From positions 1,178,001-1,242,000 of the forward strand of contig NZ_NIDE01000001.1 in NCBI RefSeq assembly GCF_002197845.1: DNA of 64,000 bases, read 5' to 3'. The DNA comes from Fimbriiglobus ruber. GTDB lineage: Bacteria > Planctomycetota > Planctomycetia > Gemmatales > Gemmataceae. Below are positions 1 to 64,000 of this stretch, in pieces. The translations under genes were made by a program, and so were the position numbers. Positions within the stretch are counted from its first letter, which is position 1. Each line of letters begins with the position of its first letter. The notes beneath the pieces are model-generated. The model was not told where the DNA came from, searched no databases, and saw only the letters and a list, made by a program, of their open reading frames with translations.

Positions 1-3000
1 CTCGGCTGGTGCCCGACCTGCGAAGGGCTCGGCTTCCAGCGCGGGGCGAACGCGAACCTGCTCATCCGCGACCCCGCCCTCTCGGTTCGCGCCGGGGCCA
101 TCGCCGCGTGGCCGCCGCTCGAAGCGGGCGGCGCGTTCCTGACGTTCGCCGGCGCCCTGGCGAAGCACGTCGGCTTCTCGCTCGACACGCCGTACAAGGA
201 TCTCGACCCGGCCCACCAACGGGCCATCCTGCACGGCACCGGCGACGATTACATTCCGCTCGCCCAGTCGGCGAAAGGAACTCTGCCCACCAAGTTCCAG
301 TACAAGGGGCTATTCCCGACCATCGACGAAGCCTCCCGCGTGAGCTTCGTTTACCGGATGCGGCTCGACCACCTGGTGGACGAAGTCCCCTGCTCTGCTT
401 GCCACGGGTCGAGACTCCGCACGGACGCGGCCGCCACCCGGTTCGAGAACCTGACCCTGGGCGAACTCTGCCATCAGCCCCTCGGCCAAACCAAGCAACT
501 CTTCGGTTCGTTGAAACTCGAAGAACACGACCGCGAGATCGTCGGCGAGGTGAGCCGGGAGATCGTGAACCGGCTCACCTTCCTGGTGGACGTCGGTCTC
601 GATTACCTGAGCCTCGACCGCAAGGGACCGACGCTCTCGGGCGGCGAGGCCCAACGCATTCGCTTGGCCTCCCAGATCGGAAGCGGGCTAACCGGCGTAC
701 TGTACGTGCTGGACGAGCCGACGATCGGCCTGCACCCGCGCGACAACGCCCGCCTGCTCACCGCCCTGCACCGCCTCCGCGACCTCGGCAACACCCTCAT
801 ACTGGTCGAACACGACCGCGAGGTGATCGCGTCCGCCGACTACCTCCTCGATTTCGGCCCCGGCGCCGGCGACAAGGGCGGCGAAATCACGGCCGACGGC
901 ACGCCGAAGCAAATCGAGCGATCGAAGACGTCGCTGACGGGTCAGTACCTGTCGGGCCGGCTGGCGATCCCGGTCCCCACCAACCGCCGGGTCGCGGGGG
1001 GCGGATACGCGGGGGCCGAACCGACCGAGCAGGAAGTGGTCGCCCTGAGCCCGCAGGGAACGGCGCTGAGCATCATCGGCGCGCGGCAGCACAACTTGCA
1101 GAACGTCGACGTTCACATCCCGCTCGGCGTCATGGTCGCCGTCACCGGCGTCAGCGGGTCGGGCAAAAGTTCGCTCGTGAACGAAGTGCTTTACAACACG
1201 CTCGCGCGGAAACTCCACCGCGCCCAGACGCCCGGCGCGGCCCACGACGAAGTGCGCGGACTGGAACACGTCGACAAGATCATCAACGTCGACCAGGACC
1301 CGATCGGCAACGCGCCGTCCTCGAACCCGGCGACGTACACGGGCGTCTTCGATCTCATCCGCGAACTGTTCGCCCGGCTGCCCGAGTCGAAGGTCCGCGG
1401 GTACCAGCCCCGGCGGTTCAGCTTCAACCAGAAGGGCGGCCGCTGCGAGGCGTGCGAGGGGAACGGACAGAAGAAAATCGAGATGCACTTCCTGCCGGAC
1501 GTCTGGGTCGAGTGCGACGTCTGCCACGGCAGCCGGTACAACCCGGAAACCCTCGTCGTCCAGTATCACGGCCGGTCGATCGCCGACGTGTTGAACATGC
1601 GGGTGGGCGAGGCGCTGGAACTGTTCGGGAACATCCCGAAGATTCGCGTCATTCTCCAAACCCTGACCGACGTCGGCCTCGGCTACATGGCCCTCGGCCA
1701 GCCCGCCCCGACCATGTCCGGCGGCGAGGCTCAGCGGGTCAAGCTGGCCGCGGAACTCGCGCGGCCGAGTACCGGTCGCACGCTTTACTTGCTGGACGAG
1801 CCGACCACCGGCCTGCACTTCGACGACGTGCGCAAGTTGCTCGACGTCCTCCACCGCCTCGCCGACCTGGGCAACACGGTCGTCGTCGTCGAACACAACC
1901 TGGATGTCATCAAGACGGCCGACTGGATCATCGACATGGGCCCGGAGGCCGGGACCGGCGGCGGCCGCGTGGTCGCGCAGGGGACGCCGGAAGACGTGGT
2001 GAGTCGGTCGAAGGACGCGACGGGCGACGGCACCTCGCACACGGCGCGGATCCTCGCGGGCGTTCTCGCCGCCGGGCCGCGCGCCGAGCGCGAGCGGTTC
2101 GATCCGAAGGCCGCCCTCGCGGCCAAGGTCGGGGACATCGACATCAGCCAGGTCGGCAAGGACGCGAAGCTGCCGTGGGAGGTCGACGGCCAACGCTGGC
2201 ACACCCGCGATCGCATCACGACGCGGGGGGCGGCGTGCAAGTGGGACGGCGAGGCGCTGTCCTGGGCGGTCGAGCAAGTCGAAGCCCTGGGCGGCTTCTC
2301 GCCGACGAACTGGAACTCGCGGTCGGTCGTCGAGATCGTGGCCGAGACCAAATCGCAGGGCTGGTTTCTGCACGGTATGACCGGACACGAGGGCTACCTG
2401 TCGCTGGTCTTCCGCGTATCCCGGAATACGTTCAAGCAAGCCGAGCTGACCACCCGGCTCGCGCTCAAGCTCCTCTCGGACATCCCCGGCCTGGAAAACT
2501 ACAACCGGGACAAACGCGTCGAGGTTTCCCAGCAGAACCGCGGGCTGTGGCAGGAAGTCGTGATCACGGTGGTGAAGAAGGACGAGATTGACACGGCAGT
2601 CTTCCGCGCTTTCCTGAAGCAAGCGGCCGACTCGTTTCGCGGTCACCTCACCAAGATGAAGACTTCGGTCGAGGATGTCATGCCGTGGAAGCAGAACGGC
2701 GAGCAGTGGCACCTCGGCCCGAAAGGGTTTCCGCCGGGGAAATCGGCGAAGTGGGACACCACGATTTTGCCGCGCATGCTCGCAGTCGTGCGCGAAATCG
2801 AGCCCGACATTCTGATCAAGTGGGACACGCGCGACGCGATTCTACTTTACTCACCCGGCATTTCTCACAGCTGGGCGCGGTGGAAGACCAAGGAGGCGGA
2901 CGTGCTCGACTGCCGCTTCGTCGGCAAGCCGGGCCAGTTCAATCTGGGCCGGTTGGAAGGCATCGGCCGCGACCCGTCGCTGACGCGCGACCGCGCGGAC

Positions 3001-3123
3001 GGGTCCGAGGTACTGACGGTGAAGTTCGCGACGGCCGATCACATTCGCGGGGGGGCGCTGAAGAAGTTGCTCGCCGAACACCTCGCGGGCTTTCGGGAGG
3101 CGTTTGAAAACAAGGCCGACTGA
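1..3123 (+). CDS. uvrA: UvrA excinuclease subunit, 5'-truncated by the window, with a long C-terminal extension
   Basis: DNA damage-recognition ATPase of nucleotide excision repair. The frame is open from base 1, so the start and the first Walker A lie upstream. Visible in order: the CPTC and CSAC zinc-module cysteines; the first ABC signature LSGGEAQRIRLASQ with LDEPTIGLHP (about 627-732); the second Walker A GVSGSGKSS (1147-1173); the second zinc module CEACEGNGQKK...CDVCHG (1443-1530); and the second signature MSGGEAQRVKLAAEL with LDEPTTGLHF (1711-1821). A normal UvrA ends shortly after GTPEDV (~2000). This one continues for about 370 residues that contain two related halves, each opening with PW..(D/N)G..WH (at 2173 and 2683). 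The extension is not a domain I recognise. An intrinsic terminator follows the TGA. Confidence 0.95.
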   Translation, partial: LGWCPTCEGLGFQRGANANLLIRDPALSVRAGAIAAWPPLEAGGAFLTFAGALAKHVGFSLDTPYKDLDPAHQRAILHGTGDDYIPLAQSAKGTLPTKFQYKGLFPTIDEASRVSFVYRMRLDHLVDEVPCSACHGSRLRTDAAATRFENLTLGELCHQPLGQTKQLFGSLKLEEHDREIVGEVSREIVNRLTFLVDVGLDYLSLDRKGPTLSGGEAQRIRLASQIGSGLTGVLYVLDEPTIGLHPRDNARLLTALHRLRDLGNTLILVEHDREVIASADYLLDFGPGAGDKGGEITADGTPKQIERSKTSLTGQYLSGRLAIPVPTNRRVAGGGYAGAEPTEQEVVALSPQGTALSIIGARQHNLQNVDVHIPLGVMVAVTGVSGSGKSSLVNEVLYNTLARKLHRAQTPGAAHDEVRGLEHVDKIINVDQDPIGNAPSSNPATYTGVFDLIRELFARLPESKVRGYQPRRFSFNQKGGRCEACEGNGQKKIEMHFLPDVWVECDVCHGSRYNPETLVVQYHGRSIADVLNMRVGEALELFGNIPKIRVILQTLTDVGLGYMALGQPAPTMSGGEAQRVKLAAELARPSTGRTLYLLDEPTTGLHFDDVRKLLDVLHRLADLGNTVVVVEHNLDVIKTADWIIDMGPEAGTGGGRVVAQGTPEDVVSRSKDATGDGTSHTARILAGVLAAGPRAERERFDPKAALAAKVGDIDISQVGKDAKLPWEVDGQRWHTRDRITTRGAACKWDGEALSWAVEQVEALGGFSPTNWNSRSVVEIVAETKSQGWFLHGMTGHEGYLSLVFRVSRNTFKQAELTTRLALKLLSDIPGLENYNRDKRVEVSQQNRGLWQEVVITVVKKDEIDTAVFRAFLKQAADSFRGHLTKMKTSVEDVMPWKQNGEQWHLGPKGFPPGKSAKWDTTILPRMLAVVREIEPDILIKWDTRDAILLYSPGISHSWARWKTKEADVLDCRFVGKPGQFNLGRLEGIGRDPSLTRDRADGSEVLTVKFATADHIRGGALKKLLAEHLAGFREAFENKAD

Positions 3124-3150
3124 GTGTGACCGTTCTTCATAAAACGCAGA

Positions 3151-3182
3151 AGCCCCGGACAGTACATGGTCCAGGGCTTTTT
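3151..3182 (+). terminator. Intrinsic terminator of uvrA
   Basis: A 10-bp stem with one mismatch (AGCCCCGGAC / GTCCAGGGCT) and an 8-nt loop, followed by TTTTT, starts 27 bases after the uvrA stop. It also lies just past the stop of the convergent pilin gene and may serve both. Confidence 0.8.
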
Positions 3183-3212
3183 CTGTAATCGTCTCGCGTG
3201 GACTTGTGGTAG

Positions 3213-3395
3213 TCAACTTGCGGTCGGTTGGAGGGTCGAGCCGACGGCCGAGAAGGTGCTGTTCGCATTCGTCCCGATCGCGGTGATGGCCGCGATGCAA
3301 ACGACGACGATGAGGGCCAGCATGACCGCGTATTCGACCGCGGTCGGGCCGTCTTCCTTCTTCAGAAACTCGACGACGTTTTTGACCAATTTCAT
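3213..3395 (-). CDS. Flp/Fap-type pilin, copy 1 (60 aa)
   Basis: Small type IVb (Flp/Tad) pilin precursor. After a short positive leader (MKLVKNVVEFLKKEDGPTAV) comes E-Y, the Glu+5/Tyr pair typical of Flp pilins, then the hydrophobic stretch MLALIVVVCIAAITAI and a short polar tail. In this family a TadV-type peptidase processes the leader near G-P-T-A-V-E-Y. I chose the ATG at 3395, not the in-frame start further upstream, because GGGAG lies at SD distance and because all three copies begin equivalently there. It is the first of three near-identical genes at ~950-bp spacing. No tad assembly genes lie in the window. Confidence 0.9.
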   Translation of the reverse strand: MKLVKNVVEFLKKEDGPTAVEYAVMLALIVVVCIAAITAIGTNANSTFSAVGSTLQPTAS

Positions 3396-4073
3396 GACTT
3401 GACTCCCGAGTTCGTTGATGGGATTCGCTTGCGGGTAAATCACCAATTAACCATACGTAGATCACGCCCCGGGACGGTGACGGGAATATTAGTAGATGTC
3501 CGAAAACCACTGCCGGGTTTCCCGACACGGCGGCGTTCGTCGCACATTGGCGCCTGTGCCGTGGGAATAAAATGGACTTCCGGGATGTATCAATTCGGGC
3601 CTGTAGAAATTGAAGGGCAATGTGATCATCTCACACCGAGTCAAGCGACGGGAATTCGCAAATGGTTCCGAAACCGACTGCAGATAGGCGTTTGGCAGTT
3701 GATCGTTGCCCCACTCCAACCAACCTGTGGAACTCCTCGTGGCACGGCCTTCCAGGACGTGAGTTCCAATCGCGGCCTGGAAGGCCGTGCCACAAGGCCG
3801 TCGAGTCTTGGCCGATGTGGAGCATTTTTTGCATTTATTGCGCGGAAACCCCTGTTTTAGGACCGGCGCGTCTCCGCGACTGCCGAGCCGTGGCGCGTGG
3901 GAGCATTTTTGCATTTATTGCGCGGAAACCCCCCGTTTTAGGACCGGCGGGTCGCCACAGTTATCGAGGCAGTCGAGATGGGTAAACAACTTGTCATGCA
4001 AATGAAAATCGTCCGGCTATCAAATCGATGTCATGTCGGAATTGCGAGTGGATCGGGCCAGTTTGAAATGGCG
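3396..4073. other. Non-coding region upstream of pilin 1
   Basis: No credible gene. Read on the minus strand this is the upstream region of pilin 1. It holds the shared island CTGCCGGGTTTCCCGACA (~3,511), an 18-bp inverted repeat GTGGCACGGCCTTCCAGG (3739-3756 and 3776-3793), and two direct copies of a ~50-bp AT-rich element containing GCATTTATTGCGCGGAAACC (from 3831 and from ~3913). The same layout recurs upstream of pilin 2. Confidence 0.7.
3739..3793. repeat. 18-bp inverted repeat (GTGGCACGGCCTTCCAGG)
   Basis: Perfect 18-bp arms at 3739-3756 and 3776-3793 around a 19-nt spacer. A second copy at 4690-4744 has 21-bp perfect arms. It looks like a small dispersed palindromic element inside the duplicated pilin upstream region. 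Confidence 0.8.
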
Positions 4074-4135
4074 GCGGCGAACGCAAAAGACGCCCCGGAC
4101 CGTGTGCGGTCCGGGGCGTCTTTTGCGTTCGCCGC
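4074..4135. terminator. Very long perfect hairpin (29-bp stem), likely bidirectional terminator
   Basis: The arms at 4074-4102 and 4107-4135 are perfectly complementary over 29 bases around a TGTG loop. The stem includes AAAAGACGCCCCGGACCG and its complement ending CGTCTTTT, so a U-run follows the GC core on either strand. It starts 24 bases past the stop of pilin 2. Confidence 0.8.
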
Positions 4136-4159
4136 GCGGGAAAAGTGCGCGGCGATGAA

Positions 4160-4345
4160 TCAGCTCGCGGTGACGGGCTTGATGGTCGAGCCGACGGCCG
4201 AGAAGGTGCTGTTCGCGTTCGTCCCGATCGCGGTGATGGCCGCGATGCAGACGACGACGATGAGGGCCAGCATGACCGCGTATTCGACCGCGGTCGGGCC
4301 GTCTTCCTTCTTCAGAAACTCGACGACGTTTTTGACCAATTTCAT
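4160..4345 (-). CDS. Flp/Fap-type pilin, copy 2 (61 aa)
   Basis: Second tandem Flp-type pilin. The first 54 residues are identical to copy 1 and only the C-terminal tail differs (TIKPVTAS here, TLQPTAS in copy 1). The G-P-T-A-V-E-Y processing site and hydrophobic helix are conserved. ATG at 4345, with the same start context as copy 1. Its own hairpin lies at 4074-4135. The near-identity of coding and upstream sequence points to recent duplication or ongoing gene conversion. Confidence 0.9.
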   Translation of the reverse strand: MKLVKNVVEFLKKEDGPTAVEYAVMLALIVVVCIAAITAIGTNANSTFSAVGSTIKPVTAS

Positions 4346-5026
4346 GACTGGACTCCCGTGTTTGTTGATGGCATTCGCTGGCGGGTACAACACCAGATAA
4401 CCATACCTAGATCACGTCCCGGGATGGCGACGGGAATAATAGTAGATGCACGAAAATCGCTGCCGGGTTTCCCGACACGGTGGCGTTCGTCGCACATTGG
4501 CGCCTGTTCCGTGAGAATAAAATGGGCTTCCAGGATGTATCAATTCAGACCGAGTAGAAATTGAAGGGCAATGAGATCATCTCACACCGAGTCAAGCGAC
4601 CGGAATTCGCAAATGGTTCCGAAACCGAGTGCAGATGGGCGTTCGGCAATTGATCGTTGACCCACTCCAACCAACCTGTGGAACTCCTCGTGGCACGGCC
4701 TTCCAGGCCGCGAATTCCAATCACGGCCTGGAAGGCCGTGCCACAAGGCCGTCGAGTCTTGGCCGATGTGGAGCATTTTTTGCATTTATTGCGCGGGAAC
4801 CTCTGTTTTGAGACCGGCGCGTCTCCGCGACTGCCGAGCCTGGCGCCTGGGAGCATTTTTTGCATTTATTGCGCGGAAACCCCCCGTTTTAGGACCGGCG
4901 GGTCGCCACAGTTATCGAGGCAGTCGAGATGGGTAAACAACTTGTCATGCAAATGAAAATCGTCCGGCTATCAAATCGATGTCATGTCGGAATTGCGAGT
5001 GGATAGGTCCAGTTTGAAATGGCGGA
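4346..5026. other. Non-coding region upstream of pilin 2
   Basis: Duplicate of 3396-4073 with scattered substitutions. It has the CTGCCGGGTTTCCCGACA island (~4,460), a 21-bp inverted repeat (4690-4710 / 4724-4744), and two GCATTTATTGCGCGG elements (4782 and ~4861). No gene seen. Confidence 0.7.
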
Positions 5027-5082
5027 GGCGAAACGCAGACGCCCCGGACCGCACACGGTCCGGGACGTCTTTTGCGTTCGCC
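5027..5082. terminator. Imperfect hairpin downstream of pilin 3
   Basis: A degenerate copy of the 4074-4135 hairpin: GACGCCCCGGACCG pairs with CGGTCCGGGACGTC with one mismatch, and TTTTGCG follows on the plus strand. It starts 26 bases past the stop of pilin 3. Confidence 0.65.
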
Positions 5083-5107
5083 GCGCGGAGAAGTGCGCGG
5101 CGATGAA

Positions 5108-5293
5108 TCAGCTCGCGGTGGCGGGCTTGATGGCCGAGCCGACGGCGGAGAAGGTGCTGTTGGCGTTCGTCCCGATCGCGGTGATGGCCGCGATGCAGAC
5201 GACGACGATGAGGGCCAGCATGACCGCGTATTCGACCGCGGTCGGGCCGTCTTCCTTCTTCAGAAACTCGACGACGTTTTTGATCATCTTCAT
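5108..5293 (-). CDS. Flp/Fap-type pilin, copy 3 (61 aa)
   Basis: Third tandem pilin. Its leader begins MKMIKN where the other two have MKLVKN, and its tail ends SAIKPATAS. The rest of the leader, the E-Y pair and the helix are identical to the others. The start at 5293 is supported by AGGAGA seven bases upstream, a different and stronger SD than in copies 1 and 2. As the most diverged copy, with its own upstream region, it is probably the founder of the array. Confidence 0.9.
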   Translation of the reverse strand: MKMIKNVVEFLKKEDGPTAVEYAVMLALIVVVCIAAITAIGTNANSTFSAVGSAIKPATAS

Positions 5294-5700
5294 AGCATTC
5301 TCCTGTGCTTGTTTAAGGCCGTCCACGAGCAGATACATGAACCTCTAGCTATACCTAGCTCACTCCCCAGACGTGTGACGGAAGGTGGTCGGGAATAAAA
5401 ATAACGACCGCACCGCGGCTGCCGGGTTTCCCGACAGCGCAGACGATTCGCCGGTCGAGATAGCGCGGGGGAGTAAAAAACGGGGTCATGATGAAACCCC
5501 AATTGAGGCCGCGTAGAAATAGTAATGGAAATGGGTCTATCCAGTCAAATAGTGGCTATATCTTCACAATTCGTCCCGACACCGGGCTTTCCGTAGGTAG
5601 TGTGTCGCGAGGATTTCCAACTTGCTCGCGCCGGCGAGGCGCACCAACGCGGGCGGCGTAAAATGATGTGTCCCGTTCAAAACAACCGCGAGTGACCCCC
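5294..5700. other. Divergent intergenic region between pilin 3 and selB
   Basis: No gene seen. It must hold the promoter of pilin 3 (minus) and of selB (plus). The upstream island CTGCCGGGTTTCCCGACA recurs at ~5,419. The motif TATACCTAGCTCAC near 5,352 has counterparts in the other units (ATACCTAGATCACG and ATACGTAGATCACG) at the same distance from the start codon, so it is a candidate regulatory site. Confidence 0.5.
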
Positions 5701-7638
5701 ATGCCGCGCGACCTAATCCTGGGCACCGCCGGACACATCGACCACGGGAAGACGTCCCTCGTCCGCGCGCTGACCGGCATCGATTGCGACCGCCTGCCCG
5801 AAGAGAAGGCCCGCGGCATCACCATCGACATCGGGTTCGCCCACCTCGACCTCGGGCCGTTTCGGCTCGGCATTGTCGACGTTCCCGGGCACGAGCGGTT
5901 CATCAAGAACATGCTCGCCGGGGCGACCGGGATGGACCTGGCCATGCTCGTCGTCGCGGCCGACGACTCGGTCATGCCCCAGACGCGCGAACACCTCGAA
6001 ATCCTCCGCCTCCTCGGCCTCAAGCACGGCGTCGTCGTCCTCACGAAAGCGGACCTCGTGGACGACACGACCCGCGAAGTGGTCGTTCTCGAAATTCAAG
6101 AACTGATCAAGGGCACGTTTCTGGAACAGGCCCCGATCGTCGCCACGTCCGCCAGGTCCGGGACCGGCATCGAGGAGTTGAAGGCCGCGCTGCTCGGCGC
6201 GTGCGAACGAGTCGAGGCCAAACAATCCGCGGAGCCGTTTCGGCTGGCCGTCGACCGCGCGTTCGTGTCGCAGGGGCACGGCACGGTGGTGACGGGAACC
6301 GTCTCGGCGGGGGCGATCGCGGTCGGAGACGAACTGGATTGGCACAAGGGTCACGGGGCCGTCGAATCGGTCCGCGTTCGCGCGCTCCACAACCACGGCC
6401 GCCCGGTCGACGACGTCCGCCGCGGGCAGCGGGCAGCGATCAATCTGGCCGGCGTGCCGATTGAGGAAGTGGCGAGGGGTCAGGTTCTCGCGACCACCAG
6501 TTATCTGGTGCCGAGTAAAGTGCTCACGGTCCGCCTTCGCGCGCTCGCCGACTCCCCACGGGCGATCCGGCACCGGCTGCCCACCCGGTTACACATCGGG
6601 ACGGCCGAAGTGATGGCGACCACGTCGGTCCTCGATCTCGATCAGATCGACCCAGGTAAATGGGCGATTGCCCAGCTTTTTCTCGCGGAGCCCGTGGCCG
6701 CCGTTTGGGGCCAGCCGTTCGTTCTGCGCGATTCCTCGGCGGAACACACGCTCGGGGGCGGTCAGGTTCTCCAACCCGTTGCGACAAAATTGAGGAGACG
6801 GCACCTGGCGTCGCTCGAACGGGTCGAACAACTCTGGGCCGATGATCCGGCCATTCGGGCCGCCGCGGCCGGGTGGTTTGCCGGCTTCGACGGTTTCAAA
6901 GCCGACGACCTCACACGCACGGCCGGAATTGGTCCGGACGCCCTGGGCGAGACTCTTGCTCGTCTGATTGCGGGCGGAAAGATCGTGGAACTCGTTCTCC
7001 CGCACGCCCGCCGGCTGCTCATGCAAGCGGATCGCGTGGCCGAACTGGAAACGCGGATTTTGGACGTGTTAAGCGGATTCCACGCCGAGAACCCACTCGC
7101 GACTAACCACGAGCGCGGCAAAGTGCTGTCGCGACTCGACTACGTCGGCGACGAGGCTTTGTTGCAAGCGGTCACGGATCGACTCATCAAGCGAAAGGCG
7201 GCCGTGGGCGATGCCCGCCGGGTCGCCCAGGCGGACTTCAAACCGAAGTTGAGCGCCAACCAGCGAAAACTGAAGGACCGTATCGTGGAAGACCATCGTG
7301 CAGCCGGCTTTCAACCACCCGAGCCGCAATCCTACGTTAACCACACCGGCGGGAACCTGGCGGCACTCAAAGATATTTTTGAAGTCGCTTGTGCGGAGGG
7401 CCACCTCGTCCGCGTGACCAACGATATTTACCTGCACGCGGACGCGGACGCCGAGATGCGACGCGCGGTGGCGCAGCGCCTCCGTGCGGGTCCGGGGGCA
7501 ACCGTGGCAGAAATCCGCGACCTACTCGGTACGTCACGCAAGTACGCCGTCCCGTTCTGCGAGTACCTGGACCAGATTCGGGTGACTAAACGGGAAGGGG
7601 ATTTACGCCTGAGCGCAGATGTCACAGCAAACCAGTAA
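5701..7638 (+). CDS. selB: Selenocysteine-specific translation elongation factor SelB (645 aa)
   Basis: GTPase that delivers Sec-tRNA(Sec) to UGA codons next to a SECIS element. The G1 motif GHIDHGKT lies near residue 10, G3 is DVPGHE and G4 is TKAD. EF-Tu-like beta-barrels follow to about residue 345. The rest is a winged-helix region, ending in the helix [18 protein letters not shown] typical of the SelB SECIS-binding end. Start ATG 5701 was preferred to the in-frame ATG at 5668 because [18 protein letters not shown] gives the usual SelB N-terminus. selA, selD and a Sec tRNA are absent from the window. The stop codon abuts the insertion sequence. Confidence 0.93.
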
Positions 7639-7718
7639 GGAACCCGGAAAGAAATAGATATCCCAGACTCCGAGGTTGATTGGTATATTGCTTCTCCACT
7701 CGTGGGAGGAGCAAGAAC

Positions 7719-8231
7719 ATGGAACTTACGGATGGGTTCAAAGCCACTCTCGCCGAAACGGCAAGAATGCTTCGCGGCTCGCAGCGCCGGCTGTTCATGG
7801 CGCGGACGGTTCAGTCGTTGGGAGCAGGCGGACAGCGGCGGGCCGAAACGGAGTTCGGCTGGAATCGCGTGACGATTCGTAAGGGGATGCACGAACTGCG
7901 GTCCGGTATCACCTGTTGCGACGCCCCCACGGCACGCGGCCGCGCCCGCGCCGAGGAGAAATTGCCGCGTTTGCTCGCCGACATCCGGGACATCGCCAAA
8001 GGATTCAGTCAAACGGACCCACAGTTTCGCAATCGGCGATTGTACACGCGGTTGACGGCGGAAGAACTGCGCCGGCAACTGATCGAACAGAAGGGATATC
8101 AGACGGCGGAACTGCCGACGCCGCGGACATTGCGCACGAAGCTCAATGACTTGGGGTTTCACCTGACCAAGGTGGCCAAGTGCAAACCCAAAAAAAGATC
8201 AAGCAGACCGACGCCATCTTCGCGAAGTTGA
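7719..8231 (+). CDS. ISAzo13-like transposase, frame-0 part (170 aa)
   Basis: N-terminal part of the transposase. The start ATG at 7719 follows a strong SD (GGGAGGAG). The sequence has an HTH-like DNA-binding region (ETEFGWNRVTIRKGMHELRSG) and the conserved stretch RRLYTRLTAEELRRQL...LPTPRTLRTKLNDLGF seen in ISAzo13-type transposases. The frame runs through CKPKKR and stops at 8231. The family homology continues in the -1 frame from the poly-A run at 8190-8196, so this is not a complete protein by itself. Confidence 0.85.
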   Translation: MELTDGFKATLAETARMLRGSQRRLFMARTVQSLGAGGQRRAETEFGWNRVTIRKGMHELRSGITCCDAPTARGRARAEEKLPRLLADIRDIAKGFSQTDPQFRNRRLYTRLTAEELRRQLIEQKGYQTAELPTPRTLRTKLNDLGFHLTKVAKCKPKKRSSRPTPSSRS

Positions 8232-8926
8232 AAGTGGTCAATCGGTCCGCGGACGAAGCGGAAACGGTGTTGCGTTTGTCGTGGGATGCCAAGGCCGCCG
8301 TGAAAATCGGCGATTTTTCGCGTGGAGGCAAGAATCGGCTGGAGCGGAAGGGGGCGGACCACGATTTCCAACCGAAAGGGATATTGAATCCGTTTGGGAT
8401 CTTTTTGCCGCAATGGGACGACCTGCACTTGTATTTCACGGCGTCGGCGGTCACGAGTGACTTCATCGTCGATGTGTTGGAACGGTGGTGGGGGAGCAAC
8501 CGTCAGCGGTTCCCACGTGTGGATACGCTGGTGATCAACCAGGACAACGGCCCCGAGCTTCACAGTCGACGCACACAGTTTTTGAAGCGGATGGTGCAGT
8601 TTGCGCGGGACCAGGCGTTGCGGATTCGGCTGGCCTATTACCCGCCGTACCACAGCAAGTACAACGCGATCGAACATTGCTGGGGCATCTTGGAAAACCA
8701 CTGGAACGGCGAACTGTTGGACGATGTGGACGCGGTTCTGGAATTTGCCCGAACCATGACGTGGAACGGCAAAAAGCCCGAAGTCGAGCTGCTGTGTGGG
8801 ACCTACAGGAAAGGCATTCGTCTCTCGCCACGCCAAATGAAAGTGGTCGAGAAACACGTGACACGCGATGCCGAACTCGGAAAATGGTTCCTCGATATCG
8901 ACGGACCAAGTTTGCGGCTGGGATAA
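8180..8926 (+). CDS. ISAzo13-like transposase, -1 frame catalytic part
   Basis: Carries the DDE catalytic core: D in SWDAK, D in INQDNGPE, and E in KYNAIEHCWG after YYPPYHS. It overlaps the upstream frame by about 50 bases and is in the -1 register. A run of seven A (8190-8196, read CCC AAA AAA AGA in frame 0) offers a slip to AAA AAG in -1, giving a fused product of about 400 residues. The GTG at 8180 is not a convincing independent start. A sequencing or assembly indel in the A-run is the alternative. Confidence 0.82.
   Translation: MQTQKKIKQTDAIFAKLKVVNRSADEAETVLRLSWDAKAAVKIGDFSRGGKNRLERKGADHDFQPKGILNPFGIFLPQWDDLHLYFTASAVTSDFIVDVLERWWGSNRQRFPRVDTLVINQDNGPELHSRRTQFLKRMVQFARDQALRIRLAYYPPYHSKYNAIEHCWGILENHWNGELLDDVDAVLEFARTMTWNGKKPEVELLCGTYRKGIRLSPRQMKVVEKHVTRDAELGKWFLDIDGPSLRLG
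8190..8196 (+). promoter_or_regulatory. A7 slippery site for -1 frameshifting in the transposase
   Basis: Seven consecutive A at the junction of the two transposase frames, followed by G (A AAA AAG after the slip). It lies inside the ~50-base overlap, where the product must change frame to join the two conserved parts. Confidence 0.7.
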
Positions 8927-9150
8927 TTATTACTTTCCGAGTCCCTAACCTGTCGTTCGCCCGGCGGTTCGCGACGCGTACCCCGGGCACAGAGGCGACC
9001 CGCCGTTCCCGCGACCGAAAAACCACACGGACCTGTCGCGCGGAGCGATTAAGACTCATCGAATTTTCCCGGTAGGTTTGGGCTCGTCCTTCGGGTACGC
9101 TTAAAACGTTCCGTCTGCCACATTCACAATTCTCTCCAGCAGGTGCCACG

Positions 9151-10209
9151 ATGGACCGCACCAAGAACGATTGCCCCGATTGCGCGACGCCGGACGTGAG
9201 CCGGCGCCACTTCCTGGCCACGTCGGCCGTCATCGCCGCGTCCGGCGGGCTCCCGCTGTTTGCCACCCCGAAAGTCACGGCCGCGACCCCGACCAAGACC
9301 TCGCCGGCGGAAACGGCCGTCAAGGCGCTGTTCGACACACTGACCAGCGAGCAAAAGAAGGCCGTCTGCTTCGCCTGGGACTACATCGACCCCCAGCGCG
9401 GGCTGTTGCGGACGCGCGTCTCGAACAACTGGCAGATCACCAAGCCGACGATCACGGGCGGGTTTTACACGAAAGCCCAGCAGACGATCGTCCACGACAT
9501 TTTCAAAGGGCTCATCAACCCCGAGTGGTACGACCGCTTCCAGACGCAGCTCAAGGACGACTCGGGCGGCAAGAAGTGGGGCGAAACGCAATCGCTGGCC
9601 ATTTTCGGCGAGCCGGGTTCGGAACAGTTCGAGTTCGTCCTGACCGGGCGACACCAGACGCTCCGGGCCGACGGCAACACCGAGAAGCACGTCGCGTTCG
9701 GCGGCCCGATTTTCTACGGGCACGCGGCAAAGGCGTTCACCGAACGGTCGACCCACCCGGGCAACGTCTTCTGGCCGCAGGCGCTGGCCGCCAACGGCGT
9801 CTACAAGATGCTCGACGAGAAGCAGCAGAAACGGGCTCTCGTCAAGGACTCACCGAAGGAGGCGGCTGTGGGCTTCCGCGGCGCGAAGATCACCGAGGCG
9901 CCGGGGCTGCCCGTCAAGGAGATGTCGGCCGACCAGAAGGCCGAAATGCAAAAAGTCCTGCAGAAACTCATCGAGCCGTTCCGCGCCGAAGACCAGGAGG
10001 AAGCCCTGGCGTGCTTGAAGACGAAGGGCGGAATCGACGGCTGCGTACTCTCGTTCTACGAAGACGCGGACGTTGGGGCGGACACCGTGTGGGACAACTG
10101 GCGGCTCGAAGGGCCGTCGTTCGTCTGGTACTTCCGCGGCGACCCGCACGTCCACGTCTGGGTTAACATCGCCGACGATGCGGGCGTCAAGACGAACGCT
10201 CAGGGGTAG
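9151..10209 (+). CDS. DUF3500 family protein with Tat-type signal (352 aa)
   Basis: Exported protein of the DUF3500 family; function unknown. The N-terminus has a twin-arginine motif (SRRHFLATSAV, residues ~16-26), a hydrophobic core and a likely cleavage site after about residue 45. Family features include FDTLTSEQKKAVCF, NNWQITKP, FGEPG..QFEFVLTGRH, GHAAKAF and the C-terminal DNWRLEGPSFVWYFRG-PHVHVWV. The start ATG follows CAGGTG. A hairpin terminator follows at 10258. It stands alone between the IS and the next gene. Confidence 0.85.
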   Translation: MDRTKNDCPDCATPDVSRRHFLATSAVIAASGGLPLFATPKVTAATPTKTSPAETAVKALFDTLTSEQKKAVCFAWDYIDPQRGLLRTRVSNNWQITKPTITGGFYTKAQQTIVHDIFKGLINPEWYDRFQTQLKDDSGGKKWGETQSLAIFGEPGSEQFEFVLTGRHQTLRADGNTEKHVAFGGPIFYGHAAKAFTERSTHPGNVFWPQALAANGVYKMLDEKQQKRALVKDSPKEAAVGFRGAKITEAPGLPVKEMSADQKAEMQKVLQKLIEPFRAEDQEEALACLKTKGGIDGCVLSFYEDADVGADTVWDNWRLEGPSFVWYFRGDPHVHVWVNIADDAGVKTNAQG

Positions 10210-10257
10210 AACAAGTCGTTCACGTTGTGCGCCTTGGTTTCGATTTCGGCTTTTCAT

Positions 10258-10286
10258 GGGCACGCTTTTGCGTGCCCTGTTTATTT
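10258..10286 (+). terminator. Intrinsic terminator after the DUF3500 gene
   Basis: 8-bp perfect stem GGGCACGC / GCGTGCCC with a TTTT loop, followed by TGTTTATTT. It lies 49 bases past the stop and just ahead of the next gene's SD. Confidence 0.8.
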
Positions 10287-10313
10287 CGGTGACGCCTATT
10301 TGGAAGGTCGAAC

Positions 10314-11195
10314 ATGATCCACGAAAGGCTCGACATCGATCGGTGGGTGAAAGTATTTCCGTTGAAAGAAATGAACCCAGAAGCGGACGGGGCGAATTGC
10401 GCAACCGGACCGATACCGGTCGCCTACGCGGAGCAGATTCGGTCTGAAATACGAGACGCTGGCGACCAACTCGGCAAGCCGGTCCCCGTGGATTTATGTG
10501 TCTGGAATTCGGGTGATTCCAAGCTAAGGGAAGTCACCAAGATCGGCGGTATCCCTTATTGGCCCCGACACGAGCCGTGGCCGATCCGCGGCAAGATCCC
10601 TTTTACTTTCATAGCCCAATTCTGTTTTGCTGACTCTAAAGATATTCTGCCGGCCCTGCCGGGTGACATCCTTTCAATTCTGATGGGTGGGAAAGGGCAT
10701 TTTGGAGACATTCAGCTACGCTGGTTCAAGTTAGACGATCGGGAGCAATGGCCGGCGAAGCAACTTCCACCCCCACAATTTAAGATCCATTCCTGTCATG
10801 CTTCTTTGCATCGGACGGCAGAGTACCCGGAAGTTGAGTATCAATTGCTTGAAAAATATCGGTATCGAGTAGGTTGGACGATATTCCGAGAGGACTCCAA
10901 GATCGGTGGTTTTTGGGAGTTGCGGGGTGAACTCCCCGATCCAGATGGTTATCAAGACGAGACAATCCGAAAGGAAATCCTGAAAGCCCAAGAACATTAC
11001 AAGCGACGTGCCAATGCTTTCGTTTGCCAGCTCGGTTCGACCCAAGTCTCATCACGTCAGCCATTCATCAACGTGGAAAAAAGCACAAAACTCACGAAAA
11101 ATCAGTTAAAGGATTTACTCGCGATCGCGGACCTTGGGGGATATGATTTATTTTATGATGGTCAGACGACAGATTTCGACTGTTGGAGCGGTTGA
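10314..11195 (+). CDS. YwqG/DUF1963-like protein (293 aa)
   Basis: Probable cytosolic protein of the DUF1963 (YwqG) type. The clue is the block KIGGIPYWPRHEPWP followed by P-F-T-F-I-A-Q-F-C-F-A-D, matching the family pattern G-G-x-P-x-x-P...W-P...F-I-x-Q, and a late G-G-Y-D-L-F-Y-D segment. The biochemical role of this family is not established. The start ATG is preceded by GGAAGG. The coding sequence is visibly less GC-rich than its neighbours, which may mean recent acquisition. Family assignment is moderate. Confidence 0.65.
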   Translation: MIHERLDIDRWVKVFPLKEMNPEADGANCATGPIPVAYAEQIRSEIRDAGDQLGKPVPVDLCVWNSGDSKLREVTKIGGIPYWPRHEPWPIRGKIPFTFIAQFCFADSKDILPALPGDILSILMGGKGHFGDIQLRWFKLDDREQWPAKQLPPPQFKIHSCHASLHRTAEYPEVEYQLLEKYRYRVGWTIFREDSKIGGFWELRGELPDPDGYQDETIRKEILKAQEHYKRRANAFVCQLGSTQVSSRQPFINVEKSTKLTKNQLKDLLAIADLGGYDLFYDGQTTDFDCWSG

Positions 11196-11683
11196 TTAAG
11201 ATTATTGCCTTCGTACAGAATTTAAAACTCAGACTTGCCCGTTATCCGCCTAATCTGCCAGAGTCGACAAAAACCTTGGCTCATGAGGCGGCCGGGGTGG
11301 AAAAAGGGCAGAACCATCCGGTCGCAATCGCCCCCGCGCCGCGCTCGGCGCGGGTCTCCGACCCCGCCGCTCTTCCGACCGCAGGTCTCCCGACGCTCGC
11401 CCCCTCGGACACCGCCGCCTGCGTCCGGCTGGCGTGGGAGACCTGCGGTCGGAAGAGCGGCGGGGTCGGAGACCCGCGCCGAGCGCCGACCCAAGAGCGG
11501 CGGGGTCGGAGACCCGCGCCGAGCGCCGTGCGGGGGGCGAAGAGTGGCGGGGTCGGAGACCCGCGCCGAGCGCCGGTGCGGGGGGAACGTCGTGGGACGG
11601 GAGACCTGTGGTCGGGCCGAAGCACCTCGGCCGCCTCACGAAGCCACAACCTTTATCCATCCAAACGCGACTTGTCGAAAGCA
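11196..11683. repeat. Palindromic repeat cluster, family GGGTCGGAGACCCGCGCC
   Basis: Non-coding. From ~11,330 an arm CGCTCGGCGCGGGTCTCCGA...CCGCAGGTCTCCC (to ~11,390) is followed by a centre (GACGCTCGCCCCCTCGGACA...) and then by the inverted arm (11,430-11,487). Two further direct copies of GGCGGGGTCGGAGACCCGCG follow at ~11,498 and ~11,547. The same family recurs at ~33,650-33,995 with its centre in the opposite orientation. Long open frames across the cluster are a consequence of the biased repeats. Confidence 0.8.
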
Positions 11684-11714
11684 AGAAGCCCCGTGCTTTT
11701 GGCACGGGGCTTCT
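11684..11714 (-). terminator. Intrinsic terminator of the RRM gene
   Basis: A 13-bp stem (AGAAGCCCCGTGC / GCACGGGGCTTCT) with a 5-nt loop, 31 bases past the stop of the minus-strand gene. Confidence 0.75.
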
Positions 11715-11744
11715 GTTAGGTTATTTTATTCGTTAAGCGATTGC

Positions 11745-12137
11745 TTAGTACCGGTCGCGACGGCCACCACCGCTACCGCCGCCACCACCGCCGTAGCCAC
11801 CCCGGCCGCCGCCACCACCGCCGCCGTAGCCACCACCGCCGCCGCCACCACCACCATAACCGCCGCCGCCACCACCGCCGGTGCGGGGACGAGATTCGCG
11901 AGGTTGGGCTTCGTTCACGGTCAGGGTGCGGCCCTGAAATTCCGCGCCATTGAGCGCTTGAATCGCTTGTTCGGCGCCGGACGACATTTCGACAAAGCCG
12001 AAGCCGCGGGACCGGCCGGTTTCCCGGTCGGTCACGACTTGGGCCTTGGTGACCTGGCCGTACTGGGCAAACAGTTGCTCCAGGTCCGCGGTCGCGGTCG
12101 CGAACGCCAAGTTCCCGACATAAATGTTCTTACTCAC
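11745..12137 (-). CDS. Glycine-rich RRM RNA-binding protein (130 aa)
   Basis: Small cytosolic single-RRM RNA-binding protein of the kind found in cyanobacteria and planctomycetes. RNP2 is IYVGNL (residues 5-10) and RNP1 is RGFGFVEM (~44-51). The RRM ends near residue 77, followed by a low-complexity tail of G-rich, GGYGGGG-type repeats ending GGRRDRY. In this family the tail contributes to RNA binding and cold adaptation. The start is GTG at 12137, behind GAGGGTGAG. The glycine codons are mostly GGC/GGT in a repetitive pattern, which makes the plus strand look coding for P/T/A-rich proteins; it is not. Confidence 0.92.
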   Translation of the reverse strand: MSKNIYVGNLAFATATADLEQLFAQYGQVTKAQVVTDRETGRSRGFGFVEMSSGAEQAIQALNGAEFQGRTLTVNEAQPRESRPRTGGGGGGGYGGGGGGGGGYGGGGGGGRGGYGGGGGGSGGGRRDRY

Positions 12138-12479
12138 AGCTCACTCACCCTCTGCGACCGGCGCCCGGCCGCGACGAACAAACGAACAACCACCGACCGG
12201 AACCCCGGAGTGGCAAGACGCACGAACACGGAGAGGAACACATCCTCGGCGGACTGCAACACCTGCGTAACGATCTCGGAGTCGTTGTCAGAGGGGACTC
12301 GGACGTGCGGCGCCAAGAAAGGTATCACAAGAGCGGCGATCAAGTTCGTCGTCTCGGAGGGGCAAACACGCCCACTCACTCACCGGAATATATCCGGACT
12401 GATCGGCGCAAGCTAGAGAGATCTACAAAGAATTTCACGAATCAACGCGCGGGAGTGGGGTGCCCGCGCGGTGCTCAGC
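12138..12479. other. Upstream region of the RRM gene
   Basis: No convincing gene; an 81-codon minus-strand frame here (12134-12379) has no family features. The region probably carries the promoter and 5' leader of the RRM gene. A short GC hairpin (CGCGCGGG 12446-12453 / CCCGCGCG 12463-12470) lies just past the stop of the next minus-strand gene and could be a weak terminator. Confidence 0.5.
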
Positions 12480-12677
12480 TCATAGGGGGGGCCATTCATT
12501 ATCAAGGCCTTCGCGCTCGATCGCTTTGACCTGCGTTTCGGTCACTTCAAACTGTTTGGCCGCGGTCACCCGCGATTCTTCAACTGACTGGCCTTTATCC
12601 TGAGCCTCAACCAAGGCCAGAAAAATCGCTTTCCGCTGCTCCAGCGGAACCTGACTGGCCGTTTCCTTGCGGGCCAT
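12480..12677 (-). CDS. Small conserved-type protein of unknown function (65 aa)
   Basis: MARKETASQVPLEQRKAIFL starts a short, mainly helical protein with an A-A-K-Q-F-E-V-T-E-T-Q-V-K-A-I-E segment that resembles a helix-turn-helix (helix, short turn, helix). It may be a small DNA-binding protein but lacks a family I can name. The start at 12677 was chosen over upstream in-frame codons because GAGGGGGC sits at SD distance and the upstream part of the frame is low-quality sequence. Confidence 0.6.
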   Translation of the reverse strand: MARKETASQVPLEQRKAIFLALVEAQDKGQSVEESRVTAAKQFEVTETQVKAIEREGLDNEWPPL

Positions 12678-12905
12678 TCGACGCCCCCTCTTCGTGTCTC
12701 GGGAAAAGTCACACCCCGCCGCGAGCACAGGGTGGATCAACTCAGAATTATATCCGTTATACGGCCAGACACTTCGAATGCACGTCTGGAAGTCGGGTAA
12801 ACTTCGACTTTTATCGCGATTCTTGTTTCTCGTAGGCCGTGTGCCGGTCTTTCCGCCTTTCACAAACATCGGGAATCGGCACTCGATTTTTTTTCGATTC
12901 CGGGC

Positions 12906-13790
12906 CTAAAGTCCTTTAACCCGCCCCAGCCCGTGTAAACGACAGACTTCGGCCGTACTCCAACTCCGCCCGTAATACGGCGTGAAGGCGGATTCGTTTG
13001 CCCCGCCGGCGTAAGCCGCCGCGTACCGCGCGATCGCGGGAAGCGGGCAGTTCGTTCGCAGGCGAATCTCTTCCGGCGACGCCCCGGATGCCAGCTGTTC
13101 GAGGACCATGTGCGGCTTACCCTTCATCGTCCTCGTCGGCTCGGTCAGGTATCGGTATTTTCGCAGCAAAAATCCCACCGCCGAGTCCCCCTCGTCCGGC
13201 TTTCGACGTTTCAACGTCAGGCCGACCCGCGTCGTGCGAAAGACCGGGCGATCCACGGGGTTACGGACCGGGGCCAGAACCAGCGGTTGTGTCCCGTCCC
13301 AGGCGAGCCGCCCGGCGATCGCCCGATCCAGCTCGGCGACCGAGCGAAACCCGGCCTCTCGCAATAAATAGTCGACCAGAAGCGAGGGGCCGTCTACAAG
13401 AGAACCGTCCGGTTTTTCCAATCCGCGGAACAAAACGCCGCCGTAATCGGAGCCGCCGCCGAACGCCAGGTCGAGCCCCTTAAAACTTCCGCCGCGGTAA
13501 GTGCCACCCGTTCGGTGGAAGTACCACGGTCCGACGGCGAGCTGTACGGGGTCTCGGTGGGCGAAGGGGTCCGGGTGTTCCGGGGAGGCGTAGTAAGCTT
13601 CGACCTCGACGAGCCGGTGGGGCTTCCCGTTCACCCACAATTCGGTTTGATTCAAGAGTGCGGTCGCAATCCGCATAAACCAAGAGTCCGCTACCGTACC
13701 GTCTGCGAAGTCGGCGGGCTTTTGGAAGAGATCGGACCACATCGCGAAGACCCGGTCGGAACATGCTCTGAAGGAAATCGGGCCGCGCAC
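12906..13790 (-). CDS. Protein resembling 3-methyladenine DNA glycosylase (MPG/AAG) fold; function uncertain
   Basis: 294 codons from the GTG at 13790, or 278 from the ATG at 13742 (MWSDLFQKPADFADG); neither has a strong SD. The segment L-V-E-V-E-A-Y-Y, followed by H-P-D-P-F-A-H-R and G-P-W-Y-F-H-R-T-G-G, recalls the VEAY and downstream loop of AAG-type glycosylases. The typical R-N..MFGPPG block is absent, so the assignment is loose. Other conserved-looking blocks are RGGSFKGLDLAFG and the C-terminal YYGRSWSTAEVCRLHGLG. The GTG start lies 6 bases after the stop of the DedA gene, suggesting one transcript. Confidence 0.5.
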   Translation of the reverse strand: MRGPISFRACSDRVFAMWSDLFQKPADFADGTVADSWFMRIATALLNQTELWVNGKPHRLVEVEAYYASPEHPDPFAHRDPVQLAVGPWYFHRTGGTYRGGSFKGLDLAFGGGSDYGGVLFRGLEKPDGSLVDGPSLLVDYLLREAGFRSVAELDRAIAGRLAWDGTQPLVLAPVRNPVDRPVFRTTRVGLTLKRRKPDEGDSAVGFLLRKYRYLTEPTRTMKGKPHMVLEQLASGASPEEIRLRTNCPLPAIARYAAAYAGGANESAFTPYYGRSWSTAEVCRLHGLGRVKGL

Positions 13791-13796
13791 TCACAC

Positions 13797-14705
13797 TCAA
13801 TCGGATAAGGGCGGCGCTTGCGGCATCGCGGCGGGAACGGCCGGCACCTCGGTGTGGACCGGCTCACTGTCCACCGACGCGGTCCCCTTTCCGTGTCCGT
13901 GGTGTGTCACCTTGTCGAGGACGTGGACGGTGGTCTCGATCGTCTTGCCGACCGTCTTCTCGATGGTCTTCTCGATGGCGTGGGTCACCGCTCCCATCGG
14001 CTTCGCGTAGGCCGGAATTTCTTCCATACTCCCGGTCGAAAGCCTCCGCGTGGTCGCGAACTTGTAAATGGCGACTCCGATGACGGCGGAGAGAACGGCC
14101 AAAATCGCGAGCGGCCGGTGCCGGTCCACGGCCTTGACCGCCTCGACGAACTGGTCTGTAAACCAGAACGAGAGGGAAAACAGAATCGTGACGCCCGGGA
14201 TCGCGTAAAGGCCGTCGGCGAGAAGGAACCGCGAGAGGGGCATTCGCAGAACCCCGGCCATCACGAACACGGGCGTGCGGATGCCCGGCGTGAACCGGGC
14301 CCCGAGCAAGATCATGATCCCGTTTTTGGCGAAATTCGCTTCGATTTGCAGACGCTTGTCCGGGGGGAGAATTCGCCGCTGGAACCAGCCCCAGTTCAAG
14401 AGCCGAACTCCGTAGAGGCGACCCACGCCGAACAGCACGGTATCCCCGATCACGACGCCGAGGATGCAAAGGGGGAGCATGATCCACCAGTGCGTAATCC
14501 CTTCCGGCACCGGCGTCAAATAAACGACCGGACCGCCACCAATGACACCCGCCAACTCGGGGTGAATTCTGTCTTGGGAGTCGTGGCCGACCATCGCGCC
14601 GGCGGTCACGATCGGAATTTCTTCGGGAATCGGGGCTCCGAACCCTGCCAAAATCAATGCGGCCAGCACCCCGCCATATTTCGAGAGCGTGACCCCTGTA
14701 AACAT
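13797..14705 (-). CDS. DedA-family membrane protein (302 aa)
   Basis: Inner-membrane protein of the DedA/VTT family, linked to lipid-carrier flipping and membrane homeostasis. Family features: G-F-G-A-P-I-P-E-E near the N-terminus, the amphipathic segment with GARFTPGIRTPVFVMAG (F-x-R-x-x-P-x-x-R-type motif), and several hydrophobic helices. The loop after the first helix is long, and a ~70-residue charged, His/Pro-rich cytoplasmic tail follows the last helix. ATG 14705 is chosen because GAGG precedes it; the frame extends to a TTG at 14756. Likely co-transcribed with the downstream glycosylase-like gene. Confidence 0.8.
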   Translation of the reverse strand: MFTGVTLSKYGGVLAALILAGFGAPIPEEIPIVTAGAMVGHDSQDRIHPELAGVIGGGPVVYLTPVPEGITHWWIMLPLCILGVVIGDTVLFGVGRLYGVRLLNWGWFQRRILPPDKRLQIEANFAKNGIMILLGARFTPGIRTPVFVMAGVLRMPLSRFLLADGLYAIPGVTILFSLSFWFTDQFVEAVKAVDRHRPLAILAVLSAVIGVAIYKFATTRRLSTGSMEEIPAYAKPMGAVTHAIEKTIEKTVGKTIETTVHVLDKVTHHGHGKGTASVDSEPVHTEVPAVPAAMPQAPPLSD

Positions 14706-14986
14706 CCGCAGACCTCGGTAAAGAAATTCCGACAAGACAGTAATAAGGTTTAGCAAATTCGGAACCAGAAAGCCGGATCAAATCCCGACGGACAACCAGC
14801 CGAGTTGTGTCCGCCGAATGGCCAATTTGGAACTCGAGACCGAAATCCGACTCGCTCAAAGTCTACAATTCCGACGCCTGCCAGATCAATATCACCCGAC
14901 AAAAGGAAACAGAACAGCTTTTCCCCCGATTTCTGGCGAGTGGTTTCGTGGATCGAAGAGATGTCGGTTCCGGGTTTGTCGAGCCA

Positions 14987-17143
14987 TCAAAGATTAGCCA
15001 CGTCCCTCAGGGCCGAAGTGAGTTGTGCCGCAAACTGTCGGCCGTCACACAGCGGCGACGCCTCGATCCGCGGCCGGAGATCGGCCCGGACGGAGGCGAG
15101 TCGATCGAGGTCTTCGGCCCACCCGACCGCGAGTTCGACGTAATCATCCAGACCGCGGGCGACCGTTTCGGTTGCCCCGATCGCCGTCAGGTAGCTCAAG
15201 GAATGGCGGCCGGCGAACGTCTCGCCCGGACGGGTGATCACCGGCACGCCCATCCAAAGCGCTTCACACGTCGTCGCCCCGCCGACGAACGGGAACGGGT
15301 CGAGGGCGATGTCGATGGTGTTGTACCGGGCCAGCATCTCCGCGTGCGGCGACCAGTCCTCGAACTCCAGGCGGTCCGCTCCGACGCCGTGTTCGGCGAA
15401 CATTTTTAGATAGCGGTCCCGCGTGCCGTGGTCACCCAGGCAACGATATTTCAGCACGAGCCGCGAGTCGGCGACACGTCGCAGAATGCTCGCCCAGACG
15501 GCGACGACGCCCGCGTGGATTTTCGCCGGGTTGTTGAAGCTGCCAAAGGTCACCCCCCCCCGACTGCGGACCGGGAGAGGACCAACCGCCGGCGCCCCCG
15601 CGGGCGGCTCGTAGCACACATACACGTCCGGCAGGCGCAACACCTTCTCGCGATAGTGGGCATCGACACCAGTCGGAATGAGCCGCTCATCGGCGAGGAT
15701 GAAGTCCATCGCTGATAGACCCGTCGTTCCTTCCGAACCGATCCAGGTGATTTGAACCGGAGCCGGCTTCCGCGCGAACACGGACAGGCGATTGGCCGCC
15801 GTGTGCCCCGCGAGGTCGAAGAGGATGTCGATGCCGTCCGCGGCGATTTGCCCGGCGAGGGCGTCGTCCGACATGGGGCCGGCGTCATACCACCGTGCGG
15901 CCGCTCGCTTGAACCGCGCCGTCAGATCGTCGTTTCGCCGCGAGGTGGAATAGCAAACGACCTCGACCTCGCGCGGATCGAGTGCTTCCAGCGCGCGGAC
16001 GCAGAAGTACCCTACGGGATGACGCCCGAAGTCGGCAGACACGAAGCCGACCCGAAGCGGTCGACCGTTGGCAGCAGACGGGTGGACGGTTTGCGGACGG
16101 GCAGTCCGGGCCGGGCGGCCGTACCGGGCGTCCCATTCGGCGTGGTCGGCCGCGAGCGAGGCCAGCGTCACGTCCGGGCGGTACTGTCGCCAGTGCAAGG
16201 CTGCGCTCAATGCCCGACTGCTCTCGGGCTGGAGTTCCACGGCCCGCCGGTAACACGCGTCTCCCTCTTCGATTTGGCCGCCGGTCAACAAGGCGTTGCC
16301 CAAAACGGAATGGGCTTCGGACCGCTCGGGCCGCAGCTCGACGGCCCTCCGGAAGAAGCCGATCGCCTCGTCGAGGCGCCCTTGGTCCAGCAGGACGGCC
16401 CCGAGATTTCCGTGGATTTCGGCGAGCTCGGGCTGCAGTTCCAGCGCACGGCGGTAAGCCGACTCGCTTTCCGCCCACCGCTTTTGGCTCCGGAGCACGT
16501 TGCCCAGGTTCGTCCAAGCCGCGGCGTAGTCGGGTTTCGCACGGATTGCGTCCCGGCAGTATCGTTCCGCTTCGTCGAGCTGCCCCCGATCCCAGAGGAC
16601 GTTGCCGAGATTGGCGAGCGAGTCGGGATAGGCTGGTTCGAGTTCGACCGCGCGGCGCAGCGACCGCTCGGCCGCGTCGAGTTCGCCCTGGTCGCGGAAG
16701 AGGTTGCCGAGGTTGTTGTGGGCGCGGGTGTGGTTGGGGTCGAGTTCCAGGGCGCGGAGGTAACTCGTGCGGGCGTCGGCAACGCTTCGCTGCTCTTTGA
16801 GCGCGTTTCCCAGATTGAAATGGGCTTCCGCCGCATCCGGGAGCAATTCGGTGGCCCGGCGAAATGCCGTGACCGCTTGATCGACCTGCCCTAACGCCTG
16901 GGAAGCAAGGCCGAAGTTGCTGTGAAACGCCCCGGACATCGGTCGTAGCGAACAGGCCCGCGTGAAGTACGCCAGTGCGACCGCGTATTGGCCCGTCTGG
17001 TAAGCCACCACGCCGAGGCCGTGCATCGCGTCGGGCTGATCGGGTGTGAGTTGCAGAACGAGCCGGTAGCCTTGTTCGGCGGCCCGAAGGTGTCCGGCTC
17101 GGTGAGCAGTCAGCGCGCGATCAAGCGCTTCCGAAGTGGTCAA
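14987..17143 (-). CDS. TPR protein with O-GlcNAc-transferase-like (GT41) catalytic domain (718 aa)
   Basis: Probable cytosolic glycosyltransferase. The first ~330 residues are about nine 34-residue TPRs (A..NLGN.L...G..DEA...R.A.EL.P). The rest is the SPINDLY/OGT-type GT41 catalytic region: RVGFVSADFGRHPVGYF, ILFDLAGHTAANRL, QITWIGSEGTTG, TFGSFNNPAKI, LDPFPFVGGATTCEALWMG and FAGRHSLSYLTAIG. In GT41 enzymes these bind UDP-sugar and the acceptor, while the TPRs select the protein substrate. The start is TTG at 17143 behind GGGTGA, giving MTTSEALDRALTAH; an uncommon but consistent start. A UDP-HexNAc dehydrogenase gene lies nearby on the same strand, so sugar-nucleotide metabolism is a local theme. 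Confidence 0.9.
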   Translation of the reverse strand: MTTSEALDRALTAHRAGHLRAAEQGYRLVLQLTPDQPDAMHGLGVVAYQTGQYAVALAYFTRACSLRPMSGAFHSNFGLASQALGQVDQAVTAFRRATELLPDAAEAHFNLGNALKEQRSVADARTSYLRALELDPNHTRAHNNLGNLFRDQGELDAAERSLRRAVELEPAYPDSLANLGNVLWDRGQLDEAERYCRDAIRAKPDYAAAWTNLGNVLRSQKRWAESESAYRRALELQPELAEIHGNLGAVLLDQGRLDEAIGFFRRAVELRPERSEAHSVLGNALLTGGQIEEGDACYRRAVELQPESSRALSAALHWRQYRPDVTLASLAADHAEWDARYGRPARTARPQTVHPSAANGRPLRVGFVSADFGRHPVGYFCVRALEALDPREVEVVCYSTSRRNDDLTARFKRAAARWYDAGPMSDDALAGQIAADGIDILFDLAGHTAANRLSVFARKPAPVQITWIGSEGTTGLSAMDFILADERLIPTGVDAHYREKVLRLPDVYVCYEPPAGAPAVGPLPVRSRGGVTFGSFNNPAKIHAGVVAVWASILRRVADSRLVLKYRCLGDHGTRDRYLKMFAEHGVGADRLEFEDWSPHAEMLARYNTIDIALDPFPFVGGATTCEALWMGVPVITRPGETFAGRHSLSYLTAIGATETVARGLDDYVELAVGWAEDLDRLASVRADLRPRIEASPLCDGRQFAAQLTSALRDVANL

Positions 17144-17302
17144 AGTGCGTCACCCCGCCGGCGGACGAAAACACCGAGTGATTTTCCGACCACGGATTTG
17201 ATCGTTGAGTGATCGGTTTGCGAGGCACGGTCGCCGGGGAAGGAAACCCAGACAACCGTGCCGAGTGAAACGGAGAGCAGACGCTGTATCGCCGGAATCT
17301 GC

Positions 17303-17686
17303 CTACAGCAGTTGGCGCTCTTTCGGGTCGACGACAATGACCCCGGTAAAGGTTTTCAGCACCTCGATCAGATCCTGGAAATCCTTGAGGTGGGCCATTT
17401 CCGCGTCCGGCGTGTCACTCCAAACTTCGACGCGCCGGTCACAGCTCGCGACGTTCCCCAGTTCCGAAACGCCGGCGATGTGTTCGGCAAACCCTTGCGA
17501 TTCATTGAGGACGTGGGGTCCGTCGACCAGCGCGACCTCGATTTCCCAGACGTCACTCTCGACGGTGATCTGCCCGTTGCCGCCGAGCAAAACGGAGTAT
17601 TGCGGAAATCGGACTGTCAGCCGACGGAATGCCTCGTCCACGGTGAAGTCGGACGAGGGGAGGAGCAAACCGTACGCGCGATACAT
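17303..17686 (-). CDS. Unrecognised small protein (127 aa)
   Basis: MYRAYGLLLPSSDFTVDEAF begins a soluble-looking alpha/beta protein with no signal peptide or membrane segment, ending TGVIVVDPKERQLL. I do not recognise the family. The ATG at 17686 follows a short CGAGG SD. The frame stays open upstream, but that part overlaps the UDP-sugar dehydrogenase gene and is a shadow of it. It starts 17 bases past that gene's stop, so the two are probably co-transcribed. Confidence 0.7.
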   Translation of the reverse strand: MYRAYGLLLPSSDFTVDEAFRRLTVRFPQYSVLLGGNGQITVESDVWEIEVALVDGPHVLNESQGFAEHIAGVSELGNVASCDRRVEVWSDTPDAEMAHLKDFQDLIEVLKTFTGVIVVDPKERQLL

Positions 17687-17703
17687 CGGGAACCTCGGAC
17701 CAG

Positions 17704-19026
17704 TTACGCTCGGAGGATGTTCTCTCTCCCCCGAACGTACTTGGTCGCGTTCCGCGTGTCCACCACCAACTTCGCGTGTCGACTGATGAACGTGTAATCG
17801 TAAGCGGTGTGATCGGTGGCGATCAGCACGCAGTCCTGGGCGGCCAGGTAGTCGGCCGTCAGCGGGGTGCTGTCCATCGCCAGGTGCGGCCAGTGCCGCA
17901 TCTTCGGCAATGACGGAATGTGCGGGTCGTTGTACGTGACCACAGCCCCTTTCTTGAGCAACAAGTCCATCAGCTCGAACCCGGGCGACTCGCGGGGGTC
18001 GTCGACGTCCTTCTTGTACGCCATGCCGAGGATCGCGACCCGGCTCCCCTTCACCGCCCGTCCGCGGTCGTTGAGCGCGTCGCCGACCCGCTGGACGACG
18101 TAGCCGGGCATGGCCATATTCACTTCGCCGGCCAGCTCGATGAACCGGGTGGTGAGCCCGTGCTTGCGGGCCACCCAGGTCAGGTAGAACGGGTCGATGG
18201 GAATGCAGTGCCCGCCGAGGCCGGGGCCGGGGTAGAACGCCTGGAAGCCGAACGGCTTGGTCTTGGCCGCGTCGATCACCTCCCACACGTCGATCCCCAT
18301 CCGGTCGTACAGCACCTTGAGTTCGTTGACCAGCGCGATGTTCACCGCCCGGTACGTGTTCTCCAGGATCTTGCACGCCTCGGCCACTTCGGGCGACGAC
18401 ACCCGAACGACCTGGGGGACGATGGCTTCGTACAACGCGCACGCCAGTTCGCCGCTCTTCTCGCAGAGCCCGCCGACGACCTTCGGGATGTTGTGGACCG
18501 AGTGCGACGCGTTACCCGGGTCTTCCCGTTCGGGGCTGAACGCGAGGAAGAAGTCGGTCCCGGCCCGCAAGCCGGTCCGCTCCAGTACGGGCAGTACGTC
18601 GTTGCGAGTGGTGGTCGGGTATGTCGTGCTTTCGAGTACGACGAGTTGCCCGCTACGGAGCTGGCCGGCGATCGCGTGGGCCGAGTTGTTGACGTAGGTG
18701 AGGTCCGGCTCCCGGGCGTCAGTCAACGGTGTGGGTACGCAGATGAGGACCGCGTCCACCTCGCCGAGTCGCTCGAACTGGTCGGTGGCTTCAAAGCCGG
18801 CCGCGAGCATTTCGCGGATAGTGCTGTCCGCAATCTGCTTGATGTACGACCGCCCGGCGGTCAGTTTGTCGACCTTGTGGGTATCGACGTCGAACCCGAG
18901 AACCCGAAAGCCCGCGCGGGCGAACGCGCGGGCCAGCGGCAGCCCGACGTAGCCCAGGCCGATGATCCCGACGCGGGCCGATTTGGTGCGAACTCGAGAG
19001 AGCAAATCCGAAAAAACGTCCGACAT
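17704..19026 (-). CDS. UDP-N-acetyl-hexosamine 6-dehydrogenase, WbpA/WecC type (440 aa)
   Basis: NAD-dependent four-electron oxidation of UDP-GlcNAc or UDP-ManNAc to the uronic acid, for surface polysaccharide. Rossmann motif GIIGLGYVGLPLA (from residue ~19), CVPTPL, ESTTYPTTT, the middle domain CKILENTYRAVNIALVNE, and the catalytic Cys in GPGLGGHCIPIDPFYL. The C-terminal domain has AYKKDVDDPRESP and ATDHTAYD. The H-C-I-P-I-D-P-F-Y-L context favours the UDP-N-acetyl subgroup over UDP-glucose dehydrogenase. ATG 19026 (MSDVFSDLL) is chosen over an upstream in-frame start because AAGGATGGG precedes it. Confidence 0.92.
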   Translation of the reverse strand: MSDVFSDLLSRVRTKSARVGIIGLGYVGLPLARAFARAGFRVLGFDVDTHKVDKLTAGRSYIKQIADSTIREMLAAGFEATDQFERLGEVDAVLICVPTPLTDAREPDLTYVNNSAHAIAGQLRSGQLVVLESTTYPTTTRNDVLPVLERTGLRAGTDFFLAFSPEREDPGNASHSVHNIPKVVGGLCEKSGELACALYEAIVPQVVRVSSPEVAEACKILENTYRAVNIALVNELKVLYDRMGIDVWEVIDAAKTKPFGFQAFYPGPGLGGHCIPIDPFYLTWVARKHGLTTRFIELAGEVNMAMPGYVVQRVGDALNDRGRAVKGSRVAILGMAYKKDVDDPRESPGFELMDLLLKKGAVVTYNDPHIPSLPKMRHWPHLAMDSTPLTADYLAAQDCVLIATDHTAYDYTFISRHAKLVVDTRNATKYVRGRENILRA

Positions 19027-19139
19027 GCCGGTCCCATCCTTGAGACAAGGCGAACAAATGCGCGGAAACCGTTCCGTGCGGGTGCCAGATGTTCGCAAAT
19101 GACGGGTGGGCGTGTCAACTGGGAGTTGAAAGTGAGTTT

Positions 19140-19540
19140 TGTGCCTGGTCGGCGCTAAACTACTGGTGCCTGGGCTTGATCATCCGGACGGCGTTTTGTG
19201 GGGTGAAGTGTTGGGGCTCGGCCCCAAACCCCGCCGGAGGGTCCGAACCCCTCCGGACCTCCCCACCGGCTCCCGGTCCGTGGGGCGATCCCAAGGCGGA
19301 TCGCCCCACGGACCGCTCGCGGGACCGTTTCGGGAACCGAGCGAAGAGTCACTGTCTTCCCGCCGCCATCAACCCAGACCCCTGCGAGCGACCCGCGGAC
19401 GAATCCGCTCTGGGATTCGTCCGCGGGTCGGGAGCCGGTGGGGAGGTCCGGAGGGGTTCGGACCCTCCGGCGGGGTTTGGGGCCGAGCCCCAAGAAGCCT
19501 CCCGCCAGGACGCCCTGGAATCCCTACTCCCCGACTGCCG
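19140..19540. repeat. Palindromic element, copy A (arms, two hairpins, centre)
   Basis: The core, 19211-19492, has ~70-bp inverted arms beginning TTGGGGCTCGGCCCCAAACC and ending in its complement. Each arm is followed inward by a hairpin (GGGGCGATCC...GGATCGCCCC on the left, GACGAATCC...GGATTCGTC on the right) around a ~75-nt unique centre. Short flanks outside the arms (GTGCCTGGT... and CCTGGAATCC...CCGACTGCCGA) are shared with copy B, so the unit spans about 19,140-19,540. It fills the gap between the UDP-sugar dehydrogenase and the hydrolase gene; no gene inside. The rest of 19027-19645 holds a candidate terminator at 19598-19629. Confidence 0.85.
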
Positions 19541-19597
19541 ATTTGATCACTGAACAGAGGGCAAGCCCCCCGAAGGTGAAAAAGTCCGTTCAACAAT

Positions 19598-19629
19598 TCG
19601 ACCCCGCCCGCGAAAGTGAACGGGGTCGA
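19598..19629 (-). terminator. Candidate terminator of the beta-lactamase-fold gene
   Basis: 9-bp stem TCGACCCCG / CGGGGTCGA, with TTTTT about 10 bases further on the minus strand. It sits 17 bases past the stop at 19646. Confidence 0.5.
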
Positions 19630-19645
19630 TGGACTGCTTCCACTT

Positions 19646-20815
19646 CTACTTCTTGGCCGTCGCGAACTCTTCGTCCGCGGCCTTGCGGAAGGCCCCCTGG
19701 CTCTTGCCGCCGTCGGCCGGGAAGCCGGCGTGTTGGACGAGGAACACGTAGATCAGCCCGCGCTTGGGGTCGACGCTCATGTTCGTCGCGAACGCGCCGC
19801 CGTGCCCGAACCCGCCGCCCGTCGACCAGCCGAGGCCGTACTGATCTTTCACGCCCTCGGCGGTCTGCTTGTGCGTCATGTCCGCGACGGCTTCCTTCGA
19901 GAGAATCTTCTTGCCGTGGAATGTCCCGCCGTTCAGAACCAACTGGCAAAACTTCCCCACGTCCTCGGCCGTGGAAAAGAGCCCGCCCGCCGGCATCGGG
20001 TAGCGCTTGCTGTGATCGTTGAGCGGGTACTGGAGTTGGCCGACGGTGATCTCTTCCAGGCCGGTCTTGGCGGCGTCCGGCTTGTACGACTTGGCGAGCC
20101 GCGTGAGTTGCTCGTCGTTCGGCCAGAAGGTCGTGTCCTTCATCCCGAGCGGGGCGAACAGCCGCTTGTCCAGAAATTCCTCGTAAGGCATACCAGAAAC
20201 CACTTCGATGATCCGGCCGGCAGTGTTGATGCCCGCGTTTGAATACGAATACTTGGTGCCGGGCTCAAATTGCAGACCAACGGTGGCGTAGCTCTTGACG
20301 GCATCCTTCAAGGGCAGCGCGTCGAGCGTCGGTTTCTCGGCCGGTGACGCGAACGGCAAGCCGCTCGTGTGGCTCAGGACTTCGCGGACCGTGATCGGGT
20401 GGGCCGGCTTTTTCGCCTCGGCGTCCTTCTTCGCGGCCAGTTTCAGGTCCTTGAATTCGGGCAGGTATTTCTCGACGGGATCGTCGAGTTTCACTTTTCC
20501 TTCGTCGACCAGGATCATGAACGCGGTCGCGGTGATCGACTTCGACTGGGAGGCGATCCAGAACAGGGCATCCGTCCGCATCGGTTTTTTGGCCCCCACG
20601 TCCATGTACCCGACGGCGTCGAGGCTCAGCACCTTGTCCTTGTCCGCGACCAACGTCACCGCACCGGCGAGCGCGTGTTTCTCGACGAACGGCTGGAGCG
20701 CGGCCGTGATCGCCTTGGAATGCGGGGCGGCGGAATCCTGGGCCCGGACCGGCGCAATAGTCGTGCCGGCCAAAAGAGCCGCGACCAGGGCGAGGCGCAA
20801 ACGGAGTGTGTTCAC
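19646..20815 (-). CDS. Serine hydrolase of the beta-lactamase/penicillin-binding-protein fold, exported (389 aa)
   Basis: Class C beta-lactamase-like (EstB/AmpH group) serine hydrolase. A signal peptide (NTLRLRLALVAALLAGTTI...VRAQ) is followed by the catalytic SxxK as S-Q-S-K (S89-K92), the YxN motif as Y-S-N in KYSYSNAGINTAG, and H-G-G (GFGHGGAF) in the place of KTG. H-G-G/H-T-G is usual for esterases and peptidases of this fold rather than true beta-lactamases. The start is GTG at 20815, chosen because it directly precedes a normal signal peptide. The gene lies between two copies of a palindromic element, which is unusual. Confidence 0.87.
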   Translation of the reverse strand: MNTLRLRLALVAALLAGTTIAPVRAQDSAAPHSKAITAALQPFVEKHALAGAVTLVADKDKVLSLDAVGYMDVGAKKPMRTDALFWIASQSKSITATAFMILVDEGKVKLDDPVEKYLPEFKDLKLAAKKDAEAKKPAHPITVREVLSHTSGLPFASPAEKPTLDALPLKDAVKSYATVGLQFEPGTKYSYSNAGINTAGRIIEVVSGMPYEEFLDKRLFAPLGMKDTTFWPNDEQLTRLAKSYKPDAAKTGLEEITVGQLQYPLNDHSKRYPMPAGGLFSTAEDVGKFCQLVLNGGTFHGKKILSKEAVADMTHKQTAEGVKDQYGLGWSTGGGFGHGGAFATNMSVDPKRGLIYVFLVQHAGFPADGGKSQGAFRKAADEEFATAKK

Positions 20816-20937
20816 AGAGATGTCTCTTTCGGAAAAATCGGGGTGAAACGATACCGCGAATGGACGCGGCGTGGTGGCGTGCTGGCAACAGCGTAACACG
20901 GGCCGCCGTCGATCTCAACCGTCTCAACAACCCCACC

Positions 20938-21314
20938 TGTGCCTGGTTGGCTGGTCATGTGGACGGTTTTTGTGGGGTGATGTCTTGGGGCTCGGCCCCA
21001 AACCCCGTCGGAGGGGTTGGACCCCTCCGGACCTCCTCACTTGCTCCCGACCCGGGGAAGAATCCCAGAGCGGATTCTTCCCCGGGTCGCTCGCAGGGGC
21101 CTGAGTTGATTTTGGCGGGAAGACATCGACGGCTCGCTCGGTTTGAATTTGGGCAACAAACGGCTCCGCGAGCGATCCGGGGGGCGATCCGCTTTGGGAT
21201 CGCCCCCCGGATCGGGAGCAGATGGGAGGTCCGGAGGGGTTCGACCCCTCCGGCGGGGTTTGGGGCCGAGCCCCAAGACGCCCCCCCTGGAATCCCCAGC
21301 CACCCGACTGCCGA
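20938..21314. repeat. Palindromic element, copy B, with its centre inverted relative to copy A
   Basis: The core, 20984-21277, has the same ~70-bp inverted arms as copy A, and the outer flanks have the same orientation (GTGCCTGGT on the left, CCTGGAATCC...CCGACTGCCGA on the right). The centre and both inner hairpins match the reverse complement of copy A: for example TCTTCCCGCC and CCGAGCG appear here as GGCGGGAAGA and CGCTCGG. The element fills the space between the hydrolase gene and the 3' end of the HxlR-type gene. Confidence 0.85.
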
Positions 21315-21320
21315 CGACAC

Positions 21321-21668
21321 TCACGTCCGTTTCTTCTTCCCGGAGCCGTACCACCGCTCGGCGATCCGGTCGAGTTCCATGATGACGGACTCGAGTTCCA
21401 TCACTCGTTCCGTGAGCGAGTAAGTCACTTTGGGGGGAACGGTCGGCTCGTAATGCCGGGAGACGAGCCCCTCGGCCTCGAACAGGCGGAGCCGTTCGGT
21501 GAGCGTTTTCGTCGAGATCGCGCCGACCCGCCGGCGGAGTTCGCCGAAGCGGGTGGGGCCGTCCGTGTGCAGCCGGTGCAGGATGAGCATCGTCCACGGG
21601 CTCGACAACAGGCCCAGCAACTTCGCGAGCGGCTCGTGCGTGTCGTCGTCGGCTTTGGCTCGGCCCAT
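21321..21668 (-). CDS. HxlR-family transcriptional regulator (115 aa)
   Basis: Winged-helix DNA-binding protein. Typical HxlR layout: S-P-W-T-M-L-I-L-H-R-L near residue 23 (family pattern: W-x-x-x-I-L..L), RFGELRRRVGAISTKTLTERLR as the recognition region, the wing EGLVSRHYEPTVPPKVTYSLTE, and a C-terminal dimerisation helix. No Cys near the N-terminus, so a thiol-switch mechanism like HypR is unlikely. ATG 21668 follows CGAGGA. It is divergent from the TIGR03067-type gene at 21841, with a 172-bp shared promoter region that it may control. Confidence 0.87.
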   Translation of the reverse strand: MGRAKADDDTHEPLAKLLGLLSSPWTMLILHRLHTDGPTRFGELRRRVGAISTKTLTERLRLFEAEGLVSRHYEPTVPPKVTYSLTERVMELESVIMELDRIAERWYGSGKKKRT

Positions 21669-21840
21669 AGTTCCTCGGGGTAAAGCGACTGACTTTTCGG
21701 AAGCTACTTTAAAATCGAAAGTCTTGAAAGTAAAGTTCTCGAAACCCGAACGGCATCGGCCGGCGCGACCCGGACTGATACGGCGGCACGCCGCCTTTCC
21801 CGGAACGCTCAACGGGTGAACGACCAGTGGAGGATTTCGC

Positions 21841-22320
21841 GTGAGAAAAGTGTTACTCGCGGTCTGCCTGCTGACCGCAGCCATCGGCCTCTCGCGGGCA
21901 GACGAACCGAAGACGGACGCCGCCAAAAAGAAAGCCGCGGATAAGGCCCTGGAAACGTTCGCGGGCACCTGGGACATGGTGTCCGTCCAACCGGAAGGGG
22001 CGACCAAGCAGGCACGCCGGCTCGTTTTCCGGGCGGACGGGACGTATGCGGCACAAGACAAGGACGGCAAAGAACTCTGGGCCGGAACGTTTGAACTCGA
22101 CCCGACCGCGAACCCGAAGATCTGGGACCACCGGTCGAACGAGTCCAAGAAGAAAGGCGGCGACGCACTGGGGGTTTACGAGCTGGACGGCGACAAGCTC
22201 AAGCTGTGCGCCGTTGGCGGGGCGTGGAAAGACAAACAATGGGTGGGGAAGCCCCGCCCGAGCGAGTTCTCGTTGAAGGCGGCTGACGTCGTCATCGAAC
22301 TACAGCGAGTCAAGCCTTAA
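21841..22320 (+). CDS. Small exported TIGR03067-type protein (159 aa)
   Basis: Lipocalin-like secreted protein of the planctomycete-enriched TIGR03067 family; function unknown. GTG start at 21841, signal peptide RKVLLAVCLLTAAIGLSRA, then the family core: F-A-G-T-W-D-M-V-S-V near residue 42, F-R-A-D-G-T-Y, F-E-L-D-P-T-A-N-P-K-I-W-D, G-V-Y-E-L-D-G-D-K-L-K-L-C and a closing R-P-S-E-F-S strand. Divergent from the HxlR gene, which may regulate it. Its last bases (CCTTAAC...GGCGCGCCAT) are the first copy of a direct repeat that flanks the inverted repeat downstream. Confidence 0.82.
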   Translation: MRKVLLAVCLLTAAIGLSRADEPKTDAAKKKAADKALETFAGTWDMVSVQPEGATKQARRLVFRADGTYAAQDKDGKELWAGTFELDPTANPKIWDHRSNESKKKGGDALGVYELDGDKLKLCAVGGAWKDKQWVGKPRPSEFSLKAADVVIELQRVKP

Positions 22321-22525
22321 CTGGGCACGAAATCGGCGCGCCATCGCCCCTCAGTCGACCGTAGGGTCCGCTGTGCGGACCGGTTATTGCGGTCAGTCGT
22401 GCGGCCCCGAATCCGGCGTCCCATCGCGGGGCGTTGGAAATAACCGGTCCGCACAGCGGACCCTACAAAACTGCAGATAAACCTTAACGGGGCACGTACT
22501 CGGCGCGCCATTATTCCTCAGTTAG
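22316..22525. repeat. 28-bp perfect inverted repeat between ~40-bp direct repeats
   Basis: Perfect 28-bp arms (22361-22388 and 22439-22466, GTAGGGTCCGCTGTGCGGAC...) around 50 nt. Outside lie two imperfect direct repeats of CCTTAACNGGGCACG...CGGCGCGCCAT...CCTCAGT (~22,316-22,355 and ~22,483-22,520). The first overlaps the stop codon of the preceding gene. The layout resembles a MITE with duplicated flanks. Confidence 0.8.
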
Positions 22526-24115
22526 TTACCGAAGGAACATCCGGTACGCGGGGTTGTCCGTTTCATCGACGCAGGGGTACGCCAGCCCGTCGACGAAGCT
22601 CTGGAATGACGTTTTCTCGTCGGGCGGGATCTGGATGCCGATCACGATGCGGCCGTAATCGGCTCCCTGGTTGCGGTAGTGGAACAGGCTGATGTTCCAG
22701 TCGGGGTGCATGTGCGACAGGAAGCGCATGAGGGCGCCGGGGCGCTCGGGGAAGTCGAAGCGGTACAGCCGCTCGTCGTGGGCCAGCGGGCTCCGGCCGC
22801 CGACCATGTGGCGGATGTGTTGCTTGGTGAGTTCGTTGTCGGTCAGGTCGACCGCGGCGAAACCGTGGTCGGCAAAGCCCTTCGCGATGGCGGCGGATTC
22901 CCCGCGGTGGCTCGTGGCCAGCCCGACGAATACGTGCGCGATCTGGTCGTCGGACATGCGGTAGTTGAACTCGGTCACGCTGCGCGGGCCGATGATCTCG
23001 CACAGGCGCCGGAAACTACCGCGCTTCTCCGGGATCGTGACGCCGAATAGGGCTTCCCGCTCCTCGCCGACCTCGGCCCGCTCCGCGACGAACCGCAGGC
23101 GGTCGAAGTTCATGTTGGCCCCGCAGGTAATCGCCACCAGCGTCTGACCTTTTAGATCGTGCCGGGCGACGTACTGTTTCACTGCTGCCACTGCCAGCGC
23201 GCCGGCCGGTTCCAGGACGCTGCGCGTGTCCTCGAAAACGTCTTTGATGGCAGCACAAACGGCGTCGGTGTCGACCACCACGAAATCGTCGACGAGAGCC
23301 TGCGTCAGTCGGAAGGTTTCGATGCCCACCTGTTTCACAGCCGTCCCGTCTGAGAACAGCCCGACGTCGTGGAGTCGGACTCGCTCCCCTGCCCTCACCG
23401 ATTGAACCATCGCGTCCGAATCGGACGTCTGGACGCCGACAATTTTAATGTCGGGCCGTACCGCCTTGATGAACGCGGCCACGCCGGAGATCAGTCCGCC
23501 ACCGCCGATCGCGACGAAAACCGCGTGGATCGGGTGCTGGTGCTGGCGCAGGATTTCCATCGCGATGGTGCCCTGCCCCGCGATCACGTCCGGGTCGTCG
23601 AACGGGTGGACGAACTCGTAGCCGTGCGTCTGGCCCAACTCCAGGGCGTGTTGGTAAGCGTCGGAATAGCTGTCCCCGTGCAACACCACCTCGGCGCCGA
23701 ACGAGCGGACGGCGTCAGACTTCAGTCTCGGTGTCGTAACGGGCATGACGATGACGGCCTGGCAGCCCAGGCGTTGCGCGCTGAGGGCGACGCCCTGCGC
23801 GTGGTTCCCGGCCGACGCACAGATGACGCCCCGGCCCAACTGCTCGGCCGAGAGGTGGACCATCTTGTTGTAAGCCCCGCGCAGTTTGAAACTGAACACG
23901 GGCTGACAGTCTTCCCGCTTGAGCAACACGCGATTGCCCAGGCGAACCGACAATTTCTTGGCTTCATCCAGAGGGGATTCGATCGCCACATCGTACACGC
24001 GGGCGGTCAGGATCTTCTGCAAGTAATCGACCAGCCCGAGCGTGCCGGCACCGCCGTTCGTGTTCGCTGCCGGTGCCAGGGAACCCGTTGTCGCGGAACG
24101 CTCAAGGCCGGGCAT
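22526..24115 (-). CDS. ilvA: Threonine ammonia-lyase, biosynthetic type (529 aa)
   Basis: PLP enzyme converting threonine to 2-oxobutanoate, first step of isoleucine synthesis. The PLP lysine is in PVFSFKLRGAY (residue ~75), with SAGNHAQG and the glycine loop IGGGGLISG further on. The last ~190 residues are two ACT-like regulatory repeats (GVTIPEKRGSFRRLCEIIG and YRFDFPERPGALMRFLSHM), which makes it the long, isoleucine-feedback-regulated form rather than the short catabolic TdcB. ATG 24115 is preceded by GAGAAG; an in-frame GTG lies five codons upstream. Same strand as the oxygenase and ada genes, 47 bases downstream. Confidence 0.95.
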   Translation of the reverse strand: MPGLERSATTGSLAPAANTNGGAGTLGLVDYLQKILTARVYDVAIESPLDEAKKLSVRLGNRVLLKREDCQPVFSFKLRGAYNKMVHLSAEQLGRGVICASAGNHAQGVALSAQRLGCQAVIVMPVTTPRLKSDAVRSFGAEVVLHGDSYSDAYQHALELGQTHGYEFVHPFDDPDVIAGQGTIAMEILRQHQHPIHAVFVAIGGGGLISGVAAFIKAVRPDIKIVGVQTSDSDAMVQSVRAGERVRLHDVGLFSDGTAVKQVGIETFRLTQALVDDFVVVDTDAVCAAIKDVFEDTRSVLEPAGALAVAAVKQYVARHDLKGQTLVAITCGANMNFDRLRFVAERAEVGEEREALFGVTIPEKRGSFRRLCEIIGPRSVTEFNYRMSDDQIAHVFVGLATSHRGESAAIAKGFADHGFAAVDLTDNELTKQHIRHMVGGRSPLAHDERLYRFDFPERPGALMRFLSHMHPDWNISLFHYRNQGADYGRIVIGIQIPPDEKTSFQSFVDGLAYPCVDETDNPAYRMFLR

Positions 24116-24162
24116 GTTCACTTCTCGCACTTCTCGTGTGTCGCGGTGTCGGACCGTGCCGG

Positions 24163-24915
24163 CTATTTCGCGTCGTGGAAAATGATCCCGGCGGTATACC
24201 GGCTCCCCGACCGGACGCGGCTCACGCCGTGCCGGACGTTGACCCGGTACGTTCCCCGCGTGCCCCGCACCGGCCGGTGGCGCACCGGAAAGATCGCGGC
24301 GTCACCGCGGCCCAGCGGGACGACCTCGGCCCGCGACTGCATGCGCGGCCGTTGCTCGGTCAGCACGAACTCGCCGCCCGCGAAATCGCTACCCGGTTCT
24401 TTTAGCAAAATCGCGACCTGGAGCGGGAAAACGTGTTCGCCATACAAGTCCTGGTGGAGGCAGTTGAAGTCGTCCGGACCGTATTTGAGAACCAACGGCG
24501 TCGGCCGCACCTGGCCCGCTTTGTGGCACCGTTCGATGAACTCGGCGTGGTCGTTCGGAAAGCGCACGTCGATCTTCATCGCCTCATTCCAGCGGTTCGC
24601 GACCTCCGCGAGTGCCGGGTAAAGAGACTTACGCAAGGCTTCAACGAGGGCCGGCAGTGGGTACGCGAAATACTTGTATTCACCCCGCCCGTAGCCGTGT
24701 TTGGCCATAACCACCCGCGAACGGAACTTTTCGTCCGCGGGATATAGGTCCACAATTGCTTGGCACTCGTCCGGCGTAAGTAATGAACCGATCACGGCAC
24801 AGCCGCGGGCGTCCAGTTCCGACACGATGCCCGGCCAGTCCAGTGCGGCGACGCGGCGACCAATATCGCCGCCGGTGACCGGACCGGATCGCGGAGTCGG
24901 GTTCTTCGTGGCCAT
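24163..24915 (-). CDS. 2OG-Fe(II) dioxygenase adjacent to ada (250 aa)
   Basis: Non-haem iron, 2-oxoglutarate dioxygenase. H-x-D is in NCLHQDLYGEH, the distal His in RVNVRHGVSRV, and the 2OG-binding Arg follows in that strand. Upstream signature blocks are ARGCAVIGSLLTPDECQAIV and RFRSRVVMAKHGYGRGEYKYF. It is not a classical AlkB, but it sits 29 bases after ada on the same strand, as alkB does in enterobacteria. A role in alkylation repair or an associated hydroxylation is therefore inferred from position only. ATG 24915 follows AGGAG. Confidence 0.85.
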   Translation of the reverse strand: MATKNPTPRSGPVTGGDIGRRVAALDWPGIVSELDARGCAVIGSLLTPDECQAIVDLYPADEKFRSRVVMAKHGYGRGEYKYFAYPLPALVEALRKSLYPALAEVANRWNEAMKIDVRFPNDHAEFIERCHKAGQVRPTPLVLKYGPDDFNCLHQDLYGEHVFPLQVAILLKEPGSDFAGGEFVLTEQRPRMQSRAEVVPLGRGDAAIFPVRHRPVRGTRGTYRVNVRHGVSRVRSGSRYTAGIIFHDAK

Positions 24916-24944
24916 ACGTCTCCTGATTACGATGACCGTTCGGC

Positions 24945-26054
24945 TCAATCCGCTGCCTGCTCGCGACGAAGCAATTCCGCCTTACGCTCCACGCCCCACC
25001 GGTAACCCGAGAGCGATTCGTCAGTCCTGATGACGCGGTGGCAGGGAATCGCGACGGCGATCGGATTGGCCCCGCACGCCCGCGCCACCGCCCGCGCGGC
25101 CGTCGGCCGACCGATGCGTTTGGCGATCTCGGTGTAGGTCGCGGTCGAGCCGAGCGGAATTTGCCGCAGCGCCTCCCACACGCGCACTTGAAAGGCGGTG
25201 CCGCGGATGTCGAGCGGCAAGTCGAAGCCGAGCGACGGATTCTCCACCGAACCGACGACACGTGCGACCCACTGGTCAAACCCCCCGTCACCCGCGACGA
25301 TTTTCGCGTTCGGGAAGCGGTCCTGCAACTCGCGGGCGAGGGCGTCGGGGTCGTCGCCCAGGAAGATGGCGCAGACGCCCTTCTCGGTCGCGGCCACGAG
25401 GATCGAGCCGAGCGACGATTCGCCGACGGCAAAGCGGATGGTCGCGTCGGCCCCGCCGGCACGGTATTCCGTCGGCGTCATGCCGAGTTGCTCGTCCGAG
25501 GTCGCGTAGAATCGGCCGCTGGACTGGTAGCCGGCACCGTAGATCGCCTCGGTGACCGACGTACCCTGGGTCAAGTCGTCCCGGACGCGTTGCGCCCGGT
25601 GGGCGGCCGCGTAGGCTTTCGGCGTTACTCCCGTAATCATTTTGAACACCCGATGAAAGTGGAAACGGCTGAGTCCCACGGCGTCAGCCAGTTCGGAAAG
25701 GTCCGGGGTTTCGGCGGCTGCTTCGATGACGTGACAGGCGCGTGTCACGGCATCCTGATGGCGCTCGGCCAGCGAGCGGTCGTTCGGCTGGCAACGCTTG
25801 CACGGCCGAAAACCCGCCCGTTCGGCTTCCTCGCGAGTCGCGTGGAAGCGGACGTTTTCTCGCTTCGCCCGCCGCGACGCGCAGGACGGCCGGCAGTAAA
25901 CGCCCGTCGTCCGCACCGAGTAATAGAAAACACCGTCCGCGCTCTGGTCGCGTCGAACGACCGCCTGCCAGCGGCTCTCGTCGTCGTCAAAGTTGGCGAT
26001 CGTCGCTTTACGGGTTGCGCCCGGCCGGCGCGACTGGATTGGCTTCGTAATCAT
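24945..26054 (-). CDS. ada: Bifunctional Ada: transcriptional regulator and O6-alkylguanine-DNA methyltransferase (369 aa)
   Basis: Suicide methyl acceptor and activator of the adaptive response. The N-terminal zinc module has the phosphotriester-accepting Cys in GVYCRPSCASRRAKRENVRF and a second pair in GFRPCKRCQP. An AraC-type HTH follows (LSELADAVGLSRFHFHRVFK). The C-terminal MGMT domain has the acceptor Cys in IPCHRVI, preceded by the ARAVARACGANP recognition helix. ATG 26054 follows GGGAGAAGG. Autoregulation is expected for the family. An AAAATGCGCA string at 26194-26203 in the divergent promoter region loosely resembles an Ada box but is weak evidence. The operon continues into the 2OG oxygenase. 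Confidence 0.95.
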   Translation of the reverse strand: MITKPIQSRRPGATRKATIANFDDDESRWQAVVRRDQSADGVFYYSVRTTGVYCRPSCASRRAKRENVRFHATREEAERAGFRPCKRCQPNDRSLAERHQDAVTRACHVIEAAAETPDLSELADAVGLSRFHFHRVFKMITGVTPKAYAAAHRAQRVRDDLTQGTSVTEAIYGAGYQSSGRFYATSDEQLGMTPTEYRAGGADATIRFAVGESSLGSILVAATEKGVCAIFLGDDPDALARELQDRFPNAKIVAGDGGFDQWVARVVGSVENPSLGFDLPLDIRGTAFQVRVWEALRQIPLGSTATYTEIAKRIGRPTAARAVARACGANPIAVAIPCHRVIRTDESLSGYRWGVERKAELLRREQAAD

Positions 26055-26306
26055 GGCCTTCTCCCGCCCCATGTGCCGATCCCCGTTGCCCTGTTGATCG
26101 AAGTATAAACGCCCGCCGAAAGGCCGCGCTCTGGTTCTTGCTTTCAAATTCGATTTCTGCGGAAGGATGGTCACCGAAAACACGTCGCCATCGAAAATGC
26201 GCACGCGGAGGCTGTCTTTTGAGCAAGGTCGTGTGGTATCATGCCGGACGTTCTCCCCGCCGCTCGTTTCACTTTTGTTGGCCGACTCCGCCCCGGAGCG
26301 TTCGTC

Positions 26307-29300
26307 ATGGCTCGCCGTCCCGCGCTCGGATTAGTCGTCGCGTTGGCTCTCGCTTCACCGGCATGGTCGGCCGAAGTCGATTACCTCAAGGATGTGAAAC
26401 CGACACTCGTCGCGCGGTGCTACGCCTGCCATGCCGCCTTGCAACAAAAAGGCGACCTGCGCGTTGATACGGTCAAATCCCTGCTCGAAGCCAAGGTGAT
26501 CGTGCCCGGCAACAGTGAGGCGAGCCCGCTCGTCGCACACGTCGTGGGACGCGACAAATTCGCGAAAATGCCGCCGCCGGCCGACGGCGAAGCACTAACG
26601 ACCCGGCAGGTCGAGCTCCTCCGCGCGTGGATCGACGGCGGTGCGATCGCGCCGGCGAACGATCCGCCCGACCCCGACCCGCGCGACCACTGGGCGTTCC
26701 GCGCCCCGGTCCGGCCGAAGGTGCCCGAGAATGGCAAAAGTCACCCGATCGACGCCTTCCTCGTGGCCGAGTGGGTCAAGCGCGGGCTCGTTCCCCAGAC
26801 CCCGGCCGCCCGCGGGCTGTTGCTCCGCCGCGTCACGCTCGACCTGACCGGCCTACCACCAACACCGGAAGAATACGAAGCGTTCGCGAAAGACACCTCT
26901 CCGGATGCTTACGAGAAAGTCGTTGAGCGGTTGCTCGCCTCGTCACACTACGGCGAACGGTGGGGCCGCCACTTCCTTGATGTCTGGCGTTACTCGGACT
27001 GGTGGGGACTCGGGGCCGAGGTTCGCAACAGCCAGAAGCACATGTGGCACTGGCGAGACTGGGTCATCGAGTCGCTCAACGCCGATAAGGGTTACGACCA
27101 ACTCGTCCGCGAGATGCTGGCGGCCGACGAGTTGTACCCGACCGACCCGAACAAGCTCCGGGCCACCGGCTACCTCGCCCGGCAGTATTTCAAATTCAAC
27201 CGCACGACCTGGATGGACGAGACGATCGAACACACGGCCAAGGCGTTTCTCGGCCTGACCGTGAATTGCGCGAAATGCCACGACCACAAATACGACCCGA
27301 TCACGCAAGCCGATTACTACCGCCTGCGGGCGATCTTCGAGCCCTACCAGGTTCGCACGGACATGGCCCCCGGCGAACTCGATTACGAGAAAGACGGAAT
27401 CCCCAGGGCCTTCGACTGCAACCTGGATACCCCTACCTACCTGCACGTTCGAGGTGACGAGCGGAACCCGAACAAATCCCGCGTCATCAAGCCGGCCGTC
27501 CCGTCATTCCTGGCGCCGGACGGGGTCAAGATCGCGTCGGTGAAACTTCCACCCGAAGCCCACCTGACGGGACTACGAGCCGCCGTAGTCGAGACGCACC
27601 TCAAAGCCGCCCGAGAACGAATTGTGGCGGCGCGGGCGACCCTCGAAGTCGCCAGGAAGACGCTCGCCGAAGCCGAGGTGTTGGCGAAAGCCGCATCCCC
27701 AAATGGGACGAAGCCGACGGCCGCGAAACCGATCGTTCGCGACGATTTCGCCGCCGCGAAGCCGGACCTTTGGGACATCCGCGACGGTACGTGGAACTAT
27801 CGAGACGGCAGGCTCGTTCAATCGCGGGTAGGCTTTCGGCGTGCGGCCCTCAGGCTCAAGCAACTCCCGCCGAGCGACTTTGAAGCCAGGCTGAAGTACA
27901 TACCCACGGGCGGCGACATGTGGAAGTCGGTCGGCATCGTCTTCGATGGCGCCGCCCAGACGGAAGTGTTGGCTTACCTCAGCGCTTACGCCGGCGGCCC
28001 GAAAGCGCAAGTGTCTTACAAGAAAGACGGGAAGGATGTTTACCCGGCCGAGGCCGCGAAAGCACGATCGGTCGATCTCAATAAACCCCACGAAATCACC
28101 CTGCGCGTTCGCGGCACGTTGGTGAACATGGAAGTCGACGGGCAACTCGCGGTCGCGTACCGTTTGCCGATCGCCCGTGTTCGCGGGCACCTGGAAGTGA
28201 TCGCGTTTGACGCGACGGCCGAGTTCCTGGCATTTGAACTGAGCGAACTGCCGCCTGGGCTGACGCTCGCTGAGCCGGGCCAAGCGGGAGGCAAGTCTGG
28301 CCCCGGCCCGCTCAATCTCGATCAGGCAAAGCGCGGCGTGACGGTCGCGGAAAAAGCGCTGTCGACGACCGAAACACAACTTGCATCGATTCAAGCGCGG
28401 GCCGCCGCGGACAGGGCGCGGTACGATCAATCACCCGCGGAAAACCTTGCCTCACTCATTACCGCGGCAGTCCGTGCCGAAAGTACCGCCGCACTCGCCA
28501 AGGCCGACGAAGACGTGGTCCGTGCGGACCTGGACGTGGCTCGCGCGGTCGCCGACAAAAAGGCCGAGGCCGAGAAGAAACTGGCCGCGGCGAAAGGGGC
28601 TTTCGAGACCGCCCGCAAGGCGCTCGACGCGCCGGGTACGTCGTACACCTCACTCACGGGATCGCTGAAATCGCTCGAATCGAACCTCGAAACCGAGGCG
28701 TCCCGTAACAAGGCCTACCCGGCGACCAGCACCGGCCGACGGACCGCGCTTGCGAACTGGATCGCCGACCGCAACAACCCGCTCACCGCCCGCGTGGTCG
28801 TCAACCATCTCTGGGCCCGGCACTTCGGCAAGCCGCTCGTGGCCACCGTCTTCGACTTCGGCCGCAAGGGCACCCGCCCGACCCACCCGGAACTGCTCGA
28901 CTGGCTCGCGGTCGAGTTGACCGACCACGGCTGGAGCCTGAAGCGCATCCACCGGCTGATCGTGACGTCGACCGCTTATCGGATGAGTTCGACGACCGCC
29001 GGCGCGCCCGCGGTCGATCAAGATGTAGACCCGGAGAACCGTTATCTCTGGCGACAAAACCCGATCCGCATGGAGTCCCAGGCCGTCCGCGATAGCCTCC
29101 TGCACCTCGCCGGCCGGCTCGACCTGACATTGGGTGGACCGCCCGTGCCGGTGTCCGCACAAGACACCTCGCTGCGGCGGAGTGTTTACTTCTTCCAGTC
29201 GCACAACGAACACCACAAGTTCCTGTCGCAATTCGACGACGCCAGCGTGTTGGAGTGCTACCGGCGGACCGAGAGCATTGTCCCGCAACAGGCGCTGGCA

Positions 29301-29579
29301 CTCTCGAACAGCCAATTCGCCATCGCCACGAGCGCGGCCATCACGCAAAGACTGAACACTCGGCTCGGGAGAGTGACCGATGACGTTTTCGTGACCACCG
29401 CGTTTGAGATGCTGCTGGGATCGCAACCGACGGCCGACGAAAAGCGCGCGTGTTTGGATGCGCTGGCCGAATGGCAAAAGCTGCTGGGTGAACAAAAACA
29501 CGCCGACGCGGCCGGGAAAGCGCGGGCCAACCTGGTAGCCGCGTTGGTCAACCACAATGACTTCGTCACGGTGCGGTGA
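26307..29579 (+). CDS. PSCyt1/DUF1549/DUF1553 exported protein with LamG-like insert (1090 aa)
   Basis: Large exported planctomycete protein of a family with unknown function and presumed haem binding. Signal peptide 1-22; PSCyt1 with haem motif C-Y-A-C-H (residues 38-42) and KMPPPADGEALT; DUF1549 (about 150-370) with RVTLDLTGLPPTPEE, GERWGRHFLDVWRYSD and a second C-A-K-C-H; an inserted ~150-residue beta-rich domain resembling concanavalin/LamG folds (WNYRDGRLVQSRVGFRRAAL to FLAFELSELPPG); alanine-rich coiled coil; then DUF1553 with NPLTARVVVNHLWARHFGK and RRTESIVPQQALALSN. ATG 26307 starts a proper signal peptide. Its usual partner, DUF1501, follows after an inserted GxxExxY cassette. Confidence 0.93.
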   Translation: MARRPALGLVVALALASPAWSAEVDYLKDVKPTLVARCYACHAALQQKGDLRVDTVKSLLEAKVIVPGNSEASPLVAHVVGRDKFAKMPPPADGEALTTRQVELLRAWIDGGAIAPANDPPDPDPRDHWAFRAPVRPKVPENGKSHPIDAFLVAEWVKRGLVPQTPAARGLLLRRVTLDLTGLPPTPEEYEAFAKDTSPDAYEKVVERLLASSHYGERWGRHFLDVWRYSDWWGLGAEVRNSQKHMWHWRDWVIESLNADKGYDQLVREMLAADELYPTDPNKLRATGYLARQYFKFNRTTWMDETIEHTAKAFLGLTVNCAKCHDHKYDPITQADYYRLRAIFEPYQVRTDMAPGELDYEKDGIPRAFDCNLDTPTYLHVRGDERNPNKSRVIKPAVPSFLAPDGVKIASVKLPPEAHLTGLRAAVVETHLKAARERIVAARATLEVARKTLAEAEVLAKAASPNGTKPTAAKPIVRDDFAAAKPDLWDIRDGTWNYRDGRLVQSRVGFRRAALRLKQLPPSDFEARLKYIPTGGDMWKSVGIVFDGAAQTEVLAYLSAYAGGPKAQVSYKKDGKDVYPAEAAKARSVDLNKPHEITLRVRGTLVNMEVDGQLAVAYRLPIARVRGHLEVIAFDATAEFLAFELSELPPGLTLAEPGQAGGKSGPGPLNLDQAKRGVTVAEKALSTTETQLASIQARAAADRARYDQSPAENLASLITAAVRAESTAALAKADEDVVRADLDVARAVADKKAEAEKKLAAAKGAFETARKALDAPGTSYTSLTGSLKSLESNLETEASRNKAYPATSTGRRTALANWIADRNNPLTARVVVNHLWARHFGKPLVATVFDFGRKGTRPTHPELLDWLAVELTDHGWSLKRIHRLIVTSTAYRMSSTTAGAPAVDQDVDPENRYLWRQNPIRMESQAVRDSLLHLAGRLDLTLGGPPVPVSAQDTSLRRSVYFFQSHNEHHKFLSQFDDASVLECYRRTESIVPQQALALSNSQFAIATSAAITQRLNTRLGRVTDDVFVTTAFEMLLGSQPTADEKRACLDALAEWQKLLGEQKHADAAGKARANLVAALVNHNDFVTVR

Positions 29580-29700
29580 GAAGACAGAATGGCCACAAAA
29601 AGGCACAAAAATGCACAAAAATAAGATAAATAATAAAAACATCCACTGTCGGATTAGAACTATGAATACGTTTTCGACAACTTTCTGCCGGGTGATTGAT

Positions 29701-30096
29701 ATGAAAGATTGGTCATCGATCAATGAGTTGTGTGACATCGTCCGCGAGACGAGCTTTGCCATTCATTGCTACCTCCGAAGTGGCCATCTGGAAAAGGTCT
29801 ACGAGAATGCCCTGGCGCATCGTCTCCGTCTACGCGGACTGAGTGTGGAACAGCAATTCCCCCTAAACGTGTTTGATGAAGACGGGACCGCACTCGGGGT
29901 CTATTATGCCGACCTTTTTGTCGAAGGATGTCTAATCATCGAATTGAAGGCCGCACGCGGTGTCGATAACGAACACATTGCCCAACTTCTCGGCTACTTA
30001 CGTTCTTCAAAGGTCGAAACAGGCTTGCTGATCAACTTTGGTTCGTCAAGACTGTACGTAAAGAAATTCCTAATGACTGACGTCGATAACCTCTGA
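29701..30096 (+). CDS. GxxExxY protein, PD-(D/E)XK-like (131 aa)
   Basis: Member of the GxxExxY family (PDDEXK_3), proposed nucleases of unknown role. The name motif is G-H-L-E-K-V-Y near residue 29, followed by ENALAHRLRLRGLSVEQQ. The catalytic-type core is Y-Y-A-D-L-F-V...I-I-E-L-K-A (D, then E-x-K), and the end has the usual QLLGYLRSSKVETGLLINFG and KKFL. The start ATG 29701 (MKDWSSINELCDIVRETSFA) matches the family's usual N-terminus; upstream codons lie in the inverted-repeat region. AT-richer than its neighbours. It interrupts the DUF1553-DUF1501 pair. Confidence 0.85.
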   Translation: MKDWSSINELCDIVRETSFAIHCYLRSGHLEKVYENALAHRLRLRGLSVEQQFPLNVFDEDGTALGVYYADLFVEGCLIIELKAARGVDNEHIAQLLGYLRSSKVETGLLINFGSSRLYVKKFLMTDVDNL

Positions 30097-30147
30097 TTTT
30101 TATGCTCTGCATTCTTAAATCTCTGATTTTTATGCTCTGCATTCTTA
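30091..30147. repeat. 30-bp direct repeat, two copies
   Basis: CTCTGATTTTTATGCTCTGC plus ATTCTTA occurs at 30091 and again at 30121. The first copy contains the last codon and the TGA of the GxxExxY gene; the second ends in the right inverted repeat. Confidence 0.85.
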
Positions 30148-30213
30148 TTTTTTGTGGTTTTTTGTGCCTTTTTGTGGCCATCGCTTTGTGACTTTGTTTT
30201 CGAGGCTTACCGC

Positions 30214-31644
30214 ATGTTCCGTCGCGCCTTCCTCGCTGATATGGGCCTGGGCTTCACCGGCCTCGCGCTGGCCGCCATGCTCCACCGGGACGGCCGCGCC
30301 TCGTCGTCCACGCCCTGGGCTCCGCCCGACGGGAAGCCTCACTTCGCGCCGAAAGCCAAATCCGTCATCTGGCTGTTCATGAACGGCGGGGTGAGCCACC
30401 TGGAAACGTTCGACCCGAAGCCGGAACTCGATAAGTTCGCCGGCAAGACCATCACCGAGACGCCGTACAAGGACGTACAGAACCCCGACAAGCTCAAACT
30501 CGCCCGCGTGACCGTCGTGAACGACGCCAACGGCCAGCAGCGGAACAAGCTGTTCCCCACGCAGGTGAAGTTCCAGAAGCGCGGCAAAGCCGGCACGCTA
30601 GTCAGCGACTGGCTGCCCCACACCGGGGAATGCGTCGACGACATCGCCGTCGTCCGCTCGATGTTCACGACCGACGACAACCACGGCGCGCAAACGCAAT
30701 TCCACACCGGCCGCCACATGCTCGACGGCGAATTCCCGACGCTCGGCGCCTGGGTTCACTACGGGCTCGGGACGTTGAACCAGAACCTCCCGCAGTTCGT
30801 GAGCATGGGCCGCCGGGAATACTGGAACCTGAAAGACGGCCTCTACCTCGGCCCGGCCCACGACGCCGTGCCCGTCCGCGTCGACCCCGCCAACCCGCTC
30901 GACTACGGCAAGCCCGAAGGCAGCGTCTCGTCCGCCGAGCAGAAAGTCGGCTTCGACCTCGTGGGCAAACTGAACCACCTCCGCGCCGTCGAATACCCGG
31001 ACGACCCCGCACTCGCCGCCCGCATCAAGTCTTACGAACTCGCGTTCCGGATGCAGAAGTCCTTGCCCGACGTCCTCGACTTCGCGAAGGAGTCGGCCGA
31101 GACCAAGGCTCTGTACGGGTTGGACCGGCCCGAGACGCGCGAGTTCGGCATGCAGATGCTCGCCGCCCGGCGGATGGTCGAGCGCGGCGTGCGGTTCGTC
31201 CAGGTTCAGCACGGTGCCGGCGGGGCGGGTGTGTGGGACGCACACGGCGGTCTGCGGGGGAACCACGAGAAGAATTGCCTGGCCGTCGATAAGCCCATTG
31301 CCGGCTTACTAAAGGATCTGAAACGGACGGGCCTGTTGAAGGACACGATCGTGGTGTTCGCCACCGAGTTCGGCCGCACCCCTGGTACCCAAGGCGCGGA
31401 CGGTCGCGACCACCACATTTTCGGGTTCAGCGTCTGGCTCGCGGGCGGCGGGATCAAGGGCGGGGTCGTCCACGGCGCGACCGACGAACTCGGCTTCCAC
31501 GCCGTCGAGAACCGCCACTACGTCACCGACGTCCACGCCACCATCCTGCAACTCCTTGGCCTCGACTCACGGAAGCTCGAAGTACCCGGGCGCAAGCGAC
31601 TGGAGATCGACCACGGCAAGCCGATCGGGGAGATTATGGGATAA
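30214..31644 (+). CDS. DUF1501 exported protein (476 aa)
   Basis: Sulfatase/alkaline-phosphatase-like fold family DUF1501, found in many copies in planctomycetes next to DUF1549/DUF1553 proteins; role unknown, possibly cell-surface or polysaccharide related. Features: an N-terminal [20 protein letters not shown] export signal with paired arginines, FLMNGG-type [65 protein letters not shown] and [16 protein letters not shown] 30214 ([10 protein letters not shown]) is the family-typical start; the frame remains open upstream into the inverted repeat. Expected partner of the 26307 gene. Confidence 0.92.
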
Positions 31645-31649
31645 AATGT

Positions 31650-31677
31650 GACCGCGCGTTCTTTGGGGGGCGCGGTC
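31650..31677. terminator. Hairpin between convergent genes
   Basis: 8-bp stem GACCGCGC / GCGCGGTC with a 12-nt loop, 5 bases after the DUF1501 stop and 30 bases before the convergent sigma-factor stop. No clear U-run, so termination is likely but unproven. Confidence 0.4.
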
Positions 31678-31707
31678 CAGTCAAACGGCCCCAGTCGTCC
31701 GAATCCA

Positions 31708-33546
31708 CTACTTCTTCGCTGCTGCCGCCGCGGCGCGCAGTTTTTCGTTCTCGCCTTTCAGCCGCACAAAATTTTCCTTCAATCGAACCACCTCCGCGGA
31801 GAACATCCGTTTGTCCGACTCCAACCGGGTCAGGTCGAGTTCCCCCTTAACCTTTGCTGCCTCGTTTAGTAACCGGTAATTCTCGATAAAGAGTTTTTGC
31901 GATTCCGCGTCTAGCCTGACAGCCTCGGAACGTAGCTCATTGATTTCGGTCAGCAATTTCTCGGCCCGCCGCCGCTCCTCGAGAGTAGGCGGCAAACTTT
32001 TGACGAGTAGCGTCTCGATCGCGTCCGGCACTTCTCCGCCGGACCTCGTGACGTAGGCCCGGAGGGTCTGCGGGTCGATATCCCACCGAAAGGGGTATGC
32101 CGACCGGTCGCACATCGCGACGTGAAACACGTCGTCGAACGGCCCGACCAACTTCGGGAGTGGTTTCTTCGACGAGTAAGGCAAGTCCGCCGGTTTGGTC
32201 CATGGGACCGGCGGCCCTGCCTCCACGACCCCCAGTGTGTTACTTGTTCCGTCGGTGACGGCGTTGAAGGTCACGTTCCGCCGTAGGTCGAACACGGTAT
32301 CGGGGCCGGTGAACCCCTGGTAGTACGTCTCGATCGCCGCCGGGGGCTCGATGCCGACCTTGTACACGTCCGGCATCTCGGCGAGGAGTTTTCGATTGTG
32401 TTCACTGTCCCACGGCTCATCGAGTTTGAACCGTTCAGATAGAGCATGCTGATCCAAATACGGCAAGATCTGGACGCGCCAGCTCAAGATCACCTGGTTC
32501 TGGTCGTCTTGAATCCCGGTCGGCCAAGTACCAAGCGATCCGTGATAGTTGTTGATGGCCTCAAGGATTCGCCGCAGGTTGTTCAGACTGTGGTCTCGCT
32601 GAGCCTTGGTAGAAATCCGACCCACTTTCACCGGCTTCGGATTTTCGAGCGGCGGGGGAGGAGCGGCGGCCGAACGAGCAGGAGGGTCGTTATCCTTCGA
32701 CCCGGCCGGTGCTGCGACCTGGCCGCCCGCGACACTAAGCCCACAGGCAACAGCGGCAAATCCGACGAGCACGCCGGTCAAGATTTTTGGCTTCGAGTAA
32801 GTCATAGCAGACAATGCTCCGTTGACGAGTTGAACGATGACGGGCGGGCACCCGACGGGGAACGTCGCGGCGAGCCGCACGACGACGCGGACAATTGTTT
32901 CGGGCGCCGCGGTTGCCGATCCGACGAGACCGCCGCTGATTCCAGCCACCGCGGGCGCGATACCCCGGTGAGAAAGTCGATCACGCAGCCGGTCGAGGCC
33001 GCGGCGGACCCGCGAAGAAAGCGTCCCGACCGGCATCCCTAACCTTCGGGCGGCTTCGACCTGGGTCAATCCTTCGAGGTGGCAGAGGACGACCGGTATG
33101 CGATACCGGTCCGGTAGTCGGTCGAGTTCGGCGACGATGACCCGGGACAACTCGAACTTCGCCAAAGTCTCAACCGGGCCGGCGGCCGTGTCCGGTACGT
33201 CGGCCGTCAGCGCGGCGGGGCGAGTACTTGCCCGGGGTCGCGCTTTGAGAGCGGCGTGGTACGCCACCCGCTGAAGCCATCCACCGACGGACGCTTGCTT
33301 GCGGACCGATCTGGCTTTGCGAGCGAGAGCGAGAAATGCGGCCTGGAAGGCATCTTCGGCCGCGTGGTAGTCGCGAGCCACAGCCGTGCAGACCCGCCAA
33401 ACGAGCCCGGCATGTCGGCGGACCAGTAATTCAAACGCCACCTCATCCGGGCCGGCCGCCACGCGGGCCAAAAGCTCCGCGTCCGAAGCCCCATCAGCCG
33501 GGGCCGCATAAGCGGAATTCAGCAGACGGATGAGATGTTCCGGCAT
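31708..33546 (-). CDS. ECF sigma factor fused through a membrane helix to a DUF1559-like domain (612 aa)
   Basis: Planctomycete-type ECF sigma-70 with a large extracytoplasmic extension. Region 2 (about 25-100) includes RRHAGLVWRVCTAVARDYHAAEDAFQAAFLALARKA. Region 4 (about 140-195) has LPDRYRIPVVLCHLEGLTQ and ARRLGMPVGTLSSRVRRGL. A membrane helix (ILTGVLVGFAAVACGLSVAGG, ~258-280) is followed by a Pro-rich linker, a DUF1559-like domain (NNYHGSLGTWP, LSWRVQILPYLDQ, TSNTLGVVEAG) and a C-terminal coiled coil. The sigma part would be membrane-tethered, so release or signalling through the outer domain is a reasonable inference. ATG 33546 follows GAGG. Confidence 0.9.
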   Translation of the reverse strand: MPEHLIRLLNSAYAAPADGASDAELLARVAAGPDEVAFELLVRRHAGLVWRVCTAVARDYHAAEDAFQAAFLALARKARSVRKQASVGGWLQRVAYHAALKARPRASTRPAALTADVPDTAAGPVETLAKFELSRVIVAELDRLPDRYRIPVVLCHLEGLTQVEAARRLGMPVGTLSSRVRRGLDRLRDRLSHRGIAPAVAGISGGLVGSATAAPETIVRVVVRLAATFPVGCPPVIVQLVNGALSAMTYSKPKILTGVLVGFAAVACGLSVAGGQVAAPAGSKDNDPPARSAAAPPPPLENPKPVKVGRISTKAQRDHSLNNLRRILEAINNYHGSLGTWPTGIQDDQNQVILSWRVQILPYLDQHALSERFKLDEPWDSEHNRKLLAEMPDVYKVGIEPPAAIETYYQGFTGPDTVFDLRRNVTFNAVTDGTSNTLGVVEAGPPVPWTKPADLPYSSKKPLPKLVGPFDDVFHVAMCDRSAYPFRWDIDPQTLRAYVTRSGGEVPDAIETLLVKSLPPTLEERRRAEKLLTEINELRSEAVRLDAESQKLFIENYRLLNEAAKVKGELDLTRLESDKRMFSAEVVRLKENFVRLKGENEKLRAAAAAAKK

Positions 33547-34016
33547 TGGCGACCTCGGCCGCGGGCGTCCTCATGTATATGATCCCTGCGGTGGCACCAT
33601 ACCTTCAAAAATCTTCCCGGGCGGGTGCAAAAAGTTGCCCGTCGCGATCGCCCCCCGCACCGGCGCTCGGCGCGGGTCTCCGACCCCGCCGCTCTTCGAC
33701 GCAGGTCTCCACCACCACCCTGCCACAGGCGGCGGTGTCCGAGGGGGCGAGCGTCGGAGACTGCGGTCGGCAGAGCGGCGGGTCGGAGACCCGCGCCGAG
33801 CGCAGCGCGCTGGTATTTTTATCGCTCGACCTGTCGGAACCTTGCGGCCGTCGCGCTCGCACGGTCTCGACCGCCGTCTGCCGACGCCAGGTCTCCACCA
33901 CCACCCTGCCGCAGGTGGCGGTGTCCGAGGGGCGAGCGTCGGGAGACCTGCGGTCGGCAGAGCGGCGGGGTCGGAGACCCGCGCCGAGCGCCGGGACCCG
34001 TCGCGATATTCCGGCG
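33547..34016. repeat. Second cluster of the GGGTCGGAGACCCGCGCC palindromic family
   Basis: Non-coding. From ~33,640 the cluster has arm CGGCGCTCGGCGCGGGTCTC, a centre GGCGGCGGTGTCCGAGGGGG and the inverted arm (~33,775-33,805). A second half-copy runs ~33,885-33,995, with AGGTCTCCACCACCACCCTG and GGGGTCGGAGACCCGCGCCG. Compared with the 11.3-kb cluster, the centre lies in the opposite orientation. The promoter of the sigma-factor gene must also lie here. Confidence 0.75.
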
Positions 34017-35147
34017 TTACCCGTTCGTATCCACGACTACCACGTCCACGCCCGGTACTACCCTGAGCAGGCGGTCCAGGAGCGACGGGCCGAACCACTG
34101 GCGGTACCACGGCCGCTGGGACCGGCCCAGTACGATGTGCGTGATGCCGTATTCCTGAACGAAGCTCGTCACGGCCGATGGCAGGTCGGTCCCCTTGAAC
34201 GTGAGTGGCACGCCGTCGAGTTGGTGGGCGAGGGCCAGCGAATCGGCGAGCCGGCGTTGGGTTTCGGCGTCGACCTTTTCGGTACTCTCCCCCGGCGTCT
34301 GGACGTACACCGCGTACCACGGCGCCCCGAGCCGGTCGGCCAGCCGCGCGCCCTTCCGCATCAGCCGCAGCGCGTTCGGGCTGCGGGAACTCACGCAGAC
34401 CATCAGCCGTTCGGACGTGTTCGTCTGCACGTTGTCCCGGTCCTGCCGCTGGCGGTCGATCACATGGGCGACCTGCTCCAGGGCGATCTCGCGGAGTTGG
34501 TTCAGGTTGGGCTCGGTGAAGAAGTTCTCCAGCGCCCGCCCCGCCCGGTCCGCCGGATAGATCTTCCCCGCCCGCATCCGCTCCTGGAGGTCCTCGGCCG
34601 GAAGGTCGACGTTCATGACCTGGTGGGCCTGACCCAAGATGTAGTCCGGCACCCGTTCCTTAACCTTGACCCCGGTGAACCGCTCGACCGTGTCGTACAG
34701 GCTCTCCAGGTGCTGGACGTTCATCGTGGTGATGACACTGATCCCGTTCCGTAGCAGTTCCTCCACGTCCTGATACCGCTTCGCGTGCTTGCACCCGGGC
34801 GCGTTCGTGTGGGCCAGTTCGTCGACCAAGGCGACGGTCGGGCGGCGCTTCAGGACGGCGTCGAGGTCCATTTCCTCGAGAACGACCCCGCGGTATTCGA
34901 TCTTCCGCGGCGGCACCCGCTCCAGTTCGCCCAGTTGGGCGGCCGTGTCGGCGCGGCCGTGCGTTTCGACCACGCCGATCATGACGTCGACGCCCTGCCG
35001 CTTGAGCCGTTGGCCCTCCTGGAGCATGCCGTAAGTCTTGCCGACCCCGGGCGCGAACCCGAGGTACACCTTGAGCCGGCCCCGCTGCTGGTCGTGCAAT
35101 AGTGAGAGGAAGTGTTCCGGCGGGGGGCGGGACGGGTCGTTGCTCAC
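34017..35147 (-). CDS. Stand-alone KdpD N-terminal sensor protein with USP domain (376 aa)
   Basis: Contains only the cytoplasmic input half of KdpD. The KdpD domain has the Walker A-like GFAPGVGKTYGML (near residue 30), VIGVVETHGR-type G-V-V-E-T-H-G-R, EEMDLDAVLKRRPTVALVDELAHTNAPG and TTMNVQHLESL. A universal-stress-protein-like domain follows from about residue 245 (RLMVCVSSRSPNALRLMRKG to THIVLGRSQRPWYRQW). The membrane helices and kinase of full KdpD are absent. Such split forms occur in cyanobacteria and planctomycetes. GTG 35147 has an ideal AAGGAGGA and overlaps the upstream kinase stop by four bases (GTGA), so the two are translationally coupled. No kdpFABC genes in the window. Confidence 0.9.
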   Translation of the reverse strand: MSNDPSRPPPEHFLSLLHDQQRGRLKVYLGFAPGVGKTYGMLQEGQRLKRQGVDVMIGVVETHGRADTAAQLGELERVPPRKIEYRGVVLEEMDLDAVLKRRPTVALVDELAHTNAPGCKHAKRYQDVEELLRNGISVITTMNVQHLESLYDTVERFTGVKVKERVPDYILGQAHQVMNVDLPAEDLQERMRAGKIYPADRAGRALENFFTEPNLNQLREIALEQVAHVIDRQRQDRDNVQTNTSERLMVCVSSRSPNALRLMRKGARLADRLGAPWYAVYVQTPGESTEKVDAETQRRLADSLALAHQLDGVPLTFKGTDLPSAVTSFVQEYGITHIVLGRSQRPWYRQWFGPSLLDRLLRVVPGVDVVVVDTNG

Positions 35148-37012
35148 GGCGTTCCTCCTTCCGTGGGGCTCGCGGGCAAGGTGATGCGGAACGTCGTCCC
35201 CCGGTCCGGTGAGCTTTCGCAAGTCACCTCGCCCCGGTGCGCGGTCACGATCTCCTTGACGATCGCCAACCCCAGACCGGTCCCGGCCGGGTCGCTCTGC
35301 CCCGGTACACGAAAGAATCGGTCGAACACGTGCGACAAGTATTCGGGCGGGATACCGACCCCGGTGTCCGCGACCGAGATTTCGACCCGGCTTCCCTTCA
35401 ATGCGGCGGCCGTCAGGGTCACGCTGCCGCCCGCGGGCGTGTAGGTCACGGCGTTTTCGAGCAGGTTGCGCACCGCGAGTTCCATGCGCTCGAGGTCAAC
35501 CGCGATCTGCGGAAGCGGCTCACTAGCACTGACGACGACTTGAACGTGTTTGTCGTCGGCGCGGGCCCGGACGATGTCGGCCGCCTTGCGAAGGATGCCC
35601 GCCGGATCTTCGGACCGCGGTTGCCCCTGATCCTGCGGCCTTTGGAGTCGGGCCAGGGCGAGGAGTTGGTCGGTGAGCGCCAGGAGCCGTTCCGCGCTGT
35701 CGCGGGCGTCGATGAGAAGTTCGGTCTGTTTGGACGTCAGCGGGCCGACCGTTTCTTCGAGCAGCACGTGAACTGCGAGGCGGACGGACGTGAGCGGGGT
35801 CTTCAGTTCGTGGCTGACGGTCGCGACCAGGTCGGTTTTGAATTGGTCGAGGAGGCGGAACCGGGTCACGTCGTTCAGCACCACGGCCGCGCCGAGGGTG
35901 TCCCCGACCGGGTCGCGGATCGGGCGGATTTGCGGGAGGAAGGCGCGGTCTTCGCCGCCCAACCGGAACGCGACCGCCTGGTCGAAGACTTCGGTCAGGG
36001 TCGGGCGTTGCGAGCGCAGTGCGTCGAGGACGGGCTGCCGCAGCGGCTCCGGGGGCTGCCACTCCGGGCCCGGCTGCCCTTCTCCCGACGGGCTGACGCC
36101 GAGGACCTGACGGGCGGCCGGGTTGGCCAGTTCGACCCGGCCGTCCGGGTCGAGAACCAGGACCGGGTCGGGGAACGAGTCGATCGTCGCCTGGGCGGTC
36201 TGTTGAACCCGAACCATGCGGGCCAGGTTCGACCGCCGGAACGCCTGGAGTTGACTGGTCATGGAGTTGAACGCGCGGGCCAGTTTGCCGAGTTCGTCGG
36301 TCCCGAAAACCGGAACCTGGTGGTCGAGCTGGGCGGACTTCCCCACGGCTTCCGCGGCCGCGGTCACGGCCTGGATCGGGACCAGGATGGTCCGCAGGAA
36401 GTACCACGCGATCCCGCCGACGAGTACGACCGCGACGCAGAGGCCGACGCCGAACCCGATCGTCGCCGCCCGCGCGGTCGCCCGCGCGTCGTCGCGGGCG
36501 GACTCCATGTTCTCCTGATTGATGCGCGTGATCTCCGCGGAAACTTCTTTGATCTGGAGAAATTCTCCGAGCAGGCCCGGGTCGCCGGGGGTGCCGTAAT
36601 AGTCGGTCCCGCGGGCCGGCGATCCCGGCTGGCGGGCGTAAAATCGGATCCCGCGCGCCCGGTAATCGTCTTTGAGTATCTTGAGGCGGTCGACGAGCCG
36701 GTCCTCGGCGGGGTGGATCGTCACGTTCGCGGCTTCCACGGTGTATTGCTTTTCGAACGCGGCCCAACTCTGTAGGTACTGCTTCTTCGCCTCCTTTTCT
36801 TTGCCGGACAGGGCGAACTGGAACGACGAATCGATCCGCTCCACGTCCTCGTTCATTTGAAACATCGCGCGGACGCTGGCGTAGTTCTCCTTCAGGATCG
36901 CGTCGATCCGCTCGCTCATGCGGTCGAGGAGTATGAGCCCGCCGGCCCCGAGCGCGGCAAGGAGCGCGGTCAACAGGATCAGCGCGAGGAGTAAGCGAGA
37001 GCGGAGGGACAT
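35144..37012 (-). CDS. Membrane sensor histidine kinase, HAMP-PAS-HisKA-HATPase (622 aa)
   Basis: Two membrane helices (about 7-30 and 186-209) bracket a ~155-residue helical sensor region. HAMP follows (~210-262), then PAS (IDSFPDPVLVLDPDGRVELA), HisKA with the phosphorylated His in VSHELKTPLTS (~400), and HATPase with NLLENAVTYTP, VADTGVGIPPEY and GTGLGLAIVKEIV. The architecture is close to KinB/WalK-type kinases. Its stop overlaps the start of the KdpD-N gene, so the likely unit is a split KdpD system in which this protein supplies the membrane and kinase parts. No response-regulator gene lies beside it. Confidence 0.93.
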   Translation of the reverse strand: MSLRSRLLLALILLTALLAALGAGGLILLDRMSERIDAILKENYASVRAMFQMNEDVERIDSSFQFALSGKEKEAKKQYLQSWAAFEKQYTVEAANVTIHPAEDRLVDRLKILKDDYRARGIRFYARQPGSPARGTDYYGTPGDPGLLGEFLQIKEVSAEITRINQENMESARDDARATARAATIGFGVGLCVAVVLVGGIAWYFLRTILVPIQAVTAAAEAVGKSAQLDHQVPVFGTDELGKLARAFNSMTSQLQAFRRSNLARMVRVQQTAQATIDSFPDPVLVLDPDGRVELANPAARQVLGVSPSGEGQPGPEWQPPEPLRQPVLDALRSQRPTLTEVFDQAVAFRLGGEDRAFLPQIRPIRDPVGDTLGAAVVLNDVTRFRLLDQFKTDLVATVSHELKTPLTSVRLAVHVLLEETVGPLTSKQTELLIDARDSAERLLALTDQLLALARLQRPQDQGQPRSEDPAGILRKAADIVRARADDKHVQVVVSASEPLPQIAVDLERMELAVRNLLENAVTYTPAGGSVTLTAAALKGSRVEISVADTGVGIPPEYLSHVFDRFFRVPGQSDPAGTGLGLAIVKEIVTAHRGEVTCESSPDRGTTFRITLPASPTEGGTP

Positions 37013-37096
37013 GGACGGGTGACGCTCGCTGGTATCGAGTGAAATCGCCGAGTTGTTTTATTGACGTGTCCGCCGGGGGCAGGTGGTGTCGCCCGC

Positions 37097-38662
37097 TCAG
37101 ACCCTTGCCGCCATCTGGGTGAGCCACACCACCCGCATGCTAAGGTCGTTGCGGACGAGTTCGCCCAGCACTTGGAGCCGGGGGTCGGAATCCTGACCGC
37201 AACAAGCCGCCAACTCCATCGGATCGATACAGTTTAAAATCAAGTATTTCAAAACGGCCACGCGGCCGAAAGAGGTTTTTTCGTACCAGAGCGTTCGGTC
37301 GAAATATCTGAGACCCAGCGTGTCAACCTGGGAGCGGATCAATTCGGGGGGGAAAGTGATTTCGTCGAACGCCCCGTGGGCGGCAACATACCGCTCCACG
37401 GCGCGGCCGAAGAGGGCCAAGAAAATCGGTCCGCTCTCCCGATAGATGTGGTCGAACTGGAATAACCATTCGTAAGGGGCGGCCCCGATCATTTCGACGG
37501 CCCGGCCGAGTTCCTGGGGCCTCGGTACCCCCTGCTCGACCCAATAGGTACGAACGACCGCGTGTAATTCGGGCGGGATGGAAGGGATCTTCATGACCGA
37601 CACGGCGAAGGCCGACGCGTCGTCCAGACGGTCGAACTGCGAGCCGTGACTCAACTCCAGATCTTTCAAATCGGCCAGTTCGGTCTGCCAGAATTCTTTC
37701 AACAAATTGTTGTGAGATAAAATGCTCCATACGGCAGCGGTGACGATCAGACCGAGCCATTCGGTGTCGGAATAGTCGCGGACCCGAGTTTTGATGGCCG
37801 TCAAATCGGCCACGATCACGCCCCCCAAGTTCGCCCGCCCCGCCGCCGCGCTTCGGAACCGAACGACGGCCGTCAGGTCGGCGACGGCGGCCGAATTGGT
37901 CAGGAGTCGGTCGTAAGGCTCCTTGAGTGCGTCGAGCGGGTCCGCCTCAAGCTCCCGACGGTAAAGTTCGACCGCCGGCCCCCGCAAATTCGAGAGTACG
38001 AGCGCGGCGGCCAGCCAGTGGTGCCGGGTGCGCACCGGGTCGAGGTCCGGGTTCAGCGTGAGTAACCAATACAGTCGAAGTAGGACGTCGACTCGATCGG
38101 GTTCGTACCGGGACTGGTCAACCAGACCGGCGTACGCCTCGGCTTCGGCCCCGTTCACGGCCGTCGCCCAGAGTTGCTCGACCCGATCGACAACACGATC
38201 GGACGTGGGCTGACCCTCGACACGCGGTTCTTCCGTGTCGAAATCCGCGTCCGACCCAACTCGTCCGCCTTCCGATTCCTCGTTCGTCGGGTCGCCTGCC
38301 TCCGGGTGTACATCCGGGGGTGCGTCGAGAGACTGACGCCGGTCGGTGCCGACGTCCTCGGCCGGCGGCGGCGGGACGTCTTTCGCAAGACTCCTTTCGG
38401 CTTGTTCGGGCGGCCCCGCCTGGGGCGGCTCGGGTTTGCGGGGCGACGGGAAGCGAAACCACGCGGTCCGCTGCTTGCAGAATTCGTACGCTTCTCGAAC
38501 GAGGCGAAATTGCTCGGGGTGGTGTTCGGGCTTGAACCGGCGGATCAGCCGGGTGTACGCGCGCTTGATGTCCGCGTCCCCGGCGTCGTATGAGACGCCG
38601 AGGAGTTCAAACGGATTGTCGGGCCAACCCCGCGGGTCGTCTGGTAGATCGCTACCGCCCAT
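37097..38662 (-). CDS. J-domain protein with divergent KPE motif, copy 2 (521 aa)
   Basis: Putative Hsp70 co-chaperone. The J-domain (residues ~14-65: NPFELLGVSYDAGDADIKRA, then YTRLIRRFKPEHHPEQF and LVREAYEF) has K-P-E where classical DnaJ has H-P-D. An acidic, proline-rich linker runs to about residue 160. The remaining ~360 residues are a helical domain shared with the 40102 paralogue, with AEAYAGLVDQSRYEPDRVDV, LRGPAVELYRRELE, VRDYSDTEWLGL and a C-terminal W-L-T-Q-M-A-A-R-V. ATG 38662 starts the conserved N-terminus (GGSDLPDDPRGWPDNPFELL); the open frame upstream overlaps the neighbouring gene. Last gene of the Hsp70 cluster. Confidence 0.85.
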   Translation of the reverse strand: MGGSDLPDDPRGWPDNPFELLGVSYDAGDADIKRAYTRLIRRFKPEHHPEQFRLVREAYEFCKQRTAWFRFPSPRKPEPPQAGPPEQAERSLAKDVPPPPAEDVGTDRRQSLDAPPDVHPEAGDPTNEESEGGRVGSDADFDTEEPRVEGQPTSDRVVDRVEQLWATAVNGAEAEAYAGLVDQSRYEPDRVDVLLRLYWLLTLNPDLDPVRTRHHWLAAALVLSNLRGPAVELYRRELEADPLDALKEPYDRLLTNSAAVADLTAVVRFRSAAAGRANLGGVIVADLTAIKTRVRDYSDTEWLGLIVTAAVWSILSHNNLLKEFWQTELADLKDLELSHGSQFDRLDDASAFAVSVMKIPSIPPELHAVVRTYWVEQGVPRPQELGRAVEMIGAAPYEWLFQFDHIYRESGPIFLALFGRAVERYVAAHGAFDEITFPPELIRSQVDTLGLRYFDRTLWYEKTSFGRVAVLKYLILNCIDPMELAACCGQDSDPRLQVLGELVRNDLSMRVVWLTQMAARV

Positions 38663-38712
38663 CGGCTCACTGGAATGAGGAAAACGCGGGACGTCCTGGT
38701 TCGCACGGGTGC

Positions 38713-39768
38713 TTACTCGAGCTTCTCGCGCAGCGACGGCACTACCGGCCGATTGGTCATGATCCGCCACAAGTTGTAACCGGACGGAGCCGGTCTGCCA
38801 CCGTCCGGATTGTACTGCTCGAATTCTCGGATTTGCTCGGGTGTGAACATCGACGACGGCCGGTCCGAGCGATCGAGCGCTGGGGCCGGATGGCGATCGT
38901 GCGCCGGGGCCGGGTAGCTGCCGGCGTCGGGGTTCCGATCGATCAAATCCCGCTTGGAAGGCGGCATGAAAATTCCCATGAGGAACAGAGTCGCTACGAC
39001 GGTTACGACGATCAGCGTCCATCCTTTACCATCAGTCCACTCGTCGAACATCCTCCGCCGCAGCCAGTTCCGGGCCGCGGGTCTCGACGCCCCGGCGGCG
39101 ATCCCCTGGCGGTTCGGCCCCATGGCCCGGGCGGCCGCCACGTCGCCCTTTGCCATCGTCTCGCTCGGGGAATAGCCGAGTTGGTCGAACAACACCGGGT
39201 CGAGCGCGACGATCGGCGGGTGCGTTTCCCCACAGCACCGCGCCGCGGCCCGCCATTCCTCGGCGCCCGCCCGCTCAGCCACCCACTCGGCCCGCGCCAC
39301 GGCCCGGGCTCGGGGGTGAAGGACGTAGAGCCCGCGAACGAGTCGAGCCAACTCTTCGACTGCCGGGTTTTCATCCGACGTCGCCTCAACATCGAGGCCG
39401 TCTTTCAACTGCTCCAACCGGTCCGACGCCATCGCGTTCGGCGTGCGGGTCGTGAGGTCTAACCACCGTGCCCACCTCTCACCGGGCGACAAATCCCAAT
39501 AGGCCGCCGCGAACCCATCGACGTCGGCGCGAAACTGGTCGACGAGAAAAAGCTCCGTCGCGGGAGTAATCGAGCCACGAAATCTGGAGAAGGCATTCAC
39601 CGCGGCGATCTGCGACTCCGGCGGTAAGAAATCCCCGGCCTGTAACGCTTTCAGAAATGACGCCTTGGCCGCGGATTCGTCGGCAGTCGCGGGAATCCCT
39701 AACACTTCGGCGGGGCGCACGCGCCCGGACGAGGTGGTCGAACCGGGCGCGGTCACGTGGACTCCCAT
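38713..39768 (-). CDS. Single-pass membrane protein of the Hsp70 cluster, copy 2 (351 aa)
   Basis: I do not recognise the family. It is a paralogue of the protein at 41666. The N-terminal domain contains A-S-F-L-K-A-L-Q-A-G-D-F-L-P-P, FRADVDGFAAAYWDLSPGER, DGLDVEATSDENPAVEELA and RAVARAEWVAERA. A single membrane helix (TLIVVTVVATLFLMGIFM) follows, then a short tail with FTPEQIREFEQYNPDGG and PAPSGYNLWRI. The helix position implies a large cytoplasmic part and a small outer tail, or the reverse. The start is uncertain: ATG 39768 (MGVHVTAP) or ATG 39819. The J-protein gene follows 50 bases on. Confidence 0.7.
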   Translation of the reverse strand: MGVHVTAPGSTTSSGRVRPAEVLGIPATADESAAKASFLKALQAGDFLPPESQIAAVNAFSRFRGSITPATELFLVDQFRADVDGFAAAYWDLSPGERWARWLDLTTRTPNAMASDRLEQLKDGLDVEATSDENPAVEELARLVRGLYVLHPRARAVARAEWVAERAGAEEWRAAARCCGETHPPIVALDPVLFDQLGYSPSETMAKGDVAAARAMGPNRQGIAAGASRPAARNWLRRRMFDEWTDGKGWTLIVVTVVATLFLMGIFMPPSKRDLIDRNPDAGSYPAPAHDRHPAPALDRSDRPSSMFTPEQIREFEQYNPDGGRPAPSGYNLWRIMTNRPVVPSLREKLE

Positions 39769-40101
39769 GCCGGAATACAGCCAGACGACGGATAAAAACG
39801 ATTGATGGAAACAGTCCATCCTCCGGTCGCGGAGCGGTATCTGATCACGGCACTATCATCTCGAACCTTTCGGTTCCTGCCGAAGACGACTCACATCAGA
39901 CCACTGCGAGCGGTCTCGGGGCGATCCGCTTTGGGATCGCCCCGAGACCGGGAGCAGAGGGGAGGTCCGGAGGGACTCGGTCCCTCCGGCGGGGTTCGGG
40001 GCCGAGCCCCGTCGTGTCGCGGTTGCCGGTTCGCCCTCCGACAACGTGAGTCGCCGACAGAGGCGACACGACCAACCGGGTCATGTATTAGAACTTAACA
40101 C
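39769..40101. repeat. Intergenic region with half of the TTGGGGCTCGGCCCC palindromic element
   Basis: From ~39,897 to 40,009 it carries the right half of the element seen twice around 19-21 kb: the end of the centre (CCACTGCGAGCG), an inner hairpin GGGGCGATCCGC...GGGATCGCCCC, and one arm with GGAGGTCCGGAGGGACTCGG and GGGGCCGAGCCCC. The left arm is missing. It separates the two copies of the J/membrane-protein pair; no gene seen. Confidence 0.75.
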
Positions 40102-41661
40102 TCATACCTTTGCCGCCATTTGGGCTAACCAGACCGCACGTAAGCTCGGGTCGCCGCCCACGAGTTCGGAGAGGGCGCGGTACCGGGGGTCGGGGTCGCC
40201 GAAGCAGGCGTTGGCAAACTCCGCGGGATCAATCGCGTCCGCGACCAGTAGCTTCAGTACGGTCGCCCGCTCCGAAAATTGTTTTTGGAACCAGCCCGAC
40301 CGGGTTTCACCACTCACCCGAACGTGTCGTGCCCGCGCCCGGATGAGGTCGGCCGGGTAGTCCGTCTCGTCGGAGGTGTCGGAGCCGGCGAGGTACCGTT
40401 CCAGGGCGCGGGTCAACAGCCTGATGACCGTCTCGCCCGATTCGCGGAGTACGTAATCGAACATAAACAAATAGCGGGCCGGGTCCGATTCGATCACGGA
40501 TATCGCCGCATCCATGACACGTCTTCCGGGCACAGCCGACCCGGCCCAGAACGCGCGGACGACCGCGACCAACTCGAGCGGGAGGGATTTGGATTTCAAG
40601 ACGGCGGCGGCGACGGCCTGCCCATCTTCCACGCGGTCGAAGAGCCCGCCGTGGTTGAGTTCCAGATATTTCAAGCCGGCCAGTTCGGTCCGGCAGACTT
40701 CCTCCACGACACCGCCCGGCGTCCACACGCCCCAATCTGCGGCCGCGACCACCAGACCGAGCCACTCGGAATCGGAATAGTCGCGGACGCGGTCCTTGAC
40801 GGCCGCCAGATCGGATTTGATGGCCCCGCCGCGGCCCTCCCGCCCCGCGACGACGATCCGGCAACGAGCGAGAGTTAGCAAGTCTCGCGGCACGGCGGGA
40901 ACGGACAATAATCGGTCGTAAGGCCCGTAAAGAGCCTGGTCCGGGTTCGTTTCGAGTTCCCGGCGATAGAGTTCGACCGCCGGGCCGCGGAGATTCGACC
41001 GGGCCAGTGCGTCGGCCAGCCAGTGGTGCCGGGTTCGCGTCGGGTCGAGGGACGGGTTGAGGGCACTTAACCAATAGAGGCGGAGCGGCACGTCGACCCG
41101 GTCGGGCTCGTAACGCGATTGTTCGACCAGGCCGGCGTATGCCTCCGCTTCCGCCCCGCCGACGGCCAACGCCCAGAGTTGAAGCGTCCGGTCGGCGGCG
41201 CGCCAGGGCGGAATCGGCCTCTCGTCTTCCGATGCGTCGTCCGCCCCGAAGTCCGACTCCGGTGCAGGTTGGCTCGCTTCCGGCTTTGAACCCAATGCGG
41301 CTTCGTCCGGATCGGCCGACGGCGGGGGTATCGGGACTTCGTCGGCCGGCGGTGTGACTCTCTTGGGTTCGATGTTCTCGGAGCGGGACGCCGTCGGGCG
41401 GTCGCGGGGAACTACGATCGGAGCGGGTTCCGGTTCGGCGTCCGCGTCGACGCGGAACCACGACGCCTGCCGCAAACACGCCTCGTAAGCCTCGCGAATC
41501 AGACGGAACTGCTCGGCGTGGTGTTCGGGCTTGAACCGGCGGATCAGCCGGGTGTACGCCCGCTTGATGTCCGCGTCCGCGGCGCCGTAGGGGACGCCGA
41601 GTAACTCGAACGGGTTGGTCGGCCAAGTCCGCGGGTCGTCCGGCAGATCGCTACCGCTCAT
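40102..41661 (-). CDS. J-domain protein with divergent KPE motif, copy 1 (519 aa)
   Basis: Paralogue of the 37097 protein along its whole length. J-domain NPFELLGVPYGAADADIKRA, YTRLIRRFKPEHHAEQF and LIREAYEACL, again K-P-E instead of H-P-D. The linker is Pro/Glu-rich (to ~165); the C-terminal domain keeps AEAYAGLVEQSRYEPDRVDV, LRGPAVELYRRELE, VRDYSDSEWLGL and the ending W-L-A-Q-M-A-A-K-V. The start ATG 41661 lies 4 bases past the stop of the membrane-protein gene, so the genes are one transcription unit with hsp70. A role as dedicated partner of the neighbouring HscC-like Hsp70 is inferred from gene order. Confidence 0.87.
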   Translation of the reverse strand: MSGSDLPDDPRTWPTNPFELLGVPYGAADADIKRAYTRLIRRFKPEHHAEQFRLIREAYEACLRQASWFRVDADAEPEPAPIVVPRDRPTASRSENIEPKRVTPPADEVPIPPPSADPDEAALGSKPEASQPAPESDFGADDASEDERPIPPWRAADRTLQLWALAVGGAEAEAYAGLVEQSRYEPDRVDVPLRLYWLSALNPSLDPTRTRHHWLADALARSNLRGPAVELYRRELETNPDQALYGPYDRLLSVPAVPRDLLTLARCRIVVAGREGRGGAIKSDLAAVKDRVRDYSDSEWLGLVVAAADWGVWTPGGVVEEVCRTELAGLKYLELNHGGLFDRVEDGQAVAAAVLKSKSLPLELVAVVRAFWAGSAVPGRRVMDAAISVIESDPARYLFMFDYVLRESGETVIRLLTRALERYLAGSDTSDETDYPADLIRARARHVRVSGETRSGWFQKQFSERATVLKLLVADAIDPAEFANACFGDPDPRYRALSELVGGDPSLRAVWLAQMAAKV

Positions 41662-41665
41662 TGGC

Positions 41666-42751
41666 TCACTTGGAAGAAGAAGGAGTCGAAGGCAATGATT
41701 TCGTTCTGGAGCCTTGTTTGAGTTTCAGGTATTCGGTCGCCGTCAACGGCGCGCCGTTATAAAGTCGCCAATTAAAGTAGCCCGGCGGCGCGGGGTCATC
41801 GCCGTTCGGGTCGTACTGCTTGAATTCCTCGATTTGCTCGTCCGTATAGGACGCTTTATTCGCAGGAGGGAACGGGTGGTTAAGTGGGGAGTTCGGCGAC
41901 AACGTCGGGAATTGCTTGACGTTGTACGACGGCGTCGGGGTGTCCGAACTGGGTGATTTACTCTTGTGGGTCAATCCGGCCCTCACGCCGACCATGATCG
42001 CCACGGCAATGACCCAGCCCAGCACCTTGCCGACGGACTCCAACGAGTCTTGTTGACTTCGCTGGTTTCTCCGCTCCCGTGCTTCCTCTCGTTCGAGCCG
42101 GGTTCGCTCATCGGCCCGCTTTTGTGCTTCGACCCGGGCCACTTCCGGGCCGCTCATCGCGGGGATCGACCGCGACTCCCAGGTCGATTGCGTGAGTTGT
42201 TCGTACAGGTTCGGGTCCAGCGCCGCGGTGTCCGGGTCGATCTGCTGCAGGCGGCGGGCCGCGGCCTGCTTCGGGCCGAATACGTGGCTGGCCAGCCACT
42301 CGGCCCGCCGGGCGGCGCGGGGGCGGGTGTCTAAAACGTATAGTTCCCGGACGACCTGGGCCAACTCCTCGACCGTCGGGTCCGTGTGCGGGGTGATCTG
42401 AACGTCGAGCCCACTTTTCAGATGCTTCAGGCGGTGCGCGGCCCGGCCGTCCGGCGCCCGGGCGGACAGGGCGGCCCACCGCGCCCGTCTCGCGTCGGGG
42501 GCGAGCGACCAATAAGCCGCCGCGAACGCGTCGACGTCTCGACGAAAGCGCGCCAGCTGGATCGCCTCGGCATCCGGATGGACGGGGACTTGCGAACCTT
42601 CCAGGGCCGCCGTTCCCGCGACCCGATCGGCCGGCGGGACAAAGTCGTCGCCGGGTAGCGCCGCGAGAAAGGTCGAGCGGGCTGATGAGGCGCGGGCGGC
42701 AGGTTCGTCCGGGCGGCGACCGTTCGGCGCGGGCGATTCGGGGTCGGTCAT
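41666..42751 (-). CDS. Single-pass membrane protein of the Hsp70 cluster, copy 1 (361 aa)
   Basis: No family recognised; paralogue of the 38713 protein. The N-terminal ~190 residues share A-R-S-T-F-L-A-A-L-P-G-D-D-F-V-P-P, FRRDVDAFAAAYWSLAPDAR, SGLDVQITPHTDPTVEELAQ and AARRAEWLASH. A charged helical stretch (about 203-233, rich in E/R) leads into one membrane helix (241-260, GKVLGWVIAVAIMVGVRAGL). The tail carries the shared motif Y-T-D-E-Q-I-E-E-F-K-Q-Y-D-P-N-G. The ATG overlaps the hsp70 stop (ATGA), so translation is coupled. It could anchor the Hsp70/J pair at the membrane; that is inference. Confidence 0.75.
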   Translation of the reverse strand: MTDPESPAPNGRRPDEPAARASSARSTFLAALPGDDFVPPADRVAGTAALEGSQVPVHPDAEAIQLARFRRDVDAFAAAYWSLAPDARRARWAALSARAPDGRAAHRLKHLKSGLDVQITPHTDPTVEELAQVVRELYVLDTRPRAARRAEWLASHVFGPKQAAARRLQQIDPDTAALDPNLYEQLTQSTWESRSIPAMSGPEVARVEAQKRADERTRLEREEARERRNQRSQQDSLESVGKVLGWVIAVAIMVGVRAGLTHKSKSPSSDTPTPSYNVKQFPTLSPNSPLNHPFPPANKASYTDEQIEEFKQYDPNGDDPAPPGYFNWRLYNGAPLTATEYLKLKQGSRTKSLPSTPSSSK

Positions 42752-44487
42752 GCCGGGTTCCCGGAGGGGTCGTTGTCTTGAGGATCGTGTAGCGACAAGA
42801 ATATTTCCAGCGATTGACGAAACTGGTCGATCGTCTCCGGGTTCCGCGATTCGAGGGCGGTCTCGAAGCCGTCCATCAGGTCGCTCAGGTCGCGCCGGAG
42901 GTCGGAGGGGAGTTCCTTGAACACCCGCTCGGCCCGCGTCAGCAGGAACCGGTTGACCGCCTCCTCGCGGGGGTGCGTTTTCAACTTTTTCATGTCCGCG
43001 ACCGCCTTGCGAATCTGGGCGTCGGACAGACCCTTCGCGTGCCGTGCAATGATGTGCGTGACGATCCGCTTGGTCGCCACGACCATCGCTTCGACCTCCA
43101 GTACGCCGTTCAAGTCGTAGGTGAAGCGAATGTCCACCGCCTGCCCGGCCGGTCCGTGCGGGATGCCGTCCACATCGAATTCGCCCAATAACAAGTTTTC
43201 CTCGACGCGCCGGGATTCTCCCTGGTAAATCTGGACGCTAATTGTCGTCTGGTTCGCGCGGACCGTCGCGTACCGGCTGACGCGGCTCACGGGGATCGTG
43301 GTGTTCCGGTCGATGATGGGCGAAAAATACCCGTCCCGCTGGTCGCCCCCGAAATCCTTGGAAATGGCCACCCCGAGGGTGAACGGGGCCACGTCGGTCA
43401 CGACCAGATCTTCGACCGCGGCAGCCCGCCCGACCAGTCCCGCCTGCACGGCCGCGCCGAGGGCGACGACCTCGTCGGGGTTGAGCCGCTGGTGCGGGTT
43501 CTTGCCGAACAACTCCTTGACCCGGCTGACGACCAAGGGCATCCGCGTCGCCCCGCCGACCAGGATGACTTCAGAGACTTTGTCCCGCGTCAACTTGGCG
43601 TCCGCCAACGCCCGGCGGATAGGTAGTTCGATACGGGCCAGGATCGGGCTCACCCAGGCGTCCAGTTGCTCCCGGGTGACGGTCACTTCCCGCCCGGTGG
43701 TGAGTTCGCCGTTCGCGTCCGGGACACGAACGACGGCTGTGGGCTCGCGAGAAAGGGCACACTTGGCTCGCTCGCATTGTTGAATCATCCGCGCCACGAG
43801 CAACGGCGTGGTCGCCTCGGCACGCTCGAATTGCAAGCCCACCGATTCGAGGACGCGGGCCGCCAGGGTCCGGGTGAAGTCCTCCCCGCCCAGGATCGCC
43901 TCGCCGGCGGACGCCCGCACTTCGAGCGTGCCCTCGAACAGTTCCACCACGGACACGTCGAACGTGCCGCCGCCGAGGTCGAACACGAGAACGGTTTTGT
44001 CGACACGGGAATCGTGGAAACCGTAGGCGATGGCGGCCGCCGTCGGCTCGTTCAAGATGCGTTCGGCCGTGAGCCCGGCGATCTTCGCGGCCGCGAGGGT
44101 CGCTTTCCGCTGCCGGTCGTTGAAGTAGGCCGGCACGGTGATGACGGCGCGGGTGACGGGTTTACCGAAAAAGGCGTCCGCGTCTGCTTTCAGGGACCGC
44201 AAGACAAGACCGGACAACTCCTCGGGCGAGAACGTCCGACCGCCCAGAGCGACCTGTCGCTCCGTTCCCATCGACCGCTTGAATAAGGCCGTGCAAAGGT
44301 CCGGTCGAATGACCTGGAGTTCCCGCGCCGCGGCGCCCACCACGACGGTGCCGGATTCGTCCACGCCGACGACGGACGGGGTGAGGCGGCCGCCGATCGC
44401 GTTCGGGATGATCTGGGGGCCGTCCGGGGTGAGGTGCGCGACGGCGGAGTTGGTGGTGCCGAGATCGATGCCGATAATCGGATCCAT
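42748..44487 (-). CDS. HscC-like Hsp70 chaperone (579 aa)
   Basis: ATP-dependent chaperone of the DnaK superfamily. ATPase motifs: IGIDLGTTNSAVAH (residue ~5), VITVPAYFNDRQRKA, DLGGGTFDVSVVELFEG and LVGGATRMPLV. The substrate-binding domain begins after VTDVAPFTLGVAI, with T-T-I-P-V-S-R and Q-I-Y-Q-G-E-S. The lid is short and there is no EEVD- or DnaK-like tail; at 579 residues it is nearer HscC than DnaK (~640). It heads an operon with two membrane-protein/J-protein pairs, reminiscent of the clustering of hscC with variant J-protein genes in E. coli. ATG 44487 follows CGGAG. Confidence 0.92.
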   Translation of the reverse strand: MDPIIGIDLGTTNSAVAHLTPDGPQIIPNAIGGRLTPSVVGVDESGTVVVGAAARELQVIRPDLCTALFKRSMGTERQVALGGRTFSPEELSGLVLRSLKADADAFFGKPVTRAVITVPAYFNDRQRKATLAAAKIAGLTAERILNEPTAAAIAYGFHDSRVDKTVLVFDLGGGTFDVSVVELFEGTLEVRASAGEAILGGEDFTRTLAARVLESVGLQFERAEATTPLLVARMIQQCERAKCALSREPTAVVRVPDANGELTTGREVTVTREQLDAWVSPILARIELPIRRALADAKLTRDKVSEVILVGGATRMPLVVSRVKELFGKNPHQRLNPDEVVALGAAVQAGLVGRAAAVEDLVVTDVAPFTLGVAISKDFGGDQRDGYFSPIIDRNTTIPVSRVSRYATVRANQTTISVQIYQGESRRVEENLLLGEFDVDGIPHGPAGQAVDIRFTYDLNGVLEVEAMVVATKRIVTHIIARHAKGLSDAQIRKAVADMKKLKTHPREEAVNRFLLTRAERVFKELPSDLRRDLSDLMDGFETALESRNPETIDQFRQSLEIFLSLHDPQDNDPSGNPA

Positions 44488-44715
44488 GCCGGCTCCGGGC
44501 GAGAACGGGGCGGATCAATACGACGAACGAGCCACGTCGATCGCGCTTTACGACCGACACACCCGTCACGAATAGGGTTCGCAATCATTTTGAGCCCGAC
44601 CGCCGGACACGTCAACGACTTTCGCCATTTCGCGGCCGGAAGACGATCGCCACGACGCGAACGAACACTCTGTGAAATAAAGCCAATCAAGTAAACCTGC
44701 ATGCATCAAACGCGG

Positions 44716-44759
44716 CCGCCCCGGCACCGCGCGAATTTAATTCGCATGTGCCGGGGCGG
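44716..44759 (-). terminator. Hairpin terminator of the beta-oxidation operon
   Basis: 12-bp arms CCGCCCCGGCAC / GTGCCGGGGCGG with an inner GCGAATT-TAATTCGC pairing, starting 24 bases past the acyl-CoA dehydrogenase stop on the minus strand. Confidence 0.65.
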
Positions 44760-44782
44760 ACGATGTGCCGAGGGACGTCGAG

Positions 44783-46780
44783 TTAGCGGTTCTGGTACGG
44801 CATCATGACCGGAGCCGGCTCGATCCCCGCGGTCAGCGAACAGGGGCCGTCCGCGATAGCCGCCCCCAGGTCGGTCAGCGCCCGGAGGTCCTGGTCGCTC
44901 GGACGGGCGCCGGTCAGTTGTCGGGTCAACTCGCGACAGAGGCAGTCGGCCGCGCGGCGGACGATGTCGTCGGTCTGACGGCTCGCGTACAGGCTGGTAC
45001 ACAGCACGACGACCAGCGACTGCACCCGCGACGACAGCTCGGCCATCCGGCACTGCCGGTCGGCCAGCTTGAGTTGGTGCTTCGTCATCACCGAGGAAAT
45101 CTCGCCGGCCGCCTTGGCCAAGCCGTGGGCCGCGAATTCGGCGTGCCCGCGGAGATCCTTCGGCATGTCCGGCCACGCGGAGTGGTGCGCCGACCGCAGT
45201 TTGTTCCCGACCAGCCACTTCGCGTAAGCCATCAGCGGCTTACGGAACGCCCAGGCATGAGCCGGGTTCGCGAAGTTCGGCTTGCGGACGCCGGACTCTT
45301 CCATGATCTTGCCGATCGGCTCGAAATACGTTCGGCCGTGCTGCTTGACCAGGGACTTGAAGAACGCCATCCCGAGGACTTCGCCCTCCCCTTCGTAAAT
45401 ACACGGGGCGAGAAACTCGTGGACGTTGTCGCCGAACACGTGACCGCGGAGGAACGCCCGGCCGCCGTGTGTCTTCATGTGCAGTTCGATCGCGGCCTCC
45501 TTCTGGGCCTCGCTGCCAAATATCTTGGCCACGATGCATTCCATTTCGCCGCGGTAGCCTTGATCGAGCAAGCCCGCGCACCACTCGACCAGGGCGTCGC
45601 ACCCGACGATTAGCCCCGCCAGCCGTCCGAGGCGACGGCGGACGAGTTCGCGGTTCGCGATCGGCGCCCCGTAGGTTCGACGGAACTGCGCCCACGGGAC
45701 CATGTCGGCGAGCATCTGCCGCATGGCACCGGCGGCGTTCGCACAGAGAGATACGCGCCCGCGATTCAGACCGTGGTAGGCGACGGTCAACCCGTCCCCC
45801 TGGTCCGGGTCGAGGCGGTTCTCGGCGGGGACACGGAGGCCGTTAAATATGAGCCCCTGGTTGTGGCAGTGCTTGAGGGCGTAGAGTCCGTACTTCTTGA
45901 GACGGAACTCGGCCGTCTCCGTCTCGGGCAGGTCGACGACCAGGACCGCCGGCTTCTGGTCGATGAGGCAGACGAGCCCGATGGTACGGCCGGGGCGGAC
46001 GTTGGTGATGAACAGTTTCTCGCCCGTCACCACGTATTCGTCGCCGTCCCGAACGGCGGTGGTCCGTAAGGCCGTCAGGTCGGTCCCGGCGCACGGTTCC
46101 GTCAGGGCGAACGCGGACAGCCGTTCGCCGCTCGCGAGGAGCGGGAGCCAATGTTGCTTCTGATCGACCGAGCCGAACGTCTGGACCGGGTCGACGGCCC
46201 CGATGCAACCGTGGACCGACGCCAGACCGGCGATCGTCGGATCGATCGTGGCCATCCGCGTCAGGAAGGGGGCGAACTGAGAAAACGCCGCCCCTGCCCC
46301 GCCATATTTCCGATCGATCAGCAAGCCCCAATAGCCCGCGCCGGCCAGGTCGTTGAGTACCTGTTCGCTGATCTTGTTCTCGGAATCGAGGAGCGTGCCC
46401 GCCACCTTGTGTCGGCGGACCACGTCCAACGAATTACGCATGACGGTCTGGACTTCGGGCGCGACGGCCGGCGCGGGAGCCATCCACTGTTCGACGGAAA
46501 CATCGGCGTCCCAGATCGCGCGGTGGATCGGGCTGCCCGTCGTCTGGTAGCGCTCGGCGAACAACGATTCGACTTGTTCGTCGGCGGCGTCGACCGCGCC
46601 CATCCGGCGGACTTCCTCGACGCCCTTTCCGCCCATGCGGAGCGCGGCTTCCGCGAAGCTGACGTTGGCCGTATTGGCGGGCCGCGGCGCGGCCGCGCTA
46701 GGACCGGACGTGTTAGAGCCGGACGCCGGGGGCGTGCCGTCGTGGTCGACCGCCCCGGTGGGTAATGTTTGGGTGCTCAT
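44783..46780 (-). CDS. Acyl-CoA dehydrogenase (665 aa)
   Basis: FAD enzyme for the first oxidation step of fatty-acid beta-oxidation. Acyl-CoA dehydrogenase motifs: [62 protein letters not shown], and [11 protein letters not shown] at the position of the catalytic-Glu block. At 665 residues it is longer than short/medium-chain enzymes (~380-400). The extra N-terminal ~95 residues (Pro/Ala-rich start) and a C-terminal helical domain suggest a VLCAD/ACAD9-like or FadE-type membrane-associated form. ATG 46780 follows AGGAGG. Last gene of the operon, 146 bases after the multifunctional enzyme. Confidence 0.92.
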
Positions 46781-46926
46781 GACAACCTCCTACGTGGTGT
46801 TGAAGGTGGGGGCGCCAGTCGGTCACACCCAGATTCAGAGTTTCGAGGTTCACCATTCGCGACGGCCAAAACCAGTTGAATCCGCCATCCATTAGAGGCG
46901 TTACGAACGCCTACCATCATTTGGCA

Positions 46927-49128
46927 TCATTTGGGCCCGGCCGCACTCACGGCAGGCACGGGCTGTTCGCGAACGGACGCGGGTTTCGCGTAAAACGTCC
47001 GCCCTTCGGCGGTCATTTCCTTCAGCAGGGAACAGGGGGCAAAGCGTGCCCCGTGAGTCCGGCTCAACTGTTCCAGGTCACTCACGACCTGCCCCATTCC
47101 CCAGGCGTCGGCCGCCCGGAGCGGGCCGCCCCGGAAGGGGGCGAAGCCGGTCCCCAGGACCATCGCGAAGTCGATCACCCAGGGCGCGTCGGCGGTGGCG
47201 GATTCCAGGCACCGGGCGGCCTCATTGATCATGGGGTACATCAGCCGCCGTTGGACGGCTGTCAGTCCGGTCGGGTGCGCCGCGGCATCGTCGGAGTGGG
47301 AGTGGGATGAACCGGCCGGCTCGTCCCAATGCGTCGGATGGCTGCGCCGCCCCTTCCGGTATTCGTAGAACCCGCGGTCCGCCTTCCGGCCCAGCCAGCC
47401 GCGGTCGGCCATCGCGGTCAATCGGTCGGGCGTGGGGCTCGGATCGGCCGCCACCACACCGAGCGACTTGGCCACGTGCGCCGCCACGTCGATGCCGACC
47501 TGATCGAGCAATTCGAGCGGTCCCATCGGCATCCCGAACCGGACGGCCGCCTTGTCGATCGTCTCGGTGGAATATCCTTCCAGCAGCAGACGGACTCCCT
47601 CGTCGAGGTACGGGAAGAGGATGCGGTTCACGAGGAACCCCGGCCCGTCGTTGACGACGACCGGCACCTTGCCCAACTTGCGGACGAACTCGACCAACGC
47701 GGCGATCGTGGCCCCGGACGTGTCGGGCCCACGGACCACTTCCACCAGGTGCATCTTGTGAACCGGGTTGAAGAAGTGCAGACCGGCGACACGGTCTGGA
47801 CCAGACGCCGGCTCACAGACCCGGCTGACCAGCAGCGAGGAAGTGTTCGTCGTTAGCAGTGCCCGGGGGGAAAGCCGGGTACTGAGTTCGGTGAACACGT
47901 CGCGCTTGATCTTCTCCTTCTCGATCACGGCTTCAATGACCAGGTCGGCCCCCTCGACCGGGGCCCATTCGCTCGTCGCAGTCACGGTTCGCAGCCGTTC
48001 GGTTGCGACTTCGCGGTCAAGAACACCCTTCTTGACGGCTTCGTTCGTCAGGTCGGTCACGCGCTTCAGGCCGGCGGCAGCGAGGTCCGCGTTGATCTCC
48101 TTCACCACGACTTCGTAACCACTCACGAGGGCGAGTTGCGCGATCCCGGCCCCCATGATCCCGCCGCCCAACACCGCCACCTTGCGAACGGCGGGCACAT
48201 CGCCCGTTCCACCCGTTACCCAGGTGGCCGCCTTGCCGGCCTTCTCGCGCTGGAAGAAGAGGTCGATCAGGTTTCGCGCGGTGTCGGTAAACAGCAGCCG
48301 AGAAAACGCTTCTCGCTCCGCCGCGAAACCCGAAGCCCGAGACCGGAACCCTTCTTCAACGGCGTTCAAGGCGGCCGGCAGCGCCGGGTAGTCGCGGCCG
48401 CGACTGCGGATGGTCCGCCTGACGGCCCAACCGATCGCCTTACGACCAATCGCCGTCTCTTCTAGACGCGCCGTCAGCCCCTTATGGCGGCTCGACAGCG
48501 GCTTACCGGCGAGCCGGTCGGCCACGAACGCCCCGACGGCCGTCTCGAAGTCGTCAGGCGGAGCCGTCAGGTCGACCAGCCCAACAGCTAACGCTTCCGA
48601 CGCGGACAACTTGCGGCTTTCCAAAATCAGTCGCAGCCCAGTCCGCAGACCGACGAGACGCGGGAGGCGTTGTGTCCCGCCCCAGCCCGGCAGCAGCCCG
48701 AGTTGGACTTCCGGAAGCCCGAGCCGCGTCGAAGAGTCGTCGCGGGCGATGCGGTGCCGACAGGCCAGCACGAACTCCAGGCCGCCGCCCAGACAGGGGC
48801 CGTGGATGACGGCCACCGTCGGGCAGGTCAGGTTTTCGACCCGGTCGAATAAATTCCGTCCAAGATCCACAGCCATCCGCGCTTCGTCCGGCGTGGCGAT
48901 CTGTCGGATACGCCGGACGTCCGCCCCGGCGAGAAAGCCGGACGCCTTCCGGCTGCGGAACACCACCACCTTCGGCATCTCCCGCTCGAACTCGCCCACG
49001 ACGCGACCGAGTTCGTCGAGTACCTCGTCCGAAAAGACGTTGAGCGGATAGCCCTGAACGTCGAGCCAGACCGTGGCGACGCCGCGGGCGTCGCGCTCGA
49101 CGGTCATGTGTTTGAACCCGTCAGACAT
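46927..49128 (-). CDS. Enoyl-CoA hydratase / 3-hydroxyacyl-CoA dehydrogenase multifunctional protein, FadB/FadJ-like (733 aa)
   Basis: Catalyses hydration and the second oxidation of beta-oxidation. The N-terminal crotonase domain has G-P-C-L-G-G-G-L-E-F (oxyanion hole) and LGLPEVQLGLLPGWGGTQRL with the catalytic Glu region. The dehydrogenase part has the Rossmann motif V-A-V-L-G-G-G-I-M-G-A-G-I-A near residue 315, NTSSLLVSRVCEP and GLHFFNPVHKMHLVEVV with the catalytic His, and FLVNRILFPYLDEG. ATG 49128 follows AGGAGA. It lies 18 bases past the thiolase stop, matching the fadBA/fadJI logic of an alpha and a beta subunit encoded together. Confidence 0.94.
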   Translation of the reverse strand: MSDGFKHMTVERDARGVATVWLDVQGYPLNVFSDEVLDELGRVVGEFEREMPKVVVFRSRKASGFLAGADVRRIRQIATPDEARMAVDLGRNLFDRVENLTCPTVAVIHGPCLGGGLEFVLACRHRIARDDSSTRLGLPEVQLGLLPGWGGTQRLPRLVGLRTGLRLILESRKLSASEALAVGLVDLTAPPDDFETAVGAFVADRLAGKPLSSRHKGLTARLEETAIGRKAIGWAVRRTIRSRGRDYPALPAALNAVEEGFRSRASGFAAEREAFSRLLFTDTARNLIDLFFQREKAGKAATWVTGGTGDVPAVRKVAVLGGGIMGAGIAQLALVSGYEVVVKEINADLAAAGLKRVTDLTNEAVKKGVLDREVATERLRTVTATSEWAPVEGADLVIEAVIEKEKIKRDVFTELSTRLSPRALLTTNTSSLLVSRVCEPASGPDRVAGLHFFNPVHKMHLVEVVRGPDTSGATIAALVEFVRKLGKVPVVVNDGPGFLVNRILFPYLDEGVRLLLEGYSTETIDKAAVRFGMPMGPLELLDQVGIDVAAHVAKSLGVVAADPSPTPDRLTAMADRGWLGRKADRGFYEYRKGRRSHPTHWDEPAGSSHSHSDDAAAHPTGLTAVQRRLMYPMINEAARCLESATADAPWVIDFAMVLGTGFAPFRGGPLRAADAWGMGQVVSDLEQLSRTHGARFAPCSLLKEMTAEGRTFYAKPASVREQPVPAVSAAGPK

Positions 49129-49146
49129 GGCGATTCTCCTGTCGGG

Positions 49147-50451
49147 TTAGTTAAGTGTCGTCTCGACCCACACCGCGACGCCCTGGCCGCCGCCGACGCA
49201 GAGCGTCGCCAGCCCGCGCCGCAACCCACGGTCGCGGAGGGCACGAAGGAGGGTCACGATCAGCCGTGTTCCCGTCGCCCCGACCGGGTGGCCGAGGGCA
49301 ATCGCTCCGCCGTTGACGTTCAATCGTGCCGGGTCGATTTCCCCGATCGCACGATCGCGGCCGAGTTCCTTCCGCGCGAAATCGTCGGACGCGAACGCCC
49401 GCTGGCAAGCCAGCACCTGGGCGGCGAACGCTTCGTTGATTTCGATCAGTTCAAAGTCGCGGAGATCCATTCCCGTTTTGCGAAGGAGTTTGTTCGTCGC
49501 GAAAACGGGTCCGAGGCCCATGCGGGCGGGATCACAGCCCGCGATGGCGTAGTCCCGGATGTATCCCAACGGCGTCCGGTCCGGTCCGACGGAATCCGCC
49601 CGTTCGAGGATCGCCGCGACCGAGCCGTCCGTGATCGGGCAACTGTTCCCGGCCGTCACGGTCCCGCCCTTCGGATCGAACAACGGGCGGAGCTTCTGGA
49701 GAGCCTCCAACGTCTGATTGGGCCGCGGCCCGTTATCCGCTTGCAACGCCTGGCCGCGGGTCTGTTCGGCCGTCAGGGGCACCACTTCGCCCTGGAAGAA
49801 GCCGCGCTTCCACGCCGCGGCCGCCTTCTTGTGGCTGTCGAGCGCGAACTGGTCTTGCTCCTCACGGGTGATGCCAAACTCTTTCGCCAGCCGTTCCGCC
49901 GTCTGGCCCATGTTCAGGCCACACGTCGGGTCGGTCAGGCCGAGTTCGAGACCGAACACCGGGCGGAGCATCCGGGGTCGCAGTTTGCTTAACAGCGTCC
50001 ATTTGCGCCAGCCGGTCGTCCGTTTGAACTTCATCAGCCAGTCGGCCAGGCGGCGGTCCCACAGGAGCGGGACGTTGGACATGGACTCCGTCCCGCCGAC
50101 GACCACGCGGTCCGACCGACCCTCGGCTAGCGCGTGCCATCCGGCCACGACGGATTCCATGCCGGAGGCACAGTTGCGGTTGACCGTGTGCGCGATCCGG
50201 TCGGCCGGGACGCCGGCGCGGAGGGCGATGACGCGGCCCACGTTGGACGATTCGGGCGGCCCGGCGACGTTGCCGAAGACCACCTCGTCGATCGCGGTCG
50301 GTTCCAGGTGGGCGGCTTTCAGGGCCGCCCCGGTACTGTAAACGCCCAGCATGTCGGCCGGCACTTTGGCGAGCGGGCCGAACGCCTTGGCGAACGGCGT
50401 GCGCGCCCCCGCGATCACGGCCACGGGCGGGAGACGAGTCGAGGTTGTCAC
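49147..50451 (-). CDS. Acetyl-CoA acyltransferase (thiolase), FadA/FadI-like (434 aa)
   Basis: Thiolytic cleavage of 3-ketoacyl-CoA, last step of the cycle. Active-site Cys in T-V-N-R-N-C-A-S-G-M-E-S; H-P-V-G-A-T-G-T-R carries the second catalytic His; C-V-G-G-G-Q-G-V-A is the C-terminal nucleophile-activating loop. N-E-A-F-A-A-Q-V is also conserved. Length favours the FadI/trifunctional type over the ~390-residue FadA. GTG 50451 overlaps the ligase stop (GTGA), so the two are translationally coupled. Confidence 0.94.
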   Translation of the reverse strand: MTTSTRLPPVAVIAGARTPFAKAFGPLAKVPADMLGVYSTGAALKAAHLEPTAIDEVVFGNVAGPPESSNVGRVIALRAGVPADRIAHTVNRNCASGMESVVAGWHALAEGRSDRVVVGGTESMSNVPLLWDRRLADWLMKFKRTTGWRKWTLLSKLRPRMLRPVFGLELGLTDPTCGLNMGQTAERLAKEFGITREEQDQFALDSHKKAAAAWKRGFFQGEVVPLTAEQTRGQALQADNGPRPNQTLEALQKLRPLFDPKGGTVTAGNSCPITDGSVAAILERADSVGPDRTPLGYIRDYAIAGCDPARMGLGPVFATNKLLRKTGMDLRDFELIEINEAFAAQVLACQRAFASDDFARKELGRDRAIGEIDPARLNVNGGAIALGHPVGATGTRLIVTLLRALRDRGLRRGLATLCVGGGQGVAVWVETTLN

Positions 50452-52178
50452 GCCACACCTCCTTCGATGAGCGGGTTCGCCACGGCCGGAATGGCGGGGG
50501 CGACCGTCTGATTCCGAAGAACGCGACGCAAGACTTTACCGAGCGGATTACGGGGGAGTTCGGCGGCGACCTCCACAATCTTCGGCCGCTTGTACGCGGC
50601 CAGGTGTTCGTGGGCGAACGCGTCGAACGCCGCCCGGTTAAACCGCTGGCCCTTGGCCGGAACCACCACGGCCTTCACCACTTCGCCGCGGCGCTCGTCC
50701 GGCGCGCCCAGGATGACAATGTCCGAGAGTCCCGAATACCTCCGCAAAACGTGTTCCACATCGGTCGGATAAACGTTGAAACCGGACACGATGATTAAGT
50801 CTTTTTTCCGGTCCACGATCTGGAAGAAGCCGTCGGCGTCGCGTCGGGCCAGGTCGCCGGTGTAGAGCCACCCGTCGCGGAGCGTTTTCGCGGTCGCCAC
50901 CGGGTCGTTCCAGTAGCCGGCCATGACCTGCGGCCCGCGGATGATTAACTCGCCCACTTCCCCGTTCGGAACTTCGACCAGGCCCGTTTCGGCGTCCACC
51001 ACCCGGGCGTCGGTATCGGGGAGCGGGAGGCCGATGGTCCCCGGCCGGGCCGTCCCGTCGAGCGGACCGGCGTGCGTCACCGGGCTGGCTTCCGAGAGGC
51101 CGAAGCCTTCGACCACGGTCGCCCCGGTGTACCGGGCGAACTCCTGGGCCACGGCGAGGTCCAACGGCGCCCCGCCCGAGATGCAGTCGCGGAGCGAGTG
51201 CAGGTCGTAATGTTTGCGGCGGAGTTCCTGGTTCAGCGCCACCATGATCGCCGGCACGACGGGGAAGGTCGTCGGCCGCCACCGCTCGATGAGGTTCATG
51301 ACGGTCGCCGCGCGGAAGCGGTGGTGCATCACCAGCGTCGCGCCGCGGGCGGTGCCGCCCAACGCGCACGTCGAGAGCCCGTAACAATGAAAAAAGGGCA
51401 GGATCGCCAGCGTGACGTCCTCCCCAAATTGTTGATCGGTCCAGTGGTAAAGCTGCCAGGCGTTTGCCACCAGATTCCGGTGCGTGAGAAGGACCGCCTT
51501 CGGTCGGCCGGTTGTCCCCCCGGTCGGTTGAATGTAGGCGGGGTCGGTCGGCAGGGGTCGTTCGATCGGCGCCGCCGGGTCGGCCTCCGCGAGCGCCTCC
51601 CCGAAATCCGCGACGTGCCCCTTATGGCACGGGGAGTGGAGGCCGACTCGTTGGAAGCGAATGAACGAATACCCGAGCCGCTCCCAGCGCGGGAGGCGGT
51701 CGCGGAGACTGATCGAAAGAACTACTTCCGGGTGGGCGTCCTTGACCGAGCAGACCAACGGCAGGGTGACGTCCAACGTGACCACGACGCGCGTGCCCGT
51801 CGATTGCAGCACGAGGGCGACTTCCTCGGCCACCATCAAAGGGTTTAACGGCACCACGATCCCGCCGGCCATCCACGTGCCGAACATCGCGACGAGGTAT
51901 TCGGGTACGTTCGGCAGGAGCAGGCCGACCCGGTCGCCCGGCTTCACGCCGCGACGGCGGAGTGCGTCGGCCGCCCGGCGGGCCTGGTCGAGGAGTTGCG
52001 CGTAAGTCAGTTGCTGTTCGTAATACCGGCACGCCACGCGGTTCGGGAGCATGGCGGCCGCCCGTTCGAGCAGCCAATAGGCGGGCTCTGCGGGGTAATC
52101 CAGTGTGTGCGGCACACCGGCGGCATACCGTGAGAGCCACGGCCGCTCGGAGAGCGCGCGGTGTTCCAGGGCGATCAT
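50448..52178 (-). CDS. Long-chain fatty acid-CoA ligase (576 aa)
   Basis: AMP-forming ligase that activates fatty acids for the operon's pathway. AMP-binding loop Y-I-Q-P-T-G-G-T-T-G-R-P-K (near residue 195), then LPFFHCYGLS, ISGGAPLDLAVAQEF, VEGFGLSEASPVTH, W-L-Y-T-G-D-L-A-R-R-D-A-D-G-F and the C-terminal DRKKDLIIVSGFNVYPTDVE with the catalytic Lys in P-L-G-K-V-L-R. Start ATG 52178. First gene of a ligase-thiolase-hydratase/dehydrogenase-dehydrogenase order, a complete set for the cycle. Confidence 0.94.
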   Translation of the reverse strand: MIALEHRALSERPWLSRYAAGVPHTLDYPAEPAYWLLERAAAMLPNRVACRYYEQQLTYAQLLDQARRAADALRRRGVKPGDRVGLLLPNVPEYLVAMFGTWMAGGIVVPLNPLMVAEEVALVLQSTGTRVVVTLDVTLPLVCSVKDAHPEVVLSISLRDRLPRWERLGYSFIRFQRVGLHSPCHKGHVADFGEALAEADPAAPIERPLPTDPAYIQPTGGTTGRPKAVLLTHRNLVANAWQLYHWTDQQFGEDVTLAILPFFHCYGLSTCALGGTARGATLVMHHRFRAATVMNLIERWRPTTFPVVPAIMVALNQELRRKHYDLHSLRDCISGGAPLDLAVAQEFARYTGATVVEGFGLSEASPVTHAGPLDGTARPGTIGLPLPDTDARVVDAETGLVEVPNGEVGELIIRGPQVMAGYWNDPVATAKTLRDGWLYTGDLARRDADGFFQIVDRKKDLIIVSGFNVYPTDVEHVLRRYSGLSDIVILGAPDERRGEVVKAVVVPAKGQRFNRAAFDAFAHEHLAAYKRPKIVEVAAELPRNPLGKVLRRVLRNQTVAPAIPAVANPLIEGGVA

Positions 52179-52599
52179 TGGAGCCCCCGGGGTTAGTGAT
52201 GTCTGTCAGAGTTATCAGTCGACGGTCCGAATCACACGGTGCGTGTGAGTTGCACGCTCAGACTGCGTGCAGATGGCCTGGCGAAGAGTGGGCTACGGAA
52301 GGTCAGGGCCGTCTATCGATTATTCGCGCGCCCAGGTGCCGGGTCAAGTTGGTTGGCCAATCGGTGTGTCAGAAATCGGCGTAACCCCCATGCGCGTCCA
52401 TACCCGGGTCTCGCGCCAGCTCATCTGTGAAGATCAAGTTTTCTACTGGGTCACACGGTTTTGATCGAACCGCGTGGTTCTCACTTCCCCACCAGAAAAA
52501 GAGAAAGGCTACTTGACCATTCAGATCGAAAACAAGAGGTTATCGAACGCACTCGGTTCGACGTTCGACTCAGGATCAGCACACGGAACGGCTCAAACG
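52179..52599. other. Non-coding region upstream of the beta-oxidation operon
   Basis: No gene seen; short open frames here lack family features. It is expected to hold the operon promoter on the minus strand. No operator palindrome could be assigned with confidence. Confidence 0.5.
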
Positions 52600-52635
52600 C
52601 AGACGGCCGGCCCGTTCTTTCGGGCCGGCCGTCTG
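52600..52635 (-). terminator. Perfect hairpin terminator of the cytochrome gene
   Basis: 15-bp perfect stem CAGACGGCCGGCCCG / CGGGCCGGCCGTCTG with a 6-nt loop, 75 bases past the stop of the minus-strand gene at 52710. Confidence 0.75.
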
Positions 52636-52709
52636 ACTTGGCTCACATGTTCGCGAAAGTGTTCGAAGCGGGAGAGACGGAGACGTCGACAGGTCGACTC
52701 CGCACGCGG

Positions 52710-53129
52710 TTAGTCGCGGTGTTTTTCGTGGCAGGCGTCGCAGGCTTTGGTGAACTTGAGGATCGCGGCCTTGGACGCCTTGGCGTCCTTCTTTTCGAGC
52801 CCGTCGGCGAGCGCGTCGGCGGTCACCTTGTAGTCGTCGGTCAGTTTCTTCCAGCTATCGGCTGGGCCCTTCTCGGGCTTGTTCTGGCCGAGCGCCGTAC
52901 CGAGTTCCTTGATGCCCTTGGCGAATTTTTCGGCGTCGTCCCATTTCTCGGCTTTCACCGCGGCGTCGGCCTTGGGCACCAAGCCGCCCTTTTTATTGTG
53001 CATCTTCTTCATGATCGTTTCCGTGTCCAGCGGCTTCTTGTCGTCCGCGGTACTGGCGCCGAGAGAAAGCGTCAGACCGGATGCGATGACGGCGAAGCAG
53101 ACCGCGAGCCGAACCCACTTGCGAACCAT
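52710..53129 (-). CDS. Exported cytochrome c'-like protein (139 aa)
   Basis: Small periplasmic c-type cytochrome of the cytochrome c' (four-helix) type. A signal peptide (RKWVRLAVCFAVIASGLTLSL..AS) precedes ~115 residues of helix-forming sequence, ending with the haem motif C-D-A-C-H-E-K-H at the C-terminus, where cytochromes c' carry it. An SDSWKKLTDDYK-like helix (A-D-S-W-K-K-L) precedes it. ATG 53129 follows GGGAG; the frame is open upstream but without coding character. Divergent from the TPR protein. Confidence 0.85.
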   Translation of the reverse strand: MVRKWVRLAVCFAVIASGLTLSLGASTADDKKPLDTETIMKKMHNKKGGLVPKADAAVKAEKWDDAEKFAKGIKELGTALGQNKPEKGPADSWKKLTDDYKVTADALADGLEKKDAKASKAAILKFTKACDACHEKHRD

Positions 53130-53365
53130 TTCCACGCGCTCCCGATTGATAGTCTCGATCCACGCGGGCACGCCGCCCGCCCACCCCGGAACTATATCGG
53201 CACGCGGGTACGACGGACAGTAACCGGACCGCCGCCGGTCGCCCTCTGTCAAGTATTCCCGCGGCACGCGGTTGCGCCCCCGACCCTTCCTACGCACGCG
53301 GCGGTCTCGTATCTTGTTAGCAATCCTTCCTGATCCCCTCTTCCTCACGTCGGAGAATCCCGGGC

Positions 53366-55879
53366 ATGAACGCGGTACTGCGGGAATACATCCTGAAGGG
53401 CGTGTTCCTCGGGCTGTGGGCTTACCTGGCCTTGCTCCGGCCGGACTGGGCGGACGTCGGCCGCGTGATGCTGTGGGCGGGCGGCGGGTTCGCGATCGGG
53501 TTCGTCGCCGGGGCCGTCGTCCAGGTCCTCCGCGGGTATCGCCCGCTCGCCAACCTGCCCGGCTTCCTGCTGCTCGTGCTGCTCGACAGTTCCTTCTTCA
53601 TCTACCTCGGCCTGATCGGCGGCGTCGCGGCCGGCGTCCTCTTGTACGTCGCCCCGGAAGTCCCCGAAGCCAACGAGGCGCTGGCCGCCGTGGCGGGCGG
53701 GCCGGCGCAAGTCGCGTCGCTCCCGGGGCGCGACTGGTTGGGGTGGTGTGCGCTGGCCGGGGCCGTCCTCGGGTTGCTGCTCTATCGGCTGCGTCAAGTC
53801 AACGACCGCTTCTGGCGGCTCGGGCTGGGACTCGTTCTCGGGGCCGCGATCGTCTACTTTGCGATCACTTACCTCGGACAATATCCGCCGTTCGCCACGG
53901 CGGAGGCCCAGCAAGTCTTCGCGCGGGTGCTGTTACTCGGGCTGCCGTTCTTTTACCTGCTGACGTTCTGCGGCGAGGCGGAAGAGTCGGAGGTCGAAAT
54001 CGCTGCCTTGTGCGCGGGGCTGGGGATCGGGCTATTTCTGCTCCGCCTCTCGTCCAACCTGCCGCAGTACGGCGACAAACTCATTTTTATCGTGCCGATC
54101 GGGTTGTACTTCGTGTACGTGACGCGGGTGCAACCGGGCCTGCGCGTGTTCAAGCACACCCTCCGCGGCTTCGGCAACCTCTCACTCGGCCGCACGCGGA
54201 ACGCGATCCTCAGCTTCCACCGCGCATTGCAACTCGACACGCGAAACGCCCTCGCTGCACAGGGTCTGTGGCAACTCCACCGGCGGGTCGACGTGACCCA
54301 ACTGGACGACGACACGGTGCGTTTCCTCAACTTCGATTTCTGCCTCGATCTCGCGGCCGGCTTGATTATCAAGGACCGCGCGCCGACCGAAAGCGAACGG
54401 GCCGAAGCGACCAAAATGCTCGACCTCGTGGAGCGGCAGAAGCCGGCCCTCCTCGCCCGCGTCGACTACCTCCGGGCGGTCACGCAGACCCACGGCAAGC
54501 ATTTCGACGCGGCGGCCGAGGCGCTGAGCCGGTTGCTGAACCCCGAGACGCCCTACCAGGTGACGGAGATCCGAAGCGCGGTGCTGTTGCCGGCCTGGAA
54601 CCTGGCCCTGCACCTGCACCCCGAGATCGTCAAGCGACTCGGCGTGGCGGAACTGGCGAAACCCGGCCGGCGGATCGAGGCCATCGGGGCGGTCGAACGC
54701 GAACTGGCGAAGCAGGCCGACGACCCAGTCGCGGGCGACTTGAAACGAGAACTGTACGCCGGGCTGAGCGAAGCCGAGTTCGTCTCCGCCGCCGCCACGG
54801 CCCCGCCGGCCGATTTCAACTACGACTACGTGGAACAACTCGGCCTCGCGCTGATCGCCGAAACCGACCCTAACCGGATCGAGCGCGGCATGGCCTACCT
54901 GCGGATCGCCGGCCGCGGTTTGCCGCAACGCGGGCCGACGATCTTCAAGACCCTCGCGGACCTGGCCACCAAACTGGGCCACGCGGACGAGGCCCACGGC
55001 TACCTCGGTCAAGTGAAGCGTGCCGGCCTGACCGCCGGCCCGGCCAACTTGTCGGCCGACCAGCGCGACCTCTATCTCGCCGCGCTGAAGAAACTCGCCG
55101 AAGACAACGCCGCCCGCAACGACTTCGCGGCCGCGGTCGACGACATGCGGCTGTACGTCGAGGGCGGCAAGGAAGACGCGAACACTCTGCGTCGGCTCGC
55201 CGAGTTGTACGCCGAGAACAAGGACGCCCTGAACGCGCTGCTCATCACCGAGCGCGGACTGCTGTACGCCAAGAACGACCCGGACCTGCTCGCGAAGAAG
55301 GACAGTTACTACTTCTCGGTCGATGTGGACCGGCTCCGCACGGTCAAGGACAAGGTGTCCGGCTGGTTCGACGTGGCCTACTGCGTGCGCAAGGCCAAGC
55401 AGGTCGCCGACCAGAAGGAAGCCGATCTGGATACGCTCGATTACGGCCTCCACCTCGCACGACTCGCGCGGGTCGTCGCGCCCGAGAACCACGCCGCACT
55501 ATTGGCTGAAGCGAGATTGCTGTTACGAAAGGGCGAACGGCAACAGGGCCTGACCATTCTCGAAGACATTCGCGAAGCCAAGCGTGGTTCCGGGGAGGAA
55601 GAGGATGCCTGGTACATCGCCACGCGCATCCTGGGCGATCTCTACCTGGACGAACTCGATCGACCGGACCTCGCCATTCTCTGCTTCGAGGACTACCGCG
55701 AGTACCAGCGCAGCGGCGCGGACACGCTTTTCCGACTCGGCCAGGCTTACGAAGCAAAAGGGGACAAACTAGCCGCCAAGCGGGCTTACGACACGGTCAC
55801 CGCCTACCCGCAGCACCCCCGATATTGGGACGCAACCGAAGCCGTGCGGCGATTGAAAGAGGAATTGAACAACAAATAG
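53366..55879 (+). CDS. Membrane protein with C-terminal TPR domain (837 aa)
   Basis: Function unknown. The first ~265 residues contain about seven hydrophobic helices (for example VMLWAGGGFAIGFVAGAVVQ, FLLLVLLDSSFFIYLGLIGG, LGLGLVLGAAIVYFAITYLG, IFIVPIGLYFVYV). The rest is a soluble, TPR-like helical repeat region (ILSFHRALQLDTRNALAAQG; LGDLYLDELDRPDLAILCFE; TLFRLGQAYEAKGDKLAAKR). The layout suits a scaffold with cytoplasmic TPRs. ATG 53366 with GGAG upstream. Downstream come the tandem and inverted repeats. Confidence 0.8.
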   Translation: MNAVLREYILKGVFLGLWAYLALLRPDWADVGRVMLWAGGGFAIGFVAGAVVQVLRGYRPLANLPGFLLLVLLDSSFFIYLGLIGGVAAGVLLYVAPEVPEANEALAAVAGGPAQVASLPGRDWLGWCALAGAVLGLLLYRLRQVNDRFWRLGLGLVLGAAIVYFAITYLGQYPPFATAEAQQVFARVLLLGLPFFYLLTFCGEAEESEVEIAALCAGLGIGLFLLRLSSNLPQYGDKLIFIVPIGLYFVYVTRVQPGLRVFKHTLRGFGNLSLGRTRNAILSFHRALQLDTRNALAAQGLWQLHRRVDVTQLDDDTVRFLNFDFCLDLAAGLIIKDRAPTESERAEATKMLDLVERQKPALLARVDYLRAVTQTHGKHFDAAAEALSRLLNPETPYQVTEIRSAVLLPAWNLALHLHPEIVKRLGVAELAKPGRRIEAIGAVERELAKQADDPVAGDLKRELYAGLSEAEFVSAAATAPPADFNYDYVEQLGLALIAETDPNRIERGMAYLRIAGRGLPQRGPTIFKTLADLATKLGHADEAHGYLGQVKRAGLTAGPANLSADQRDLYLAALKKLAEDNAARNDFAAAVDDMRLYVEGGKEDANTLRRLAELYAENKDALNALLITERGLLYAKNDPDLLAKKDSYYFSVDVDRLRTVKDKVSGWFDVAYCVRKAKQVADQKEADLDTLDYGLHLARLARVVAPENHAALLAEARLLLRKGERQQGLTILEDIREAKRGSGEEEDAWYIATRILGDLYLDELDRPDLAILCFEDYREYQRSGADTLFRLGQAYEAKGDKLAAKRAYDTVTAYPQHPRYWDATEAVRRLKEELNNK

Positions 55880-56301
55880 CGGTATCCTCGTACACGATCC
55901 GGGCGGTGGGTCCGCGTCGGCCCCCGGTGTCCCCGGGAGGGTGCCCAGTGGGTCCGCGTCGGCCCCCGGTGTCCCCCGGCGGGTGCCCAGTGGGTCCGCG
56001 TCGGCCCCCGGTGACCCCGGGAGGGTGCCCAGTGGGTCCGCGTCAGCCCCCGGTGTCCCCGGGCTCCCGCCCGGGTCTACGTTAGGCCGCCCCGGAGGGG
56101 CGGAAATCCGGCGCCCGTGTGAGGGACTGGACGCCTCGGCCGTCACGGTCTTCCGCCCCTCCGGGGCGGCCTAACGTAGACCCGGGCGGGAGCCCGGGGA
56201 CACCGGGAGAAGGACCCCACCAACTACTGGAAACCGCCCGTGTACCGGGGCGGAACACCGACGAAATCGGCGGCACACATTGCTCACGTCCGGAGGTTCG
56301 C
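55880..56301. repeat. 42-bp tandem repeat (4 units) followed by a 57-bp perfect inverted repeat
   Basis: Units of GTGGGTCCGCGTCGGCCCCC and 22 more bases start at 55906, 55948, 55990 and 56032, differing by one to three substitutions; the fourth is truncated. It runs into an inverted repeat with perfect 57-bp arms at 56049-56105 and 56151-56207 (GGTCTACGTTAGGCCGCCCC inside the arm) around 45 nt. No gene; proline-rich frames across the units are repeat artefacts. The promoter of the next gene lies in the last ~90 bases. Confidence 0.88.
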
Positions 56302-57285
56302 ATGGACCCGACTCTCGACCGGCGTAACCTGCTCGCGTATTCGGCGACCCTCGGCGCCGGCTTTCTCGCCGCTCCGGCCGCGACGCAGGCCGCGGACAAA
56401 GCCGCGCCGCGCAAGAAGTACGCGATGAAGAAGTCGATTAACCTCTGGGCCTTTCCATACCCCGAGAAGATGAATCTGGAGCAGTGCCTGCGGCTCGCGA
56501 AGGCCGCCGGGTTCGACGGCATCGAACTGAACTACGACCTCGACAACGACCTCTCGCCCAAGTCCGGCCCGAAGGAATACGCGGCCATCCGCCAGATGGC
56601 GGACAAGATCGGCATCGCGATCAGTGGCGTCTGCTCGTTCCTGTTCTGGCCGTACCCGCTGTCCAGCAACGACCCGGCCAAGCGAAATCGCGGGATCGAG
56701 CTGGCCGCGAAGATCACCCAGGCGGCACACGACCTCGGCACCGAGAACGTCCTGGTCGTCCCCGGCGCCGTTCACATCCCCTGGCGGACCGACCACGAGC
56801 CGGTGCCGAACGACGTGTGCGACAAGCGGGCGAAGGACGCGATCGGCAAACTGCTCCCGCTCGCGGAAAAGCTGAAAGTCTGCCTGAACATCGAGAACAT
56901 CTTCTTCAACGGCTACCTGATGACGCCCGGCGAGATGATCGAGTTCGTCGACGGGTTCAAGTCCGACCGGCTCAAGGTACACTTCGACACCGGCAACATC
57001 ATGATGTACCAGTTCCCCGAACACTGGGCCCGCCAGCTCGGGTCGCGCATCAAAAACGTCCACCTCAAGGAATTCACCAAGAAGGGTCAGGACTACTCGC
57101 TCGAAGCCTTCCGCCCGCTTCTCGACGGCACGACCAACTGGCCCGCCGTCATGGAAGCATTTGAAGAGACAGGCTACCGCGGCTATCTCACGTTTGAATA
57201 CTTCCACCCTTATCAGCACTACCCCGAAGCGTTGATTTACCAGACGGCCGACTCGCTCGATCGGATGCTGGGACTGAAAAGCTAA
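56302..57285 (+). CDS. Exported sugar-phosphate isomerase/epimerase-like TIM-barrel protein (327 aa)
   Basis: Xylose-isomerase-like TIM barrel (AP endonuclease 2 superfamily). The N-terminus has a Tat-like D-R-R-N-L-L-A-Y-S-A and a hydrophobic stretch. Barrel features: A-A-G-F-D-G-I-E-L-N, NVLVVPGAVHIPW, CLNIENIFFN, VHFDTGNIMMYQFPEHW, IKNVHLKEF and a late GYRGYLTFEYFHPY. Metal ligands would be the E of IEN, D of FDTGN, H of VHLKE and E of FEY. The substrate is unknown. ATG 56302 follows GGAGG. Confidence 0.88.
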   Translation: MDPTLDRRNLLAYSATLGAGFLAAPAATQAADKAAPRKKYAMKKSINLWAFPYPEKMNLEQCLRLAKAAGFDGIELNYDLDNDLSPKSGPKEYAAIRQMADKIGIAISGVCSFLFWPYPLSSNDPAKRNRGIELAAKITQAAHDLGTENVLVVPGAVHIPWRTDHEPVPNDVCDKRAKDAIGKLLPLAEKLKVCLNIENIFFNGYLMTPGEMIEFVDGFKSDRLKVHFDTGNIMMYQFPEHWARQLGSRIKNVHLKEFTKKGQDYSLEAFRPLLDGTTNWPAVMEAFEETGYRGYLTFEYFHPYQHYPEALIYQTADSLDRMLGLKS

Positions 57286-57378
57286 GAATGGACTCGAAAA
57301 GCATCGCATGGCATCGGTACTCACCGCCGGGTAATATCACTGTTGTTCCCGTCTGCTCCCCCACATGTGGGAGAAGTA

Positions 57379-58701
57379 ATGTTCAGGAATCTGGTATTCA
57401 CTTTAGTGTTGTCGGGGCTGTGTCTGAGCCCGGAACTCTGGGCAGACGACGCCGAAGAGAAGGCCATCGTGTACGTAAGGAAACTCAACAGAGTCGTTAC
57501 GCGCGACGAGAAGGCACCCGGGAATCCCGTCATCGGCGCCGACCTGCGCGACGCACCGGTGACGGACGCGGGGTTGAAGGAACTCGCCCCATTCCAACAC
57601 CTCACCACCCTCGATCTGTCCAACACGCGAGTGACGGACGCGGGACTCAAGGATGTGGCTTCGTTTCGACACCTCACCACACTCGGTTTGAGCGGTACGA
57701 AGGTGACGGACGCGGGGTTAAAGGAACTCGCCCCACTCCAACACCTCACCACCCTCGATCTGGTCCACACGCCGGTGACGGACGCGGGCGTGACGCACCT
57801 GGCCGCACTGAAGAACCTGACCACCCTCAACCTGGGCATCACGCCGGTGACAGACGCGGGCGTGAAGCACCTCGCCGCGCTCCCGCACCTCACCACCCTC
57901 GGCCTGAGCCGCACACGGGTGACGGGCGTGGGCTTGAAGGAACTCGCCACCCTCGAGCAATTGACCACCCTCGACCTGAGCTTCACGAAGGTCACGGCCC
58001 CCAGCCTGAAGGAACTCGGCACACTCCGACACCTCACGTCCCTCGACCTGTACAGTACGAGAGTGACGGACGACGGCCTGAAAGAACTTGGCACACTCCA
58101 ACGCCTTAACACCCTCGACCTGAGCCACACGGACGTGACGGGCACGGGACTGAAGGGACTCGCTCCGCTTCAGGACCTCACCATACTCACGTTGTTTGAC
58201 ACGCCGGTGACGGACGCCGGGCTCAAGGAACTGGCTCCGCTCCAAAACCTCATCTCACTCTGTCTGAACTCCACGCGGGTGACGGATGCGGGGATGAAGG
58301 AAGTCGCCGCGCTCAAAAACCTCACCTCGCTCAACCTGATCAACACGGGCGTGACGGGCGCGGGGATGAAGGAACTCGCCGGACTCCCACAACTCGCCAA
58401 TCTCTACCTGGACCGCACGCGGGTGACGGACGCCGGCGCAAAGGAACTCGCCGCGCTCACACAACTCACCGCACTCCAACTCCAGAACACACAACTGACG
58501 GACGCGGGGCTCAGGGAACTTGCCGCACTCAAAAAGCTTTCCAGGCTCTACCTGAGTGGCACGAAAATATCGGACGCCGGCGCGAAGGAACTCGCCGCAT
58601 TCCGACAACTTGCCATACTCGACCTACAGAACACGCAAGTGACGGACGCGGGGCTCAAGGACCTTCAGAAGGCTCTCCCAAATTGCTTAATCTTGCGTTA
58701 A
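57379..58701 (+). CDS. Exported leucine-rich-repeat protein, 15 exact 24-residue repeats (440 aa)
   Basis: A signal peptide (FRNLVFTLVLSGLCLSPELWA) and a ~45-residue cap are followed by 15 consecutive repeats of precisely 24 residues, consensus V-T-D-A-G-L-K-E-L-A-x-L-x-x-L-T-T-L-x-L-x-x-T-x, and a shorter sixteenth ending CLILR. This is the cysteine-free relative of the RNI-type LRR common in planctomycetes; likely protein-binding at the cell surface. Repeats 1, 3 and 10 share long identical DNA stretches, suggesting repeat expansion. ATG 57379 is preceded by GGGAGAAG. Confidence 0.9.
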   Translation: MFRNLVFTLVLSGLCLSPELWADDAEEKAIVYVRKLNRVVTRDEKAPGNPVIGADLRDAPVTDAGLKELAPFQHLTTLDLSNTRVTDAGLKDVASFRHLTTLGLSGTKVTDAGLKELAPLQHLTTLDLVHTPVTDAGVTHLAALKNLTTLNLGITPVTDAGVKHLAALPHLTTLGLSRTRVTGVGLKELATLEQLTTLDLSFTKVTAPSLKELGTLRHLTSLDLYSTRVTDDGLKELGTLQRLNTLDLSHTDVTGTGLKGLAPLQDLTILTLFDTPVTDAGLKELAPLQNLISLCLNSTRVTDAGMKEVAALKNLTSLNLINTGVTGAGMKELAGLPQLANLYLDRTRVTDAGAKELAALTQLTALQLQNTQLTDAGLRELAALKKLSRLYLSGTKISDAGAKELAAFRQLAILDLQNTQVTDAGLKDLQKALPNCLILR

Positions 58702-58912
58702 GCAGTCACACGCACACCGTTGCCTTATCGTCCGCCGCAGGCTATAGCCTGATGGCAAAAAAGGTGGGCAATCGATCGACACCCGCCGCACAAATAGAGT
58801 CAAAACTTGCGATCGCGCGCGGTGGCCGACGAACCGCAGTGGCCTCTCGGTGTCCGATTCCGCTAGCCACTCCTCTTCCGTCACGGCGCGGCTCTCCTCT
58901 GTAAACGAGAAA

Positions 58913-58954
58913 GGTGTGCGTGGCCTCGTTCGTCCGAACGAGGCCACGCACACC
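58913..58954 (-). terminator. Perfect 20-bp hairpin after the receiver-like gene
   Basis: GGTGTGCGTGGCCTCGTTCG (58913-58932) pairs perfectly with 58935-58954 around a TC loop. It lies 29 bases past the stop of the minus-strand gene at 58983 and between convergent genes; no long U-run. Confidence 0.6.
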
Positions 58955-58982
58955 CGTCACCGCCCGTCGCCGGGGTCTCCCC

Positions 58983-59399
58983 TCAATTCCCCAGCACGGC
59001 TCGCGCGACCGCGGCCACGCCCGTCCCCTCCGGCAAGTACCCGACCGCCCCGGCGAAGCGGGCGTACCGGGCTTGCCGGGCGTCCTCCGGCCCGACCAGG
59101 ATGATGCGGGCGTGCGGCCGGGTGAGGCGGAGCTTCGCGCAGGTCAACAGCCCACTCTCGTCGCCGGGCGTGACGGCCAGGACGACCGCCGTGACTTTCC
59201 CGCGGAGTGCCGCCCGGCTGACATCCATGCTATCTGCGACACAAACCACATCCCAACCCAACTGCCGGAAATAAGCCTCGACCTCGGCCGCGAACGCCGA
59301 CTTGACCAGGCCGAGGACCAACCGGGGAGCTTTCTTGCGGCCCGGCTCGGTCGCCGCGCGAGGGCAACAGGTCGTGTCCAAGGTCTTGAAGGCTGTCAT
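58983..59399 (-). CDS. Degenerate receiver-domain protein (138 aa)
   Basis: Looks like a CheY-type alpha/beta receiver from about residue 25 (RLVLGLVKSAFAAEVEAYFR...GWDVVCVADS...TAVVLAVTPGDESGLLTCAKLR...ARIILVGPEDARQARYARFAGAVGYLPEG). The acidic pair after strand 1 is missing (LGLVKS), the phospho-acceptor Asp after strand 3 is Ala (V-L-A-V-T-P-G) and the strand-5 Lys is Glu (Y-L-P-E). It is therefore a pseudo-receiver that cannot be phosphorylated in the usual way. No output domain. Start ATG 59399. Confidence 0.72.
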   Translation of the reverse strand: MTAFKTLDTTCCPRAATEPGRKKAPRLVLGLVKSAFAAEVEAYFRQLGWDVVCVADSMDVSRAALRGKVTAVVLAVTPGDESGLLTCAKLRLTRPHARIILVGPEDARQARYARFAGAVGYLPEGTGVAAVARAVLGN

Positions 59400-59772
59400 C
59401 GTCTGCCCCTCTCGTAAAACAATCCTGCGAGCCGCGCTGCTAACCCGACACGGGACGTTTCCTATTAGTTCGCCGGGAAACCAGCGAACTTGCGCGCGAC
59501 TCGTGAAGATTTTTCAAATCCGCTCCCCCCGCTAAAACCCCACGGTCTGGCGGCGGGGCGGACTTTCTGCTTGCCACGGCCCGAAGTCGGGGCTAGAAAC
59601 GAACTTCCGCAGCCCCTTATCCGTGCCTTGACCGACACCCGCGTCGACGGGTGCCGTGAGAAAAAGAGGTTAGGATAATAGTGGGCAAGTGTCCATAACG
59701 GTTGTCGCTTTGTAGCCAGCCGACGCGACCAATTGACCGATCTTCCCGATTCTCCCGAGGGGGCTCCGACTG
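59400..59772. other. Divergent intergenic region
   Basis: No gene seen. It should contain the promoters of the receiver-like gene (minus) and the isomerase gene (plus). A short palindrome CACCCGCGTCGACGGGTG lies near 59,636-59,653; its function is unknown. Confidence 0.5.
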
Positions 59773-60693
59773 ATGAGCGCGCGCATTTCGATCGGAACTT
59801 GGGCCTACATCTTCAACCAGGAAGTCCCGACCAACGACTTCCACGTCATCCTGCACAAACTTCAGGACCTGGGGTACGACGGCGTCGAACTGGGCGGCTT
59901 CAACCCCCACCCCGGCCCGGACACCTGCGCGACCAAGGAAGCCCGCGCGAAACTCCGCAAGGAAGTCGCCGACCACGGGTTAAAATTCTCGGCCCTGGCC
60001 GCGGACCTCTGGTCGCAGAAGCTCCTGACCGTGGAAGACAGCGGCCCGTTCATCGCCGCGTTCGCCAAGAACGTGATGTTCGCCGACGACCTCGGCATCG
60101 ACTGCATCCGCGTCGACACGGTCGAGCCGATCACCGTGGTCCAACAAGGGCAGGTGACGAACGAGAAGGCGTTCGAGCGGGCGGTCAAGGCGTTCGACCT
60201 GTGCGCCAAAATCGCGGCCCAGCGGAACATCCGCATCTGCTGGGAGTTCGAGCCCGGGTTCCCGATCAACAAGCCGAGCGAGATTCTTGCCCTCGTGGAC
60301 GAAGTCCGCGTCAAGCGCAACAACCCGAACTTCGGCGTCCTGTACGACACCTGCCACGCCCACATGTGCGCGGCCATCGGGGCGAACCAGATCGGCGCGA
60401 AGGAGACCCTGAAGGGCGGCGCCCTGGAGCTGCTGGAAAAGCTCAAGGGCAGCATCACGCACACCCACCTGATCGACAGCGACGGCTCGCTGAACGAACA
60501 CAACACCTCGACGCACAACCCGTTCGGCACCGGCCACCTGAACTTCGACCAGCTCATCCCCGCGATCCAGGCGGCCGGCGTCCCGACCGACTGGTGGTGC
60601 GTCGACCTCTGCTTCTGGCCGAACGCGTGGGAAGTGACGGCCGATAGTAAAAAATTCCTGGACAAGATGCGGGCGAAGTACGCGGCCGCGTGA
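59773..60693 (+). CDS. Sugar-phosphate isomerase/epimerase-like TIM-barrel protein (306 aa)
   Basis: Cytosolic xylose-isomerase-like TIM barrel. Features: S-I-G-T-W-A-Y-I-F at strand 1, LGYDGVELGGFNPHPGPD, CIRVDTVEP, ICWEFEPGFPINKPSE, FGVLYDTCHAHM, ITHTHLIDSDGSLNEHNTST and a late GHLNFDQLIPAI. Metal ligands would be E of WEFEPG, D of YDTCH, H of HTHLID and a late acid. Unlike the 56302 protein it has no export signal. Its own terminator follows at 60709. With the downstream oxidoreductase it suggests sugar or inositol-type catabolism. Confidence 0.88.
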   Translation: MSARISIGTWAYIFNQEVPTNDFHVILHKLQDLGYDGVELGGFNPHPGPDTCATKEARAKLRKEVADHGLKFSALAADLWSQKLLTVEDSGPFIAAFAKNVMFADDLGIDCIRVDTVEPITVVQQGQVTNEKAFERAVKAFDLCAKIAAQRNIRICWEFEPGFPINKPSEILALVDEVRVKRNNPNFGVLYDTCHAHMCAAIGANQIGAKETLKGGALELLEKLKGSITHTHLIDSDGSLNEHNTSTHNPFGTGHLNFDQLIPAIQAAGVPTDWWCVDLCFWPNAWEVTADSKKFLDKMRAKYAAA

Positions 60694-60708
60694 CATCGTC
60701 GGCCAGTC

Positions 60709-60736
60709 ATCGGGGACGCTTCCGGGCGTCCCCGAT
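60709..60736 (+). terminator. Intrinsic terminator after the isomerase gene
   Basis: 11-bp perfect stem ATCGGGGACGC / GCGTCCCCGAT with a 6-nt loop, followed by CTGTTGTT. Confidence 0.75.
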
Positions 60737-60788
60737 CTGTTGTTAAATGAGATCACCTCTTGTTCAGACTCGACCGCGGAGGTCGCGG

Positions 60789-61448
60789 ATGATCGTCAAG
60801 CTTCATTCAGTCCCGGAAACGATGGCCGATTTTCACGAACGGCTGGGGTTCGTGCCGCTCGATCGCATCCGCATGGACCCACCCCCGGGGACGGCGACCG
60901 AAGCCGACGTGCTTCGTTACCTGGAGTCCGGCAACAAAAGTCTGTACGAACTCGTCGACGGCGTTCTCGTGGAGAAAGCGGTGGGAACGCACGAAACGAG
61001 TATTAGCACGCTGTTAGTAATTCTAATCGGGTCTTTTGTGAAGGAACATAAGTTAGGCCTTACGTTCGCGGGTGACGGACCGTTTCGCCTCGCGCCCGGG
61101 AATGTTCGCTACCCAGACGTGAGTTTCATTCCCTGGAGTTTGGTGCCCAAGGATCGCACCGCGGAAAAGATTTGGCCCGTCACTCCCGTGCTGGCGGTCG
61201 AGGTACTCAGCGAGTCGAACACCAAGGCCGAGATCGATCGCAAAATCCACGAGCTTTTCGCGACCGGCTGCAAGCTCGTCTGGATCATTGATCCCGTGAC
61301 CCAAACCGCCCGGGCTTACACTTCAGCCTCGCAGTCCAAGAACATTCCCGCGGACGGGCATCTCGACGGCGGCAAAGTCCTACCCGGCTTCCGTCTGCCC
61401 CTCGCCGAGCTTTTTCAGTCGATCGAAGAACCGGGGCAACAAGGTTGA
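60789..61448 (+). CDS. Uma2-family putative nuclease, copy 1 (219 aa)
   Basis: Uma2 (DUF820) family with a PD-(D/E)XK nuclease fold; members are abundant in cyanobacteria and planctomycetes and their role is unknown. Core: L-Y-E-L-V-D-G-V-L-V-E-K, R-Y-P-D-V-S-F-I-P (catalytic D), [10 protein letters not shown] (catalytic E) and K-L-V-W-I-I-D-P. ATG 60789 ([20 protein letters not shown]) is chosen because the paralogue starts the same way; GGAGG lies upstream. The paralogue begins 28 bases after this stop. Confidence 0.9.
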   Translation: MIVKLHSVPETMADFHERLGFVPLDRIRMDPPPGTATEADVLRYLESGNKSLYELVDGVLVEKAVGTHETSISTLLVILIGSFVKEHKLGLTFAGDGPFRLAPGNVRYPDVSFIPWSLVPKDRTAEKIWPVTPVLAVEVLSESNTKAEIDRKIHELFATGCKLVWIIDPVTQTARAYTSASQSKNIPADGHLDGGKVLPGFRLPLAELFQSIEEPGQQG

Positions 61449-61476
61449 GTAGTTGTCGTGGCGGGAGGAAACATCG

Positions 61477-62139
61477 ATGATCGTCAAATTCCACACGACC
61501 CTGGAAACGATGGCCGACTTTCACGAGCGCCTCGGCTTCGTGCCGCTCGACCGCATCCTCATGAACCCCCCACCGGGGACGGCCACGGAAGCGGACGTGC
61601 TTCGTTTCCTGGGGGCCGCCGACAAGCGGTTGTGTGAGTTAGTCGATGGTACACTGGTGGAGAAGGCGATGGGATTTGTGGAATCGATCCTCGCCTCGTA
61701 CATTATTCATAAACTTGTCGAATTTGTTAATTCAAACGACCTCGGCGTCGTTACCTCGCCCGACGGATCGTTCCGTACGATGTCGGGCAACGTGCGCTAC
61801 CCGGACGCGAGCTTCGTACCCTGGACCGCATTTCCCAACGGCGAACTCCCCACGAACAAGATATCCCTCGTCCCACCCGTACTGGTGGTTGAAGTTCTCA
61901 GCGAGTCGAACACCACGGCCGAAATCGATCGTAAGTTGCGCGAACTTTTTTCCTCCGGCTGTAGACTCGCCTGGGTCATAGACCCCGAAACCAAAACGGC
62001 AAAAGTTTATTCCTCGGCCGGCCGGTTTAAAGAACTTGCGACGGACGGCGTCCTCGACGGCGGAAAAGTACTCCCCGGGTTTCGACTCCCTCTCCCTGAG
62101 TTGTTTGCAACTACGAAAAAGCGAAAGAAGAAATCCTAG
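61477..62139 (+). CDS. Uma2-family putative nuclease, copy 2 (220 aa)
   Basis: Tandem paralogue of the 60789 protein, nearly identical over the first ~40 residues ([40 protein letters not shown]) and at the catalytic blocks R-Y-P-D-A-S-F and [20 protein letters not shown]. The middle ([20 protein letters not shown]) is more diverged, as expected if the nuclease core is under constraint and the target-facing part is not. ATG 61477 follows GGGAGGAAAC. Tail is lysine-rich (TTKKRKKKS). Confidence 0.9.
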
Positions 62140-62230
62140 CCGCAACGTTTTCAAAAAACCCGTATTCTGTCCGAATCGTGCGTCGGGGCCGCGTCACCGT
62201 GCGGCTACCTCTTCTCTTCCGGAGTGTTCC

Positions 62231-63379
62231 ATGCCGAAGCCGTTGAACGTCGGGATGATCGGGTACGGGTTCATGGGCCGCGCGCACTCGAACGCGTACA
62301 AGCAGGTCGGCCAGTTCTTCCCGTCCGAACACAAAGTGGTCCTCAAGGCCGCGTGCGCCCGGGACGCCGAGAAGGCGAAGGCGTTCGCCGACCAGTGGGG
62401 TTACGAGTCGATCGAGACGGACTGGCGGAAGCTGATCGCGCGGAAGGACATCGACGTCATCGACATCTGCACGCCGAACAACCTACACAAGGAGATCGCC
62501 CTCGCCGCCGCCGCGGCCGGGAAGATGATCCTGTGCGAAAAGCCCCTGGCGATGACGGCCGCCGAGGGCAAGATCATGGTGGACGCGGTCGAGAAGGCCA
62601 AAGTCCCGAACATGGTCTGGTACAACTACCGCCGGATTCCCGCCGTCACGCTCGCCAAGAAACTGATCGAAGAAGGCCGACTCGGCAAGATCTTCCACTA
62701 CCGGGCCAAATTCCTCCAGGACTGGACGATCAAGTCCGACCTGCCGCAGGGCGGCCAGGGGCTCTGGCGGTTGGACGTGGCGGCCGCCGGCAGCGGCGTC
62801 TCGGGCGACCTACTTGCTCACTGCATCGACACGGCCATCTGGCTGAACGGCCGCCTGGACACCGTCTGCGCGATGACGGAGACCTTCGTCAAGGAACGGA
62901 TGCACAACCTGACGGGCAAGGTGGAGAAGGTCGGCATCGACGACGCCTGCACGTTCATGGGCCGGTTCGAGAACGGGTCGCTGGCGAACTTCGAGTCGAC
63001 CCGGTACGCCCGCGGGCACAAGGCGTTGTACACGTTCGAGATCAACGGCGAGAACATGTCCCTCTTCTGGGACCTCCACGACCTGCACCGGCTGCAAATC
63101 TTCGATTACAAGGACGAGGGGAAGATCCGCGGGTGGAAATCGATCCACGTGACCGACAACAGCCCGGACCACCCGTACATGGCGAACTGGTGGGTGCCGG
63201 GCCTGGCGATCGGGTACGACGCGAGTTTCACGCACCAGGTCGCGGACTTCATCGCCGGCCTCGAATCCGGCACGCCGGCCAGCCCGACCTTCCGCGACGC
63301 CTACGAAACCCAGCTCATCCTCGACGCGGTCCTCGATTCGGCGAAGAGCGAGAAGTGGGTCCACGTCCCGAAAGACTAA
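62231..63379 (+). CDS. Gfo/Idh/MocA family NAD(P)-dependent oxidoreductase (382 aa)
   Basis: Rossmann motif [13 protein letters not shown] at the N-terminus, [12 protein letters not shown], and the catalytic-type block [13 protein letters not shown] with E-K-P. The C-terminal beta-sheet domain has [28 protein letters not shown], and [19 protein letters not shown]. Substrate unknown; sugar or cyclitol dehydrogenase likely. ATG 62231 with GGAG upstream; the open frame further upstream is the tail of the Uma2 gene in another frame. The TAA is the first base triplet of a 40-bp inverted repeat. Confidence 0.93.
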
Positions 63380-63503
63380 GAATATTTGGCCGCAAAAAGG
63401 CACAAAAAACGCAAAAAAATTAGACGCGAAAGAATTGCGTCGGATGGAATTTGTTTGGTGTCATTTTTGCGTTTTTATGCCTTTTTGCGGCCAAATATTC
63501 TTA
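63377..63503. repeat. ~40-bp inverted repeat joining two convergent stop codons
   Basis: Left arm 63377-63417 starts TAAGAATATTTGGCCGCAAA; the right arm 63464-63503 is its reverse complement with two or three differences. The left TAA is the stop of the oxidoreductase and the right TTA is the stop of the convergent gene. The core GGCCGCAAAAAGGCACAAAA matches the ends of the GxxExxY cassette at 29589-30181 (GGCCACAAAAAGGCACAAAA). The 46-nt interior has no gene. It may also act as a bidirectional terminator. Confidence 0.85.
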
Positions 63504-64000
63504 GTTGTCGTCCGGTTTGACATCCAGGTCGAGAATCAGGTCGGCGACCGTCTTCTGATGCACTTCCGGAATAACGCCGAGGATGAGTCTGTCCCCCGCG
63601 GTGCTGAATTTCACGCCGTCGAATTCCAACACGCGGAGAGTGTTCACGACCGTCTGGGCGTCCGCATTCTTGAGTTCAAACGTGCGGATTCGGTGCGCCC
63701 GCGGGAGAGCCGCCTTCTCCTCACGGTCGAGAGCCGCGACGATTTCTTCCGCGAGTTGAACGTGCCGCTCGGTGCCGCGAACGATGAGGACGTTTTTGCT
63801 CGTCGTGACTCGCCAGAGGATGGTTCGGTGACCGTCGCCATTGAGCGGAATTGAGTTGCCGCCAAATCCCCCCATCTGTCCACCGAACCCACCCACGCCG
63901 CTGATGCCGCCAAAACCATTTGGTGGCAGCCCGCCCACCCCGGCTAGTCCTAACATGCCCGCAATCCCACCATTGCTCGGTGCGCCACCGAAGCCGCCCA
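63501..64000 (-). CDS. Secretin N-domain-like protein, 3' end only (start beyond the window)
   Basis: The frame is open to the window edge, so only the last ~166 codons are visible. A glycine-rich stretch (GGFGG-type, about 45 residues) precedes a compact domain: TTSKNVLIVRGTERHVQLAE, EIVAALDREE, then FELKNADAQTVVNTLRVLEF. The LxN(A/V)xxQ-type region resembles the N1/N2 (secretin_N) modules of GspD/PilQ proteins. No secretin barrel follows before the stop, so it is not a complete secretin. The TAA (TTA at 63501) lies in the inverted repeat shared with the convergent oxidoreductase. Confidence 0.6.
   Translation of the reverse strand, partial: GGFGGAPSNGGIAGMLGLAGVGGLPPNGFGGISGVGGFGGQMGGFGGNSIPLNGDGHRTILWRVTTSKNVLIVRGTERHVQLAEEIVAALDREEKAALPRAHRIRTFELKNADAQTVVNTLRVLEFDGVKFSTAGDRLILGVIPEVHQKTVADLILDLDVKPDDN

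Follow-up and report, generated by a model that had tools for sequence, protein, structure and literature searches.

What is a small nuclease-fold gene doing between long inverted repeats, inside a gene pair that most relatives keep closely spaced? The question is raised by one locus in the window, the 64,000-nt stretch of Fimbriiglobus ruber DNA analysed here. The first-pass annotation had described a PD-(D/E)XK-like GxxExxY gene between 38-bp inverted repeats, in an AT-rich cassette that splits a DUF1549/DUF1553-DUF1501 pair, and we found that each part of this description holds. The whole element (29589..30181, no strand assigned) is 593 nt long with a GC of about 0.44, against 0.64-0.66 in its neighbours, a PSCyt1-DUF1549-DUF1553 protein gene upstream (PSCyt1/PSCyt2/PSD1; 26241..29579, + strand) and a DUF1501 protein gene downstream (30214..31644, + strand). 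GC3 is 0.56 in the cassette gene and 0.78 and 0.88 in the neighbour genes. In most relatives the gap between the same two neighbours is only 7-65 nt.

The left inverted end (29589..29626, + strand; ATGGCCACAAAAAGGCACAAAAATGCACAAAAATAAGA) consists of three tandem ~10-nt units, and the right inverted end (30143..30181, - strand) is its reverse complement. Aligned without gaps the repeats match over 33 nt at 94% (29589-29621 with 30149-30181), and with gaps they extend to 38/39 nt (29589-29626 with 30143-30181). The chance expectation of the 20-nt end core in the window, allowing up to three mismatches, is 0.00. Folded as a single strand the cassette gives a z of -7.3, in a structure closed by the repeats, and no known RNA family in Rfam was matched by the element. 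Two tandem copies of a 30-nt unit (30088..30147, + strand), which overlap the 3' end of the GxxExxY gene, lie between that end and the right arm.

GxxExxY is, to our knowledge, a common orphan family without a known role. The gene in the window (29701..30096, + strand) is intact and encodes 131 aa from the ATG at 29701; an alternative in-frame ATG is found at 29662. The protein passes both family profiles with ease, scoring 109.7 bits against TIGR04256 (cut-off 35) and 101.2 bits against PF13366 (PDDEXK_3; cut-off 22). Its AlphaFold model is a confident single domain (pLDDT 93.8). Searching by sequence we found no solved relative; by fold, Foldseek gave the Cas4 protein SSO0001, MGME1 and lambda exonuclease as the best solved relatives, weakly but consistently (E about 1e-3). 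Across 46 proteins the conserved residues are E31, D71, E81-x-K83 and Q95-x3-Y99, and the PD-(D/E)XK catalytic residues are kept, D71 and E81 being invariant and K83 nearly so. The QxxxY pattern marks the RecB/Cas4 group. GxxExxY therefore has in common with Cas4, RecB-like proteins and lambda exonuclease both the predicted fold and the motif pattern D, ExK, QxxxY, but it is only 131 residues long, the similarity is weak, and it lacks the four-cysteine cluster known for Cas4. The model and the motifs make it plausible that the protein is an active nuclease with DNA ends or single strands as its substrate.

Several other homes for such a gene were considered and rejected. PADLOC gave only weak, partial matches (best E 0.0025) and no clear defence family. 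A typical GxxExxY protein was matched in only 8 of 72,556 plasmid records, which speaks against plasmid cargo, and the window protein had no PHROGs match, which speaks against phage cargo.

We searched the 12.36-Mb genome for the 20-nt end core (up to three mismatches) and found 77 copies, compared with 0 for the reversed control. Among 22 distinct sites that we read, a subset of the genome's end copies rather than a complete census, 19 consisted of two facing ends and the other three were single ends. The 19 paired sites are the window element, whose outer core bases enclose 589 nt, and 18 pairs of 90-192 nt that contain no gene. The window contains a gene-less pair at 63375..63505 (no strand assigned), a short palindrome that carries the same ends (GGCCGCAAAAAGGCACAAAA) and is a putative non-autonomous relative. 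Further palindrome subtypes are present in the genome, for example TTAGCCACAGAGRTCACAGAG and CACCGCAGAGGGCGCAGAG, and gene-less pairs were seen for other end subtypes too; for the commonest subtype (TTAGCCACAGAGRTCACAGAG) the genome holds no gene with the same ends. The genome's other GxxExxY gene, which lies between a nuoC-like and a nuoD-like gene, is also enclosed by inverted ends, and these differ in sequence.

At four loci of the same genome (L021, L253, L255 and L249) one palindromic element sits inside another, often close to the middle of the outer hairpin, and at L253 a direct duplication of ~22-30 nt surrounds the nested insert. The window also contains long GC-rich palindromes that belong to other repeat families (11331-11536, 19211-19493, 20974-21287, 33664-33990 and 56051-56205), and its palindrome at 22361-22466 (GTAGGGTCCGCTGTGCGGACCGGTTATT) was found again inside L249.

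To score bracketing, we aligned the sequence upstream of each GxxExxY gene with the reverse-complemented downstream sequence and set a threshold of at least 17. We found that 28 of the 31 GxxExxY genes in Gemmataceae reached this score, while none of 116 control windows did. A cross-phylum set spanned about a dozen phyla by record title (Planctomycetota, Pseudomonadota, Chloroflexota, Cyanobacteriota, Verrucomicrobiota, Acidobacteriota, Bacteroidota, Lentisphaerota and others); here 54 of 77 genes scored at least 17, compared with 2 of 228 control windows from the same loci, and with a threshold of 15 the number of genes rises to 64. The cross-phylum scan used a tighter alignment, the first having been too diverse, so this survey is biased to the large subfamily; the window's own subfamily was covered by a separate scan of the phylum. 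Bracketed elements are mostly 430-600 nt long.

Two outcomes that would have spoken against the first-pass annotation, ends found only as terminators at unrelated loci and GxxExxY genes never bracketed elsewhere, are thereby excluded. The most deflationary account of the ends, that they are ordinary terminators or chance repeats whose association with the gene is accidental, can point to the mostly intergenic position of the elements. However, an isolated arm forms little structure (-4 to -6 kcal/mol), the pairing is of arm with arm across the gene, and the control windows are almost empty of such brackets. We regard this account as extremely improbable.

If ends and protein belong together they should diverge together, and this is what we observed. 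End similarity falls as protein distance rises (Mantel rho -0.516, matched in 0 of 2000 permutations; 112 loci). On the protein tree the end classes change 10 times, compared with 33.2 when labels are shuffled. The class labels are simple patterns written after the ends had been seen, and the Mantel test is independent of them; the tree was built from short rows with few columns and many of its inner forks are weakly supported. The window protein groups with eight others (SH-aLRT 97), drawn from eight further families of the phylum and 53-62% identical to it. GCC[A/G]C[A/G]A-type ends are found in eight of these nine; in the phylum scan the same kind of end was found in 7 of the 8 closest relatives of the window protein. 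Sister clades have CACAGAT-type ends, and a large clade has ACC[A/G]C[A/G][G/A]AG ends. Since one family can hold proteins of two clades, each clade with its own ends (f50 and f71), species relatedness alone is insufficient to account for the match. There is good support for nuclease and palindromic ends being a cognate pair. The annotation had also offered a passenger mobilised in trans; because ends and protein diverge together, this is less likely than a cognate pair. In the open literature searched, which included no preprints and few subscription papers, we found no description of GxxExxY mobility, of these end sequences or of their association.

How recently did the element arrive? Two genomes from two other genera (G046 and G087) carry an orthologous GxxExxY gene in the same DUF1549/1553-DUF1501 gap, 60-69% identical to the window protein. 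The ends of these orthologues have diverged, and the arms pair well in the window element and in G087 and weakly in G046. With the same place occupied in three genera, the window insertion is old. The suggestion of a small mobile element with the nuclease as its only gene therefore stands in part: GxxExxY is the sole gene inside the element and bracketing is general, but this is not a recent insertion, because G046 and G087 carry the orthologous gene at the same place.

Elsewhere turnover is likewise slow and persistence largely vertical. Intergenic sites differ between genera in being occupied or empty, and in the sister species G008 and G009 most short elements are common to both. All five Microcystis genomes with the flank have the gene there, at a single site. 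Joined-flank searches in G008/G009, and Microcystis, yielded no clean recent insertion or movement event; where the sister species differ, the sites are element-for-element or rearranged, and no clean empty site was seen. An insertion at L103/L104 was followed as a candidate and rejected as not being an element of the GxxExxY kind. At two sites (L229/L320 and L279/L287) G009 and G008 carry different palindrome classes at the same intergenic position, as if exchanged: a GxxExxY-type palindrome in one species faces a four-helix-type heptamer palindrome, or a REPIN-like repeat, in the other. In Microcystis (L136 2860-2998; L355-L358) the ends have expanded to a number of ~33-nt tandem copies that varies between genomes.

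We counted end-pattern matches in 95 genomes and found 1664, compared with 78 for the control. Genomes that have a GxxExxY gene show a higher repeat density than those that lack one (2.40 vs 0.43 per Mb, p = 1.5e-5), in a statistic that ignores relatedness, and density also correlates with genome size. Three genomes are repeat-rich (G012, G020 and G024; 29-64 matches) with no GxxExxY gene detected; conversely, the searched pattern is sparse in several genomes that do have the gene.

These repeat-rich genomes bear on the idea that GxxExxY is host-useful or defence-type cargo whose ends are moved in trans by another enzyme, a RAYT or a transposase of some other kind. The gene is under purifying selection (pN 0.10-0.25 vs pS 0.60-0.85) and has been kept at one site across three genera, as would be expected of useful cargo. 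The genome also holds three RAYT-like Y1 transposase genes (L122-L124), all away from the element. Long inverted repeats with a sequence of their own flank two of these (L123 and L124) but not L122; these repeats are unrelated to the GxxExxY ends, and RAYT was rejected as their mobiliser. The tracking of end sequence across subfamilies and phyla is unexpected for cargo, and the PADLOC matches are too weak and partial to suggest a defence role. We consider cargo an improbable reading.

The boundaries of the elements carry information on mechanism. The annotation had called for a search for target duplications, and this came back empty: in 65 elements no direct repeat of at least 3 nt abuts the boundaries. 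Instead, the arms continue outward as inverted repeats into locus-specific sequence, for ~10-12 nt on average and for 16-20 nt in some. In 12 orthologous short elements of G008 and G009 we found 12 pairs changed on both sides with pairing kept, against ~1.4 expected, and stems differ at 8.5% of sites compared with 14.1% of unpaired sites. This pattern of outward inverted complementarity without direct repeats argues against cut-and-paste by a DDE enzyme, and it would suit processing of a hairpin, insertion into palindromes or correction by template switching.

Among loci whose two neighbours share one orientation, the GxxExxY gene points the same way as its neighbours in 67 cases and the opposite way in 4, with neighbours called by a simple longest-ORF rule; examples are the nuo genes and fabD-fabG in Sphingomonas. 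The simplest reading of this bias is dependence on read-through transcription.

Both the orientation and the compensatory changes could also suit an element that acts as RNA, like the intervening sequences (IVS) of 23S rRNA. Its stem would be cut by RNase III inside operon transcripts, the protein would bind or mature its own RNA, and any spread would be rare and RNA-mediated or by recombination. There is a precedent in the Coxiella IVS, which is 428 nt long and whose 28-bp inverted-repeat stem is cleaved by RNase III (PMC4990558). A parallel is also found within Gemmataceae, where four-helix-bundle genes (TIGR02436) lie between genes and are bracketed by tandem 7-8-nt units such as AGTGGTCAGTGGTCAG. 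TIGR02436 is also the family of the S23p proteins of 23S rRNA IVS. In the survey that covered these genes 25 of 33 loci scored at least 17. Two of these 25 are RAYT loci, which have repeats of their own; of the four-helix loci, about 23 of 30 have the same design and are bracketed by the 7-8-nt units. The four-helix loci (L092-L121) have inverted arrays of such units, for example AGTGGTCAG, AGTTTTCAG and GGGTGAAG, and form a parallel intergenic element class. Against an RNA element, however, excision would be needless for the dozens of gene-less palindromes that lie between genes, the GxxExxY fold resembles DNA exonucleases, and selection for expression also explains the orientation. An RNA element is to our minds unlikely.

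The preferred reading is that the GxxExxY nuclease itself spreads the ends, and we put its probability at roughly 0.6; both the movement and the driving role of the enzyme are inferred. The element class would consist of one GxxExxY nuclease gene with its own inverted ends, and would be widespread. In single-stranded DNA (or RNA) the two ends, each of about three ~10-nt units, would pair to form a long hairpin, and the short gene-less palindromes with the same ends would be non-autonomous copies. GxxExxY, as a Cas4/lambda-exonuclease-like PD-(D/E)XK enzyme, may recognise its cognate units in hairpin form and process them. Such processing could slowly spread copies with and without the gene, in much the way that RAYT spreads REPINs, with the GxxExxY gene presumably expressed by read-through transcription of the host operon.

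How does this compare with known systems? REPIN-RAYT systems combine long vertical persistence and low turnover with hairpin-forming inverted doublets and few cognate genes flanked by the repeat (PMC3116915, PMC8049555). The GxxExxY system is similar in that the gene is flanked by its repeat, short inverted doublets predicted to form hairpins occur in dozens of copies, and turnover is slow. It differs in that the enzyme is a PD-(D/E)XK nuclease and not an HUH Y1 tyrosine transposase, so that no HUH Y1 gene is part of the element, and in that its ends consist of about three tandem ~10-nt units. Short gene-less copies that share the inverted ends of a gene-bearing copy are also a feature of the MITEs of DDE insertion sequences, but GxxExxY elements have neither a DDE transposase gene nor, in the 65 elements examined, a direct target duplication, and their arms extend into locus-specific sequence and co-evolve. 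The 23S rRNA IVS with S23p is also an element of ~430-600 nt with long inverted ends round one small gene. However, the window element has an unrelated protein and an unrelated repeat unit (IVS-type units are 7-8 nt), and it lies between protein genes and not in rRNA. The GxxExxY element thus works like REPIN-RAYT, yet falls outside REPIN-RAYT, DDE and IVS by what defines membership of each.

A wider proposal, to which we give slightly less than an even chance, is that GxxExxY proteins mobilise a so far unrecognised class of transposable element, one that occurs across phyla and is defined by a lone Cas4-like PD-(D/E)XK nuclease and hairpin ends of tandem ~10-nt units. These enzymes would also spread the abundant CACAGAGG/CACAAAGG-type palindromes of many genomes, and the S23/four-helix elements would be a parallel class with 7-8-nt units. 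Linking GxxExxY with common unexplained intergenic palindromes gives a testable function for both. If true, this would be a second, enzymatically unrelated REPIN-RAYT-like system, and S23/IVS perhaps a third. It bears on the old suggestion, cited in PMC4990558, that the IVS ORF has a role in its own mobility, so that intervening sequences may encode a component of their own movement.
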